This document shows positions 1-64,000 of a stretch of 64,000 nucleotides of DNA, piece by piece (position 1 is the stretch's first letter; the number at the start of each line of letters is the position of its first letter). The notes under the pieces are model-generated. The model made no database searches. It worked only from the letters and a program-made list of their open reading frames with translations, and was not told where the DNA came from. The DNA is from Promethearchaeati archaeon. GTDB lineage: Archaea > Asgardarchaeota > Heimdallarchaeia > JABLTI01. The translations under genes and the position numbers were made by a program. The stretch is taken from the NCBI GenBank assembly GCA_013166835.1, contig JABLTI010000001.1:1-64000 (forward strand), in the 5' to 3' direction.

Positions 1-84
1 ATAGAAATTACCTATGTGTGGCCGTATGATATTCCTGCTGTTGCAAAATTTATTGGAAATCATCTAATGAAAAATGTTACATAG
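1..84 (+). CDS. 3' end of a truncated CDS (…IEITYVWPYDIPAVAKFIGNHLMKNVT*), function unknown
   Basis: Open frame from base 1 to TAG at 82-84. Truncated by the window edge. Confidence 0.4.
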   Translation: MEITYVWPYDIPAVAKFIGNHLMKNVT

Positions 85-87
85 TTT

Positions 88-1083
88 TTATCTTTTTACT
101 TTGATTTCGAACTGCTCTAAACACTTTGGTAATCCATCATTTTTTGTAATCTTGGCAAATTCAGTAGCAATTACTCCTGCTAATAACTCTCGATCTTCAT
201 CTGCAGTATTCATGAAAACAAATCTACCTTTGGGAATGGATTTTGTGAAATTATAGTATGCCATTCGAGGATGATATTTATCTAACGGTCCATGAGCTAT
301 GAATAACTCTGTATCAATTTTTGATAATTCCTCTCTAATATCCCATCGCAAGTTTTGTCTATTGCTTTTTTTAAATTTCCAAGGTTCTCCACCTTGAACA
401 AAAGCTATCATTCTATTTTTTTGTGATTGATTTTGCATTCCCCTTAGATATATTTTGGTAAATATTGTTCTAAACGGTCCCAGAATAAATCCTGGGGTAA
501 ATCGAATAAAGGCATTCAGTAGTGGAGAACTATAGATCCATTTAGCAATTGGATCAAATGAAAAAGTAGTAGGTGGTTTGATTAATTTATCAATTAATGC
601 TTGAAAAACTACTCCTCCTCCATAACTGGCGGATGCTAACACATAGTCTATTTTATTTAATCCCAAATAATCAATGACATCTGCTAAATCCGCTGCCGAT
701 TGTTTTATTGATAATTGGATTTTTCTATGTCTATTCATTTTACTAGATTTCTTTTCCCGGGTTTCAAAATAGTAGTATTCAGCAAAACCATGATGTGCTC
801 GATGAAAATCATTCCAAGTCCATGGTGCTGCCACATATCCTGGCAAAAAAATGATTGGTCGTTTTGTGGTTTGCTTCTCCGGTTTGTGGTGTAAAACTCG
901 TAGTTCTCCGTCCTTAACTGGGATAAAAATTTCTTCATTTACTCCTTCTTCACAGAATAAAGGTGTGTCTCTTCTTCCTTTTTCGATAAATGTCTTTATC
1001 CACTTTTCTTGATCCTCTGTTAAATTGAAGTTATCATTATTATTGTCCATTGTTACACCCAGTAAGCGTTGTGAATAAATCAT
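88..1083 (-). CDS. alpha/beta hydrolase superfamily protein
   Basis: 331-aa ORF. PIIFLPGYVAAPWTW oxyanion-type motif, nucleophile-elbow-like ASASYGGG, and late ELFIAHGPLDKYHP segment. Confidence 0.7.
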   Translation of the reverse strand: MIYSQRLLGVTMDNNNDNFNLTEDQEKWIKTFIEKGRRDTPLFCEEGVNEEIFIPVKDGELRVLHHKPEKQTTKRPIIFLPGYVAAPWTWNDFHRAHHGFAEYYYFETREKKSSKMNRHRKIQLSIKQSAADLADVIDYLGLNKIDYVLASASYGGGVVFQALIDKLIKPPTTFSFDPIAKWIYSSPLLNAFIRFTPGFILGPFRTIFTKIYLRGMQNQSQKNRMIAFVQGGEPWKFKKSNRQNLRWDIREELSKIDTELFIAHGPLDKYHPRMAYYNFTKSIPKGRFVFMNTADEDRELLAGVIATEFAKITKNDGLPKCLEQFEIKVKR

Positions 1084-1200
1084 TGTGTCCTAATAGGTTT
1101 TATATCTTTGTTAGATAACTAGAAAATTAGTCGATTGACTTATCACTATAATTTACCTCATACCCTCTAGATTGGATTACTGTACGCATGAAAAATCTTT

Positions 1201-1222
1201 TATATGAAAAATATTTCATATA
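1201..1222. promoter_or_regulatory. perfect inverted repeat TATATGAAA-AATA-TTTCATATA upstream of the arsM-like gene, candidate operator
   Basis: 9-bp perfect arms, 4-nt spacer, ending 22 bp before the ATG at 1245. An ArsR-like gene lies nearby. Confidence 0.5.
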
Positions 1223-1244
1223 CACTAGTTACTAAGGTGATAAA

Positions 1245-2012
1245 ATGACTAATTCAAAAGAAGTCATCAAAGAAAGTTATGCGAAAGCATTAGAAAAAGC
1301 AACTCAAGGAGAATCATGTTGTTCTCCAGTTGCAACAGAAACTGAATCAAAAGATGATTCGTGCTGCCCAGGTGATTTATCATTATCGCCACAGAAAAAG
1401 GAAATAAAAGTCCCTAGTTTTGGTTCCACAAGTAATCTTGCTAAAAAAGCTGGAATAAGAGAAGGAGATGTTGTTGTGGATTTTGGAAGTGGTCCAGGAT
1501 ATGATTTAACAGAAGCTGCCAAATTAACAGGTAAAACCGGGAAAGCAATTGGCATTGACATGACACCAGAAATGATCGAATATGCAACTGATTTAGCTGA
1601 AGAAATGTCTCTAGACAATGTTGAAGTTAAATTAGGAGACATTGAAAATGTGCCACTTGAAGATAACATTGCTGATGTAGTGATATCTAATTGTGTTATT
1701 AACCTTACTTCTGACAAGCAAACAGTCTTCGAAGAAGCCTTTCGAATTCTAAAACCAGGTGGACGCCTTGTTGATGCTGACATAATCGCTGAACAAGAAC
1801 TTCCTGAGAGCTTAAAGAATGACAATGAAGCTTGGTGTGGGTGTGTTGCTGGAGCATTAACAGTTGAAGGTTACACTGAAGCAATTAAAGCTGCAGGATT
1901 TGTTGATATCTCTATAGATATTGAGAGTAAACAAGCAGGCAGAATAAAGTGGAAAGACGGTAAAGAATATCTTATGAATAGTGGAATTATTACCGCAAAA
2001 AAACCAAACTAG
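1245..2012 (+). CDS. arsM: arsenite S-adenosylmethionine methyltransferase (ArsM-like)
   Basis: SAM-methyltransferase motif VVDFGSGPGYD; N-terminal GESCCSP and DDSCCPG; NCVINL; late WCGCVAGAL Cys segment typical of ArsM. Confidence 0.85.
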   Translation: MTNSKEVIKESYAKALEKATQGESCCSPVATETESKDDSCCPGDLSLSPQKKEIKVPSFGSTSNLAKKAGIREGDVVVDFGSGPGYDLTEAAKLTGKTGKAIGIDMTPEMIEYATDLAEEMSLDNVEVKLGDIENVPLEDNIADVVISNCVINLTSDKQTVFEEAFRILKPGGRLVDADIIAEQELPESLKNDNEAWCGCVAGALTVEGYTEAIKAAGFVDISIDIESKQAGRIKWKDGKEYLMNSGIITAKKPN

Positions 2013-2047
2013 AAAAACGATTGAATTCTTTGAAGTGGTAGAGCCTA

Positions 2048-2857
2048 ATGACTATAAACTTTAAACTCGATAAAGTATCGAATCACATCCATTTGGATGT
2101 CTATGTGAACAAAGAGGGTCCCTTCAATTTTATTTTAGATACCGGTGCAAAAGCAACTACTATATCAAAAAAACTGGCTGATAGTTTAGGAATTGAAACT
2201 CTTGATCTTGATGTGGAAGATATTTCAGTAAGTCTTCCACACGAAATTGCTCTCTTGCAAGAACTGAGAATTAACAACGATACATATGAAAATGAAGATG
2301 TTTTGGTTCTTGATTTTGAAAAATTATTAGGTAAATGCGGAACGCATGTTGACGGTACAATTGGTTTCACTACTTTAAAGCACATTATACTAACTGTGGA
2401 TTATCCACAGAAAAAATTGCAATTTGATAGAGTAATTAATACTCAAATAGCTGATTCTTCGGATATAAATTGGCATAAATTTGTCTATCTCGATGATACT
2501 CATTTAGTTGGTATCCCAGTGAACATTAATGGATCAGATTCTTTTGATTTTGTTTTAGACACTGGTGCTGGAGGAACTGTTATTACAAAACAGTTAGCCA
2601 AAGAACTTCAACTTGTAACTACACCATTCCCCGGATTGGTTAAAGGAGTAGGCGGTGATGCTACAATGGAAATTGCTTCAACTGAACAATTCAAGGTAGC
2701 TATGACTAGTCAAGAAAACATGCAAATTATTGTTACTGATTTAGCTAAAGTTGCCCCAAAAGCTGCGAAGATAAAAAATGGTATTATTGGATATAACTTT
2801 CTAAAGAACTACAAAGTAATACTCGATTATCCAAATCAACGTTTTTCGTTAATCTAA
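2048..2857 (+). CDS. retropepsin-like aspartyl protease with two DTG domains
   Basis: Two clan AA motifs in one chain: FILDTGAKATTIS and FVLDTGAGGTVIT, each followed by an IG-F/Y-LK…DYP segment. Confidence 0.8.
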   Translation: MTINFKLDKVSNHIHLDVYVNKEGPFNFILDTGAKATTISKKLADSLGIETLDLDVEDISVSLPHEIALLQELRINNDTYENEDVLVLDFEKLLGKCGTHVDGTIGFTTLKHIILTVDYPQKKLQFDRVINTQIADSSDINWHKFVYLDDTHLVGIPVNINGSDSFDFVLDTGAGGTVITKQLAKELQLVTTPFPGLVKGVGGDATMEIASTEQFKVAMTSQENMQIIVTDLAKVAPKAAKIKNGIIGYNFLKNYKVILDYPNQRFSLI

Positions 2858-2875
2858 CAACAAATAAAAAAGGAA

Positions 2876-2887
2876 TACTATATAGTA
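2876..2887. promoter_or_regulatory. 12-bp palindrome TACTATATAGTA upstream of the arsR-like gene
   Basis: Perfect palindrome 31 bp before the ATG at 2919. Short and AT-rich, so weak. Confidence 0.25.
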
Positions 2888-2918
2888 ATCATGTAAATTT
2901 CGTAATGGATAGGGTATA

Positions 2919-3380
2919 ATGAGTATGGAAGAACAAAAGAAAAAAGAGAAAAAAGTGGTCAAAATCGTTGCTGTTAGAGGGAGAGAAGATATTACCGATC
3001 TTGATGAAATAATTGAAAAAGTTGATTTGAAACAAATTTGCTGCATTTCTCTTGATAGAAAGGAATATCTTTCCGGTATTGATGTTTTCGAAAAGGCAGA
3101 TGATTTTTCGTCACAATTAAAGCTCATTGCCAACCCTATTCGACTAAAAATTCTCTTAGTTCTTTTGAACAAGGAATGGGCTTGCAACTGTGAATTTGAA
3201 TCTGCATTTAATGAACATCAAACCCTAATATCACATCATTTGAGAAATTTACGAGAAGGTGGATTGATTACTTTTGAGAAAAAAGGGCAATGGAAATTCT
3301 ATAGGATACCGGATGAAATTCGACCCTTTCTGGAAAATGTGCGAGACTTAATCTATATTCTTCCAAAGAAATGTTGCTGA
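2919..3380 (+). CDS. arsR: ArsR/SmtB-family transcriptional regulator
   Basis: Winged-helix segment NPIRLKILLVLLNKEWACNCEFESAFNEHQTLISHHLRNLREGGLI, with a CxC in the metal-sensing helix position. C-terminal CC. Confidence 0.85.
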   Translation: MSMEEQKKKEKKVVKIVAVRGREDITDLDEIIEKVDLKQICCISLDRKEYLSGIDVFEKADDFSSQLKLIANPIRLKILLVLLNKEWACNCEFESAFNEHQTLISHHLRNLREGGLITFEKKGQWKFYRIPDEIRPFLENVRDLIYILPKKCC

Positions 3381-3426
3381 AAATTATCCGCAAATATTTT
3401 TCTTAAGAAAATAGGGTTGTATTTTT

Positions 3427-3750
3427 ATGCCTCTACCTGATTGGATATTAGAATGGATCCAAAAGGATCGCTTAGTAGCTAGTAAATATAGAACGAGTAG
3501 GAAATACTTGCGACACTCTAAGCGAATTCAATTCCTAGAGGGGGAGAAAGACAAGAATACTGATAATTGGGCTTGGTTCAAATACGTGGTAATTAGTCAG
3601 AAACATGGGAAATATTGGGTTCGTTTTACAGATGGCATATATGAGTGCAGCTGTCCTTTCTTTAAACACAGAAAGATTTGTTCTCACATTCTTGGAGTAG
3701 CTCAATTAATTGATGTTTGGCCACGAAAAGAATCAATATTCCCTTCATAG
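3427..3750 (+). CDS. SWIM zinc-finger small protein
   Basis: ECSCPFFKHRKICSHILGVAQL = CxC-x(n)-CxH SWIM signature. Confidence 0.75.
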   Translation: MPLPDWILEWIQKDRLVASKYRTSRKYLRHSKRIQFLEGEKDKNTDNWAWFKYVVISQKHGKYWVRFTDGIYECSCPFFKHRKICSHILGVAQLIDVWPRKESIFPS

Positions 3751-3773
3751 AAGACTAAATCAGTTTTTTGAAA

Positions 3774-4655
3774 TTAGGGAGAAGGATTAGAATTTTTCTC
3801 ACTTGTATTGAAATCTTCTGGGAAAGGGTTTTCAGTTAAATCAATCGTTGTTCTTATATCTTCAATAATGCGATCACGTAGAAATACCAAAAGATTTGGT
3901 AGTTGACGAAGATCCCTTATAATAAAATCGGGATTCTCATCTCTTAGAAGTTGTTTTGCGAAATCCATAATTTCATCATTTACTGCTATAGTCATAGTTC
4001 CTGCTCTTTTACCAGCAATTATATCACTCGCTTGATCCCCAATTGTGATTACTTCATCTGCTTCTAAGCCTAAAACTTCCATAGCTTTAATCAAACCTAT
4101 AGCATTAGGTTTGAGAACTTTGACATCATCTCGAGTTAAAATTAGATCGAATTCATTTATTTCAGGAATTTTCTCTTTAGCGATATCGATAATACCTTGA
4201 CTTGTATTAGTTAATAAAATGACTTTGTAATCTTGAGCAAGAATTTCCCTAAGAACTTCTCTGACGCCAATATTGGGTACAACTGTCTTTCTATTTTTTC
4301 TGTATATTATAGCCAATGTTATCATGTATTTGAGTGTTTGAAAATTCGACATACCAAAATTCTTTCCCACTCCAAATATGTACTTGAATAAGGTTGTCTT
4401 ACTTGAATCCTCATCTATGGAAGATAACATAGTAAGGACTGAAAGTGCCATGTCAGTTATTTGTTCTCTCGTAATATCAGGTTTCACTCTTATAGCTGCA
4501 CTTGTCATTGGCCAACCAATTCTAGCATGAAATGAAGATAACACACCATCGAAATCAAAAATAATTCCTTTGATTTTTGAACCGTTGTTTTTAGTAGCAG
4601 TAGTAGCTGTAGAGGTTTTCTTAATTTTGCTAGAAGTCATTTTAATGAGATCCAT
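3774..4655 (-). CDS. HAD-superfamily hydrolase
   Basis: GIIFDFDGVLSSF (motif I), LLTNTSQG (motif II), VLKPNAIGL…ITIGDQASDI (motifs III/IV). Confidence 0.85.
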   Translation of the reverse strand: MDLIKMTSSKIKKTSTATTATKNNGSKIKGIIFDFDGVLSSFHARIGWPMTSAAIRVKPDITREQITDMALSVLTMLSSIDEDSSKTTLFKYIFGVGKNFGMSNFQTLKYMITLAIIYRKNRKTVVPNIGVREVLREILAQDYKVILLTNTSQGIIDIAKEKIPEINEFDLILTRDDVKVLKPNAIGLIKAMEVLGLEADEVITIGDQASDIIAGKRAGTMTIAVNDEIMDFAKQLLRDENPDFIIRDLRQLPNLLVFLRDRIIEDIRTTIDLTENPFPEDFNTSEKNSNPSP

Positions 4656-4800
4656 TATACATCTTTTATTTAAGCCAAATATTTTTGTCAGTGCTGTCTG
4701 AATAATTTAAAGCTATTGCCATTATTGAATATTAGTATATGTACCTTTAACTAAAGATAATGTTTGAGTTAAGAAAATAAAGAAGGAAATGCGAAGTATC

Positions 4801-5577
4801 TTAATTAATCATTTTTGATACTTCTTTTGCAAGGAAATCTACAAGTTTCTTGAAATAAATTTTGCCATCTTTTGCGGAAGCTCTCCTTGGATCACCAAGA
4901 ACACCATTATCAGTTAGAGCTTTCATACCTTTCTCAAAAATTATTTCCCCTTCTTTTTCTGTGAATTTTTCAATGAAACCAGGATTAAATCTATCTTTTA
5001 TAACTAATTCTTCTGCTAAAGCTAGAATTAGTGAGGTTTCATTTTCACCTGCATGAGCTCCTGCTTCTTCCTGACTCTTCCCTGCTTCAATAGAATAGCT
5101 AGTTAAAATTTCAAGAAATCCGTAAAGATCAGTATAACCAAAAATCTTTACTTTTGTGAGTTTTTTATTTAAATCATTAATTGCTTCTTCCAAGTGTACA
5201 AAATTTCCACCATGACTTGGAATGAAAACTAGATTTTCGAAACCGTGTTTGGCAACACTTTCAGCATAATCAGATACCATAGCTTTAAAAGTTTCAGAAC
5301 TTAGGGTGATGGTTCCGGGAAAACTCAAGTGGTGCTTTGAACAACCAATCCTTATTGTTGGACCTTGTAGTGCTTTACCGATTTTCTTGACTATTTCATT
5401 AACTAAAGAATCTCCAATTAAAGTATCTGTTATTGTAGGTAGGTGTGGTCCATGTTGCTCTATTGAGCCGACGGCCACTACTAAAGTCTTGTATCCTTTT
5501 TGAATTGCTTCTTGAATATCTTGCCAGTTCATTTCTTCGGTTCTAATGGTTTTCATTGAATTAACCCTTGTTTTCAA
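4801..5577 (-). CDS. creatininase-family protein
   Basis: VVAVGSIEQHGPHLPTITDTLIG, PSHGGNF, AGAHAGENETSLIL metal-binding motifs. Confidence 0.85.
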   Translation of the reverse strand: MKTRVNSMKTIRTEEMNWQDIQEAIQKGYKTLVVAVGSIEQHGPHLPTITDTLIGDSLVNEIVKKIGKALQGPTIRIGCSKHHLSFPGTITLSSETFKAMVSDYAESVAKHGFENLVFIPSHGGNFVHLEEAINDLNKKLTKVKIFGYTDLYGFLEILTSYSIEAGKSQEEAGAHAGENETSLILALAEELVIKDRFNPGFIEKFTEKEGEIIFEKGMKALTDNGVLGDPRRASAKDGKIYFKKLVDFLAKEVSKMIN

Positions 5578-5769
5578 TAATATTTGAGTTAATAAAATTA
5601 ATCAAATCAATTGTCAGTGATTTTCATTACCCAATCATTGGAATGATTAACTATTTGCTTAACTAAAAAAACTCCTTTCTGTCGAATGAATTCAAATCAA
5701 AGATTTTTCTTAAGTTTAGCATATAAAGTAAATGTTATAACTTGTAAGAACAAGAATTTAATTCATAGC

Positions 5770-5799
5770 GAATACTGCAGAATATATTCAGCAATATTC
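5770..5799. repeat. 30-bp near-perfect palindrome, candidate operator or RNA hairpin
   Basis: GAATACTGCAGAATATATTCAGCAATATTC. 26/30 positions match its own reverse complement. Confidence 0.55.
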
Positions 5800-5818
5800 C
5801 ACTCGACTTCAGAGAGTT

Positions 5819-8800
5819 TTGCGTATGAAAGCACCGCTAAAAATACTTCATCTTGAAGACAATAAAATCGATGTTGAATTAGTTAAAGAAATCCTTACTT
5901 TGGAGGATGTAAATTGTAATATCACAAGTGTAGATACACGAAGTGATTATATCAATGCCCTAAAAGATGAATCAATAGACATTATATTAGCTGATTACAG
6001 TTTACCTTCATTTGACGGTTTAAGTGCTTTAAAACTCACACGTGAAATGGGTTTGCAAACTCCTTTCATACTTGTATCTGCAGTATTAGGTGAAGAATTA
6101 GCAATTGAAGCCCTACAGAGTGGTGCTACAGATTATGTTTTAAAATCTCGGATGGAACGTTTAGTTCCTGCAATCCAAAGAGCATTACGTGAAATAGAAG
6201 CAAGAGATCAAAGAAAAAAATTAGAGATAACTATAACAGAACTTGAAGATATGCATCAGAAGCTTGCTGAACGCGTTCGTGGATTTCTAAAAATGGATTT
6301 ACCTTCCGGAAAATTCTCCTTAGTTGACATATTTCTTGAGGATTTAAGTGGGTACACAACACAAAACTGGTATGATAATCCTAATTTTATTCAACAAATT
6401 ATTCACCCAGATTTCAAAGATTACTATCTCAGGAGTTTCAAGCAAATGCAAAGTGGTTTCGTACCAAAGATGCTTGAATACAAAATCTTGCGAAAAGATG
6501 GAGAAGAAAGATGGTGGCTCCAATTTAATATCGGAGCCTATGATATAGAACAAAAATTAGTCTCAGTTTCCATTGTAGTTATTGATAATACAGAAACAAA
6601 GGATTCGTTCATAAAATACCAAAACTTATTCGAAAATGCATTAGTAGGGATGTTTCGATCTAGTATTGACACAGGGGCAATCATAGAAGCAAATGAAACG
6701 ATGGCGAAATTATTTGGTTGTGCAACAATTGAGGAATTCAAGCAACTCTCAGCCGGACAATTTTATCCAAATGAAAAGGCTCGGTTAGAGTTTCTTGACG
6801 AACTACAAAAAGAGGGATTTGTAAAAGGACATCAAATGAAATTATATCGAAAAGATAAAACACCAATCTGGCTAACATCCTCATCAAAGATTTATCCTAA
6901 AGAAGGATATCTAGAAGGCGTTATGACGGATATAACAGAACAAAAGATAGCTCAAATGGAGCTAGCTGCTAGGGAGAAAGAACTAGAGAATATCTTTGAA
7001 CATAAAGGCACTGCAACCATAACCATCGAAGAGGATATGATTGTTTCCAAGTGTAATCATCAATTGGAAATCATGTCAGGTTATACTAAAGAAGAGATTG
7101 TAGGCATAAAGAAGTGGACTGAATTTGTTCATCCAGATGATTTACCAAGATTAATTAGTTATCATCAAGCTCGAAGAATAAAAGAAGATGAAGCACCATC
7201 TACTTATGAGGCTCGATTAATTCGTAAAGATGGTCAAGTGGTTCAATCTTTTATTACAGTTAGTTTGGTGCCTGGATCTAAGCAAAGTATTGCTTCCTTA
7301 TTAGATGTCTCTCAGAGGAAAAAAGCAGAACAAGCACTTGAACGAGACAGAAAAGTACTCCAGATAATTGCAGAAGCTGCCGTTCAATCAATAGATATAC
7401 AAGATCTCTGTCAAAGAGTTTTGATAGGTATAGTAGAGACTTTAGGTTTTGATTCAGGTTCAATTCGTATTTATTATGAAAATGAAAAAATTCTCCGCTC
7501 AATGGCAGATTACGGATTAGATGAACAAGCAAAGGAAATGCTACAACATGTATCTATAGAAGATACCGAAATGCCTTTATCACAATTTCTTGGAAAATCG
7601 ATTTTTGCACCAGATACTCACGAACATGAATTTTTGAAAAACACTGATATTATATCCAAGTATAAATACCGTTCATTTATTTCTTGGCCTATTTATAATG
7701 CTAATAAAAAATTCTTGGGATCAATTCAATTAGGATCACAACTCAAGAAAGACATACCGGAAGAAGACCGTTTGTTTTTTGAGAATATTACTGGAATCTT
7801 TTCTACTTCCGTAGAAAGAAAAATGGCTGATGAAGCTCTAAGAGAGAGTGAAAGCCAATACAGAAAATTAGTTGAATCCATGCCAAGACAAATGGGTGTG
7901 CTATTAATTCAGAATAACGAAATAAAATATGCCAGTCCAACAATTTTCAAAATCCTACAAATAAAATCTATAAAGGATATAATTGGTGCAGATCCTTTAC
8001 GATATTTTAGTGATGCTAACCAAGAACAAATTGATAATTACTTGAATTCGATTTACGAATTTGATGATAAAGAACCATCTCTCTATGAAACAGTTTTGAA
8101 GAGAACAAATAATGAAGAATTTCCAGCTGAAATTTATGCCACACTAACAACATTTCGTGGTGAACCTGCTGTTCAAATAATAATTTGGGAAATCACTGAA
8201 CGAAGAGAATTTGAACGACAAAGAAAGCAATTAGTAAATATCATTGAAAATAGTAAGGAAGTAGTTATATCTGCAGATACTAAGGGAAACATAATCTATG
8301 CAAATGCCCCAATTGAAGATGTGCTTGGCTATACTCCAGAAGAATTAATTGGAAAACCTCTTTCTATCCTTGCTCCACCTGGTGGAGAGCAGCTACAAGA
8401 AGATATGATAAAAACTACTCTTGCAGAAGGAAAAACAACTTTAGAAAGTGTTCGTAAGCACAAAGATGGATCTCTTATTCAAGTTATTATGACATTAACT
8501 TCAATAACCGATGAGGAAGCACAATTATCAACAATTAATGCTATTATCGTTGATATATCAGATCTAAAAGAATTAGAGGCGTCTCTAAAGGGACGATCTT
8601 ATGAGCTCGAAGTTTTAAATAAAATAATTTCTGCAGGTTATAACGCTAAAAACATGGATGAATTACTTGATTTTACTTTATCCACGCTATTGAACTCACT
8701 TGATTTCAATGGTGGTGCTATTTATTTCATTAATGAAGAAACCAAAAAAGCTGAAATTCGTCGATCTTTAGGCTTGTCCAGCCAATTTGTAACTGATGCA

Positions 8801-9418
8801 AAAGAATTGTCTATTGCAAACAAATCTTTCAAAAAATTATTTGTTGATGGAAAAACAATCTTTGTTGAAGATTATATGAAAATGAGTGACGGTCACAAAG
8901 GACTTGGAATATCAACTCTTATAGGAGTGCCTTTCTTTTCAAAACAAAAAGTCATCGGCGGTTTAATACTTAGTTTGAAAGAAAAGAGAACTATTTACAA
9001 AGATGATTTATCTATATTTGAAGCAATTGGTCGTGAAATGGGTACAGCTATAGCGAAAATACGTGCTGAGGAAGAGGTTATCAGTTCTGAAGCAAACCTT
9101 CAAACAATTTTTGATGCAATTGAGGATTTCTTTATTGTATTTGATAGTGAGTCTGGAGTAATTTTGAATATAAACAAAGGTGTGCGAAAGAAGCTTGGAT
9201 ATACTAAGAAAGAACTGTTAAAGAAAAAATTCACTGATCTCTTTCCAGAAGACGAAGCGAAAACAATGGAGAATCTCCTTGAAAAGGTGGTCAAAGGTAA
9301 ATTAAAAGAAGGACCATTAATTTTGGAATCAAAAACTGGAGATAAGATGGTAGATACTTTCGTTTTTTATAAAGCAAAATATACAGATCGAACTGTTATA
9401 ATTGCTCGCTGTAATTGA
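5819..9418 (+). CDS. response-regulator receiver / multi-PAS / GAF protein without a C-terminal kinase domain (start TTG 5819 or ATG 5825)
   Basis: N-terminal receiver (LHLEDNKID…IILADYSLPSFDG…ATDYVLKSR), repeated PAS and GAF segments, chain ends in a PAS-like domain. No HisKA or HATPase_c motif seen. Confidence 0.85.
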   Translation: MRMKAPLKILHLEDNKIDVELVKEILTLEDVNCNITSVDTRSDYINALKDESIDIILADYSLPSFDGLSALKLTREMGLQTPFILVSAVLGEELAIEALQSGATDYVLKSRMERLVPAIQRALREIEARDQRKKLEITITELEDMHQKLAERVRGFLKMDLPSGKFSLVDIFLEDLSGYTTQNWYDNPNFIQQIIHPDFKDYYLRSFKQMQSGFVPKMLEYKILRKDGEERWWLQFNIGAYDIEQKLVSVSIVVIDNTETKDSFIKYQNLFENALVGMFRSSIDTGAIIEANETMAKLFGCATIEEFKQLSAGQFYPNEKARLEFLDELQKEGFVKGHQMKLYRKDKTPIWLTSSSKIYPKEGYLEGVMTDITEQKIAQMELAAREKELENIFEHKGTATITIEEDMIVSKCNHQLEIMSGYTKEEIVGIKKWTEFVHPDDLPRLISYHQARRIKEDEAPSTYEARLIRKDGQVVQSFITVSLVPGSKQSIASLLDVSQRKKAEQALERDRKVLQIIAEAAVQSIDIQDLCQRVLIGIVETLGFDSGSIRIYYENEKILRSMADYGLDEQAKEMLQHVSIEDTEMPLSQFLGKSIFAPDTHEHEFLKNTDIISKYKYRSFISWPIYNANKKFLGSIQLGSQLKKDIPEEDRLFFENITGIFSTSVERKMADEALRESESQYRKLVESMPRQMGVLLIQNNEIKYASPTIFKILQIKSIKDIIGADPLRYFSDANQEQIDNYLNSIYEFDDKEPSLYETVLKRTNNEEFPAEIYATLTTFRGEPAVQIIIWEITERREFERQRKQLVNIIENSKEVVISADTKGNIIYANAPIEDVLGYTPEELIGKPLSILAPPGGEQLQEDMIKTTLAEGKTTLESVRKHKDGSLIQVIMTLTSITDEEAQLSTINAIIVDISDLKELEASLKGRSYELEVLNKIISAGYNAKNMDELLDFTLSTLLNSLDFNGGAIYFINEETKKAEIRRSLGLSSQFVTDAKELSIANKSFKKLFVDGKTIFVEDYMKMSDGHKGLGISTLIGVPFFSKQKVIGGLILSLKEKRTIYKDDLSIFEAIGREMGTAIAKIRAEEEVISSEANLQTIFDAIEDFFIVFDSESGVILNINKGVRKKLGYTKKELLKKKFTDLFPEDEAKTMENLLEKVVKGKLKEGPLILESKTGDKMVDTFVFYKAKYTDRTVIIARCN

Positions 9419-9558
9419 TTAGAATTAAATCTTTCAATCTATATCATCTATTTTTTTCAAAAAGTCCTCTATCAAAAGTAAAATAAATTACTTTTAAAGT
9501 TAATAAAGTGGAAGAATTATAAATTGGCTTTCAATTTAAACAAAAACTTCTTCTCGCG

Positions 9559-12500
9559 GTGCAGAATTGCATGAAACCTCTCATTAGAATTCTACATTTG
9601 GAAGATAACAAAAACGATGCAGAATTAGTAAAAGAAACTCTATTGATGAAGGAAATTAATTGTGAGATAATTCATGTTGACAATGAGAAAGAGTTCATAG
9701 AAAATCTTGAAAACAATGCTTTTGATGTGATTCTAGCAGATTACAATCTTCCTTCATTCGATGGATTCACAGCTCTAGCTTTGAGTAAAAAACTTGCCCC
9801 CGATATTCCATTCATATTCATCTCAGGTGTTCTAGGTGAAGAATTAGCTATTGAAACTCTAAAAAGGGGTGCTACTGACTACGTAATCAAATCCCGATTG
9901 GAAAGATTGGTCCCATCTGTTGAACGAGCACTAAGAGAACAAGAAGAGAAAGCAAAAAGAATCCTCTTAGAAAGAGAAATAGTAGAACTCGACCAGATGA
10001 TAGGAGAATTAAGAAGCGTTTATCAGCAATTAACAAGAAGAGTTAGGGGTTTTCTCAAAATAGAATTGCCATCAGGAAAATACTCCATTGTAGATAAATT
10101 TCTGGAGGATCTAAGTGGTTATGAAATAAAAGATTGGCAGGAAACGCCGAATTTTATTAATCAAATAATTCATCCCGATTTCAAGAATTATTACAATGAA
10201 AATCTTGAGCAATTCAAAGATGGTATTGTTCCTAAGATGCTTGAATATAAAATTAAGCGAAAAGATGATGAGGAACGCTGGTGGTTGCAGTTCAATCTTG
10301 GAGCTTTTGATGCTGAAGGGCAGCTAACCTCTGTTTCAGCAGTCATTATAGATAACACTGAGGATAAAGAAGCACAAGAAAAATATCAGGATTTGTTTGA
10401 AAATGCAGTAACTGGAATGTATCGATCGGATATTCAAACTGGTGCGTTTCTTGAAGCTAATGAGAAAATGGCAGAGCTTTTTGGGTGTTCCACAATTGAG
10501 GAACTTAAGAAGCTTAGGGCAGCAGATTTCTATGTTGATGAAGACACTCGAAATTTACTAGTTGAGAAATTACTTGAAAAAGGATTTTATGAAGAAGAAA
10601 TAGTTCAAATTAAAAAAATCGATGAAACCTCCTTATGGGTTAGCGAATCCGCAAGTATCTATCCTGAGGAAGGTTATATACAAGGAATCCTAATTGATGT
10701 AACGGAAAGGAAGAAAGCACAAGATGCCTTAATTAGAGATCGCAAGGCTTTTCAATTAATCGCTGAAGCAGCAGTTCAAGCTACTACTACCGAAGAATTG
10801 TGTCAAGTTGTTTTAGATGGTTTAGCTGAAACTTTTTCTTTTGATGCTGGAACTATTAGATTATATAATCCTGAAGATGAAATGTTGTACCCGATAGCAA
10901 TTTTTGGAGTTACAGTAGAGGAAAAGGAAAAACTAAAAGTGATCTCACTGCAAGATGAATCGCATGTAGGTGCACATGTAGCAAGAACTAAGCAGGCAAT
11001 TTTCGCTCCTGACATTATGGATAGTAATTTTCTAAGTAGTATACCACCCCAATTACAAAATTTCTCTGTTAGAGCAAACATAACCTGGCCAATAATTACT
11101 GCTGGGGATGAACTGCTAGGTATTTTGCAATTAGTAAATCATACTCCAAAAATGATTCCTGAAGATGATAGAACTCTTTTTGCTACAATTGCAGATATGC
11201 TAGCTTCAGCACTTGAATACCGTAAAGCAGAAGATGCTTTAAGAGATAGTGAAGAAAAATTCAGAGCTTTTGCAGAGCAATCACTATTGGGTGTTGCACT
11301 AACTAAAATTGATGGGGATTTTCTCTACATTAACAATGTTATTCTTGCAATCTCAGAATATACTCGAGAAGATTTCGAGTCAAGTAAAGTCCGTGACATT
11401 ACTAAAAAGATGTTCTCTTGGCAAGATATAGAACGCTTCAGAGAACAAATTGCAGTAGCGATGGGAGATAATCCAAGCACCTCGAAGATTGAAGAATATC
11501 AACTTACTACAAAAAGTGGAAAATTAAAATGGGTTGCCATACATCTCACACCAATTTTCATTAAAGATGAATATGTTACAGGTGCTGTTGTTTTAGAAAT
11601 AACTGAACAGAAACGTGTTCAACTAACATTAGAAAGAGAAAGAAAAGCATTTCATCTTTTAGCGGAAGCTACAGTGAATGCTAATGATTTAACTGATTTG
11701 TGTCAGCGAATCCTCATAGGATTAACCGATTTATTGCAATACGATAACGGTACTTTCAGATTATATGATAAAGACACGCAAGAGCTTATTCCAATTGCGG
11801 TTGTTTTACAGGATATAGATAAGCAAAGTTTGATTAAACCGTTGAATATTAATGATGAAAGTTATTTGAATACCTATGTAGCTAGAACAAAAGAACCTAT
11901 TTTTGCTCCCGATGTTACTAAACATCCTATTACCAAACAATATCATGAGCGATTGGAACGTTTTGATGCTCAAGGGAATATTACTTGGCCTATTCTAAAC
12001 GCCTTAGGAGAACTTATTGGAACATTACAAATTGTCTCAAATAAACCAAAAGAAATTCCTGAGGAAGATAAGTTTTTCTTTGAGACTATTGTAAGATTCT
12101 TTGCAACAGCCCTTGAAAGAATGTGGTCTGAAGAAGCATTACGAGAAAGTCAAGAATTGTATAGTCGTCTAATTGAAACTTCTCCATTTGCCATTATTAA
12201 CACTGATTTAGAAGGAAAGATAATTACTCTTAATCAGCAAGCATTGAATATTTTAGGGATTACCAATGAAGAGGAAATCTTGGGATCTGATTTCTTCAAT
12301 TTTATTGTACTGGAAGATAGATCAAAAGCAAAGCTTGATGTTCATCTAGCTGCTGAAAAGGGTCTTTTAAGAAATGTCGAGTATTCATTGAAGAATAATT
12401 CTAATCAAATTATCCCATTTGAAACAAGTATCTCAGTAATCCTCAATGATGAACAAAATGCTGAGGCATTTATTTTCATTGGTCAAGATATTTCCTTACG

Positions 12501-13719
12501 AAAAGAAATCGAAGAACAAAGAATGCGTTTAACAAATATAATATCCTTCAGTGAACAAGTAGTTATATCTACTAATCCAAAAGGAGCAATAATTTTTGCA
12601 AATCCTGCAGTTGAGACGGTTTTTGGTTACAAACCAGAAGAGCTAGTCGGTCAATCCATCTCTCTTATGTCAGCTCCTGGTCAAGAAAACCAACAAAGGG
12701 AAATGCTAGAACAAGCAATAGGTTCCGGCAAACTCACTTTTGAGACAGTAAGAAAACATAAGGATGGAACTCTTGTACCTGTAATCATGAATCTTACTGC
12801 AAATCGAGATGAATTAGGAAATATAATATCAATAAATGGATTAATTCTAGATATTTCAGATATGAAGAAATTAGAAGAAACATTGAAGAGTCGGTACCAT
12901 GAGTTTGAAGTACTGAACAAAGTTATTTCTGCTGGTTACAAAGCGGAAAATCTTGAGCAGTTCTTTGATTTTGTTCTAAATACAATTCTAAGTTCACTTA
13001 ATTTCACAGGCGCCGCAATTTATATTCTAAATCAAATAAGCAAAAACGCTGAATTAAAACGCTCTATTGGAATGCCAAAAGCTTTTATCAAAGACCTGCA
13101 AACAATCGACATTAATTCACCGCAATATAAGCAATTATTTGTTGTTGGTGAAACCTACTTTCTAGAGAATTTTGGCTCTGTAGGACAACATTCAAATGTT
13201 GGAGGTATTAAGTCTATAATTTCTGTTCCATTCTTTTCCAAGAATGTTGTAATTGGATCATTATTGCTTTCTTCAAAAGAACAAAGAACCATCTCAAGTG
13301 AAAATCAAAGTGTTTTGGAAGCAATTGGTAGGGATATTGGAACAGCCATAGCGAAATTCATAGTTGAAAAAGAATTGGTAGCAAAACAACTAAGCCTAAT
13401 GAATATTTTTGATGCCTTAAATGAATTGCTAATTGTTATAGACAGTAGCTCTGGTCGACTTGTTATGGCAAATAATACCGCAAAGGAAGAATTCGATTTA
13501 TCTGATAAGAAATTATTAGAAATGACAATTTCTGATTTACATGCAACATCATCAGATGATGATAGTAATGAAAAAATCTTATCATTGTTGAACAACAAAT
13601 CTGGTGAATTCTCCTTACCTCTTAAAATAAGTGGTGGAACCATCATGGAATATAAAATATCATACTTCCTTTATACAATTAATAACCGCGATGTTTTTGT
13701 CTGTCTATTAAGGGAATAG
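9559..13719 (+). CDS. response-regulator receiver / multi-PAS / GAF protein, tandem paralogue of the upstream gene (start GTG 9559 or ATG 9571)
   Basis: Same receiver (LHLEDNKNDAELVKE…ILADYNLPSFDG) and the same conserved RRVRGFLKIELPSGKYSIVDKFLEDLSGY segment; extra GAF/PAS modules; no kinase motifs. Confidence 0.85.
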   Translation: MQNCMKPLIRILHLEDNKNDAELVKETLLMKEINCEIIHVDNEKEFIENLENNAFDVILADYNLPSFDGFTALALSKKLAPDIPFIFISGVLGEELAIETLKRGATDYVIKSRLERLVPSVERALREQEEKAKRILLEREIVELDQMIGELRSVYQQLTRRVRGFLKIELPSGKYSIVDKFLEDLSGYEIKDWQETPNFINQIIHPDFKNYYNENLEQFKDGIVPKMLEYKIKRKDDEERWWLQFNLGAFDAEGQLTSVSAVIIDNTEDKEAQEKYQDLFENAVTGMYRSDIQTGAFLEANEKMAELFGCSTIEELKKLRAADFYVDEDTRNLLVEKLLEKGFYEEEIVQIKKIDETSLWVSESASIYPEEGYIQGILIDVTERKKAQDALIRDRKAFQLIAEAAVQATTTEELCQVVLDGLAETFSFDAGTIRLYNPEDEMLYPIAIFGVTVEEKEKLKVISLQDESHVGAHVARTKQAIFAPDIMDSNFLSSIPPQLQNFSVRANITWPIITAGDELLGILQLVNHTPKMIPEDDRTLFATIADMLASALEYRKAEDALRDSEEKFRAFAEQSLLGVALTKIDGDFLYINNVILAISEYTREDFESSKVRDITKKMFSWQDIERFREQIAVAMGDNPSTSKIEEYQLTTKSGKLKWVAIHLTPIFIKDEYVTGAVVLEITEQKRVQLTLERERKAFHLLAEATVNANDLTDLCQRILIGLTDLLQYDNGTFRLYDKDTQELIPIAVVLQDIDKQSLIKPLNINDESYLNTYVARTKEPIFAPDVTKHPITKQYHERLERFDAQGNITWPILNALGELIGTLQIVSNKPKEIPEEDKFFFETIVRFFATALERMWSEEALRESQELYSRLIETSPFAIINTDLEGKIITLNQQALNILGITNEEEILGSDFFNFIVLEDRSKAKLDVHLAAEKGLLRNVEYSLKNNSNQIIPFETSISVILNDEQNAEAFIFIGQDISLRKEIEEQRMRLTNIISFSEQVVISTNPKGAIIFANPAVETVFGYKPEELVGQSISLMSAPGQENQQREMLEQAIGSGKLTFETVRKHKDGTLVPVIMNLTANRDELGNIISINGLILDISDMKKLEETLKSRYHEFEVLNKVISAGYKAENLEQFFDFVLNTILSSLNFTGAAIYILNQISKNAELKRSIGMPKAFIKDLQTIDINSPQYKQLFVVGETYFLENFGSVGQHSNVGGIKSIISVPFFSKNVVIGSLLLSSKEQRTISSENQSVLEAIGRDIGTAIAKFIVEKELVAKQLSLMNIFDALNELLIVIDSSSGRLVMANNTAKEEFDLSDKKLLEMTISDLHATSSDDDSNEKILSLLNNKSGEFSLPLKISGGTIMEYKISYFLYTINNRDVFVCLLRE

Positions 13720-13727
13720 GAATTTGA

Positions 13728-14612
13728 TTACGCAATTTTAGTTTCTTTACATTGTATGGCACGTGAGAGAACAATTAATCGTGGGATGCTCGACGGGAGA
13801 ATGACTTGGTCGCATTTAATTAGTCTAATAACAGTTTTGAGAAAAAGATCTTGACCTATATCTTTGGCGAATTCAATTTTGGGGATGCTATAAATAATCA
13901 GCCCTCTTTTACCTAGAACTTCTAGATCCGTCTTTGAAATAAAGAGTTCTTCCTCTTCTCTCACAACCAAAACTTCTCGATCTTCAATAGTTGATAAGGT
14001 TTCACTAATATCAAAGAAAGTAATAGCATGAGCTAAAATCTCAGAAAAATACTCTCCAGTTGTTTTCCCTTTATCTTTAGCATTAGAAACAAACTCGTCA
14101 TAGAGCTTAATTGAAACATTTCTAATTGTAATGTCTTTGAGTTGATCTTTGTTCGATGGATGAGTATATGCTCTTCGCTTTCGAATAATTCCAAGCTGGA
14201 TAATTTTAGGGATATCTCCCAAAAAACTGGTTTTGCATTTTCGAATCAATCTAACGTGTTTTACAAGGGTCGCTGCATCAACGTCTTTCTCAAAGGTTAG
14301 ATCATTAATCTTACTAAATAAAAACATCGTTTTCTCCCCCGCAGAGATGAGATCCTTTTTTGAAACAACCAGCTTTTCTAAATCCCTGATGATTTCAGGA
14401 GCTTTTCCATGACGCGGAGGTCTATGTCTGTCAATAAATTTGCGCCAAGGTTGTTTGTCAATCATAATAATACCGTCAAAAGCATCACCTGCTGATAATC
14501 CGTGTTTCTTTGCATGAACGGTAAATTCCTCGTATAATTCCTTGTTCACTCCACGTAAGGTGATATCTTTCATTTCCCCAATATCTTTCTTCACAACAAA
14601 CATTTTTGACAC
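13728..14612 (-). CDS. duplicated ribbon-helix-helix-like DNA-binding protein (start GTG 14612 or ATG 14603)
   Basis: Two RHH-like units, MKDITLRGVNKELYEEFTVHAKKHGLSAGDAF and LKDITIRNVSIKLYDEFVSNAKDKGKTTGEYF, each followed by a similar SK.DL…RLI…IP.II.L domain. Confidence 0.65.
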   Translation of the reverse strand: MSKMFVVKKDIGEMKDITLRGVNKELYEEFTVHAKKHGLSAGDAFDGIIMIDKQPWRKFIDRHRPPRHGKAPEIIRDLEKLVVSKKDLISAGEKTMFLFSKINDLTFEKDVDAATLVKHVRLIRKCKTSFLGDIPKIIQLGIIRKRRAYTHPSNKDQLKDITIRNVSIKLYDEFVSNAKDKGKTTGEYFSEILAHAITFFDISETLSTIEDREVLVVREEEELFISKTDLEVLGKRGLIIYSIPKIEFAKDIGQDLFLKTVIRLIKCDQVILPSSIPRLIVLSRAIQCKETKIA

Positions 14613-14625
14613 ATCTTGATTCGAC

Positions 14626-14710
14626 TATGATATGTATTATTTGTGTGATATATTAACATTTTGTTTGATTGGACAAAAGAGTTAAATATGTATGATTTGT
14701 ATGATATATT
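14626..14710. repeat. two 25-bp direct repeats made of about 9-bp iterons
   Basis: ATATGTATTATTTGTGTGATATATT (14630-14654) and ATATGTATGATTTGTATGATATATT (14686-14710), 23/25 identical, 56 bp apart. Confidence 0.7.
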
Positions 14711-14754
14711 GTTTGAAAAAAAGTAAATGAAATAAAAACAATGGAGCCGTAAAT

Positions 14755-16635
14755 ATGGCAACAAAAGAAGTAAAAAAAGTAACAATAGAATATAACGATT
14801 ATAAACCACAAAAACTTGCAACTGAAAAATACAAATCAGCAAATCAATGGTTTTGGTCTGGGTTAGTACGGTATCCAGGATTAATGTTTACTTCCATGTT
14901 TATAATAATCTTAAATGCTGTAATCAGTGTGTTACCCGGAATCTTACTTGGGTTAGCACTAGATATTTTGGCGGTTGGCGATGATTATTTTAAAACCGTT
15001 GTATTCTCCATTATTGGCGTTGCTTTATTGAGTTGGTTGACTTCCTCATTAAGTGCATATTTATGGAGTTTGGCTAGTTATCGTTTTGAGCGAGATATAC
15101 GACAAGAGTTTTTTGATGTCGTTCAAAATCACTCCATGGCGTTTCATGATGAACATGATTCCGGTGTCCTTTTATCAATGGGAATGAATGAAACAAATCA
15201 AATTCGTTTTTCCTTTACTCCCTCTCTTCGACACTTACTAAATTCATTTCTAAGCATAATTGTTGTTTGTATCTATTTCTTCATTAGAATCCCAGTTGGT
15301 TCAAAAACAATTGGTGTTGCAGATTGGAGAATAGGTCTAGGTATTGTATGTAGCTTTATTATCTATCTTGTTTTAGCCTGGATATATGCTCGAAGAATTG
15401 GTCCTATCCGTAAAGAATTAGCAACAGAACTCGGTAACGTTTCTTCTACATCTCAAGAAACCTTCAGAGGAATTGAGGTTGTTCGATCCTTTGACAGTGA
15501 AACTATAGAAGAAGAGAAATTCACCAAACAAAGTTTGCGACTAGCTGATAAAATAAAACAAGAGGGATTTCTAAGTGCCTTTTATTGGCCAGCTTTGATC
15601 ATGGTAATCGCTACTGCTGTAGTTTTTGGTATTGGTCTTTGGATGGTCTCCAAAAATGATGGGTCCATGAGTATTGGTCAAATAACCTCTATGCTTTCAC
15701 TCCTCCTACAATTAATTATCTTGAATTTCATGGTTCCAATGAGGTTGCTTGGACTTCAAGCAGGTAGGATGAATGCAAAACGAATTTGGGATGTCATGAC
15801 ATTCGCAGATCCTCTAGTTGAACCAATTAAATCACCTGAAGCTGATTGGTCTAGAGACTTAATTTTCGATGATGTAACCTTCTCCTATCCTGGGAAGAAA
15901 AAGAATGTATTGGAGAATGTTTCATTTAGTATTCCTGCTGGTTCTCGAGTTGCTCTTCTGGGCGGTCCCGGGTCGGGTAAAAGCACTATTTTGAAACTCT
16001 TGTTGCGACTTTATGATCCTGATAAAGGTTCAATCCGATTGAATGGTGTGAGTTTTGAGGAAATGCATACTTTCGATGTCAGAAAGGATGTTACCCTTGT
16101 TGAGCAAGATATTTTCTTATTTGGGACATCATTTAGAGAAAACATATCCTTCTCCAAACCTGATGCTACAATCGAAGAAATTCAAACTGCTGCAAAGAGA
16201 GCTCAAATTGCTAAGTTCATTGAGTCAACTCCTGGTGGTTATGAAACTCTCATAGGTGAACGAGGGGTTGATTTATCTGGAGGCCAAAGACAAAGAGTAG
16301 CAATTGCTCGAGCTTTGTTAGCAGATCCCAAACTGCTCTTACTAGACGATTCCACCAGTGCAGTCGATATCAAAACTGAAGTTAGATTGCAGCTAGCTAT
16401 GGCGGAGTTAATCAAGGGGCGAACATCAATCGTTGTCACTCAAAGATTATCAACTTTAGTTGACTCTGATTTAATCATTTTTCTCGATAAAGGCAAGATC
16501 ATCGATATTGGTTCCCATGATGAGTTACTTCGTCGATGTGAAGAATACCAGTTTATGATTAGCTTACTCCCAGTTGGATCGCAATTAATCGAGGATGCGT
16601 TAAAACACAACAAAAGAAATGGAGGAAACAATTAA
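14755..16635 (+). CDS. ABC transporter, fused permease/ATPase (subunit A of heterodimer)
   Basis: TM region plus Walker A GGPGSGKST, signature LSGGQRQR, Walker B LLLLDDSTSAVD. Confidence 0.92.
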   Translation: MATKEVKKVTIEYNDYKPQKLATEKYKSANQWFWSGLVRYPGLMFTSMFIIILNAVISVLPGILLGLALDILAVGDDYFKTVVFSIIGVALLSWLTSSLSAYLWSLASYRFERDIRQEFFDVVQNHSMAFHDEHDSGVLLSMGMNETNQIRFSFTPSLRHLLNSFLSIIVVCIYFFIRIPVGSKTIGVADWRIGLGIVCSFIIYLVLAWIYARRIGPIRKELATELGNVSSTSQETFRGIEVVRSFDSETIEEEKFTKQSLRLADKIKQEGFLSAFYWPALIMVIATAVVFGIGLWMVSKNDGSMSIGQITSMLSLLLQLIILNFMVPMRLLGLQAGRMNAKRIWDVMTFADPLVEPIKSPEADWSRDLIFDDVTFSYPGKKKNVLENVSFSIPAGSRVALLGGPGSGKSTILKLLLRLYDPDKGSIRLNGVSFEEMHTFDVRKDVTLVEQDIFLFGTSFRENISFSKPDATIEEIQTAAKRAQIAKFIESTPGGYETLIGERGVDLSGGQRQRVAIARALLADPKLLLLDDSTSAVDIKTEVRLQLAMAELIKGRTSIVVTQRLSTLVDSDLIIFLDKGKIIDIGSHDELLRRCEEYQFMISLLPVGSQLIEDALKHNKRNGGNN

Positions 16636-18692
16636 TGGGGATGCGTGGACACGGCGGAGGACCTATGCGACGTTTATCAATGGAGAAGAAAAAAGCAGCA
16701 CGTCCTTTAGGAGTTTTATTGAAAGCCCTTGGAGGATATCTCGGAAAATACAAAGGTTTACTCATAACCTCTGGGTTAATTAGTCTAGTTTATGCTGGAA
16801 CCCAGATTCTAAATCCATTATTTTTATCGATGGGTATAGATTCTATAGATCCATCAAATTCAGAAATCATTACTCTATTCGGTTATGAAATGTCTGGAAC
16901 AATAGCGGTTATAGTCTTCGCTAGTTTATTTCTAGTCTTAGGATCATTAGGATTCGCAATTAATTCATTTAATACAAGAATACTCTCGAGAGTAAGAGCA
17001 TATATGGTTAATGATATGCGAACAGATACTTATAGCAAATTAATCAACTCATCAATGAATTACATAAAGAAAGAACAAAGTGGAAATATTACTGCGAGAA
17101 TAACCAGTGATTCTGATGAAGTCTCAACAGGAATACAAGTCTTCATTTCAATAGTAGTGCAATTATTCCTACTAGTAGTTACATTCTTTGTAATACTCTT
17201 TCAAATAAACTGGCAAATATTATTGATTTGTTTGGGGTCAATACCATTCGCTTTACTTCTCAGTGGAATTCTTAGTACCGTTGGAAGAAGAATAGTATTA
17301 AGAATTAGAAGAAAATTCGGAGAAGTATCTGGAAAAATGGCTGAAAGTCTTTCTGGAGTAGCTGTTAGCAAATCATTCAATCAAGAAGTAAATCTCTCAA
17401 ATCAAATGAAAGTTTTGAACCAACAATACTACAAAATGAGCATACAATTTGGAATAATGATGAACGTCATTATGCCTATTATCTCAACAGTAAGTTCTAT
17501 TGTTACCTCCTTGATTTTATACGTTGGAGGAGTAATTACCAATTTATCCTATGGAGAAATATTCCTTGGAACAATGTTAGCAGCACAATTTCTCAGACCG
17601 GTTACACACTTGTCAATGATGTTACCAACACTCCAAACATCCTTAGGAGCATTAGATAGAATTCTGGATGTAAAAGAAGCAACACCAGCAATACCAGATG
17701 CACCAAACGCAGAACAACTAAACGAGAATTACTCCATAAAATTCGATAAAGTATGGTTCGCATACGACCTAGACACATGGGTTCTAAAAGATGTTAATTT
17801 AGATGTCAAACAAGGGGAAATGGTTGCCTTGGTTGGGCATACGGGAGCCGGAAAAACGACTCTCGCAAGTATGTTGCTTACCAGGTTCTATGATATCCAA
17901 AAAGGATCAATAAAAATTGGAGAACAAGACATACGTGATGTAACACAACATTCACTCCGGCAATCCATAGGATTAATCCCGCAAGAACCATACCTCTTCA
18001 CGGCTTCTGTATATGATAACATAAAATATGGAAAACCTGATGCAACTGAAGAAGAAATCTACAAAATCTGTCAAATGATTGGTGCTGATACTTTCATCCA
18101 AGCCTTACCTGATGGTTATAATACTATAGTTAGAGAAGGCGGAAAACAACTCAGCGCAGGTCAAAGACAAATAATAACAATCGCAAGAGCAATGCTTTCG
18201 AATCCCCAAATACTCATCCTTGATGAAGCAACTTCTCGATTAGATGCTTATTCCGAATCACTTGTTCAAGATGCTCAAAGAAAACTATTCAAAGATAGAA
18301 CAACCTTTGTTATCGCTCATCGATTATCTACCATTCATGATGCTGATAAAATTGTTGTTTTTGAGAAAGGTGAATTAATGGAAATGGGTACTCATGACGA
18401 ATTAATGAAGAGTGATGGAATCTACGCTGATTTGTATGAGACTTACTACAGTTTCCAAGGTATTGATGCAATCGATATTGAAGCATTCTTAGAAGAAGAT
18501 GAAGAGGAATTTGACTTATCTCCCCAAGCTATGATGGCTTCAGGAAACATTGATCCTGAGAAAATCAAGAAAATGGTAGCAGAAGGAAAACTCCCACCTA
18601 AAGCATTAGAGCACTTAAAACAAATGCAAGAATCAGGTTCATCTGAAATGAAAGTTAAAATGATGAAGAAGAAGAAACATCCTCCACATTAG
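16635..18692 (+). CDS. ABC transporter, fused permease/ATPase (subunit B of heterodimer)
   Basis: Walker A GHTGAGKTT, signature LSAGQRQI, Walker B ILILDEATSRLD. TAATG overlap with the upstream gene. Confidence 0.92.
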   Translation: MGMRGHGGGPMRRLSMEKKKAARPLGVLLKALGGYLGKYKGLLITSGLISLVYAGTQILNPLFLSMGIDSIDPSNSEIITLFGYEMSGTIAVIVFASLFLVLGSLGFAINSFNTRILSRVRAYMVNDMRTDTYSKLINSSMNYIKKEQSGNITARITSDSDEVSTGIQVFISIVVQLFLLVVTFFVILFQINWQILLICLGSIPFALLLSGILSTVGRRIVLRIRRKFGEVSGKMAESLSGVAVSKSFNQEVNLSNQMKVLNQQYYKMSIQFGIMMNVIMPIISTVSSIVTSLILYVGGVITNLSYGEIFLGTMLAAQFLRPVTHLSMMLPTLQTSLGALDRILDVKEATPAIPDAPNAEQLNENYSIKFDKVWFAYDLDTWVLKDVNLDVKQGEMVALVGHTGAGKTTLASMLLTRFYDIQKGSIKIGEQDIRDVTQHSLRQSIGLIPQEPYLFTASVYDNIKYGKPDATEEEIYKICQMIGADTFIQALPDGYNTIVREGGKQLSAGQRQIITIARAMLSNPQILILDEATSRLDAYSESLVQDAQRKLFKDRTTFVIAHRLSTIHDADKIVVFEKGELMEMGTHDELMKSDGIYADLYETYYSFQGIDAIDIEAFLEEDEEEFDLSPQAMMASGNIDPEKIKKMVAEGKLPPKALEHLKQMQESGSSEMKVKMMKKKKHPPH

Positions 18693-18707
18693 ATTTAGTT
18701 AGTTAAG

Positions 18708-18736
18708 GCAACAAAATTAGCTTGTTGCTCTTTTTT
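18708..18736 (+). terminator. intrinsic-terminator-like hairpin plus T-tract after the ABC transporter operon
   Basis: GCAACAA-AATTAGC-TTGTTGC followed by TCTTTTTT. Confidence 0.55.
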
Positions 18737-18855
18737 CCTTTTTATTCTCCTATAATGAATTCGCATAGAAAACATTAAATTACTCTCACATATAAATAAT
18801 CGAAGTTAATTGTTCAACTACTATCCATTTTACCTAAAGGTGGAAAAAGCATACC

Positions 18856-20262
18856 ATGTCCAATGAATCTGTTCTTTTAGTTTATCCTCCTAGTCAATGG
18901 GGGTATATTGATCGTTTTTGTCAACCTTTAGGTCCTTTAACACTTGGGAGTATTTTGAGAGATGCAGGAATAAAAGTAAAGGTAATAGATCTTTCTGGTG
19001 AAGGTTGGACCCCACAACAGCTGTATGTACATATGAAAGAAGAAAATTACACACATGTTGGAGCTACTATTTTAACACCATTTAGAGACATTGGATACGG
19101 AATTCTAAAAGCTGCAAAAAAAATCAATCCTGATGTTGTTACTTTAGCTGGTGGACCTCACGTATCGTTCTTCAAAGAGAAGGTTCTAACTGAATATCCT
19201 GAACTTGATATTGCAGTTTCGGGTGAAGCAGATCTAGATATAGTTGATATTATTCAAAATCCTAAGAAGAAATTCTATGATCTTGGTTGTGTAGAAGACA
19301 TTGATGCTCTACCAATACCTGATAGAAGTCATGTAAGGCATATAGAATACAATGAATTAGCAGGAATCTACATGGATGATTCTGCCAGTATGAAGTGGAT
19401 AAGAGGTTGTCCTTGGAGAAAATGTCGATTCTGTAGTCGAAATGAATTAACATTAAAGCATCGTCGTAGAAGTCCTGAGAAAATTATCGAGGAAATTGCA
19501 ATCATCCAGCACGAATTGAAGTACAAGAACATCCTTGTTGTTGATGATAGCTTAGCATTAAACACGAAATTCTCTAAAAATATTCTCCGAATGAAAATCA
19601 AAGAAGATTTAGATATCCCATTCTGGGCTTTAGCACGAGTAGACCAAATTGACGAAGAAGCTTTTCAATTAATGAAAAGAGCGAATTGTAGTGGGTTACA
19701 AGTAGGTATTGAATCAATAGTCCCTAGAGTAATTGATATGTATAAAAAAGCTCCAGGCGATCCAAAAGAATGGTTCCACAAAGTTGATCGAGCTCTAGAA
19801 TTAGCAGACAAGTATGATATTATAATGATTGGTTCTTTCATTGTTGGTGGACCAACAGAAACAGCAAAAGAAATGCAAACTACTGTAGATTATTTGCGAA
19901 CTTCCAAGGTAGATATTGTCCAACCGTTTGCTTTCCAATATGTCATTGGATCTGAATTTTGGCATGAAGCAGTGGATAGTGGACAACTCAAACCAGATGA
20001 CATTTATGCTTATAATGATAAAAAGTATGGAACATCACCTTACACAGCGAAGGACTTATTTGATAAGGTCTTAGAAGCAGAGGATCTTATTAATTCACCA
20101 ATTCTCAATCCTGGAAGATATGTTCGATTAGTAGGGAAATTCGTCAAACAGAAGAAATGGCGAGTTATTTGGAAGAACATACTTCAATTACCTAAAATAA
20201 TTCAAGGATTATTATTGGAGCACCCATACGATATTGTTATCGAAGATGAATTGAATGCTTAA
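18856..20262 (+). CDS. B12-binding-domain radical SAM protein
   Basis: N-terminal cobalamin-binding-like region (VLLVYPPSQWG…PLGPLTLGSILRDAGI…GGPHVSF) and the cluster motif CPWRKCRFC. Confidence 0.88.
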   Translation: MSNESVLLVYPPSQWGYIDRFCQPLGPLTLGSILRDAGIKVKVIDLSGEGWTPQQLYVHMKEENYTHVGATILTPFRDIGYGILKAAKKINPDVVTLAGGPHVSFFKEKVLTEYPELDIAVSGEADLDIVDIIQNPKKKFYDLGCVEDIDALPIPDRSHVRHIEYNELAGIYMDDSASMKWIRGCPWRKCRFCSRNELTLKHRRRSPEKIIEEIAIIQHELKYKNILVVDDSLALNTKFSKNILRMKIKEDLDIPFWALARVDQIDEEAFQLMKRANCSGLQVGIESIVPRVIDMYKKAPGDPKEWFHKVDRALELADKYDIIMIGSFIVGGPTETAKEMQTTVDYLRTSKVDIVQPFAFQYVIGSEFWHEAVDSGQLKPDDIYAYNDKKYGTSPYTAKDLFDKVLEAEDLINSPILNPGRYVRLVGKFVKQKKWRVIWKNILQLPKIIQGLLLEHPYDIVIEDELNA

Positions 20263-20351
20263 TTCTTATAATCCATTCATTTTTCTTGGAATAGTTTTTA
20301 ATTGGAAGTAAATGATATTATTTTTGCTTATCATTAGAATGAGGATTTTCT

Positions 20352-21389
20352 ATGGAAGAAGGTAAACTCCCTCTTGATTTATTGGACAAGATACTTGATG
20401 ACATCGAAAAATTGCCGGATAGTGTTATCCAAGGCCCTCAAATTGGTGCAGATGTTGCAGTAATCGATTATCAGAAAGCCATTAAACAAGCACAGAAATT
20501 CTACAACAGCAAAGAAAAAGTTTACCTAGTCTACAAAACTGATCCAATAACCTTTCCAACTTCTGAGCCAGGAAAATATGCTGTAATAGTTAATGCGAAC
20601 GATGTTGTAACAAGTGGTGCGATTCCTTTTGGTTTTAATGCAACTATCATTCTTCCTGTTGGGAGCTCAGCTGATATTGTATTTAAAATCCAGAAAGGTA
20701 TTCAACAAGAATGTGATAAAAGGGAAATAATCGTTTTAGGTGGGCATACAGAATTCTCTTCATCTGTGAATACGCCAATCGTTTCTGGAGCTATGCTTGG
20801 CTTTGTTCCGAAGGATTACTATGTACCTCGAGAAATTACAGAGAATGATGTTATGCTTTGTATAGGGTGGTGTGCAAAAGAAGGAATGGGAATAATTGCT
20901 AATGAAGGATATGAACAACTAAGTGAGCTTCTAGGTCCATCAACTATTGATAAATTATTGAAACTTGGAGATGATATCTCTATAGTTGATATTGCTCTAA
21001 AAATAAACAAGGAAAATAAACCAAGTCTTATGCATGATGCCACTGAGGGTGGGGTTTTAGGAGCTGCTTATGAAACAATTTCACCAATGGATTTTGGACT
21101 TGAACTTTACACTGAGAAGTTTCCTTTCACAAAAGAAACAATGGATGTTTGTCACTTATTGGAAGTTGATCCTCTAAAAATCATATCTTCTGGAACTCTC
21201 CTGCTAATAACTTCTGAATCTAAAGCAGAAAAAATTATGAAAAACTCAACGAAAGAAATCTCAATAGAAATAATTGGAAATATTTGTTCTAAAGAAAACG
21301 GTATCACTCTAGATGGTGAAATAATTCCTCCGCCTGGACCAGATGCCATTATAGATGCTTTAAGAAAATTAGAAGAAGGTAGTTTGTGA
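20352..21389 (+). CDS. AIR synthase-related protein (PurM/HypE/ThiL fold)
   Basis: GADVAVIDY, VIVNANDVVTSGAIPFGFNATIILP, MHDATEGGVLGAAYE, ISSGTLLL motifs. No HypE C-terminal Cys tail. Confidence 0.8.
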   Translation: MEEGKLPLDLLDKILDDIEKLPDSVIQGPQIGADVAVIDYQKAIKQAQKFYNSKEKVYLVYKTDPITFPTSEPGKYAVIVNANDVVTSGAIPFGFNATIILPVGSSADIVFKIQKGIQQECDKREIIVLGGHTEFSSSVNTPIVSGAMLGFVPKDYYVPREITENDVMLCIGWCAKEGMGIIANEGYEQLSELLGPSTIDKLLKLGDDISIVDIALKINKENKPSLMHDATEGGVLGAAYETISPMDFGLELYTEKFPFTKETMDVCHLLEVDPLKIISSGTLLLITSESKAEKIMKNSTKEISIEIIGNICSKENGITLDGEIIPPPGPDAIIDALRKLEEGSL

Positions 21390-21400
21390 AAAACTACCAT

Positions 21401-22621
21401 TCATTTTTCATCCAATAATCGTTTTTGTCCTTCAAGTTTCTGAATTTCAGTGATATCTTGAGAGACTTCTAAACAACCAAGGTATTTGCCTTCTTTACTA
21501 CGTACAGCGAAGTAACGAATGTGAATCATTAGACCTTTGAGATTGATCCAGAATTCTGCAACATCACGTTTTTTCTTTCGGAAATCATCAAGAATTTTCT
21601 TAACGACATGTATGCTTTTTTCTGGGTGACAGAGATGCACGTCACGGCCAATAACAGCCTTTGTTCTTAGGAAAATTCGTTCTTCTCCTTTACTGAAGAA
21701 AACTACTTTATCATTTTCATCAACAAAAGTCATGTCTACTGGGATACTATTGATGATTGGTTCAATGAATTCAATTGGTACAGGACCGGTTTCAAATTCA
21801 ATAACACCTGCTTTTAGGTCTTCCTTTGGCTTAGCTTCATCTGCTTTAACACCAAATGGTTGCTGTGAATCTTCAGGTGTGAAACAGCAATAACCTATTT
21901 CATCGAACTCTTTGCGAACAGTCACCCATTCATCTTGAGTTAACAACCTCAGTGATGCTGGAAAGAGAATATTGTTTTCTTTAAAGAAATGTGTTCCAAG
22001 CAAATTTGCTAATGAACCTACAGTTTTCAGAAGTGCTTCTTTGAATACAGGGAATTTCATCGATTTTTTATCTACTGCTTCTATTACGTCATACAGATTC
22101 TTTTCTAAAGCTCTGATTTTGTCGTGATCTATCCACATTTGTGCGGGTGGTTCTGTTAATCCATGTTTTTCGATATATGGGAAAAGAACATTTTCTTCTC
22201 TTAAGTAATGCTTTATAGCCTCTTGAAAGTGATGAGCAATGTCTTTTATTACCTTCATTTCTTCATCAATATCATCAAAATCTTTCTTTGAAGCTGCCTT
22301 AGTGGCAACCTTGTTTAATTTCTCAACGAATCCTAAAACCATCCGATGCTCTTCCATCAAAATATTGACAGGATGACCCACGGGAACTAGTACTTTTTCT
22401 TCCCCGAGTTTTTCCTTGAAAACAGCAAGATGAACATCACACAATTTGTTGAGCTTTTCTCTTGGCATACCATCTTTAACTAATTCTTCTTCGGCTTTTG
22501 CCAATTCATCTGGACCGGTATCGCTGATTATACCTTTGAAATCCTCTTTAGCTTTATCAGGATCATATCCATCATCTAATTTTGTAATAAGTTCTTTCAG
22601 TTTTTCCTTTTTCGTACCCAA
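21401..22621 (-). CDS. DUF438 / hemerythrin / PAS-domain protein
   Basis: Hemerythrin-like HHFQEAIKHYLREENVLFPYIEKHG and LGTHFFKENNILFP. C-terminal PAS with LCHPEKSIHVVKKILDDFRKKKRDVAEFWINLKG. Confidence 0.8.
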   Translation of the reverse strand: MGTKKEKLKELITKLDDGYDPDKAKEDFKGIISDTGPDELAKAEEELVKDGMPREKLNKLCDVHLAVFKEKLGEEKVLVPVGHPVNILMEEHRMVLGFVEKLNKVATKAASKKDFDDIDEEMKVIKDIAHHFQEAIKHYLREENVLFPYIEKHGLTEPPAQMWIDHDKIRALEKNLYDVIEAVDKKSMKFPVFKEALLKTVGSLANLLGTHFFKENNILFPASLRLLTQDEWVTVRKEFDEIGYCCFTPEDSQQPFGVKADEAKPKEDLKAGVIEFETGPVPIEFIEPIINSIPVDMTFVDENDKVVFFSKGEERIFLRTKAVIGRDVHLCHPEKSIHVVKKILDDFRKKKRDVAEFWINLKGLMIHIRYFAVRSKEGKYLGCLEVSQDITEIQKLEGQKRLLDEK

Positions 22622-22823
22622 TTTTGAACCTCCATAATCGGGACTAATAAAACATTCACTTCGAATCCATTAAATCCTAGTGATTTATATTGTAAATTAC
22701 TGAAATGAGTTGCTACTCGTAATTGAGTTAATGACAGTAGTTTTATAATATTATCGGAAAAAATCGTTTTTACAGTAAAACTCAAAATATGATAGAGTTC
22801 ATACATCAACTACCTTCTGGAGT

Positions 22824-23813
22824 ATGGAAAGGATGACTACTGAGCTTTTAATAAATCAAATAAAAAAGCAGATTCCTAATGCTTATCTTAATACTGACTT
22901 GAAAGGTTATGGCGCCCGTAAAAGTGGCAAAGTTCGAGATTTATACACTATAGATGATAAAATTATGATTGTAACAACAGATAGAATATCTGCTTTTGAT
23001 GTAGTTCTAACACAAGGAATACCTTACAAAGGACAAGCATTGAATCAAACATCTGAATTTTGGTTTGATGCTACCAGGAAAATCATGAACAATCATATTG
23101 TTGCAGTTCCAGATCCAAATATAATGATTGCTCAACATTGTGAACCAATTGAAGTAGAAGTTGTTATTAGAGGATATATCACAGGTTCTGCTTGGAGGAG
23201 ATTCAAGTACCTCAAAGAGAATAATAAAACATTAGTTATCTCTGGGATTGAATTTTCATCTGATTTAAGAAAGGATGAAAAATTACCTGAACCAGTTTTT
23301 ACACCTACCACAAAAGCACAAGAAGGACATGACGAAGAAATTACTCCAAAAGAATTAATCTCTCGAGGAATCGTAACTAAAGATATTTTAGATCAATTAA
23401 CTGAAGCAGCATTCAAACTATATGCTAGTGGAAATGAAGTTGTAAGCAAAAGTGGCGGTATTTTGGTAGATACAAAATACGAGTTTGGTTTGAATCCAGA
23501 AGGTGAAGTTGTTCTTATTGATGAAGTTCATACAGCGGATTCTTCTCGCTTTTGGTTGAAAGATCAATATGAAGAATCATTCGAGAAAAACTTAAAACAA
23601 AAAGGACTTGACAAGGAATATGTTCGCAGTTGGTTAAGGGATAATGGTTTTACTGGCGATGGTGTTGTTCCTGATTTACCAGATGATGTAATTATCAATG
23701 CTTCATTGAACGTTATCAAAGCTTATGAATTAATAACTGCTCAGAAATTCAAACCAGCTGAAGAATATGCTTCAAATGATCGTTTAATGTCCAACTTAAT
23801 GAAATATAGTTAA
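22824..23813 (+). CDS. purC: phosphoribosylaminoimidazole-succinocarboxamide synthase
   Basis: GKVRDLYTIDDKIMIVTTDRISAFDVVL, RGYITGSAWRRF, PTTKAQEGHDEEIT, LIDEVHTADSSRFW. Confidence 0.95.
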   Translation: MERMTTELLINQIKKQIPNAYLNTDLKGYGARKSGKVRDLYTIDDKIMIVTTDRISAFDVVLTQGIPYKGQALNQTSEFWFDATRKIMNNHIVAVPDPNIMIAQHCEPIEVEVVIRGYITGSAWRRFKYLKENNKTLVISGIEFSSDLRKDEKLPEPVFTPTTKAQEGHDEEITPKELISRGIVTKDILDQLTEAAFKLYASGNEVVSKSGGILVDTKYEFGLNPEGEVVLIDEVHTADSSRFWLKDQYEESFEKNLKQKGLDKEYVRSWLRDNGFTGDGVVPDLPDDVIINASLNVIKAYELITAQKFKPAEEYASNDRLMSNLMKYS

Positions 23814-23868
23814 AAGTAAATACTGTAAATCGAGTAATTTTAAAGAGATAAGAGGAGTATGGAACAAA

Positions 23869-25806
23869 ATGGGTTATGCATTACAGAAATTTAAACAACT
23901 ATCTAATAAGCAAATTAGTATAATATTTGCTATTATTGTTGTAGTTGTATCTGTACTCTTGCGTTTTCCTGCATTTTATGATTTAGCTAACACTGATGTA
24001 TGGTATCTTATATGGGAGAGCAGATTGATCTTTGATGAAAGACATCTAGAGTTAATCATGCATCCATTCAGTATAATAAGTTTGTATCCCTATTCTCCTT
24101 ATCCCTTTGGTTCTTTATTGCTCTACAAATTTTTCGATATCATCAGTTTCAAAAATGTCTTTGTTGGGGTATTACTCTTCAATATCTCCTTGATTTCCCT
24201 AACTACATTATCTTCTTTTTATTTCTTCAAAAAAATTTTCAAAAAGAATGATTCAGTGGATAATCTTGGATTAACTCAAGAAAATATAATGGCTTTAATT
24301 GGTAGTTTGTTATACGTTAATTTTCCTTATCTGATTTATTTCAGTTACAATTTTGCATCTGCTAGGTTTCCCATGATGGCCGTTCTTCCGCTTTTCTATC
24401 TTTTTGCTCTGGATACTATAAGAAAAAGAAGTGTTATTTCCTTCTTAAAATGCTCGATTATGTATGTTGTAATGTTATTCTTTCATCGAATGAGTGAACC
24501 ATTATTATTGCTAATAATCATTTTAGGTGTTTACTTAATTTTCTTTAAATTTCTTGCAAATAAATTAAAAATCAATGAAAGAATTCCAAAGCTGAAAAAT
24601 ATTCTTTCCAAATATTTCATTGTTTTCTTGCTTGGTTCATTTGCTATAGCAGTAGTCATTAGTTTTCTAATTGATGCTTATTCAGGAATAAGAATTCTAA
24701 GCACTGGAGAGGGATGGTTGCAATTCCTGGCTCATTTGAATCTAATTTTTGGAGGTATTTTCTTTGAAGGTTGGGGTCCAATGATAATTTTATCCTTATT
24801 GTGCATAATTTTCATTAATTCGAAAAATATCATTAAGGACAACTTCTATTACAATATTTTATTATTAATATTATTCCAGATTCCACTTCTGATATTAATT
24901 TCAAATCATTACATTATATATTTCATGTGTATTACCCCAATTCTCTTGATATTACTATATTTGAAGAATTTCTTATTCGAAAAAGAAAATTACAAACCAA
25001 TATATGGAGCAATTGCTCTCATTGGTTTTGGATTGTTAAATGTAATTGGTATAATCTTAATATACAAAGTTAGATCTAATTATCACTATGCTTACATAAT
25101 CATAGGAACAATTGTTTTATTATTGGGTTTTGGGTTCCTTATTGCATTACTTATTGAAAAACAGAATCAAAACCATCAAAAAGAAAGTAAAAAACTGAAT
25201 ACATTTATCAAAGGAACTTTAAAAGCAATTCCAATTATTTTAACTCTCAGTATTCTGTTTTATTCCCGGTTCTATATAGATTTAAAAACTATTCACAAAC
25301 CACAAGAATATCCTGATTTTTATTCCAGCATCACCCTAACTGATGAAGAACAAGAAATAGCGGATTTTCTTTCTCTCTATCCTGAATCATTATTTGGCTG
25401 CAGCCAAAGATTAGTAGCTATAAGATTATCTGTTCTTTCAGGATGTTTCTATCTAGCAGATACTCATGGTTTAGCATTATTAATATCTGGTTACTATAAT
25501 GTCTCTGAAATAAAGGAGAATTCATCATTTAATCCCTCATATGGAGGTTGGGATTTTTCATTATATACTACAACAGATTATCCTACTGGTCGAGATATCT
25601 TTATTAATCTTGTACAAATGGAAGCTAATGCTACTTCTTTAGCAATAATTAATGACATTAATCTCTCATTCTTTGTAACATTAAAGAATAGTTCATACGT
25701 TGAAATAAGAATGATTGAATTCATTGATTCTCCTTTTGTACAAGATATTGATACTATTGCTTCATTAGCTCTAGAAACAGAGCATTATTTCCTTTGGGAA
25801 TTCTAG
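23869..25806 (+). CDS. multi-TM membrane protein, possibly GT-C-type glycosyltransferase
   Basis: Many TM helices; first-loop acidic motif NTDVWYLIWESR; lies beside glycosyltransferase genes. Confidence 0.5.
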   Translation: MGYALQKFKQLSNKQISIIFAIIVVVVSVLLRFPAFYDLANTDVWYLIWESRLIFDERHLELIMHPFSIISLYPYSPYPFGSLLLYKFFDIISFKNVFVGVLLFNISLISLTTLSSFYFFKKIFKKNDSVDNLGLTQENIMALIGSLLYVNFPYLIYFSYNFASARFPMMAVLPLFYLFALDTIRKRSVISFLKCSIMYVVMLFFHRMSEPLLLLIIILGVYLIFFKFLANKLKINERIPKLKNILSKYFIVFLLGSFAIAVVISFLIDAYSGIRILSTGEGWLQFLAHLNLIFGGIFFEGWGPMIILSLLCIIFINSKNIIKDNFYYNILLLILFQIPLLILISNHYIIYFMCITPILLILLYLKNFLFEKENYKPIYGAIALIGFGLLNVIGIILIYKVRSNYHYAYIIIGTIVLLLGFGFLIALLIEKQNQNHQKESKKLNTFIKGTLKAIPIILTLSILFYSRFYIDLKTIHKPQEYPDFYSSITLTDEEQEIADFLSLYPESLFGCSQRLVAIRLSVLSGCFYLADTHGLALLISGYYNVSEIKENSSFNPSYGGWDFSLYTTTDYPTGRDIFINLVQMEANATSLAIINDINLSFFVTLKNSSYVEIRMIEFIDSPFVQDIDTIASLALETEHYFLWEF

Positions 25807-25893
25807 TGTATAATTAAAAGGGATTCCTTAAGTAGATAAATTACATTAATATAATATATTCAAAATCATCAAGCAATTACCTACCATTATTAA

Positions 25894-27081
25894 GTGAGAC
25901 TTGGTTTTATGTCAACAAAATCCCTCAAAGACAAAACATTACTTGTTATTACACCTGGTTTTCCAGATGAAAACAACAAGAGTATTATGGGGATTTTTGT
26001 AAAAGATCAAGTAAATGCCCTAAGAAGTGAATTCAAAGAAATTTATGTTATTGCTCCTATTTTTAGCACGTTAAAATTATCCTCTCGAGAGCGTTATTGC
26101 CAAAATTATACTTATGAGAATGTTTCTGTTTTTTATCCGAGAAGTTTTTACTTTCCACTTATCTATACATTAGGAAAAAAAATAGATAATCGATTACAGG
26201 CTGTTCTTAATACAATTGAAAGAAACAACCTAAGTTTTGATCTAATACATGCTCATTTCACTTGGCCATCAGGTTATATCAGCCAACAATTAAAAGAGAA
26301 ATTCAATACTCCTTATATTCTGACTGTACACGAAAATCGCAAATGGTTTCAGAAAGAGCTTGACAAGGAATATACAGAATTTACCAATGCTTGGAAGAAT
26401 GCTGACATAATTCTGAGAGTGAATATGAAGGATTATGAATCTCTGAAAAAATATAATCCCGGAGTTTATTATCAACCCAATAGTGTTGGTGGAATGTTTG
26501 AATTCGCAGAAAAAATACCTGTAAGAAAACAAATTGGGTTGCAAGAAGATGCGAAGATTATTTTTGCTTTTGGCAATCACTTAAAATCCAAAGGTTTTCA
26601 TGATTTGATTAATGCAATGAAGATACTTTTGGAATCCGGGAATAAAACGATCCAATGTTACATTGGTGGTTCAGGTTTTTACTCGAGTGAAATGCGAAGA
26701 TTAATTCGCAAACATAATCTCTCAGACAATGTGAGACTGATAGGTCCTATCAATAGAAATGATATTGTTAATTGGTTTAACGCTGCTGATTTCTATGTTA
26801 TGCCAAGTCATCACGAAAGTTTTGGAATAACTGTAATTGAAGCCTTATCAAGTGGGACACCAGTAATTACTACTTACAATGGGGCTAGTGAGTTTATAAT
26901 TGAAAACGAAAATTTGGGTTTGCTTGTAAATCCAAAATCCCCAAAGAAACTTGCAGAAGCAATTGAAGAAGCGTTTCAAAGAAAATGGGATAGTAAGTTT
27001 ATTACAAAGTTTGCTGCTAAATACTCAGAAAAAGCATTTTGCAAAAGCTTAACGAATTACTTTGGGAAGATAGTGAAATGA
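25894..27081 (+). CDS. glycosyltransferase family 4 protein (start GTG 25894 or ATG 25909)
   Basis: LIHAHFTWPSG, GNHLKSKGFHDLI, MPSHHESFGITVIEALSSGTPVITTYNGASEFI. Confidence 0.9.
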   Translation: MRLGFMSTKSLKDKTLLVITPGFPDENNKSIMGIFVKDQVNALRSEFKEIYVIAPIFSTLKLSSRERYCQNYTYENVSVFYPRSFYFPLIYTLGKKIDNRLQAVLNTIERNNLSFDLIHAHFTWPSGYISQQLKEKFNTPYILTVHENRKWFQKELDKEYTEFTNAWKNADIILRVNMKDYESLKKYNPGVYYQPNSVGGMFEFAEKIPVRKQIGLQEDAKIIFAFGNHLKSKGFHDLINAMKILLESGNKTIQCYIGGSGFYSSEMRRLIRKHNLSDNVRLIGPINRNDIVNWFNAADFYVMPSHHESFGITVIEALSSGTPVITTYNGASEFIIENENLGLLVNPKSPKKLAEAIEEAFQRKWDSKFITKFAAKYSEKAFCKSLTNYFGKIVK

Positions 27082-28577
27082 AACAATTGAGCAAGAATAT
27101 TGGTAGTAATTTCCTTTTTTCATTCATTGTGATTTTGATCATAGGATTAGTGAATATCGGTTTCCCACTATTAATTGGTTTGTTGTATAGTGCAGAAACA
27201 ATGGGTAATTTCTCAGTTCTATTCAACTGGGCGTTTTTCTTAGCAATACCTATTGCTAATGGGATTGCCCCTGCCATCTCAAGATTTATCGCAGCGAAAA
27301 CTGGAGATGAAACTCCGCAAATAAATAAAATCGGAGGAAAAATTACTATTTTTTACTTGCTCATGGCTATTGTGATTTTTCCTCTCATTGGTGTATTTGT
27401 TTTCCAACTTGATATTTTCGATTTACTAATTGTAATCTCAATGTTAATTGTAATAATTCTTCATTATTTGTTTAGGTATTCTCTTCAGGGTCAAGAGAGG
27501 TTTTCTCGTCTCTTCAAATTTGAAATAATTTCTTTTGCAATTTTCTTACCATTTATGATTATTTTTGGTGTTCTTCCAAACGTCTTAGGATGGACTGGAC
27601 TTTCCGGTTTTCATTGGTTGTTTTTCCCTGTTATTGTTTATCACTTAGCTTTTGATATATTGTATCTCTTCTCAGAAACCAAGATGATGGATTTAAAGAA
27701 ATTCTTTTCTTTTCCAGAGATTACCAAAAAAATACTTCTTTATGCATTTTTCGTTGGAATTGGAAGTCTCTTTAGTCTTGGAGTTTCCCAATTTCAAATT
27801 ATAATCTCAGACAAATACTTGACTGAATTCCGTGTCGGAGTTTTAGGTTTCTGGGATTCTGCAATAAAACCTATTTCTCTGATTTCAGTTGCGATTGGAG
27901 CAATGACGATACCACGGATTACCAATTTACAAAAATCAAAAGAAGAACACGATGTATCATTTGTTAATAGAATTAATTATGGTTTAACATTGCTAATATT
28001 GCCTATCTTTGGTTTGATTTTCTTAATTATTGCGGGTTATCCCAATTTATTTGATCACTTAGGATTAACGAAATACCAAACCGCTATTTATTGGATAATT
28101 CCTATTTTCCTTTGTTTTCAGGTAGTGAACAATCTAATAGCAACGCCGACCATATCTTACTACTCTTCCTCAGAAAGGAAAGTTATAATCAATCCCATTA
28201 TCTCTTTTGCTTATTCACTTGTTGTTATTGTTTCCTGGATTATTCTTGTTCCTAGATGGGATATCTGGGGATTTGTTAGTGGCATAGCTATTGGCAGTTT
28301 GGTTTTCTCCTTAGCAATACAAATAACGGCACTTATTATAACAAAAAGAAAAATCGGCATGCATGTATTTCTTATGTTAGCATTCTATGTTTTAGGAGGA
28401 GTCTCACTAATACTACTAAATTATATGTCAAACATTGTTTTACTAGTTCTTTGGTCTTGCATTACCATTTCGTCAGTGATCCTAGGAATTCTTCTCATAA
28501 TTAAGGTCTTAAAAAATAGAGACTACTCCATAACATATGAGGAGCAAGCTACAACAACAGCTGAAACTAGTAACTAA
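27078..28577 (+). CDS. polysaccharide flippase / Wzx-MATE-like membrane protein
   Basis: About 12 TM segments, N-terminus GSNFLFSFIVILIIGLVNIGFPLLIGLLYSAETMGNFSV. ATG at 27078 overlaps the upstream TGA (ATGA). Confidence 0.8.
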   Translation: MKQLSKNIGSNFLFSFIVILIIGLVNIGFPLLIGLLYSAETMGNFSVLFNWAFFLAIPIANGIAPAISRFIAAKTGDETPQINKIGGKITIFYLLMAIVIFPLIGVFVFQLDIFDLLIVISMLIVIILHYLFRYSLQGQERFSRLFKFEIISFAIFLPFMIIFGVLPNVLGWTGLSGFHWLFFPVIVYHLAFDILYLFSETKMMDLKKFFSFPEITKKILLYAFFVGIGSLFSLGVSQFQIIISDKYLTEFRVGVLGFWDSAIKPISLISVAIGAMTIPRITNLQKSKEEHDVSFVNRINYGLTLLILPIFGLIFLIIAGYPNLFDHLGLTKYQTAIYWIIPIFLCFQVVNNLIATPTISYYSSSERKVIINPIISFAYSLVVIVSWIILVPRWDIWGFVSGIAIGSLVFSLAIQITALIITKRKIGMHVFLMLAFYVLGGVSLILLNYMSNIVLLVLWSCITISSVILGILLIIKVLKNRDYSITYEEQATTTAETSN

Positions 28578-28582
28578 CAGAA

Positions 28583-30478
28583 CTAATCATTCTTGACTAT
28601 CGGTTTAAGGTGTTCCAAAGACAGTTTTAACTGGAAGCTTTTCTCTGTTTTTAATGTATCACTTACAAGTTTTATTTTTTCTGAGTCTTCTTTCAAAGCA
28701 AAGAATAAACGCAAAGTAATTTCTAAATCGATTATATGGAGTATAAATTTGTACAAATGATTCTTCCTTTTAATGAAATCATTGAAGAGCTTCATTGTTT
28801 TCGCTTTATCCAAGATATTCCAAATAATTGCTTCATCACTTAGCAAATCTAAGATCATTTCATAATAACTTCCTCGTTTTCGCATCCATTCAAAATAAGG
28901 AACAGAGGAATATCTTGGTAGTAATGGCAATCTGAATAATGATTCGAAAAATTGTAGAGATTTAAATCCAAATTGAATAAACCAGGAAGCAAACAAACGA
29001 TTATACCAAATTAACGATGTTGTTGGATACTCTGCGAGTTCCTTATTTAAATGCTTAAGAGTTAAAAGCTCCAATTTTCGTTTCTTTCTTAGTTTAGGAT
29101 GTACTTTGAGGTAACTAGATATTATTTCTGGATGCGTGTATGGAACATTAACAGAAGCTAAATGACTAAAAGATTTAGATGCTCCCAACATGTAGCCACG
29201 AGCTCTTGTTTGAGTTAAGAGATATTCTAACCCTAAAGATTCGTTATCAATTTCCCATAAAAGATTTCTTTGTTCTTGCATGCCTTGCTCCAAAATCTTT
29301 AGTGTTTGATCTTTTGAAGCATCGAGAATTGAATAAAATGTTTTTTTCGGGAATGCATATTCATTAGCTATTAGATTTTCAATCAAACGTCTTTCAGGTG
29401 ACTTGTATTTTCTAACCAATTTTTCAGTGTATACTAAATAATTGCCACCAAAAGGACCATCACCTAATAATCCATCAAAAAACAGTTTTTCTCCATTTAC
29501 TTTCTCGTATAAAGCATGTCTAATACTAATTACATGATTAGATAATCCTTCACAGTGCCACATATGCTTGAAGCAGTATTTGAGTACATCAGCATCGCTT
29601 ATTACTTTGTATTGATGTGGGATACCAAGTATATCTGATACGCCCTTCGCATACTTTATTTCTTTTCCATCTGAAAAACTATCAAATGTGTATGTTTCAA
29701 TGGACTTTTTCCATTTCTTGTCTGTTGCGGAAATCAATAATCTGGAGTCCAATCCACCAGATAAAAGAAAGGCTAGATTCACGTTCTCTATTGCTGCATA
29801 ATTTTTCAATTGCTTTTTTAGAAGCTCACTAATCTCTGCTGCAGTTTGATCCAAATCATCCGTTTTTACATAATCTTTTGGAAAGGCATACCAAGTTTTC
29901 CTTCGGTTGATACCGTTCTCTAATACTTCTTGTGTTTTCTTTTCCCAATTTTTAATGGTAATTTTCGAGTTTCCTGGTAACAGTCGAATTTTTTTGAAAT
30001 ATGTTTTAACTCCTAATATAGAATGACAGAAGAGGTATTCAACTAATGCATTATAGTCTAATTCATTCAAAAGCTTTAGATGCATTGCTATTAGATATTT
30101 CAAATGTGATGAAATGATTATTTTTCCATTATCTAAAGTCGCTATGTAAACAAGATGTGTGCCAAATGGATCTGTTTTTATCTCCACATCCATTGTCTTT
30201 GTATTTACTGAAATAATAGGTGAATAACTGGTTTCTTTCTTCTTTTCTTTTTGTGGTTCTTTTAGAACCAGCATTTTTTTTGTATTTATCTGGAAATTAA
30301 TTGTTGTGTCTTTTTTCTCTAACAAGAAATTATCTTTCAAAAAATCAGCAGCCAATATAACACAATTTTTCTCTTTTGAGAATTCTGTTTGCTTGAATTC
30401 CCCTAAAAACACCTTTTCAATAGCATCCCTTTTAGGGGTATTACCATCCATTGCTAGTTGTATGTAGAAATGTGTCAT
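28583..30478 (-). CDS. asparagine synthase-related protein (class II GATase-like N-terminus without Cys2)
   Basis: PP-loop motif AFLLSGGLDSRLL; N-terminal region resembles the GATase fold (VNTKTMDVEIKTDPFGTHLVYI). Starts MTHFYIQ, not MCG. Confidence 0.8.
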   Translation of the reverse strand: MTHFYIQLAMDGNTPKRDAIEKVFLGEFKQTEFSKEKNCVILAADFLKDNFLLEKKDTTINFQINTKKMLVLKEPQKEKKKETSYSPIISVNTKTMDVEIKTDPFGTHLVYIATLDNGKIIISSHLKYLIAMHLKLLNELDYNALVEYLFCHSILGVKTYFKKIRLLPGNSKITIKNWEKKTQEVLENGINRRKTWYAFPKDYVKTDDLDQTAAEISELLKKQLKNYAAIENVNLAFLLSGGLDSRLLISATDKKWKKSIETYTFDSFSDGKEIKYAKGVSDILGIPHQYKVISDADVLKYCFKHMWHCEGLSNHVISIRHALYEKVNGEKLFFDGLLGDGPFGGNYLVYTEKLVRKYKSPERRLIENLIANEYAFPKKTFYSILDASKDQTLKILEQGMQEQRNLLWEIDNESLGLEYLLTQTRARGYMLGASKSFSHLASVNVPYTHPEIISSYLKVHPKLRKKRKLELLTLKHLNKELAEYPTTSLIWYNRLFASWFIQFGFKSLQFFESLFRLPLLPRYSSVPYFEWMRKRGSYYEMILDLLSDEAIIWNILDKAKTMKLFNDFIKRKNHLYKFILHIIDLEITLRLFFALKEDSEKIKLVSDTLKTEKSFQLKLSLEHLKPIVKND

Positions 30479-30568
30479 TAAGAGCCGCCAAATAAATTTT
30501 TAATGTAAACCTTCAAGATAAAAAATATAAAAAACTATCCCAGATAATGATTAGTAAATATCTCGGTT

Positions 30569-31804
30569 GTGTTAATATTGAACGCAAAGAAGAACAAACT
30601 AAAGCAAAATAAAAAGCAAGTGAATACAAAACCAATTGTTTTCATCACAGTAGCTTGTTCTTTTTTCATCGATCATCGAGTTAATCAAGAATTAGCAAGT
30701 CTGATAAAGAATGGTTTTTACGCTTATATTTTATCATGGGATAGAGAGCGCAAGTACTCAGACAAAGAAACTGAGAATTATTATGTAAAGAATGCTAAAC
30801 TTTTGGATGCCAATAAATTTAGTAAAATTCTTTTTCTTTTATCAGCAATTTTATTTCAATTTTTGATTGTTTTCTATGGGATTAAACTAATACGTAAACA
30901 CAAAAGAATGATTATACATGCGAATGATTTCAATACTCTAGCAGGTGTAATTTTCCTGAAAATGATATTCCCTAACAGGATTCAAGTCATCTATGATAGT
31001 CACGAGTTCACACGTTTTGTTTACAAAGAATGGTATGGTCCAATAGTTGGAAATATAGTAACAAGTCTTGAAATCAAGTTCATCAAGTATTTTGACAAGA
31101 TAATAACCGTCAGTACACCAATTAAGAAATATCTTGAGACAATCTCTAATAAAGATGTAAAGGTTATCTGGAATTATCCCACAGAAAGTTTGCTACCTAA
31201 AATATCGAAAGCTAAAGCTAAAAAGGCTCTCGGTTTAAAGGTTAATGATTTTGTATTAATTTATATTGGTACACTTAGAATAGATGTTGCATTGTTCGAG
31301 CTGATTTCTGCTGTAAGTATTTTGAAGGAAAAACAACTCACACCAAATCTCAAAATCCTAATTGTTGGGGATGGTCCCTTTCTTCATCAAATACATGAGA
31401 TGGTTGAAAAAAATCATCTTTCAGATTTTGTTAGAATTATCGGACGAGTTGAAAGAGAAAAAGCAATGAACTATTTGCGAGCTGCAGATATATCCTACAT
31501 CCTATTTTCTTTGAAAGGAATGAACACTAAAATTGGTATGCCTTGGAAACTATTTGAAAGCTTGTTAAATGAAACTCGCGTTTTAACTATGACTGATACT
31601 TATGCTGCTCATTTCGCTAAGAAGTACAATGTAGGATATACCGTTGCATCAATCACACCGATTGAAATTGCAAACACAATTTCGACGATTTACAAACAAA
31701 AGATCAAAGATGATTTTCATATACCGCAAAAATTTGTTTGGGAAAATCAGGAAGATGAATTCATCAAAATCTACTTAGAATTAATACAAGAAAGTAAATC
31801 TTGA
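30569..31804 (+). CDS. glycosyltransferase family 4-like protein (GTG start)
   Basis: SHEFTRF, KIITVSTPIKKYLE, LIYIGTLRID, ILIVGDGPFLHQI, IGMPWKLFESL. Confidence 0.85.
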   Translation: MLILNAKKNKLKQNKKQVNTKPIVFITVACSFFIDHRVNQELASLIKNGFYAYILSWDRERKYSDKETENYYVKNAKLLDANKFSKILFLLSAILFQFLIVFYGIKLIRKHKRMIIHANDFNTLAGVIFLKMIFPNRIQVIYDSHEFTRFVYKEWYGPIVGNIVTSLEIKFIKYFDKIITVSTPIKKYLETISNKDVKVIWNYPTESLLPKISKAKAKKALGLKVNDFVLIYIGTLRIDVALFELISAVSILKEKQLTPNLKILIVGDGPFLHQIHEMVEKNHLSDFVRIIGRVEREKAMNYLRAADISYILFSLKGMNTKIGMPWKLFESLLNETRVLTMTDTYAAHFAKKYNVGYTVASITPIEIANTISTIYKQKIKDDFHIPQKFVWENQEDEFIKIYLELIQESKS

Positions 31805-31898
31805 GTAAACAGATAATTTTTAAAATAAACCTTTATCAGAAAAAAACAATCTAGATACCTATCTAGGAAAAATTGGTTCCTTCATTGGATGTTAACTC

Positions 31899-32819
31899 AT
31901 GTTTAAGGGTAAGAAACTAGCTGTGATAATTCCAGCTTTAAACGAAGAAAGACTTATCAAAAGTACACTTTCAGGCATCCCAGATTATGTTGATAAAATA
32001 ATCGTGATAGATGATTTCTCAACTGATAAAACAGTTGATATGATTATGGAATTTGCCAAGCAAGATAAAAGAATTGAATTAATTCGACATGAAAAAACCC
32101 ACGGTGCTGGGGGAGCTATTATTTCTGGTTTTAAAATCGCCCTACAAGATGAAGATGTTGAGCTTATCAGTATTATGGATGGCGATGATCAAATGCGTCC
32201 AAAGCACCTGCCGGAATTACTTGCCCCAATAGTTGAAGGGAAAACAGAATTTACAAAAGGGAATCGTTTGAAACGAAGTCATTGGAAAGGCATGAGTAAA
32301 TTCAGATTATTTGGTAATCTCTTACTTTCTTTTCTCAACAAGAAGATCTCGGGTTATTGGGCAATAGAGGATCCTCAAAACGGTTATGTAGGGTTATCAG
32401 CTGCTTTTCTAAGAAGAATGGATCTTGATTCCTTATACAAAGGATACGCGTTTGAAAATGATTTTATGATAAAAGCAAATGTTGCAAATGTGAAGATGCA
32501 GAATGTCTTGATTCCAGCCTATTATGGTGAAGAACAATCGAAATTGAAGTATGGTCCCTTTATCACTAATACAAGCTGGCATTTGTTTAAATCGTATTAT
32601 TGGCGTTTGTGGCATAAATATATCAAAACGTTCCATATAGTTGGTATCTTAACAATTCTAGGATTTTTAGATTTAATTGGAGGTTTAATTGCAGGGGGAA
32701 TACTAGGATTCTCTCCCATTTCGATAATAGCAATTCCTTGTGCTGGTTTTGGCTTCATGCTCATAGCATTCTTTATTGATATTATAAAAGGAATAAGACT
32801 TTCAAAATCTATGAAATAA
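31899..32819 (+). CDS. glycosyltransferase family 2 (dolichol-phosphate mannosyl/glucosyltransferase-like)
   Basis: VIIPALNEERLI, IIVIDDFSTDKT, THGAGGAIISGF, ISIMDGDDQMRP, GNRL, and C-terminal TM segments. Confidence 0.88.
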   Translation: MFKGKKLAVIIPALNEERLIKSTLSGIPDYVDKIIVIDDFSTDKTVDMIMEFAKQDKRIELIRHEKTHGAGGAIISGFKIALQDEDVELISIMDGDDQMRPKHLPELLAPIVEGKTEFTKGNRLKRSHWKGMSKFRLFGNLLLSFLNKKISGYWAIEDPQNGYVGLSAAFLRRMDLDSLYKGYAFENDFMIKANVANVKMQNVLIPAYYGEEQSKLKYGPFITNTSWHLFKSYYWRLWHKYIKTFHIVGILTILGFLDLIGGLIAGGILGFSPISIIAIPCAGFGFMLIAFFIDIIKGIRLSKSMK

Positions 32820-32830
32820 TGTTTTCTAAT

Positions 32831-34681
32831 TTATGGTGAATTGAAAGGTAGGAACAATACTGAAAATCCATTATCATAGATACGATGAACATATGGGTTT
32901 AATGGAATTAATTGACTAATGTCTGGATACTTCTTGATGAAGTTATCATTTTCTCCTCCATACACTGCCCAACCTACAATATATCCATCTTTATACATGA
33001 TTTGACTTGTGAAAATATAATCTATTTCCGGATAGATTTCCCAAGGAGAGGTGTTAGCTACTAGGTTTGTTCTGTTCGTTTCATTTGCCAGGAGTATCGT
33101 CGTCAGCCAACTCGCATTCCCAATTTCAAAGGTAGCTCCTAGGTTACCATAACCCTCTACAATAGCTGCCAGTCTGAAATCTGAATCGACAACAATGTTT
33201 TGTCCTTCAACCCAGGATGGGTAACTCAAGTTTTCAACAAAAATGATGAAATCAATTGCCGCAAACTCTGCTTGCCAATAAACTTCTTGTTGCCCCCAGT
33301 TGTTTTCAGGTTTTGGATACGAATAAGTTGTAGTAAGAGCCATTGCTCCAATTAAAGCAATCAAAGTCACTGCTTTCCATTTTCGTAGCTTCACTTTTTT
33401 TAGGATGTTAAATATTGCAATTGCTGGAAGCAAGGTTAATATTCCGATAATATACAATGCTAATCTTCCAAGTATGCTAGACATAATTGGGATAGCAGCT
33501 GTTACCAATATAATAGCAAATTGACTCAAAACCCAACCACGGATGACTCGACTTCTTGTTTTATTTGCTTTTGGCAAAGAAACTAATCCCAAAGCTGCTA
33601 GCGGTGGAGTAACCAGGATAGGCGTTCCAGCAAGAATGCCTGCCCAGATTGTCTGATCAGGACTTGCAGCTCCAAAAAACATTGCAAAAATAAAAATGGC
33701 AATATCACCAACGGTAGTAAAGACAATTATCGCTATGTTGATTTTCTTTCTTTCAAAATTATAGAAGAGCACTGAAAATCCAAGTGCAAGAAGGAGTAAC
33801 CCTCCAAAAATCATGATGAACGTCGTGCTGAGCGATATTCCTGCAAACAGGACAGAAAAAGCACTTTGTATAAATGAAAGAGGAAATCCATTCAAACCAA
33901 AAAACCAGTAGAGTATGACAAAAAGATCTATTGCAACCAGAATTCCGAGGTTGATCAAGATATTCTTCCAATTAGCTGTTTTTGTTTTGAAACGTCTGAA
34001 AAGCACATCATAAGGCAAGACAACATGCCAGATTGCTAGAACCATTACTGTTGTCAAATGATGAACTAAAGTAATTACCACAGTCATGAGTATCGCGAGA
34101 ACTATCATTCGAATTTCTTTACTCTCTAAATAGCGATAAAGATAGAATACCACAAAAGGCACAATTCCCAGAACGGCAACTTCAGGTGCTACATTTTGAT
34201 TTCTATAAACAATAAGACCAAAGAAAGACATAAAGAACATGGATAATAATGCTACAGTTTTCGAGCCAGTCAATCTTCTTGCTAAAACAAAGAAAATTAT
34301 AAGTTGCACTGAGCAAATTATCTGGGGAAAAACAAAAATAGCCCAAATAAACGGTTCACCATTTGTACCCAATAAATATTCTGCCATTATCAGTATAAAT
34401 GTAAATCCCGGAGGATCTCGCGCAATATCTCCTAGATTAAACCATCCTTCATAAAACACCTCACGCATATGGCGCAAGTAAAACCAACCATCATAAGCAG
34501 TTGGCATTCCTTCTCTGAAGAGTCTCCAAGCTCTAAACAAAAATCCAAATAATGTGATTAGAATTGTTAAACTAATGATTAGAAAGTCGCCTCTAGTATA
34601 ACCTCGATTTTTTCTTTTATTATCCTCTGTGAATATCGAGTTTATTCCATTGGAGTTTTTTTCAGCATTTTTTAATGCCAA
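32831..34681 (-). CDS. multi-TM GT-C-like membrane protein
   Basis: About 12 TM; early loop TAYDGWFYLRHMREVF resembles GT-C/STT3-type acidic loop. No clear WWDYG motif. Confidence 0.55.
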   Translation of the reverse strand: MALKNAEKNSNGINSIFTEDNKRKNRGYTRGDFLIISLTILITLFGFLFRAWRLFREGMPTAYDGWFYLRHMREVFYEGWFNLGDIARDPPGFTFILIMAEYLLGTNGEPFIWAIFVFPQIICSVQLIIFFVLARRLTGSKTVALLSMFFMSFFGLIVYRNQNVAPEVAVLGIVPFVVFYLYRYLESKEIRMIVLAILMTVVITLVHHLTTVMVLAIWHVVLPYDVLFRRFKTKTANWKNILINLGILVAIDLFVILYWFFGLNGFPLSFIQSAFSVLFAGISLSTTFIMIFGGLLLLALGFSVLFYNFERKKINIAIIVFTTVGDIAIFIFAMFFGAASPDQTIWAGILAGTPILVTPPLAALGLVSLPKANKTRSRVIRGWVLSQFAIILVTAAIPIMSSILGRLALYIIGILTLLPAIAIFNILKKVKLRKWKAVTLIALIGAMALTTTYSYPKPENNWGQQEVYWQAEFAAIDFIIFVENLSYPSWVEGQNIVVDSDFRLAAIVEGYGNLGATFEIGNASWLTTILLANETNRTNLVANTSPWEIYPEIDYIFTSQIMYKDGYIVGWAVYGGENDNFIKKYPDISQLIPLNPYVHRIYDNGFSVLFLPFNSP

Positions 34682-34706
34682 TGAACCTAACCTTCCTTTC
34701 TAATAT

Positions 34707-36230
34707 TTAGAATATCGTTATTCCCGTAAACTCACCAACTAGCAGTAGGAAAGCAAATAGCTGAGCCAGAATGATCATTATTCCTTCAAACGACGAAATC
34801 CGGTGATCATCTGACATTGATCTTTTAACAAACCAGAGTATGCCTGCTAAGGCGATAATTTGGAAGAGCATAAAACCATCTATCGGAGCAGAAACGATTG
34901 TAGCAAATAGTCCGAATATTAGTAAAGTCATTTGCAGAATACCGCCAAGAATATTTCCAAGTGCAATATCCGTTTTTCCTTTAGCAGCAGCAACAACAGC
35001 AATTCCATGTTCAGGAATAGCTCCTGCAAAGCCAACAATTAAAGCCATTAAGCCTACATGAATAGGAGTTTCGTGTAAAACAGTTTCCACAGCTGTACTA
35101 AGTAAGAAACCACCACCTGCGATTCCAGCAATACCTATAACAACTAGAACTATTGCTGCCTTCATGGATAAATGTGGACGTTCCATTGTGGGAGCATTTA
35201 GGAAAGGATTATAAATTGTTTTAGAAGCTCCAGTGTAAGTCTCTTTTATATCTGGAGCAGTAGGATCTATTATATTGATTTCTTCTGGTGTATCCAAAAT
35301 TTTTCGATGAGCATGTTCAGTTATTTCTACTTTCTCTGCTATTTTCTTCATTTCTAGCATTTTTTCGTCAAGTTTACTTCTAGTTGGTTTTGTTGCTCTC
35401 TCAGTTTCATCATATTCTTCTAGTGCTTTCGCTTCTTTACTTTTTACTATTAAATAAACAAGGTAAATGAGATAGCTAACCACCAAAGCTATTCCAGCCA
35501 TTTGTGGAAGGTCACCAGTTAATGTAGTACCTTCTTCCATCGGGAATTCACCTGCATTTAATTTCTCTATAATAGTATTAATGAATTCAACAACTGCAAC
35601 ACCAAAAGTTAGTAGCGTTGCTATGAAACCCCATCTTAACAAAACTCCTTCAGCCATAATGGTTGTTTTTTTAACCTCAATATATCCTTTCTTTCTGCCA
35701 CCAACAAGAACTATTATACCAAGAAGAATAGCATTGAAACCAGCAGCAGCTAATGTAGTATAAAATGCTGTAACAACTAAATCATGACCAACTTCTGTGC
35801 CTTTGAGTATAAACTCCCCTTTAATCAACATAATTCCCGCAGCAATAGCTTCTGGTAAATTACTTGCTAAGCTTGAAATTACTCCAGCTACATAGGCAGT
35901 AAGTCCTATTGTTCGCATAATATTGTCTAACCCATCAACTGCCCATTCACTTGGTCTGAAAGCTAACCATAACCCAAGAAGTGCTGCAGTTACTACGAAT
36001 CCTATTAGGATTCCTAATTTATTACTTTCAAATCTTGTGTTTAAAATATACATTGTAATAGTTGTTGCAAGAAGAAGTCCAATAATTAGAAATTCATACC
36101 AAGGTAACTTGATTATGGACCATAAGGTTCTTTGTTCTTGAGTTTCCTCTTCTAAAATAATCAAATCATCTATATCGATAGCTGTTTCAGTGGTCTCTTT
36201 TTTTTCTTTTCTTTTCTTCTTGTCAACCAT
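34707..36230 (-). CDS. sodium/calcium exchanger-like (CaCA superfamily) membrane protein
   Basis: Alpha-repeat-like segments ISSLASNLPEAIAAGIMLIKGEF and GFAGAIPEHGIAVVAAAKGKTDIALGNILGG. Confidence 0.75.
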   Translation of the reverse strand: MVDKKKRKEKKETTETAIDIDDLIILEEETQEQRTLWSIIKLPWYEFLIIGLLLATTITMYILNTRFESNKLGILIGFVVTAALLGLWLAFRPSEWAVDGLDNIMRTIGLTAYVAGVISSLASNLPEAIAAGIMLIKGEFILKGTEVGHDLVVTAFYTTLAAAGFNAILLGIIVLVGGRKKGYIEVKKTTIMAEGVLLRWGFIATLLTFGVAVVEFINTIIEKLNAGEFPMEEGTTLTGDLPQMAGIALVVSYLIYLVYLIVKSKEAKALEEYDETERATKPTRSKLDEKMLEMKKIAEKVEITEHAHRKILDTPEEINIIDPTAPDIKETYTGASKTIYNPFLNAPTMERPHLSMKAAIVLVVIGIAGIAGGGFLLSTAVETVLHETPIHVGLMALIVGFAGAIPEHGIAVVAAAKGKTDIALGNILGGILQMTLLIFGLFATIVSAPIDGFMLFQIIALAGILWFVKRSMSDDHRISSFEGIMIILAQLFAFLLLVGEFTGITIF

Positions 36231-36397
36231 TTCTATCTACCTTGCTCTTTCATAATAACTCAAGAGGACAAATAAAATCTTTTTGTAAGTGATTTAATTC
36301 TGACAAAATTTTCTGGTATCGAAAGATAATTAGATGGAAAGTGATAGATTATTAATCAATATTGAAGTAAAATCTTCAAGAAATAGGGGTCATATAA

Positions 36398-37138
36398 TTG
36401 GAAATTGCGGAAGATCTTGGTTTAAAAACCTACAACATCACTGCTAATCAATTGCCTTCGATAATTGTCAAGCTGTTAAAAGTAGGACGGCCATTCTATT
36501 TACCATCAGTTGATGAACTAAGTTTACCGGATATTGCTATTGATCAAGTCATTCTTGTAATAATTGATAATTTTAGTCTATATGAAGTAATTACTTACCA
36601 ACCAACTTGGATGATTAAGAATCTAGAAAACCTTTTGCTCATAGACACAGAATCCAAAATGAAATCACTTTCAGGTCCAATGCTTGAATCTACTTTTTTC
36701 AGTAAAGATAGTCTCACCTTTAATTTGCTTTCTGCTCTTAATTTCAATGGAAAACAAGTAAAGGCGATTGCTCGAAAAGAAGATATTCCCAAGATAACAA
36801 ATGAACAATCACTTGTACAAACAGAAAAATCAGATGTTAATATTTATGTGCAAGCAATTAAAGCAATAAACAGAAATGATTTACTAGTTCTACATTTTGC
36901 TGATTTCGATGAGATGTATGAAAGATATTCCATGAATCCCCCAGAGGATATTGCTTCAAAAATTATAAGACGAACTGATAAATGGCTCAATCTCTTTTGG
37001 CAACAATCAATAGATGGTACAGTTATGTTAGTAGTTGGGAATGATGGCAAGAAACCCCTTGAAATGAATCTTCAAGGACAAGCAGCTGAATGGAAAAGAG
37101 CTAATTTACCTATCGGTTTTATAAAATTTCCAAAATGA
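36398..37138 (+). CDS. hypothetical protein, weakly alkaline-phosphatase-superfamily-like (TTG start)
   Basis: VILVIIDNFSLYEV, LLVLHFADFDEMYE, VMLVVGNDGKK spacing resembles alkaline-phosphatase-like cores. Confidence 0.45.
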   Translation: MEIAEDLGLKTYNITANQLPSIIVKLLKVGRPFYLPSVDELSLPDIAIDQVILVIIDNFSLYEVITYQPTWMIKNLENLLLIDTESKMKSLSGPMLESTFFSKDSLTFNLLSALNFNGKQVKAIARKEDIPKITNEQSLVQTEKSDVNIYVQAIKAINRNDLLVLHFADFDEMYERYSMNPPEDIASKIIRRTDKWLNLFWQQSIDGTVMLVVGNDGKKPLEMNLQGQAAEWKRANLPIGFIKFPK

Positions 37139-37153
37139 TTTCTTTTCGTATTT

Positions 37154-38104
37154 TCATACAGTTGTTGTCAGTGCCAATATTATTATAATTAATGTAATGA
37201 CTAACGCCAGTGCTCCAATAGTTATACAGAACCATCCAAAATTCACTTTCTTTGCTAATCTCAGAAATAGTTCTATCGTAGCGAATCCTACGACTGCTGA
37301 AATTATTACCGCTAAAATCATTCCATACCATGGGATGCCTGCAAATGAATATTCTCCTTGCACTAAATCTATGATTATAATTAGAAGATTCCCACCAATG
37401 ATTGCTGGAATGCTTAGGAGAAAACTACCACGCAAAGAATCTTCTTCATTTACACCTTCAATCAACATAGTACCAATAGTTGTTCCTGATCGTGAGATTC
37501 CTGGAATTATGGCAAGACCTTGAGCTAACCCAACAATCAGCATTTCCCAATTTTTCATTTCGTAGAGAGATTTCTTTGCGGTTTTTCTTTTCGAAACTAA
37601 AATGAATATTCCAGTTGCAATCAAGAAAACACCAATAATCAATGTTATAATATCTCCACTTGCTAATCGGCCATTCGCAAAATAGAGGTCGCCTTCTTGT
37701 AGTAAAAACTTAATCACAAGAAGAAGCGGAACTCCAATAATTGCAGTTCCTGCTGTTGCTATGAGAAGGAATTTCCAGAGGATTTTCCTTTTTTCAGATT
37801 CTGTAAACTTTTCTTCCTCAACAGATTCTTCTTCTTTTTCTATTGTTTGCACTTCAGCATTCTCTTCGTTTTCTTCTTTCTTCCTTGATTTAATATTGAA
37901 AAGCAAAAAGAAATCTTTCCTGAACCGAACTAAGACGGCAAGCATTGTTCCTAGGTGGAGAAACAATGCAATTGCTACAGCATTGGTTGGGTCTCCAAAC
38001 CAGTTTAAGATAAGAACGACTTGACCTTCACTAGAAACAGGTAGCCATTCCAATAATCCTTGTACTATCGCAAGTAAAATTATAAGACCTATTCCAACCG
38101 CCAT
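37154..38104 (-). CDS. uppP: undecaprenyl-diphosphatase-type polyprenyl-PP phosphatase (UppP/BacA family)
   Basis: GLLEWLPVSSEGQVVLI and PGISRSGTTIGTMLIEG motifs. Confidence 0.88.
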   Translation of the reverse strand: MAVGIGLIILLAIVQGLLEWLPVSSEGQVVLILNWFGDPTNAVAIALFLHLGTMLAVLVRFRKDFFLLFNIKSRKKEENEENAEVQTIEKEEESVEEEKFTESEKRKILWKFLLIATAGTAIIGVPLLLVIKFLLQEGDLYFANGRLASGDIITLIIGVFLIATGIFILVSKRKTAKKSLYEMKNWEMLIVGLAQGLAIIPGISRSGTTIGTMLIEGVNEEDSLRGSFLLSIPAIIGGNLLIIIIDLVQGEYSFAGIPWYGMILAVIISAVVGFATIELFLRLAKKVNFGWFCITIGALALVITLIIIILALTTTV

Positions 38105-38259
38105 TGCATCTGCCTTCTATTCAAAGAAAAATAGAACTAGAAATACAAAAAAGTTTTCAATCATCTAACCATAATTTATAAAACTTTCACGTTTTTAAAC
38201 AATATAGATTCAATATATATAGTCTAAAATTATACAGTAAGTATTGAGGAGATAGACTG

Positions 38260-39126
38260 ATGGCAAATGTAAAAATCGTTGCTGATTCCACTTGTGATCT
38301 TCCGATTTCAGTTATAAAAAATCTTGACATCGAAATCATCCCAGCAAATGTAATTTTTGACGATCAAATATTCTCTCATTATGAGATTAATAATGATGAA
38401 TTTTATCAGCGATTAGCAAAAGGTGAAATGCCCTCAACTGGTGTTCCTGCACCGAAGGTATTCAAAACAGCCTTTGATAATGCCCTAAAATCTTCTGATG
38501 AAGCAATTGTTTTCACCTTATCTAAGAAACTCTCTGCAATGTTTCAAACTGCTACATTGGTTGTTAAAAATTTCTTTGATGAAAGAGTTACTATTGTTGA
38601 TTCAGAAACAGTCACTTTGGAAATGGGATTAATAACCTATCTTGCAGCAAAACGGGCTAAAGAGGGAGCTACAAAAGAAGAAATATTACAAACCATAAAT
38701 GATTTTCTTATTCCAAATTCCCAATTAATTGGTGTAGTTGATACCTTAAAGTTCTTAAAAAGAAGTGGGAGAATTAGCACAATTTCTTGGTTGATTGGTT
38801 CTGTTTTGTCTATAAAACCAATTGTCCATATTGAGGATGGATTAATAAAATCACCAGGAAAAGTTCGGGGTAAAGAACATGCATTAGAAATCCTCGAGAC
38901 AGTAGCTCAAAAAATCGTTGAGAATAAAAAATCCGATTCAATTATCGTAGGACACAGTCACGATCTAGTAAGAGCACTTGAATTTGAGAAAATAATTAAA
39001 GAATTACCAGATGCCCCATCTGATATTCTGATAGGAGAGATAGGTCCAGTAGTAGGAACTCATCTTGGTCCAGGAGCAATTGGTTTTGCATGGATAGGTG
39101 ATTTTGCAGAAGAATGGATAAAATGA
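38260..39126 (+). CDS. DegV-family fatty-acid-binding-like protein
   Basis: VADSTCDLP, STGVPAPKVF, VDTLKFLKRSGRIS, GPVVGTHLGPGAIG. Confidence 0.9.
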   Translation: MANVKIVADSTCDLPISVIKNLDIEIIPANVIFDDQIFSHYEINNDEFYQRLAKGEMPSTGVPAPKVFKTAFDNALKSSDEAIVFTLSKKLSAMFQTATLVVKNFFDERVTIVDSETVTLEMGLITYLAAKRAKEGATKEEILQTINDFLIPNSQLIGVVDTLKFLKRSGRISTISWLIGSVLSIKPIVHIEDGLIKSPGKVRGKEHALEILETVAQKIVENKKSDSIIVGHSHDLVRALEFEKIIKELPDAPSDILIGEIGPVVGTHLGPGAIGFAWIGDFAEEWIK

Positions 39127-39129
39127 AGT

Positions 39130-39894
39130 TCAATCACAAGTAGCTAAGTTTTCATCCACTTTTTTAGACTTAACAAAGAAACCTAAGAGCATAAACAACA
39201 TTCCTATTCCTACGAATATGAATTCGATTCCGTTTAAAATTTGAGCATTATCCCAAGTACTAGCTAGAACATTTGATAATATATTTGGAATTAGTGATCC
39301 TATACTAAGGCTGAATCCAGTTAAGAAATATTTCAAACAAAGCCTAATGTTTTCATCTTGTGTGTGTTTTAGAGCTCGTGAGAAATAAACGAAGATTATT
39401 ACAATCATAGTTATACAAATGGGATAAAATATCCCCATGAAGAAAGGAGAAGTTTGGCTATCAGCAGTTTCTCCACCACCAGATTTTATGGAATACCAAA
39501 GATTAGAGCTTGTATTTGTTAATCCAAATAAAAGCCCACCAATTGTTAATACCACAAGAATTACTGGTACAAGAATTTCCCATCTAAAAGCAAAATGAGT
39601 CCCAAAATTGAATGCTATCGAGCTAAGCATCAGTAATGCTATACCACAAACTAAAGATAAGGCATAGATTTTTGTGAGAACTAGCATAGCAGTAGGATCA
39701 CTTTGCGAATAAACAAAAGCTCCAAGAGGTAAAAAGACATAACCTATTGCTAGGAAGAAGAAACTACTTGCGAACAACCAATTTATCTTTTCAGTTGGAC
39801 ATCTCTTCAAAACAATTGTAGTAATGATTACTAGCATTGTGAAACTAGAACCTCCTACAACTAAACTGAGATAATTTATCCAACTTAATACCAT
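39130..39894 (-). CDS. hypothetical multi-TM membrane protein
   Basis: 254-aa ORF with about 7 hydrophobic segments. No recognised motif. Confidence 0.6.
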   Translation of the reverse strand: MVLSWINYLSLVVGGSSFTMLVIITTIVLKRCPTEKINWLFASSFFFLAIGYVFLPLGAFVYSQSDPTAMLVLTKIYALSLVCGIALLMLSSIAFNFGTHFAFRWEILVPVILVVLTIGGLLFGLTNTSSNLWYSIKSGGGETADSQTSPFFMGIFYPICITMIVIIFVYFSRALKHTQDENIRLCLKYFLTGFSLSIGSLIPNILSNVLASTWDNAQILNGIEFIFVGIGMLFMLLGFFVKSKKVDENLATCD

Positions 39895-39981
39895 TTGAAT
39901 CCCAGAATTTTAACTCTCGAGAAAAAAAGAACACAAACGTATTTAAAAATTCTTTCGAGTAGGTATGCTTTTGATTATAGC

Positions 39982-40374
39982 TCATTTAGTCCCAAGTTCT
40001 ACTTCAATATTCTTAACATAGATGTCTCTTCCACCACTGATTTTAGTGTTATTGGACTTACATTTTGGGCACTCGAAGATATTCACTAAATCAACTACGA
40101 AATGATCCACATCCTTCTTCTTTGCATCAACAGATCCTTTATAGCCGCAGTCTTTACAATCAATTTCCCCTTTCTGTGCTTCAATTATCAAATCTGCTTT
40201 TTCTGCTAAGGTACCTTCTGCTGCAATTTCAAACGCAAACTTTAACTGTTCGGTGTTTAGCATAGAGAAATCACCAACAACTAATTCCACTTTCTTAATT
40301 CTAGTTGCATTATGTTCTTTTGCAACAGCGGTAATCGTCTCTATAACACCAACCGCAGTTGAATATTCGTGCAA
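39982..40374 (-). CDS. hypA: hydrogenase/urease nickel incorporation protein HypA
   Basis: N-terminal MHEYSTAVGVIETI, CxxC pairs CKDCGYKG and CPKCKSNN, DIYVKNIEVE C-terminus. Confidence 0.9.
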   Translation of the reverse strand: MHEYSTAVGVIETITAVAKEHNATRIKKVELVVGDFSMLNTEQLKFAFEIAAEGTLAEKADLIIEAQKGEIDCKDCGYKGSVDAKKKDVDHFVVDLVNIFECPKCKSNNTKISGGRDIYVKNIEVELGTK

Positions 40375-40581
40375 TGATAGTACCTCAAGATTTTCTTAAC
40401 AACTAACACAACTACCTTTTATTGATAAATTTGTGTATTCAACTTGTGAAGTGGAGAAATCTTTTCAAATTAAAAACTATAGTAACAAATCCCCAATAGA
40501 AAAGAAAAGTAATAATATATAAGGGAGAAAATAACCTTTAAATTACCATCCACCTCAAAAGGAAGCAGCGAGGAAGAAAAA

Positions 40582-40983
40582 TTGTCTAAAAGTAGTAAAG
40601 CTAAGAAAGGAAAAACCGCAGAAAGAAGAAATCTCAGAGTAATCTATCCAGAGTATTTCGATAAAAACCTAACTTGGCGAATGGGTCGAAGAGTATCAAC
40701 AAAATTAGCATTTGATGCCCCAGAGCTACAGAGGGTTGCTCTAGCAGCCAAAAAAGCGGGGTACGAAGTATTCCTTGATAAAGAGAAACATTACTCGAAA
40801 ACTTGGTATGAGCAAAAGGGAAGATTACTAATAACAAAAGATGGTTCCAAAGAGGAACAAATACGCGAAATAGCTCGAAACCTTTCAAAAGTGAATGTAC
40901 CAAAACCAAAGGCAACTAAGAAACCTGTAGATAAGAAGAAGAAAGTAAAGAAAGGTAGTGTCTATAGACAGAAATCTCGCTAA
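40582..40983 (+). CDS. srp19: signal recognition particle subunit SRP19 (TTG start)
   Basis: LRVIYPEYFDKNLTWRMGRRVSTKLAFDAPELQRVALAAKKAGYEVFLDKEKHYSKTWYEQKGRLLI. Upstream GAGGAAG Shine-Dalgarno. Confidence 0.9.
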   Translation: MSKSSKAKKGKTAERRNLRVIYPEYFDKNLTWRMGRRVSTKLAFDAPELQRVALAAKKAGYEVFLDKEKHYSKTWYEQKGRLLITKDGSKEEQIREIARNLSKVNVPKPKATKKPVDKKKKVKKGSVYRQKSR

Positions 40984-41025
40984 TTAATTATTGTTTTTCA
41001 AGAAACTATACCGGAAGTGTAACCT

Positions 41026-41331
41026 CTGAAGAAACTTGGTAAAGTGACAACGGTTAACAAGAAAGGAACTTTCTTAGTTAGATCTACAAAACCACATAGA
41101 ATAGGTATACAAGTTGTCAACCAAGAAATAAAGAGGTTAGGAAAAGTGGTAGATGTTATCGGTCCAGCAACAGCCCCATATATTGTAATCAATACTAGGG
41201 ACGCTCAAGCACAAACTAAGAAGGGAGACGTTGTGTATTTATTGGATAAACCCCCACAAAAACCAAAACGTTCTCAACAGAACAGATCCGGAAAACCACG
41301 TTATTCTAAAAAATCTTACTCGAAAAAATAA
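41026..41331 (+). CDS. gar1: H/ACA RNP component Gar1-like protein, possibly CTG-initiated (GTG 41044 is the alternative)
   Basis: LKKLGKVTTVNKKGTFLVRSTKPHRIGIQVVNQEIKRLGKVVDVIGPATAPYIVI resembles Gar1. Family-like N-terminus precedes the GTG. Confidence 0.78.
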   Translation: MKKLGKVTTVNKKGTFLVRSTKPHRIGIQVVNQEIKRLGKVVDVIGPATAPYIVINTRDAQAQTKKGDVVYLLDKPPQKPKRSQQNRSGKPRYSKKSYSKK

Positions 41332-41419
41332 AAAGACCTGAAAATTGCTTCTAGAAACCATCTCGAGTAACAACTTGTGACCTCTAAATGAGTCTCTTAG
41401 TTGAGTTCTAAAAAAGTGA

Positions 41420-41440
41420 ATCCGCTTTATATATACCCTA
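41420..41440 (+). promoter_or_regulatory. archaeal TATA-box promoter for the micropeptide unit
   Basis: ATCCGCTTTATATATACCC about 50 bp upstream of ATG 41483. Confidence 0.55.
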
Positions 41441-41482
41441 GAGGATAGTATAATTAAGAACAAAACTCGGAGAAGAAAAAAA

Positions 41483-41569
41483 ATGAACAGAACAAAACAA
41501 AAAATTAGAGAACAAGTCAGAAAGGAAATCGAACAAACCAGATTTAAGACACTCTTAATTGGTTGTTAA
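41483..41569 (+). CDS. 28-aa basic micropeptide MNRTKQKIREQVRKEIEQTRFKTLLIGC
   Basis: ATG…TAA preceded by GGAGAAG Shine-Dalgarno (41469-41475). Similar to the next small ORF. Confidence 0.5.
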   Translation: MNRTKQKIREQVRKEIEQTRFKTLLIGC

Positions 41570-41604
41570 AAAAAATCTGAAGAAAAATTTGGAGGACACT
41601 AAAA

Positions 41605-41691
41605 ATGTTGAAAAGAAAAGAACTTCAAAAGAAAATCAAGCAAGATAGAGAAAAAGCAAGAATGAAATATCTCTTAATGACTGGAAGATAA
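41605..41691 (+). CDS. 28-aa basic micropeptide MLKRKELQKKIKQDREKARMKYLLMTGR
   Basis: ATG…TAA preceded by strong GGAGGA Shine-Dalgarno (41591-41596). Shares R-x-K-x-LL…G tail with the previous peptide. Confidence 0.55.
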   Translation: MLKRKELQKKIKQDREKARMKYLLMTGR

Positions 41692-41695
41692 TCGA

Positions 41696-41723
41696 TCTGC
41701 AATACTATCAAATAGCTTGCAGA
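41696..41723 (+). terminator. strong hairpin after the micropeptide ORFs
   Basis: TCTGCAA-TA-CTAT-CAA-ATAG-C-TTGCAGA: 11 paired bases with a small internal loop, 5 nt after the stop. Confidence 0.55.
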
Positions 41724-41770
41724 ATCATCTTTCATACCAATATTGTTAATTTTAATATCGTTATTGTTAT

Positions 41771-42892
41771 TCAAAAATCGATTTTATAAACTACCTTCTC
41801 ACGAAAACCTGTTGTTACAGTTATGTAGCCACTTAATAATTGATTCAATTCCTTATCCCCTGTGTCAACAAGAAAAGGTCGACCGTTTAGAGAGTTAATT
41901 TTCTGTTTAGTCGCTACAACAAGAATGTTATCTTTTCCTACTTCCCTAATTACTTCTGAACTTATTTGCTGGTTACCTCTGCCAAACAAGTATCCTTGCC
42001 CTCCAATAGGTGTGATTATTAGTTTAGCTTTCTTCCCTCTTATGTGTTCAAGCAATCCTTTTTCGTTTAAATCCTTACCAATGAGTTTCTTTCCATGGAT
42101 AAGGTCAACCCCTAGAAGGGTATAATCTAGCTTCAGTTTCTCCATGATCGGTCTCGTAGTTGTTCCTGGTCCAATAATATAGTAAAAATTCTCATCCATG
42201 TTTTCTATAATAACCTCAGCAATTGCTTCTTGAGCATAATTTTCGTTTCCTAAACTCCCGAATTTCATACCTTGGACATGTCTTTTCTCAAAAGGAATTT
42301 TCAAGTACCCATAAAGCTTAGCTGAAACAAAACCCGCTCTGAAAGCCTCTTCATCAATATCCATAACTTCTGCTTCTTTTATCTCTGTCACTTTTCCTTG
42401 GAGATAAAGAGCAGCAAGATCTCCCCCTCTCATTGGATTACAAGCGTAGACAGCTGAATGCATTTTAACTCCCGTAGGGATACCTAAAACAACAAGGTCC
42501 TTGCCAACTGCACGATAGATATCTCTAGCAGTGCCATCTCCTCCAGCAAAAAGTAAAAGATCGATTTTTAATTCACTGAGGTCTTTTGCAGCTTGTTGAG
42601 TATCAGTTGCGGTAGTGTTTCCTTCTTCAATGGAACCAATCACTTTCGGTTTAAAGCCACAGGACTTTGCAGCATTTTCACCCATATTTCCAGGATAGGT
42701 GATTAATTCGATTTCATTTTTGAGGGAAGTAAGTCTTTCAATAGCTTCAATTGCTCGTTTCGGTGATTCCAATTTTGCCCCAAGAGTCTTAGCTTGTTCC
42801 AAAATAGCTTGACCATCAGTTCCTTTTAGGCCAACTTTGCCACCCATGCCAGCAATAGGATTAACTATTAAACCTAGTTTCCTCAATTCCAA
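41771..42892 (-). CDS. ATP-NAD kinase-like / AcoX-like protein
   Basis: [23 protein letters not shown] and [35 protein letters not shown] motifs. Confidence 0.85.
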
Positions 42893-42909
42893 TCATCTTT
42901 TTAACAGAC

Positions 42910-44460
42910 TTACTTTTTATTCTTCTTCAGATAGGCCCTCCACGTAATAGCCCATCTTGCAGGATCATCTAAAGGTTCATGGTCATACTTATGAACAACA
43001 CTTCTATGAGGAGCATTCTTAACTATCTCTGGATTCTCATATGCTTCTTTTACCACTTGTTTCAGTCCTTCGATGTATTCATCGATCTCTTCTTTCGAGT
43101 AAGACTCTGTGGGTTCAAGAGTGAAAGGTTGAGGAACAATAAAGGGGTGATGAGAAGACCACATATGAAATCCGAAATCAGCCATACGATACGTGACATC
43201 TTCAGTAGTTATTCCAGTGTCTTTGTAAAGTTGTTCCCAGCTGTAACGAACTTGTTCTATACGATGTCTACCTTTCGCGTAAGGAGCGCTTGCCCCGCGA
43301 ATTTCCAGCACTTTTTTCAAAAGATAATTGTTGTTAAGAACAGCAATGCGAGAAGCTTCAACTAAACCTTCACGACCTAAACTCATAATCCAAGAATAAG
43401 CCTTCAAAACAGCAGGAATAACACCATGAAAACCTCGAACTTTACCAATGCTCTTTGGAAGATCATGTTTGAAATAATACTTCTTTCCATCAAATTCTAC
43501 TAAAGGAACAGGTAAATAATCAATAAATTCCTTAGTTGCTCCGAGAGCTCCGGAAGCTGGTCCTCCGCAGCCATGTGGTGAAGAAAAGGTTTTGTGTAGA
43601 TTAAAGAAACAGAGATCGAATCCCGCTTCTTTCGCTCTTGTAATTCCCAGTAAACCATTAGCATTTGCTTGGTCATACCCGCAAATCCCACCTGCTTCGT
43701 GAACAATTTTTGTAAATTCTTTGATTTGCGGATTAAAGATTCCAGTATCTTCTGGATTAGTAATTAGTAATCCCGCAGTTCTTTCTGAAACTACTTTTTT
43801 CAGGGCTTCGACATCTGGCAATCCATCTTCGTTAGGATAGATACTGATGACTTTATACCCTTTTATATCCGGTGCAGCCGCATCAGAAGGATGTGAGAAC
43901 ATAGTGGTAATAATTTCATCTCGTTTTTCTCCTTCTCCTCTAGATTCATGGTAAGCTTGGATTATGGAAACTATTGTAAAAATTGCTTGACTCCCACTAG
44001 CTGGTTGAACTGTAAATTTATCCATCCCTGAGATTTCTCTCAGAAACAAGTCTAGTTTATACATTATTTCTAGGGTGCCTTGTGCTGTGCTTTCATCTTG
44101 CGATGGATGAAGTTCAGTGAATTTTGGAGAAGTGGCAAATTTCTCATTGATTTTTGGGCTGTATTTCATTGTGCACGTTCCTTGTCCAATATCTACATTC
44201 AAGTCAGCACCAAGAGTTTGCTGGGACATACGAAGATAATGTTTGAGAACACGCATTTGAGATATCTCTGGGAGATGCGGAGGTTGTTTTCTTCTCATTG
44301 ATTCGGGGATTTTAGAAAATCCATCACCGACAATTTCCTCTATTTCTTTCTCAATCTTAGGAAATAGTATACCTCGTTCTCCTTTGTTACTTAATTCATA
44401 AATAACAGGTTCATCCCATTTTGCTTGATGAAAATTTCTTACTCCGATTTTTTTGGTCAT
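42910..44460 (-). CDS. gcvPB: glycine dehydrogenase (decarboxylating) subunit 2
   Basis: FTVQPASGSQAIFTIVSIIQAYHESRGEG and PLP-lysine segment LCFFNLHKTFSSPHGCGGPASGALG. Confidence 0.93.
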   Translation of the reverse strand: MTKKIGVRNFHQAKWDEPVIYELSNKGERGILFPKIEKEIEEIVGDGFSKIPESMRRKQPPHLPEISQMRVLKHYLRMSQQTLGADLNVDIGQGTCTMKYSPKINEKFATSPKFTELHPSQDESTAQGTLEIMYKLDLFLREISGMDKFTVQPASGSQAIFTIVSIIQAYHESRGEGEKRDEIITTMFSHPSDAAAPDIKGYKVISIYPNEDGLPDVEALKKVVSERTAGLLITNPEDTGIFNPQIKEFTKIVHEAGGICGYDQANANGLLGITRAKEAGFDLCFFNLHKTFSSPHGCGGPASGALGATKEFIDYLPVPLVEFDGKKYYFKHDLPKSIGKVRGFHGVIPAVLKAYSWIMSLGREGLVEASRIAVLNNNYLLKKVLEIRGASAPYAKGRHRIEQVRYSWEQLYKDTGITTEDVTYRMADFGFHMWSSHHPFIVPQPFTLEPTESYSKEEIDEYIEGLKQVVKEAYENPEIVKNAPHRSVVHKYDHEPLDDPARWAITWRAYLKKNKK

Positions 44461-44486
44461 CTTTCTTAACTCCTTTCAAGTTCTCC

Positions 44487-45884
44487 TTAGTTCAAGCACT
44501 CATCCAAAGCTTGGACAAGTCGATCTATGTCCTCCTTTGTGTGCACTTCAGTTACACAATAGACTGCGCATTTCCCTAATTCAGAAAATTCTGCAGAGAC
44601 ATCTTTACCGCCGAAAATACCTTTCTTAAGCAAAGATTTGTTCACATTTTCTACCGTTTTACCGGAACCACTGAAATCCACGACAAATTCTTTGAAGTGA
44701 GGTGATTTCTGGAAAGGAATTTTTACTCCTTTTATTTCGGAGAGTTTCTTTATTGCATACTGTGATTTTTGCAGAATTAGTTGGCCTAATTCTTGTAATC
44801 CTTGTGGTCCAACCAAAGCCAAGTAGACACCAGCAGTAATACCCCACAATGCTGCAGCTGTCCCTACATATTCTTTACCTTCTTCTCGACCATGAAAAGA
44901 AGTTCGATCATAAAACACATCACCAAAACCCCATTCGCCTTCAACAGCAGTTTTAGTAACACCAAATAACCTCGAAGGATACTCACTTACGAATTTTTCA
45001 TCGTCATGAGTGCCGATAAATCCTGCGAGCCCCCCACCAAATTGCATGTGAATACCAAAAGCTTGAACATCACCACATACAATATCCGCTCCGTAATTGC
45101 TTGGAGGAGCTAAAACACTCAAGGACATAGGATCTAATCCTACAATGCTTAAAGCACCGTGTTTATGAGCGATCTCTGAAATAATTTTGCCTTGATCATC
45201 TATACATCCTAAGTACGAGGGATTTTCAAAGTAAATACAAGCAGTTTTTGAAGATATTTTTGTTTTCAAGTCTTCAAGATCAAGTCGTCCAGTTTTCAAA
45301 TTGAAGTCAACAAATTTTACCTCTACAACAGGTTTGCAATAGTTTTGAATTATTTTGAGTCTATCTGGAGAAATAGATTTAGAAATTAATACTTCAGAAC
45401 GACCGGTTATTCTTCCTGCCATGCGTATTGAAGTACTTGCAGCTTGCCCCCAATCAAAAGTTGGGATATTTACGACATCCATTTCTAAAAGATCACCCAT
45501 CATGCTTGCGTACTCAAAACATGCTTGAAATCTTCCGTGATCTTCGTATGGTTCACCAGCGTACGCAGTCAAAAATTCCGATCGTTGATTGATTTCATCA
45601 CAAATTGCTGGTACGTAATGTTGCCAACAATCGCCACCCAAAAAACTAAGATTTTCCTGACAAGTCTTATTTTTCGCTAGGATTCCTTCCACATGTTTTT
45701 TGAGACCAAATTCCGAAGGAAAAGGATCGGGTAATTTCAGTTCACCTTTGAACCTTAGATTCTCAGGAATGTCCTCGTAGAGTTCTTCTATATCCTTTAC
45801 TCCAATTTCTTTCATCATTTTTGCCTTAACTTCTGGAACAGAATTCGGAATGTAAGGATGAATGAGTTTCGTTTCTTTAACCAT
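44487..45884 (-). CDS. gcvPA: glycine dehydrogenase (decarboxylating) subunit 1
   Basis: HPYIPNSVPEVKAKMMKEIGVKDIEELYEDIPENLRF, SFLGGDCWQHYVPAICDEI, ADIVCGDVQAFGIHMQFGGGLAGFIG. Confidence 0.93.
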   Translation of the reverse strand: MVKETKLIHPYIPNSVPEVKAKMMKEIGVKDIEELYEDIPENLRFKGELKLPDPFPSEFGLKKHVEGILAKNKTCQENLSFLGGDCWQHYVPAICDEINQRSEFLTAYAGEPYEDHGRFQACFEYASMMGDLLEMDVVNIPTFDWGQAASTSIRMAGRITGRSEVLISKSISPDRLKIIQNYCKPVVEVKFVDFNLKTGRLDLEDLKTKISSKTACIYFENPSYLGCIDDQGKIISEIAHKHGALSIVGLDPMSLSVLAPPSNYGADIVCGDVQAFGIHMQFGGGLAGFIGTHDDEKFVSEYPSRLFGVTKTAVEGEWGFGDVFYDRTSFHGREEGKEYVGTAAALWGITAGVYLALVGPQGLQELGQLILQKSQYAIKKLSEIKGVKIPFQKSPHFKEFVVDFSGSGKTVENVNKSLLKKGIFGGKDVSAEFSELGKCAVYCVTEVHTKEDIDRLVQALDECLN

Positions 45885-45917
45885 AAAATTAAACCACCAA
45901 TAAATTGTACCTGTAGA

Positions 45918-46718
45918 TTAAGCTAATCCCCCACCATCTACAATAAGGAACGTGCCTGTCACCCAACTTGAAAGGTCACTAGCAAGATAAAGAACTGCAT
46001 GAGCGACATCTTTTACATCGCCTACTCGTCCAAGAGGTCTATCTGCTGCTTCTTTCATGAATTCTTCTACATCTAGCCCTAATTGTTTTGCTTCTCCTCG
46101 AAGTAGGGGAGTATCAACATCGCCTGGACAAACACAGTTAACACGAATCCCTTGCTTTCCAAAGTCAATTGCCATTGCTCGAGTCATATTTACAACTCCT
46201 CCTTTGGCTGCGCAGTAAGCAACCGCATTAGGTCCTCCTTTGATGCCCCAACCTGAACCATTGTTAATAATACTCCCTCCTTTGCCTTCGATCATAATTG
46301 GAATTACGTATCGAGAAAGCAAGTAGACAGATTTTAGGTTAACATTAATCATTAAATCCCAGTCTTTTTCCTCTAAATTCACAATGTTCTTTCGTCGCAT
46401 TACTCCAGCATTATTAAAGAGAACATCTATTCTCCCAAACTCTTTGTGGATCGCTTGAATTGTTTTCTTGCAATCGGAATCAGAGGAAACATCACAAAAG
46501 AGAAATTTAGATTTTCCACCCGATTTTTTAATTTTCTCAACTGCTTTAATGCCTTCAGACTCATTGATATCTAATATTACTACAGTAGCACCTGCTTCCG
46601 CTAATAGTTCGGCAGATGCTAATCCGATACCGGATGATCCTCCAGTTACAATAGCAATTTTTCCATCTAAGGAAATCTGTTCTAATATACGACTATTTTT
46701 TGAAACCATATCTTTCAA
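45918..46718 (-). CDS. short-chain dehydrogenase/reductase
   Basis: IAIVTGGSSGIGLA, NNAGVM, YCAAKGGV, C-terminal VTGTFLIVDGGGLA. Confidence 0.92.
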   Translation of the reverse strand: MKDMVSKNSRILEQISLDGKIAIVTGGSSGIGLASAELLAEAGATVVILDINESEGIKAVEKIKKSGGKSKFLFCDVSSDSDCKKTIQAIHKEFGRIDVLFNNAGVMRRKNIVNLEEKDWDLMINVNLKSVYLLSRYVIPIMIEGKGGSIINNGSGWGIKGGPNAVAYCAAKGGVVNMTRAMAIDFGKQGIRVNCVCPGDVDTPLLRGEAKQLGLDVEEFMKEAADRPLGRVGDVKDVAHAVLYLASDLSSWVTGTFLIVDGGGLA

Positions 46719-46751
46719 CTTCCATAAATTACATCATCTTTAATTCGAAAA

Positions 46752-47528
46752 TCACTCATCCATAGGAGTATAAGGACCAGCTGTTTCTCCACCATCGATA
46801 GCTATAGCTTGGCCAGTAATATAGGCTGCTTCTTTTGAAGCCAAGAACGCGAATAACCCCGCAACTTCTGCAGGTTCAGCATGACGTTGCAAAGGAATTT
46901 TAGCATTGACTACTTCTAACATTTCGGGAGTATATTCAGCTTTTTGCATCGGGGTTAAAACATAGCCAGGACAAATAGCATTAACTCTCAACCAGGGAGC
47001 AAATTCCAAGGCCAAAGTTTTAGCTAAAAGCATAACACCTGCTTTGGAGCTGTTATAGTCAGCGTAATATGCATGCCCTTCCATTCCATTTGTTGAGGCT
47101 GTTAACAAAACTACTCCAGAACGCTGCTTCTTCATTCGAAGAATTGCTTCTTTCGAACAAAGAAACATTCCATCAAGATTAACCCGGAGAACCTTGGACC
47201 ATTGTTCATAATCAATTTTTAGAAAAGGATTACGGAAACTAACTCCAGCGTTAGAAATTAGGATATCAATACCCCCAAGGAGTTCATCCACTTGTTTGAA
47301 TGCTTGCTCAACATCCTTAGGATTGCTCACATCAGCAAGCACTCCACCTGCTAATTCAGGAATTTCATCTGCTGCTCTATCTAGAGCTTCCTGATCCCAA
47401 TCAATAATAACAACCTTGGATTTTTCAGCAATAAAACGTTCTGCCGTTGCAAACCCAATACCACTTGCCCCACCAGTTATGACAACTCTTTTCCCTTCAA
47501 GATCTTTGTAAATACCCAATTTTATCAC
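46752..47528 (-). CDS. short-chain dehydrogenase/reductase
   Basis: VVITGGASGIGFA, SNAGVS, YNSSKAGV, ITGQAIAIDGGETAG. Confidence 0.92.
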   Translation of the reverse strand: MIKLGIYKDLEGKRVVITGGASGIGFATAERFIAEKSKVVIIDWDQEALDRAADEIPELAGGVLADVSNPKDVEQAFKQVDELLGGIDILISNAGVSFRNPFLKIDYEQWSKVLRVNLDGMFLCSKEAILRMKKQRSGVVLLTASTNGMEGHAYYADYNSSKAGVMLLAKTLALEFAPWLRVNAICPGYVLTPMQKAEYTPEMLEVVNAKIPLQRHAEPAEVAGLFAFLASKEAAYITGQAIAIDGGETAGPYTPMDE

Positions 47529-47659
47529 ACCATGGTTTTGGATTGAATATTTTTATTAAAGCATTTCCAACAGCTATTCAAAACCACTACCCTCTTTGAA
47601 AGCAGCAACAGTTTAAAGAATTTATGATGAAAAAGGAGAACTTAATGTAAGAAGAATTA

Positions 47660-47790
47660 GATGTATCCCTCAGAAAACGAGGGACACACAGTCCAAAAAG
47701 AATATTTGATCAGCTCAAATATTCGCAGAGTTGGTCCTAGAAAGGAATTATTTTGCCGGGGGGCGACAAAAGTAGACCTTGTGTGCCAAT
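47660..47790. ncRNA. candidate structured non-coding RNA (strand undetermined)
   Basis: Nested helices: TCCCTC/GAGGGA (47666-71/47679-84), CACACAG/TTGTGTG (47685-91/47779-85), perfect GAATATTTGA/TCAAATATTC (47700-09/47715-24), GGTC/GACC (47733-36/47775-78), TTTTGCC/GG-CAAAA (47751-57/47762-71). No supported CDS in this gap. Confidence 0.45.
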
Positions 47791-48009
47791 CTCTGATGTA
47801 GATATGGTTTCTCATTTCCTTTAAAAATCTCACTTCAACATCCAAATATATTGAAAGAAAAAAAATCCAGAAATTATTTGTAAAAATAACTAGAAATCTA
47901 TTTGAATTATGAACTTTCAAAAATAAGAAAAGAATTAAAAGTAATTACAGAGAGAAAGATAATAGTAAATAACCAATATATCGTATAAAACTAATATGGT
48001 GAAAATATT

Positions 48010-48333
48010 ATGACCGAAGAATCCGACTATTTCCATTTGTACATGAATACTGTTTCAGGTACACCCGAGCCGATCATACGTGGTGTCCTCTTGTTCTTCA
48101 AGAGCATTTTTTCAAACGAAGAATTATCCAGTATGGAGCGAGATATTTCACATCAAGATGCCTACAGTTTAGTTAGCACACAAAAGATCCTTAGCTCTCA
48201 ATACGGTGTTGGTGATGAGACCATACGACAAATTTTGCAATTAATGAATAAAAAGTTCAAAGAAGCTATTGAAAAGAAAGAGATTACCTCTCGCAAACTT
48301 GACTTTATTCGAAACGTCAAGAAGAAACATTAG
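48010..48333 (+). CDS. hypothetical protein (107 aa)
   Basis: ORF with ATG and upstream GGTGAAAAT. No recognised family. Confidence 0.6.
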   Translation: MTEESDYFHLYMNTVSGTPEPIIRGVLLFFKSIFSNEELSSMERDISHQDAYSLVSTQKILSSQYGVGDETIRQILQLMNKKFKEAIEKKEITSRKLDFIRNVKKKH

Positions 48334-48425
48334 ATTCTATTTATTTATGAAAGAGAAGGGAAAAAAATCCCCCTCCTTTCACGCATAGTATTTGACCAAG
48401 AACGGTTCATTAATTGATTTTTCTT

Positions 48426-49517
48426 TTATTTTTCATTACTTTCAGGAAAGAGGTTGTTCTCTTTCAGTTTATTTCTTAGATTAAATTCTGACCAAAATGT
48501 ATAGGCAAGTGATCTAATAGGTATTGCTTCTTCTGGCTCTTCAGTATTTGAGCTTTCGACGAGGAAGAGTGTCAGCCATCCTGGTACAGATTCAGGATTG
48601 CGGAAATTGTAATCGAATTTTTCTTTTGCGAAATGCTTGGCGATGGACCAGATTATTAACCTCGAAGCGAAATCCAAATCTTGATGTTTGATTAATTTAG
48701 ATAATGCTTTTTTGAGGTCTTTTGATGAAGTGAAACTCGTGATGTACTTCTGGGTCATTGAAACAATTTCTAAATAATCTTTATTTCCGGAGATGATTGG
48801 GTCTTTCTTTAGCCGATTTAAGTTGTTTATCACGTTCAAATAGAAAACTCGTAAATCGTTTCCTTCTTTTTCAGGTTTTTTTACAAGAAGATTCCAAGCA
48901 ATCAAGTCGTTTTCTGCTTTTGCTATTTCGAAGAGCTTGATCATTCTTTGATAATCAAATCGTTTATTGATCTCTTCAAGTAGCTCTTTAGTGAATTTTC
49001 TGCCATTCTTTCTACAAAACGATTTAAAGATAGCAAGAATAAATCCTCTTCTTTTTCTGGGAGTGAGTTTAAGTTCTCCTCGTTCTTTCACGTATTTCTC
49101 CACTTTAGGGATAATCCTATAGCAGAAATCTTCTACTTCTCGAATTAATTCCACCGGGAAGAAGTCTCTTAGGAGATCAAAATCCTCTCGTATAGCTGTT
49201 GCTGTCTTATCATTCTTGCGAATGTATTCTAGCATACTAAAATAGCTTCTATCTTTATGCTCTTTCTTGAGAATTTTTTTGAGATTCTCTTTTGAAACAT
49301 ATGACCCTAGTTGTATTTTACTTCTATAGGGTTTCACGCTTCTATCTGCTCGATTGAAGCTTACCAATTCAGCAGTTCTTTCCTTTTCAATATTTCCTTT
49401 CTTTTCTTTTCCACTCTCTTCGTAATTTGCCACATCAATCTTTGAAAAATCAATCCCAACAGGTAGTCTGGTGCTGCTGAAGTTTTCGTTGGAATAATTG
49501 ATTGTGTTTTTGGACAT
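48426..49517 (-). CDS. hypothetical protein (363 aa), charged, helical
   Basis: Long ORF rich in K/E/R. No recognised motif. Confidence 0.65.
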   Translation of the reverse strand: MSKNTINYSNENFSSTRLPVGIDFSKIDVANYEESGKEKKGNIEKERTAELVSFNRADRSVKPYRSKIQLGSYVSKENLKKILKKEHKDRSYFSMLEYIRKNDKTATAIREDFDLLRDFFPVELIREVEDFCYRIIPKVEKYVKERGELKLTPRKRRGFILAIFKSFCRKNGRKFTKELLEEINKRFDYQRMIKLFEIAKAENDLIAWNLLVKKPEKEGNDLRVFYLNVINNLNRLKKDPIISGNKDYLEIVSMTQKYITSFTSSKDLKKALSKLIKHQDLDFASRLIIWSIAKHFAKEKFDYNFRNPESVPGWLTLFLVESSNTEEPEEAIPIRSLAYTFWSEFNLRNKLKENNLFPESNEK

Positions 49518-49670
49518 TTTTTTGATCCTCGTTGTTCTTTTCTAAGTTATAACTCTCGAAGATTAATCATAAGACTTCTCGAAGAAATTTTTTTCTTCCT
49601 TGTTTTCGCACCACGTTTTCTTTATGTCTTTCTTTTCCGAAAAGGTCTTTTTTGTCGGGTTATTTTTCCC

Positions 49671-49744
49671 AATACGGTCGTATTCTCTATTTTAATTTTG
49701 AAAGGAGTCTTTTCCAAGGTATTTTTTTCCCTATAAATTTATAG
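49671..49744. promoter_or_regulatory. palindromes in a long divergent intergenic region
   Basis: AATACG-GT-CGTATT (49671-49684) and CTATAAATTTATAG (49731-49744). Confidence 0.3.
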
Positions 49745-50007
49745 TGTGAAAGAAACTTTGCAAATTTATAAAAAAAATAATGCATTAATTTTAGCAAGAT
49801 AATTCAATAATAAAAAAGAGTGATTTTCTCTAGGGAATAGTGGTTTTCTCAAGTATTCACTATCATTTTTTCTTTAAAAATCCCTCAAAAATTGTTTCTA
49901 GAGCATTTTCGGTTTCAATATGAAGAGGAGTACTTAATAATTCCAAGTAAAAATACACATTAAAGAACAAGTTTAGGTATATTATCATCCCCGGAGTCAA
50001 CAAGCCC

Positions 50008-50925
50008 ATGAGAAGAGAAAACATTCCTCTGAGAAATTTCCGGTTATCGGTGTTTCCCTTAATAATTGTAATAGAGTTTGCACTATCAATCTTGTTTCTT
50101 GTTATGCCGTATTTTGATTCTGAATTTGGAGCCTTATCTTATGGTTACTCTATCTTTTTCGGTTGGTTGTTGGCTGTCACTTCATTACTTGTTGTTATCG
50201 GGGCTCTTTTGCTTTTCCTCTCAACTTTCAATCTTACAAACTCACCTGCTAAAGAGTTCTTTCACTCAGAGAAAAAGATGCAACTAATTGGTTTCTCTAC
50301 AATTTTTGTTATCTTTCTACAAATTGTCTCTTTAGCTATAACTCAAATATATTACGCTCTTTTCTACCCGGATCTTACTTCCATTTATCTCCTTATTCTA
50401 GCATTAAGCTTGTTTCTCCCTGTTCTCCTCTACTTTATAGCTAATTTCGAAATCAAATCAGAAACAACCTATGCTCTTTCCAAAGAAACCCCCACAAGAA
50501 TAAAACTAACAGCACTCTGGTTGATTTTCCTAATTGGTGTTATGCAAATTTTCGCAACTGAATGGGCTATTCTAGTAGTTGGTTTAATTATTTTGGTTGG
50601 CACTTATTTCTTCTTTTTCCTCAATCGTTTTGCAGTCTCACTTATGCCAATAATTTTGTTGATTCATTTTGCTTTCAGTGTATTAATGGCTGTCTTATCT
50701 TTCGTCAATCTGAGTAATCTTATTGAGACAATAGAATCTCTTGGGTACAATTTTGGAACTACACAAGCGATAATCATGTCCGTTGTAGTTTTAATTATCC
50801 CTGGAATAATTTCCTTAATTCTAGGCCAATCATTCTTTAGGAGATGGCTTCTTGAATGGGTTAGGAGTGTGCACCCCGAACCTGAAATGGAAATACAATT
50901 AGAATACGTCGGAGATGAAGATTAG
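50008..50925 (+). CDS. hypothetical multi-TM membrane protein
   Basis: 305 aa, about 8 hydrophobic segments. Confidence 0.65.
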   Translation: MRRENIPLRNFRLSVFPLIIVIEFALSILFLVMPYFDSEFGALSYGYSIFFGWLLAVTSLLVVIGALLLFLSTFNLTNSPAKEFFHSEKKMQLIGFSTIFVIFLQIVSLAITQIYYALFYPDLTSIYLLILALSLFLPVLLYFIANFEIKSETTYALSKETPTRIKLTALWLIFLIGVMQIFATEWAILVVGLIILVGTYFFFFLNRFAVSLMPIILLIHFAFSVLMAVLSFVNLSNLIETIESLGYNFGTTQAIIMSVVVLIIPGIISLILGQSFFRRWLLEWVRSVHPEPEMEIQLEYVGDED

Positions 50926-51621
50926 TCACTCTTCTTCTACTTTCAATTCTTCCTCTGTTTCCTCTTGTTTTGCTTTTCTCTTTTGTTTTAATTTGTATAA
51001 TTGGATTCTCTTCAGCGTAAATGTAGCCATTGTCATTGTTGTCATTACCAGAAACATCAGTGTCATTATGAAACCTGGAACATTGCCACTAATAGGTCCA
51101 ATGAACCCGTAGAAATCAGAACCATTCATTATCCCGTGTACAACACCAAATATTAGTGCAATATAGTTGAGCGCATGCATCCACCGCCAGCCTTTTTTGA
51201 AGCCTTTTCTAATTAGTGCTCCAATTACTGCTATATAGATGATAATTAATGCGGGTCTTCCTGCTAGCAACCAAAAATCAAATGCTGATGTAAATACTGG
51301 AAGAAACACCCTTGCTCCTTCTCTTGCAGTAGTAGCAATTGCTCTTTCAATTGCAAAAAGCACAGGATGAAGAGTTATCATAGTTAACCCAAAGATCGTT
51401 AAGTAATGATGGATTTTTAGGAAAGGAACTTTGAAGATCTTGTACAATTCCTTCTGGAAAGGGGTGATCATTGAAGCAACAAACATAGAAGTCAGACCTA
51501 GTAGTGCGAATAACCGAATTAGTATTCCCAAACCTCCTATTGAGTTCAATAGGAAAAGAATAATTATGGCAGTAAAAAGACTACCAATGCTTGCTAAAAA
51601 CACATATCCTTCTTTTTTCAT
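50926..51621 (-). CDS. ferric-reductase-like transmembrane protein
   Basis: HHYLTIFGLTMITLHPVLFA and WRWMHALNYIALIFGVVHGIMNG: paired His on TM helices typical of b-heme ferric-reductase-like domains. Confidence 0.65.
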   Translation of the reverse strand: MKKEGYVFLASIGSLFTAIIILFLLNSIGGLGILIRLFALLGLTSMFVASMITPFQKELYKIFKVPFLKIHHYLTIFGLTMITLHPVLFAIERAIATTAREGARVFLPVFTSAFDFWLLAGRPALIIIYIAVIGALIRKGFKKGWRWMHALNYIALIFGVVHGIMNGSDFYGFIGPISGNVPGFIMTLMFLVMTTMTMATFTLKRIQLYKLKQKRKAKQEETEEELKVEEE

Positions 51622-51698
51622 ATTGGAATAGTACCCCCAGTTTTTATTAAATTTTTTAGCAAAAAACTAAAAACCCATCATTCTAGTGTAGTTTTGAT

Positions 51699-52607
51699 GT
51701 GATAAAAATGACTGATTATCTAATTGTATTGAATAAGGATGAAGATACTGTTTCTTTTGTGGATGAACCTAAAAGAAAAATTGTTAAAACTGTCAAAGTA
51801 GGACGAAGCCCACATGAAGTGTCTGTAACTCCAGATGGGCTCAAAGCGTACATTAGTTGTGCCGGAGCAAACACTGTTGAAGTTTTTGATATGAAAACTC
51901 TTGAGAAAGTAACAATAATAGAACACAAAGAATTCCGCTTTCCTCATGAAAGCAAGATCCTTCCAGATGGATCCAAAGTTATTCTTGCGAGCACGTACGC
52001 AAATAAAGTCTTCATCATTGACACAAAAACTGATGAAGTCGTCAAAATTATTGACGCTAAGAGAATGAGTCATATGGTAGCCTTAGCTCCTGATGGTTTA
52101 AAGGCTTATATCAGCAATATTGGTTTTAATTCTGTATCTGTATTGGATACCAAAACATTCGAATGGATTACCCACATTCCAGTGGGTCGAAGTCCAGAAG
52201 GTATTGATGTTAGTCCAGATGGAAAATGGTTGTATTGTGCTAATCAAGACGATGATATCGTTTATGCTATTGACACTAGCAACAATTCTTTGCAAGCAAT
52301 TATTCATCTCGATAAAGTCCCAATTCGCGTAACTTTTAGCCCTGATGGCAAATATGCTTTTGTTCCCAATCGTGAAGGTGGAACTCTCTCTGTTGTTCTA
52401 GTGGAAACTCATCGTGAAATTAAACGCATTCCAGTTGGGTTGTGGGCTGGAGGAACTGTTTTTAATGCAGATGGCTCTCTTAGCTACGTTGCCAACAACA
52501 AAACGAATGATATCTCAGTTATTGATGTAAAAACATTGAAAGTAATTGATACAATAGATGTTGGTCTTCATCCTGACGGTATGGCTTTTTGTAGAGTCAA
52601 GGATTAA
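51699..52607 (+). CDS. YVTN-family beta-propeller repeat protein
   Basis: Repeats such as VGRSPHEVSVTPDGLKAYI, VGRSPEGIDVSPDGKWLYCAN, VGLHPDGMAF. Confidence 0.9.
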   Translation: MIKMTDYLIVLNKDEDTVSFVDEPKRKIVKTVKVGRSPHEVSVTPDGLKAYISCAGANTVEVFDMKTLEKVTIIEHKEFRFPHESKILPDGSKVILASTYANKVFIIDTKTDEVVKIIDAKRMSHMVALAPDGLKAYISNIGFNSVSVLDTKTFEWITHIPVGRSPEGIDVSPDGKWLYCANQDDDIVYAIDTSNNSLQAIIHLDKVPIRVTFSPDGKYAFVPNREGGTLSVVLVETHREIKRIPVGLWAGGTVFNADGSLSYVANNKTNDISVIDVKTLKVIDTIDVGLHPDGMAFCRVKD

Positions 52608-52635
52608 AGGAAAAACCAATTTAGGTGTTACTGAA

Positions 52636-53517
52636 ATGGATGACAGAATAGTAGTAAGTCGTGATGATTGCTCCGGGTGTGAGACGTGCATTGATCTTTG
52701 TCCTCGTGATTGTTTTCATCTTGATCCTAAGAACATAGCTGTTTATACTTCCACTCGTTGTCGAGATTGTTATCATTGTATCGCTTCTTGCCCAGAAGCT
52801 GCTATTAGTCATAGAGATTTGCCTGTGGAAGACTTTCAACTCATTGCTGACAGCCTTAATCCGGATTACAAAGATGGTGATCAAACCCACTCATTTTTGA
52901 AATCCATTCGTAGTACAAGAAATTTCTTGGAAAAACCGATTGAGCTAGAAATTATGGAGAAACTGATTGATGTCACGAGATATTCTCCAACTGGTCATCA
53001 TTCTCAGAATGTTGAGTTAACTTTAGTCTCTGAACCAAAAACAATTCAACAATTGAAAGATGTCAGTGCTGAGACAATTGTTTCTTTTCTTAAGAAAATC
53101 GACAATCCATTTTACCGTTTCCTTGCTCATCTTGTTGGTAAAGGCAAAACAATTCGGAAAGCTCAGAAAACAAGGCATCGATTTGTTCGAATGCTTGAAG
53201 GATTTCAAGAAGGGACAGATTACCTTTTCCACGGAGCTCCTGCAGTTGTAGTTTTCCATTCGAATAAAGACGGCACTACACCTGGGGATAATTGTAATAT
53301 TGCTGCAACTTATCTCAGTATCCTTGCAAACAACTATGGTCTTGGTACTTGTTTTATTGGTTACTTAACTTATTACGCCAAGTACAACCCAGATATACGT
53401 GACATATTAAAAATTCCAAAAGACAATCAAATCTATCAAGTTTTAATTGTTGGGTATCCAAAGCATGAGTTTCGTACTTTTGTCTCCAGAGACCAGCCAA
53501 AAATTAATTTGGTATAA
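52636..53517 (+). CDS. 4Fe-4S ferredoxin-nitroreductase fusion
   Basis: Two clusters CSGCETCIDLCP and CRDCYHCIASCP, then nitroreductase SIRSTRNFLEKPIELEIMEKLIDVTRYSPTGHHSQN. Confidence 0.9.
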   Translation: MDDRIVVSRDDCSGCETCIDLCPRDCFHLDPKNIAVYTSTRCRDCYHCIASCPEAAISHRDLPVEDFQLIADSLNPDYKDGDQTHSFLKSIRSTRNFLEKPIELEIMEKLIDVTRYSPTGHHSQNVELTLVSEPKTIQQLKDVSAETIVSFLKKIDNPFYRFLAHLVGKGKTIRKAQKTRHRFVRMLEGFQEGTDYLFHGAPAVVVFHSNKDGTTPGDNCNIAATYLSILANNYGLGTCFIGYLTYYAKYNPDIRDILKIPKDNQIYQVLIVGYPKHEFRTFVSRDQPKINLV

Positions 53518-53523
53518 AAGGAA

Positions 53524-54117
53524 TTGATCGTGAGTAAAATGACAGACCTAAAGAAATTCCTAGATGAAAACAAAGAGAAAATCCATGATATATTAAATCA
53601 CATGTGGCATACTATCGAGCGAATTGCTATTCGATTAGAAGGCAAAATACCTGATATTGACTTAGATAATTCCCATGGAAACTTCATTGAATTAGCTGAT
53701 GGGTGGATAGAGTCGTATTATGCTAATCCCAGCATTGTCTTTCCCTTTGGTGAAATTGGTTATTCATTAGATGGTTTATTCTGTGTATTTTCAATTGATA
53801 CTAAGAAAATAAATGAGGATCTTATAGTCAAAGTAACAAAACTTTCTCGAGATAATGAGTTAATTACTTGTCAGATTTATGGTTTAGACGATTGCTTCAC
53901 GACTTTGTATCATTCAAAAGATTCGGAGGATTTTGATGAGTTACTGAAATCCATCAAGAAATTGAAAGAAGATATCTTGCAACTCGAAATTTGTATTGAA
54001 GCTTTCCCTGAAGAAAATGATATGGAATCTTTCATTGAATCTTTACTGATATTTTATCAATATCTAGAAGAAAACAAAATCCTGGTAAAATTGCCAATGT
54101 ATGAAGCTGAGAAGTAA
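53524..54117 (+). CDS. hypothetical protein (start TTG 53524, GTG 53530 or ATG 53539)
   Basis: 197-aa ORF, no recognised motif. Confidence 0.6.
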   Translation: MIVSKMTDLKKFLDENKEKIHDILNHMWHTIERIAIRLEGKIPDIDLDNSHGNFIELADGWIESYYANPSIVFPFGEIGYSLDGLFCVFSIDTKKINEDLIVKVTKLSRDNELITCQIYGLDDCFTTLYHSKDSEDFDELLKSIKKLKEDILQLEICIEAFPEENDMESFIESLLIFYQYLEENKILVKLPMYEAEK

Positions 54118-54130
54118 GAAAAATTATAGT

Positions 54131-55066
54131 TTAGAAATTTCTTTCTTCTATACCTTTTTCTATTATTTCATTTGAACGTTTCTTTTGTTCAATAATGGCA
54201 TCACGAAACACTGCTTTGTCTATTGAGAAAAATTCTAGGTGCATATAGTTTAGTGTCAATGAAATATCAAAAATTGGATAACAAAATGCTTTAACAAATA
54301 CAAATCCAAATGTTACCCAGAGACCATAAATTTGTGAAAAATAGAAGCTTAATCCCCAAGGAAGAAGAACTCCTAGTGTTAAGAATATAATAAAGGAAGA
54401 AGTAACACGATAATAATTTTTTCGAGAGGCGTATTGCCAAGAAGTTTGTATTGCAGCTCCCACATGTAAATTGTCTCTACTCATTCCTGCGATGAACATT
54501 GATGTTTTGCTATAAAATATAAGTGGAAAAATAAGAGCTCCTATAATGAACATCCAAGAGAAAATATATGCATACATGAAACTACTTCCTTGCAGTATTA
54601 CTCCAAGAATGATCATTAAAGCTGGAAATGCTATCAAACCTGCGATAAACAACAAGAAAACAAATAGTTCTTTGGACTTTCTAAAGGATCTATCTAAACC
54701 CCAAAATAAATTTGCTTTTCCATTTTCTATCGTTTTCCAGCCTAAATTTGAAATTATAGAGCTTCTATAAACGAATATAATAATTGTTGGGATAATCATA
54801 ACAGAGAAGAGTGTTTGAAAGTTCTCTCTTGTTCCTAAATCCCCTCTGAACGAAAAAGAAACATTGAAAGCTGGTCCCCAAATAGCTGTTGTCGAAGGAG
54901 ATACTGAAAAAAATACAAGACGTGAAACGCCGAAAAATATGAGCTCAGGGATGAGTGCAATTAAAAAGAATTTGAGAAATTGTTTGCCATACACTTGAAA
55001 GGGTTTGTATAGCAATTCTACAAATTTAGCATTTTTGTATTTTATCCAACTCTTAGATTCTTCCAT
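54131..55066 (-). CDS. hypothetical multi-TM membrane protein
   Basis: 311 aa with about 6 hydrophobic segments. Confidence 0.65.
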   Translation of the reverse strand: MEESKSWIKYKNAKFVELLYKPFQVYGKQFLKFFLIALIPELIFFGVSRLVFFSVSPSTTAIWGPAFNVSFSFRGDLGTRENFQTLFSVMIIPTIIIFVYRSSIISNLGWKTIENGKANLFWGLDRSFRKSKELFVFLLFIAGLIAFPALMIILGVILQGSSFMYAYIFSWMFIIGALIFPLIFYSKTSMFIAGMSRDNLHVGAAIQTSWQYASRKNYYRVTSSFIIFLTLGVLLPWGLSFYFSQIYGLWVTFGFVFVKAFCYPIFDISLTLNYMHLEFFSIDKAVFRDAIIEQKKRSNEIIEKGIEERNF

Positions 55067-55161
55067 TTTAACTACACACTATTTACAGCTGCTCTTTCTA
55101 AGTTGACAATTAATGCCTATAAAAAGAATACAATGAATCTTGTAAAATGTACATTCGTCTT

Positions 55162-56805
55162 TTACACGAAATAATTCATTACCATATACAGCGGTAGGGG
55201 AGTACAAAGTATCCCAACAACGAATCCGAGACCAAGGTAGATGTATTTCGACCAATGAACTCTGGAAACATCATCAGTTGATCCGGGATGACCGCCAAAA
55301 CTCATTACGAGCAAGAGTATACCCATGTATCTGGTGAATGGATTCAAAGTAAGCAATAAAGCCACAACCAGTGATATTATTCGGTGTGGGACATCACCAA
55401 AGACTGCTCTAAATGTATGACCACCATCAAGTTGCGAGGCTGGCATGAGATTAATTCCCGTAAGTATGAAACCAATATATCCGGCGAACATCATCGGATG
55501 CATAGCTATTGTTTGCATTGTTGGGTCGTAATACGGCAGAAGGCCTGACCATTGCCCAAACGTTATGAGAAAGTCTGCTAGGAATACAGTAGGAACTTGC
55601 GTAATGTCTACTGGTGCTAATGATTCTGGGATCGGAACGACATATGTTAATTTCAAACCAATTATGAATACTGGAATGGCCACTATAAAACCTGCAAATG
55701 GGCCTGCTATACCTATGTCGAAGAGATCATCTCGAGTGGCAAAAGGCTCTTTTTGCCTAATCATTGCTCCAAAAGTCCCTAAAGTCTGAAACCCAGGGAT
55801 GGGAGGTACCGGGATGAAGTACGGAAGTGATGTACTTAATTTCTTTAGTCTTGAAATTGAATAATGTCCAAATTCATGAATTGTTAATATTGCAATCAAT
55901 GAAAACGTGAATAGGAAAGCATCTAATGCTATATTCCCTTGGAACAAATATTCTGTATATGTAGTGTTAGCAAAACTCCAGCCTGCAATTGAGACAGTTA
56001 CAATAGTCGCTATGAATAATCCAATGTTCAAACCGATCTTTCTTAATGTGAATTGTTCTTTTGTTGATTCTGGTTTCCAAAAAAAGAATCTTACAGTTAT
56101 TTGTTTGACATCTGGACTAACTTTTTCGTTTCGAATTATTAATTTCAGATTTTTTTCCTTTAATAATGAGTCATTTCGAAAGCTCTCAAATACTGCGTTG
56201 GTCTCTTCTGGTTTTTCTACGAAGAACAGCGCACCTGTGCTTTCATCAATTTGACTGTTAATAATCTTGACGTACTTCTTTACTGTTTCAGTTAATTCAT
56301 CATAAGTTACTTCTATTGGAATAAATGTTCTGTCTTTTGGAGAAAAAATTGGAGTTGTTAGTGGTATTACTGTTTCTTCTACAATGACTCTGCTTTGATC
56401 TAGGATATCTAACCCTTGTTTTGTTAATGCAGAACCACAAATTCCACATATATGTCCTGATGTGGTTCCATTGCATCTCCAACATTTAACGCCATGAACA
56501 GGTTCTGTTCGACTAATTAATTCTTCACGGAGACTTTCATCTAATGGAACCTTACATATTTCACAGAAATTTTCTTGTCGATAACTTATATCTGATCCAC
56601 AGTGCCAACAAAATTGTACTTTTCTTTCCTTTTCAGCTGCTTCTTCAACCTTCTTCTCTTTCTTAGGTTTTTCTTCTTTCTCTCCTATTTTTGAAGAATA
56701 GAACTCGAAATCATCTTTTTCTGAAGGCACAAAAATATCCTCAATATTCAGCTTATACGTATTATCACAACGTTTAGCTAAATAAAGACTATCATTTACT
56801 TGCAA
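55162..56805 (-). CDS. site-2 protease (M50) with N-terminal double zinc ribbon
   Basis: CWHCGSD…CEIC / CWRCNGTTSGHICGICGS zinc ribbons; IHEFGHYSISR; INLMPASQLDGG. Confidence 0.9.
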   Translation of the reverse strand: MQVNDSLYLAKRCDNTYKLNIEDIFVPSEKDDFEFYSSKIGEKEEKPKKEKKVEEAAEKERKVQFCWHCGSDISYRQENFCEICKVPLDESLREELISRTEPVHGVKCWRCNGTTSGHICGICGSALTKQGLDILDQSRVIVEETVIPLTTPIFSPKDRTFIPIEVTYDELTETVKKYVKIINSQIDESTGALFFVEKPEETNAVFESFRNDSLLKEKNLKLIIRNEKVSPDVKQITVRFFFWKPESTKEQFTLRKIGLNIGLFIATIVTVSIAGWSFANTTYTEYLFQGNIALDAFLFTFSLIAILTIHEFGHYSISRLKKLSTSLPYFIPVPPIPGFQTLGTFGAMIRQKEPFATRDDLFDIGIAGPFAGFIVAIPVFIIGLKLTYVVPIPESLAPVDITQVPTVFLADFLITFGQWSGLLPYYDPTMQTIAMHPMMFAGYIGFILTGINLMPASQLDGGHTFRAVFGDVPHRIISLVVALLLTLNPFTRYMGILLLVMSFGGHPGSTDDVSRVHWSKYIYLGLGFVVGILCTPLPLYMVMNYFV

Positions 56806-56832
56806 ATTATGAATCCGCTCTGTTTTTCGTTA

Positions 56833-58383
56833 TCAAATGAGGAAGAAAATGGTGAGAGGTAAACTACAAATTGCTATTCCTAAGGCTAAAACCTCGAGAA
56901 CGTATTTTGACCAATGAATAGGAATAACTTGATTCGTTGCTGGCGTTTGATACATTGTTCGAGGAATGAACATAATCAGAATGCCAAATGTCCAAGTATT
57001 ATAGTTGAGCATTACTAGTAGTGCGGATAGGAAGGAGAAAATTCTGGAAATCCTTTCACTAAACAGACTTCTAAACATGAATCCTCCGTCTAGTAATGAT
57101 CCCGGTAGAAAATTCAATCCATTCAGAATTATTCCTACAAGTGCTGCATAAGTCAATGGATGAATGAATAGTACCTGTAATTCGGGATCAAATGCTGGGG
57201 ATATACCTGTTGATGCTCCTATCCAATCGAGCAATTGACCAAAGAAAAGATTAGGGCTCAATTCTTGGAAATCACCAATGTTCGTTAGAACTTCAGAGGT
57301 TAAGGTGCTTTTATCGATAATATATGGAAAAGCAATACCGACAAGATACAGAGCAATTGATAAGACAAGACCAAAAATTGGTCCCATGAAATACAAATCA
57401 AATAAATCATTTCTTTTCCTTACAGGATCTACTACTCGAACAATGGATCCGGCAGATCCTAAGAGAAAATAGCTAAGTAACCCTGGAGCAGGAGGTAAAG
57501 GTAGGAAGTATGGGAGTGAGAGTTTTATTTTTTTGACTCTTTGCATTAGTAGATGTCCTACTTCGTGTATGATTAAAATGCCAAGTAGAGTAGCAGTGAA
57601 GATTAAGGAATTCACATGCAGATTATCTGCAATTGTGACAAGTTTGTATATTTCTCTATAAAAGAGCCAACCAGTCAAATAAAGACTAACTAAAGTTAGA
57701 GCAAAGAGAATAATCCTCCAACGGTTCTTTGCAAAAGAGAATCGATCAGTTTCCACTTCTGGAATCCAATAAAAGAATCGCAAAATTACTAGTTTATCAG
57801 AACTTGCAGATGAGATAGATTTCCTAATTATTGTACGTAAATTGTTCTCAACCAGTATTTTGTCTTGTTCGAATTTATCGTAAACATCATTTTTCTCTGG
57901 CACTTCAATTACAATTTCTGGTCCAATATTAGTATTAACAGAATTCACAATTTGGAAATAATTGCCCACTAAATACTCCAAAATTGAAAATTTCATAGAT
58001 ATTCTTTTCATTTGTCTATCTCGTGGCGATAAGACAAAGATGAAATTTTGATCACTATCAATCTCACTCATGATTTGAGGAAGAACTGTTTCAGCAGTAA
58101 TCTTTATGCCATCTTTTGTCAAAGGACTACCACAGATGCCACAAATATCCCCAGAAGTAGTGCCTTTGCATCGCCAGCATTTAATTGATTCTTCAGAGTG
58201 TTCTCGATTCATTATCTCACTTTTACTTTCATTAGTAAGAGGAGCTTTACATGTCTCACACCACTCATCATTTTGGATTTTTGAACCACAATTCCAGCAG
58301 GTGCTTCCAGATTCTTGTGAATTTTCATCTTTTTTAGGAGTATTCGATGGCTCATTGGAATCCAAAACAAACACCAACTGCAA
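56833..58383 (-). CDS. site-2 protease (M50) with N-terminal double zinc ribbon, tandem paralogue
   Basis: CWNCGSK…CETC / CWRCKGTTSGDICGICGS; IHEVGHLLMQR; LNFLPGSLLDGG. Confidence 0.9.
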   Translation of the reverse strand: MQLVFVLDSNEPSNTPKKDENSQESGSTCWNCGSKIQNDEWCETCKAPLTNESKSEIMNREHSEESIKCWRCKGTTSGDICGICGSPLTKDGIKITAETVLPQIMSEIDSDQNFIFVLSPRDRQMKRISMKFSILEYLVGNYFQIVNSVNTNIGPEIVIEVPEKNDVYDKFEQDKILVENNLRTIIRKSISSASSDKLVILRFFYWIPEVETDRFSFAKNRWRIILFALTLVSLYLTGWLFYREIYKLVTIADNLHVNSLIFTATLLGILIIHEVGHLLMQRVKKIKLSLPYFLPLPPAPGLLSYFLLGSAGSIVRVVDPVRKRNDLFDLYFMGPIFGLVLSIALYLVGIAFPYIIDKSTLTSEVLTNIGDFQELSPNLFFGQLLDWIGASTGISPAFDPELQVLFIHPLTYAALVGIILNGLNFLPGSLLDGGFMFRSLFSERISRIFSFLSALLVMLNYNTWTFGILIMFIPRTMYQTPATNQVIPIHWSKYVLEVLALGIAICSLPLTIFFLI

Positions 58384-58574
58384 ATTAAAACAATTAACTA
58401 ATGCTAATTCTCAGTGATGATTTTTAAGTTTCTCATCGCACTTCAAAAAAAGGAAACTAAATTATTATATCGAAAAAAAATACTTTTAGAAAAACCTATA
58501 TAATAAAAAAATACGTTCGAAATAGACAATTGATACGTGAAAAGATAGAACGAGATTACAATTGGTGCGAATGA

Positions 58575-59054
58575 ATGACTATTTATCGGATTCGAGGGTT
58601 TAACCCGGAAACAGATTTGGAAGCTGTTCAAAATATCAATAGAAAATGCTTGCCAGAGAATTACCCCAGATTTTTCTTCACTGATATTTATAATAAATTC
58701 CCAGAAGGGTTCAATGTCGCTCAAATCGAAGAAACAGGAGAGTTAGCTGGGTACGGGATGACTCGAATAGAGAAGGGATTATCTAACTTTGGTTTTGGTA
58801 TTTGTAAGAAGGGACATATAATTTCTATTGCTGTGTTACCAAGTTTCCGACGCTTGGGGGTAGCTAATAAACTCATGGCTGCTGCTTCATCTGCTATGAG
58901 ATTACGAGATGTAAAAGAAGTTTATTTGGAAGTTCGAGAATCGAATCAAGCTGCAATTAATCTCTACCAAAATTTGGGCTATATCTCTCATAAGCTCTCA
59001 AAGAAATATTATAGTGACGGCGAAACTGCTCTCATTATGATAAGCAAAATCTAA
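58575..59054 (+). CDS. rimI: GNAT N-acetyltransferase (RimI/NatA-like)
   Basis: IISIAVLPSFRRLGVANKLMAAA, VYLEVRESNQAAINLYQNLGY. Confidence 0.88.
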   Translation: MTIYRIRGFNPETDLEAVQNINRKCLPENYPRFFFTDIYNKFPEGFNVAQIEETGELAGYGMTRIEKGLSNFGFGICKKGHIISIAVLPSFRRLGVANKLMAAASSAMRLRDVKEVYLEVRESNQAAINLYQNLGYISHKLSKKYYSDGETALIMISKI

Positions 59055-59141
59055 TTTTATTCAGATTTTTAGTTGCTATTTTCAAATTCATTTGTTTTTG
59101 AATTAAAAAATAAAAAAAAGAGTGATAATGGAAGACTTGTT

Positions 59142-60824
59142 TTAGAAGTCGTCCATACCAGGCATACCGCCAGGCATTCCACCGGGCATTCCACCGGGCA
59201 TTCCACCAGGCATACCGCCAGTAGATTTAGCAGCAATAATATCATCAATTCTCAAGATCATTTGAGCGGCTTCACTAGCAGATGAAATTGCTTGTCGGGC
59301 AACACTAACAGGTTCAAAGATTTTTAATTTAACCATGTCTGTTGGTTTTCCGGTTTCTAAGTTTACACCAGCAGTGTCAGAACCTTTGTCGTGTGCAGCT
59401 CTTAAAGCAACGAGAGCATCGATAGGATCAAGACCAGCATTCTCAGCTAATGTTCTTGGAATAATTTCAAGTGCTTCAGCGAATTTCTCAACAGCGAGTT
59501 GTTCTCTACCAGCTAGAGTGTTGGCGTAGACCTTCAACTTTCTAGAGAGATAAATTTCAGGTGCACCACCACCAGGAACGACTAATCCATCTTGGATTAT
59601 GTTTCTGATGACACAAAGAGCATCATGAATGGATCGCTCAGCTTCATCAACGATTAAATCGCTACCACCACGAATCAAAATGCTGACACTTTTAGGATTT
59701 GGACAACCTTCTACGAAAATGAAGTCGTCATCACCGATTTTACGTTCTTCAACAACACCAGCTTGTCCCAAATCTGACTTATCAACACCTTCAATTCTAG
59801 TGACGAGCTTTGCACCAGTAGCCATGCTAAGTTTTTCCATGTCGGATTTTTTGATTCTGCGAACTGCAATAACACCTTTTTTAGCTAAGAAGTGTTGAGC
59901 AAGGTCGTCAATACCTTTCTGGGAGAGAATGACGTTAGCACCAGTTGCAATAATCTTATCAACCATGTCTTCAATCATTTGTTGTTCTTGGTCGAGGAAA
60001 GACTTCATTTGATCGGGACTTGTAATATTGATTTTAGCATCGAATTCAGTCTTGGTGACTTCTATAGCAGCATCAATAAGCATAATTCTAGCATTTTCAA
60101 TTTTCTTTGGCATGCCTGAATGAACTACGCTTTTATCAAGAATAATACCCTTGATAAGTTCGGTTTCCTTGATAGATTCACCTTTCTTTTTCTCAACTTT
60201 TACATTATCAATATCACAAACCTTCTTGTTATCCTCATCAACAGTGACTTGCAGAGCCGCATCAATAACAAGATTAGCAAGGTACTCGCTGTGACCTGCA
60301 ATAACTTTACTGCCCATAGAAGTGCGAACACTTTCTTTGAGCATGGAACGGTCAGTAATATCAACCTTAATGGCCATTTTATCCAAATGGTCTAAGGCAT
60401 GACTAGTAGCTTTACGATACCCATCAACGATAATGCTAGCATGAACATCCTGAGATAATAACTCCTCAGCTTGCTTCAATAATTCACCAGCAATGATGAC
60501 AACAGTAGTTGTCCCGTCGCCAACCTCATCATCTTGAACTTTCGCTAATTCAACGACGAATTTGGCTGCTGGGTGTTGAATTTCCATTTCCTTAAGAATG
60601 GTAGCACCATCGTTAGTAATCACAACATCACCGAAGGAATCAACAAGCATCTTGTCTAGACCTTTTGGTCCAAGAGCTGATCTGATTGCTTCTGCGATAA
60701 CCTTTGCTGCAGCAATATTGTTTTGCTGAGCATTTCTTCCTTGGGTCCTTTCAGTTCCTTCTCTTAAGAGGAGGACTTGCTGACCACCTATATTTACGAG
60801 ACTCATTTTATTTTGATTCTCCAA
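59142..60824 (-). CDS. thsA: thermosome subunit (group II chaperonin)
   Basis: [45 protein letters not shown]-terminal GGM repeats. Confidence 0.97.
59160..59221. repeat. tandem GGMP-encoding repeat at the thermosome C-terminus
   Basis: Repeated 12-bp unit ggcattccaccg/ggcataccgcca, encoding [22 protein letters not shown]. Confidence 0.85.
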
Positions 60825-60940
60825 TTTTTTTAAAATTTGATTTTTTATTTTGCTTATCTTTCTCAGTAAGCGATTTTCTGGTGATTTGTATTGATATTTA
60901 AATCTTACGTAGACTATTCATTTCAAAAAAGAATGATTGC

Positions 60941-61543
60941 TTAGGTTGTTTTCTTTGCGAAAATCCAGTATTGTATTTCTCCACCTAGTTTCAATACTCC
61001 TTCAAATATTATTTCAAACCCCGTTTCTTTGACAAAAGCTAAAGTCTTTTGCGGATTATTATTGCTCCAGAGCATGGGTTCTCCAAAGAACTCACTCATT
61101 CCTTCGGATTCATATATTCCAGTGTTTATAACTAATATGCCATTGTCCTTTATCATTCGATGAAAATTCCTAAGGATAAATGAATGATCTACTCTTGGTA
61201 TATGCCAGAGAGTATAAACACATATAATTCCATCAAAAGAATTATCTGGAAAATCCAAAGTGAGGATATTTTTTTGATAAAATGAACCTTCTGGAATATT
61301 TTGTTTTGCTAATTCAATCATCTTCTTGGATATATCAACACCAGTTACTTTGAATCCTTTTTTTGCTAGAAATTCCGAAACAGGTTTTCCGACACCGCAG
61401 CCAGCATCTAGTACCTCTCCTGAACTAGGTAGTAATTTGGCAAATTTTTCTAATTCATTTTTGAATTTCTCATTATCTCGGAAGTTATGATATTCTTCTC
61501 CCATTTTATCATAACTTTCTTCGATGGTTTTGAAGATGTTCAT
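60941..61543 (-). CDS. SAM-dependent methyltransferase
   Basis: GEVLDAGCGVGKPVSEFLAKKGFKVTGVDISKKMIELAK. Start taken at MNIFKTIEESYDKMGEEY. Confidence 0.85.
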   Translation of the reverse strand: MNIFKTIEESYDKMGEEYHNFRDNEKFKNELEKFAKLLPSSGEVLDAGCGVGKPVSEFLAKKGFKVTGVDISKKMIELAKQNIPEGSFYQKNILTLDFPDNSFDGIICVYTLWHIPRVDHSFILRNFHRMIKDNGILVINTGIYESEGMSEFFGEPMLWSNNNPQKTLAFVKETGFEIIFEGVLKLGGEIQYWIFAKKTT

Positions 61544-61653
61544 AATTAACTGATAGTGAAAAATACTCAAATGCTTATTTATTAACAAACTAAATTTCTG
61601 AGGTATTAAAACATTAGAAAAAAAATTGAATGAGAAAACTGCTCTCATTTCTA

Positions 61654-62520
61654 TTATCCAAAATCTGCTACTATGGCAATTGCTGAAGGACCAACATGAG
61701 CAGTAATAGCTGCTCTAGTTTGTACAATTCTCATTTCTTCTTTAGTTGTTATATATTCTTTCAAATGAGTTTCTGCTTGATTCTTCAACTTTTCATTAGT
61801 AGCATACACTAGAGCTATTTTTCTTGGAAAGCGTTTTCCATCATTTGTTACAAGTTTTGTAATTTTTTCTAAACCTTCCTTAATACTCCCAATAGCACCT
61901 ACTGGCTCTAAGGATCCATCTTCCGCTGTTCTTATTATTACCATTTTCCGAAGAAGTCTTGCTGCAAGGTATCTTGTTAAACTAATTCTTCCACCGCGAT
62001 AGAGATACTTTAATGATGGGATAAGAAGAAAGGAAAAAATATTCTTCACTAGTTTCTCTAAATGAGTAGTAATTTCTTTCGCAGATTGCCCCTTTTTTAT
62101 TAAATCTATAGCTTCTTCAATCAGGAATCCCTCAGCGTAAGAAGCATTCTTAGAATCAATTATATGTAATGTTACATCTTGTTGGGTTGATTTTATATTT
62201 TTACTTGCGACATTTATACTATTTAGAGTACCACTTAATGCTCCGCTAATACAAATCACAATAATATCCTTCTTCCCTTGTTCTATTAATTTTTCAAAAG
62301 CTTTATAGAATTCTTGTGGAGTGGGTTGAGAAGTTTTTGGTAAGAAATTCTTATCTATTTCATAATTATTATAGTGCTTTTTGAAATCATAATCTCTAGT
62401 TTCTTTGAAAGATTTGTCTTCATTGATTATCGTTAAAGGGACAATTGTAACTTCATTCTTATCTGCATATTCCCAAGTAATATCTGAAGCACTATCTGTC
62501 ACAATTCCTATTTTATTCAT
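61654..62520 (-). CDS. DegV-family protein
   Basis: VTDSASDIT, TSQPTPQEFYKAF, LKYLYRGGRIS, AAITAHVGPSAIAIV. Confidence 0.88.
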   Translation of the reverse strand: MNKIGIVTDSASDITWEYADKNEVTIVPLTIINEDKSFKETRDYDFKKHYNNYEIDKNFLPKTSQPTPQEFYKAFEKLIEQGKKDIIVICISGALSGTLNSINVASKNIKSTQQDVTLHIIDSKNASYAEGFLIEEAIDLIKKGQSAKEITTHLEKLVKNIFSFLLIPSLKYLYRGGRISLTRYLAARLLRKMVIIRTAEDGSLEPVGAIGSIKEGLEKITKLVTNDGKRFPRKIALVYATNEKLKNQAETHLKEYITTKEEMRIVQTRAAITAHVGPSAIAIVADFG

Positions 62521-62718
62521 AATTTACAAGTCCATTTTTGATTTTTTTATCGATGGTTAGTATAGTTAGGAATTGTATAAAAATCTGAACAATTTAACTT
62601 ATTAATGTATAAGAAGTAAAACTGTGAATTAAAAATTTTTTTAATTTTTACGCACGATAGATTAAACCGTTTATTAATTCTTAATTGATTCCAAAGTACT
62701 TAAAATCTAATTGATTAT

Positions 62719-63093
62719 TCATCTTAGAAATTCCTGTAAATTGGTTTTATCAACGCTAATTTTCGGTATCTTATTCAGAAGTTTCTTAGCAATTTCCGCT
62801 AGAATTTGTTTTACTCTATCTGTTTTCTCAATATCTAGTCCAGGATATATTCGAATAACAATACCATCTTCACGGTTATTTATCATTGCGAGAAAACCAA
62901 TTTTGTTACCATTTTGAATTGCTAATGATTCAATTAAAATCGATTGCTTATTTTTATCTAAATAATGATTTGTCGTTTTTAGAAGTCCATCCGGCAGTTT
63001 AATCATTATGTCTTCTAAAACATTAAATGACTTTTCAGAATCTATATCTCCAGTTAAAACTACATGTGGCATTTCTATCACTTTGTAACTCAT
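62719..63093 (-). CDS. hypothetical protein (124 aa)
   Basis: ORF with ATG. No recognised motif. Confidence 0.5.
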   Translation of the reverse strand: MSYKVIEMPHVVLTGDIDSEKSFNVLEDIMIKLPDGLLKTTNHYLDKNKQSILIESLAIQNGNKIGFLAMINNREDGIVIRIYPGLDIEKTDRVKQILAEIAKKLLNKIPKISVDKTNLQEFLR

Positions 63094-63132
63094 TTCTTTT
63101 CTATTTAATTAAAACAAAAAAATGAAAAGAAA

Positions 63133-63981
63133 TTATGTAGTTGCACTACTTTTTCTTTTCGTGAGTAATCTATAGGATGAAAACCCAATTAGAATTACAA
63201 TTAATCCTATACCTATTCCTGCTGCAAGAACAACTCCTAGTAAGAATCCATCTTGGACTCTTTTTACTATTATTCCAGTTAATGCCCAGACAACGATTAA
63301 GCTATAAGCAATATCATTTCTGAAAAATAGCATTAGAAGTGTTATAATTGTAGCAACAGATATCACTATTATTGTCCAGAATACTTGCCAAAATTGTGTT
63401 GGGGCAATCACTGTATCCCAACCTAGATCTACAAGTGTAGCAGTCACATTTGCAACAGTAGCAATAGTAATCCATCCAAAATAAAGGCTGATTGGTACGT
63501 GGATAAACCATTTTTCTTTAGACGAAGCTTCATCATTCCTTCCTATACGTAATCTAAGATACATTGCTAATAGTGATCCAAATAGAACCAACATAGCAAT
63601 TAAGGAAACAAATACTGGAAATGGCCCGTTAACTAATGGTGGATTGGATTGATAATGCCAGAAGAAAATCCACGAAATATTCGCTATAGAAGCAATAATA
63701 AATTCTATCCCAAATTTATCGAGAAACTCTGGTGGCTCTTGATCCTTTACAAACCAAGACTTAATACTATAGATTGTGAGGGCAATCAAACCTATGTAAA
63801 TAACATTCCATACAAGAAAGGTTATTCCCCAAGGTACAAACAGATTAGGAAGTCCATCAGACAAGGTTCCTGGATCGACGTTATTGATAAAGTTGAAAGC
63901 AGAAAGTAAATTGATAACTAAAGTACCAATGACACCTAATAGAATTCCTATTTGTAAGAATACTCTTCCGATTTTATTCAT
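63133..63981 (-). CDS. TspO/MBR-related (tryptophan-rich sensory-like) membrane protein
   Basis: Multi-TM protein with FVPWGITFLVWNVIYIGL, NISWIFFWHY, PISLYFGWITIATVANVTA. Confidence 0.6.
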   Translation of the reverse strand: MNKIGRVFLQIGILLGVIGTLVINLLSAFNFINNVDPGTLSDGLPNLFVPWGITFLVWNVIYIGLIALTIYSIKSWFVKDQEPPEFLDKFGIEFIIASIANISWIFFWHYQSNPPLVNGPFPVFVSLIAMLVLFGSLLAMYLRLRIGRNDEASSKEKWFIHVPISLYFGWITIATVANVTATLVDLGWDTVIAPTQFWQVFWTIIVISVATIITLLMLFFRNDIAYSLIVVWALTGIIVKRVQDGFLLGVVLAAGIGIGLIVILIGFSSYRLLTKRKSSATT

Positions 63982-64000
63982 ATTAAATCACTATATCTAC

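Follow-up and report, generated by a model that had tools for sequence, protein, structure and literature searches.

Basic micropeptides of a dispersed family in Heimdallarchaeota probably share a regulon with bactofilins

Introduction

Bacterial bactofilins bind the membrane by a short N-terminal peptide and a client by a 13-aa peptide (PMC12448750). These stretches, the basic N-terminus of BacA (MFSKQAKS) and residues 1-13 of PbpC, link the bactofilin polymer to membrane or client, much as we propose for the peptides described here. Both are parts of larger proteins (PMC12448750), whereas the present peptides would be separate 28-aa proteins whose binding is putative. Very small proteins, often multi-copy as a class, are likewise known in archaea from the zinc-finger micro-proteins of Haloferax volcanii (PMC10716476). 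In contrast to these, the peptides described here lack the CPXCG zinc motif, are half the size and form a single homologous family in dispersed cassettes with dedicated promoters. A third point of comparison is PH1932 (PDB 1uly), an ArsR-like protein with the same DNA-binding fold as the c0 genes that lie divergent from many of our micropeptide operons. What sets c0 apart from such regulators is its pairing with micropeptide operons and the lack of a Pfam family of its own at threshold.

Annotation scarcely detects families of micropeptides. In the present case the sequence by itself brought to light such a family, present in about a dozen copies per genome, together with promoters and partner regulators, and suggested bactofilin as a concrete partner. 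The host belongs to an Asgard lineage close to eukaryotes, and the family offers a testable way to study how small proteins may control a cell scaffold in an archaeon.

Results

A two-cistron operon in the window

The window, by which we mean the whole 64-kb stretch of DNA analysed, carries two micropeptide ORFs (Table 1). Upstream lie genes for SRP19 (PF01922, 1.4e-17) and Gar1 (a weak Pfam match of 5.9e-5, under its cut-off), and downstream a convergent ATP-NAD-kinase-like gene. The two are the sole ATG ORFs of 20-50 aa with a Shine-Dalgarno-like motif in the window's intergenic DNA (8% of the 64 kb). The initial annotation had described a self-contained operon, and at this locus we concur. 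Both ORFs have the coordinates and sequences reported for them, each is exactly 28 aa, both have good Shine-Dalgarno sites and the TATA-like element CTTTATATATA lies at 41425-41435. The hairpin said to follow the second stop was found as well, but its stem is not an uninterrupted 11 bp; instead, an outer stem encloses a bulged inner stem of 4 bp. In the L038 orthologue the outer stem is kept (9 bp) and the inner stem is lost, and the window hairpin has no T-run on its 3′ side; its role as a terminator is therefore unproven. The DNA CTCTTAAT common to both ORFs is also present, but represents merely homologous Leu-Leu codons. The initial annotation missed the conserved promoter upstream of the TATA box (41367-41434), as well as the paralogues that the genome contains at other sites.

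Table 1. Positions of features at the window locus and of the duplicated cassette copies discussed below.
Feature	Position	Strand	Description
Palindromic upstream element	41367-41381	+	GTAACAACTTGTGAC, then CTC; candidate operator; conserved across an alignment of 19 promoters (6 genomes)
TTGAGT box	41401-41406	+	separates palindrome from core promoter; conserved across the aligned promoters
BRE/TATA core	41411-41434	+	AAAAAGTGAATCCGCTTTATATAT; 21 matches (<=3 mismatches) in 6 genomes of the genus
Shine-Dalgarno site of ORF1	41469-41475	+	GGAGAAG, from sequence
Micropeptide ORF1	41483-41569	+	28 aa, MNRTKQKIREQVRKEIEQTRFKTLLIGC; E 6e-14 to a family profile built including both window ORFs
Shine-Dalgarno site of ORF2	41591-41596	+	GGAGGA, from sequence
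Micropeptide ORF2	41605-41691	+	28 aa, MLKRKELQKKIKQDREKARMKYLLMTGR; E 1.3e-11 to the same profile, built including both window ORFs
3′ hairpin	41696-41723	+	outer stem TCTGCAA/TTGCAGA; -9.8 kcal/mol, z -3.7; possible transcript end
Duplicated cassette copies	L096:6847-7358, L097:6824-7334		same genome, unrelated sites

An Rfam search over the window region returned nothing credible. For a possible shared 3′ element, TTGCTTTTTTTATGTAC, just one micropeptide locus of the same genome gave a near-match and control counts were higher, so it was not used as evidence. Three further readings of the locus were set aside. A type II toxin-antitoxin pair does not fit the window cistrons, which are homologous to each other and contain no toxin domain or PADLOC match; a leader-peptide attenuator does not fit the window locus, where the next gene is convergent, and such an arrangement is true of some paralogues only. 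A role tied to SRP19/Gar1 was dismissed: homologues occur at many unrelated loci, and what these have in common is promoter and regulators.

The ORFs evolve as protein-coding genes

Frameshifts or missing codon-biased conservation in orthologues had been named in advance as signs against translation. The orthologues did not show this pattern: their frames are intact and dN/dS is below 1, as in protein-coding sequence. Over 25 orthologous pairs, pooled dN/dS was 0.24 (bootstrap 0.16-0.34), with 88 changes at third codon positions against 43 at first and 35 at second. Therefore, the peptides are under protein-level selection. The window pair alone gave a dN/dS of 0.47 from few changes, and ORF2 differs from its G006 orthologue by one amino-acid change and no synonymous one. 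Moreover, paralogues share similarity in protein, not in DNA. Two broken copies, which may be pseudogenes or assembly errors, were observed: L105 is interrupted by an in-frame stop (TAA), and the frame of one L081 copy (1454-1551) is broken where an A-run differs by one base.

Modelled with AlphaFold2 from a four-sequence alignment, the 33-aa L038 orthologue is a single helix over residues 2-27 (mean pLDDT 85.8). The peptides carry a mean net charge of +6.4 (range +4 to +10). Their amphipathic helical moment was not above that of shuffled sequences, which weakens a simple membrane-helix model.

A family of micropeptides essentially confined to one genus

Searching the same genome with each window peptide recovered homologous micropeptides on other contigs; the genome holds about 13 such ORFs on about 10 contigs. 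A profile of eleven members hit 14 places in this genome, 13 of them at E < 0.01 with two of those 13 weak, and other members match the window ORFs directly (E 8.5e-6 and 3e-4). Orthologues of ORF1 occupy the position of the window locus in G004, G006, G007, G008 and L038. Iterating the profile over 46 loci gave 68 ORFs, nearly all 27-33 aa from best start to stop. Residues R, L and G close to the C-terminus hardly vary, and the consensus is MxxKKxxIKxQIKKDxExxR[MI]K[FM]ALxTG[RA]. We define family Z as peptides of 27-33 aa that form a K/R-rich helix, carry R-x-K/R-x-[AL]-L-x-x-G near the C-terminus and match the profile significantly; both window ORFs belong to it. The claim of a translated, duplicated micropeptide family is thus borne out and much extended by family searches, profile and dN/dS, and we regard the gene family and its coding status as close to certain.

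Among 58 related genomes, all 9 of the same genus contained 2-14 copies, and one weak match (E 0.0036) lay outside it. A 35-member profile was then run against 231 genomes from 63 genera of the phylum. Besides the 9 genomes of the genus it matched one genome of another family (E 7e-4), the only and borderline match among the other 222. This match, L153, is a two-peptide operon almost identical to L075 on contig C175 of the window's own genome, and would therefore reflect either gene transfer or binning contamination; all genomes used are MAGs, with contamination up to ~7%. Contigs of the relatives carry the label Candidatus Heimdallarchaeota. Neither Pfam, NCBIfam, PHROGs nor PADLOC gave a family above threshold for the peptides, and the literature, within the terms tried, gave no description of this micropeptide family or of Asgard bactofilin regulation. 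The family thus appears to be dispersed, previously undescribed and essentially restricted to one genus of Heimdallarchaeota, a restriction that rests on profile searches of 231 genomes, by which diverged homologues can be missed.

Copies lie under several promoters

Copies form small transcription units with differing promoters, and the loci recur in several species. Type I is that of the window, between gar1 and the NAD kinase. Type II has a Rab-like GTPase fusion and an adenosine-specific kinase as neighbours; type III directly precedes c11, a gene with a C-terminal ArsR-type domain; type IV is found 3′ of a DNA methyltransferase and directly before bactofilin A; and type V is divergent from c0 (~211 aa, ArsR-like winged helix). 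Two further types adjoin other ArsR-like genes, c68 and c99, and another precedes a GNAT-like gene. At L149, L150, L151 and L076, where a micropeptide is directly 5′ of the GNAT-like gene, the promoter contains the inverted repeat GGTCACT...AGTGACC or GTGACCAC.

In G006 about 450 bp comprising the promoter and both type II ORFs recurs almost unchanged at a second, unrelated site (97% over 512 bp with the edges; Table 1). The left edge of the duplicated segment is abrupt and falls at the palindrome. No inverted repeats or transposase were found at the copied cassette, and the left flank of the L097 copy had no match in the window's own genome that could represent the empty site. Units of promoter plus ORFs have been duplicated around the genome and placed under several promoters; the family shows a micropeptide cassette copied and re-wired under different regulators.

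The window promoter is shared with bactofilin genes

Alignment of 19 promoters from 6 genomes revealed an arrangement common to types I, II and IV, namely AGTCACAAnTTGTGACCTC followed by TTGAGT and AAAAAGTGAATCCGCTTTATATAT, in which the palindrome has the consensus GTCACAA-N-TTGTGAC. The sequence CAACTTGTGACCTC occurs perfectly three times in the window's own genome, each time at a micropeptide locus. Seven genomes (six of the genus and outgroup G020) were searched for the 24-bp core, allowing up to 3 mismatches and using the reversed sequence as control. There were 21 sites in the six genomes of the genus, none in G020 and none for the control. Fifteen of the 21 precede operons of this micropeptide family, and in three of these (G006 C31, G004 C22 and G003 C227) the peptide lies directly before bactofilin A. 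A further four precede a bactofilin paralogue, B, that has no micropeptide cistron (G000 C72, G004 C55, G003 C205 and G008 C7), and the other two precede a different basic peptide of 32 aa (G000 C249 and G006 C40). None of the 21 precedes any other kind of gene. A diverged form of the same promoter, beyond the limit of the search, is found at other type IV loci (e.g. C123 of the window's own genome) and at bactofilin B of G007.

Both bactofilins match PF04519 (A, 2.1e-14; B, 1.8e-8), and a search with this model in six genomes recovered only A and B, plus a fragment of A in G006. Bactofilin A is strongly acidic (net charge -18) and B slightly so (-4). A regulon of bactofilins and micropeptides under a shared operator and core promoter is, on this distribution of sites, very probable.

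Winged-helix genes accompany other copies

The c0 fold was assigned from HTH_5, matched by 8/8 members (best 3.3e-6), and from PDB 1uly (E 0.004). In eight genomes, c0 genes of the strong clade occupy 19 loci, and each of the 19 has beside it a divergent operon that encodes between one and three micropeptides. A candidate operator, TTCTCA-N5/6-TGAGAA, lies just before the TATA box at these loci, occasionally wider or with one half diverged. It occurs 15 times in the window's own genome against once for the reversed control. Several of the remaining sites there precede ordinary genes; therefore the motif may mark a wider regulon, or some sites may be chance. More distant c0 paralogues are mostly without operator and without peptides. 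The regulators and their peptides diversify together in sequence (Mantel r 0.52, p 0.002, n 8), which would be expected of modules that move or evolve as such.

Discussion

As a whole, these data are best explained by co-regulated helical peptides of a dispersed family that act in trans, a reading to which we give about an even chance. A transcription factor would switch bactofilins and micropeptides on together, and the basic helices (+4 to +10) would work in trans, docking as small adaptors or modulators on the acidic bactofilin polymer and/or the membrane surface. That the peptides serve as adaptors or modulators of the bactofilin scaffold or of the nearby membrane is a tentative proposal. 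We consider it the most likely role since bactofilins and basic micropeptides are all that the promoter family of the window drives, and bacterial bactofilins bind via short peptides. The opposite charges of bactofilins A and B and the peptides are weakly compatible with docking. Many copies lack the bactofilin promoter, and the role of the family may hence be wider. More speculatively, and somewhat doubtfully, the peptides could constitute a control layer of an archaeal cytoskeleton in this genus, in which free 28-aa helices would be switched together with bactofilins and with winged-helix regulators of their own, and would reversibly modulate bactofilin assembly or membrane attachment.

We place the adaptor role ahead of its main rival, by which the peptides serve adjacent winged-helix proteins as ligands or co-regulators, the regulator repressing the operon and the peptide feeding back. 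The unbroken pairing of strong-clade c0 loci with divergent micropeptide operons, the position of the operator at the TATA box, the co-diversification and the presence of the different ArsR-like genes c11, c68 and c99 at other loci all speak for such a circuit. However, duplication of whole modules would also give co-diversification, and no winged-helix gene adjoins the window locus or the other units that carry the GTCACAA promoter; we think feedback of this kind unlikely as the function of the family. The RNA- or ribosome-binding role suggested by the initial annotation would suit peptides whose size and charge resemble those of tiny basic ribosomal proteins. Against it, the family is multi-copy and genus-restricted, its promoters look inducible, many Glu/Asp residues are conserved and the neighbours, the window locus excepted, are not translation genes, and it seems to us improbable.

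It is less probable still that these are toxin-like or antimicrobial cationic peptides, or the cargo of a self-spreading cassette. Orthologous loci are stable across the genus and under purifying selection, there is no immunity or transposase gene, terminal inverted repeats were not seen, and PADLOC and PHROGs gave no match, although a cationic helix, the recent copying of the ~450-bp cassette to a new site and the occasional broken copies (L105, L081) all speak for it. Cis-acting leader ORFs, tuning translation or transcription of the next gene, are suggested by loci at which a few tens of bases separate the end of the peptide from a downstream ORF (bactofilin A, c11, GNAT-like). Yet the amino-acid sequence is conserved among non-orthologous loci, and the window locus and many others have no downstream gene on the same strand, so we give this very little weight. 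Finally, the ORFs are short and the DNA upstream of them is conserved, as could be the case for a non-coding RNA or chance ORFs; a dN/dS of 0.24, paralogues that share protein and not DNA, exact start and stop lengths and the lack of an Rfam match leave this with a negligible probability.

The divergent modules of c0 and micropeptides were seen at L068, L070, L074, L081, L083, L085, L098, L102, L105, L107 and L117-L120. Operons divergent from c0 also hold other small-peptide families, namely X (ending ILLTMYYSDGLI), Y and W. At L070, L081, L102 and L107, tandem arrays of c1, encoding secreted or membrane proteins of ~320 aa, adjoin the winged-helix/micropeptide modules. In three genomes (L121, L122 and L123) a conserved 36-aa peptide, MSQP...LLLSHR, is divergent from a more distant c0.
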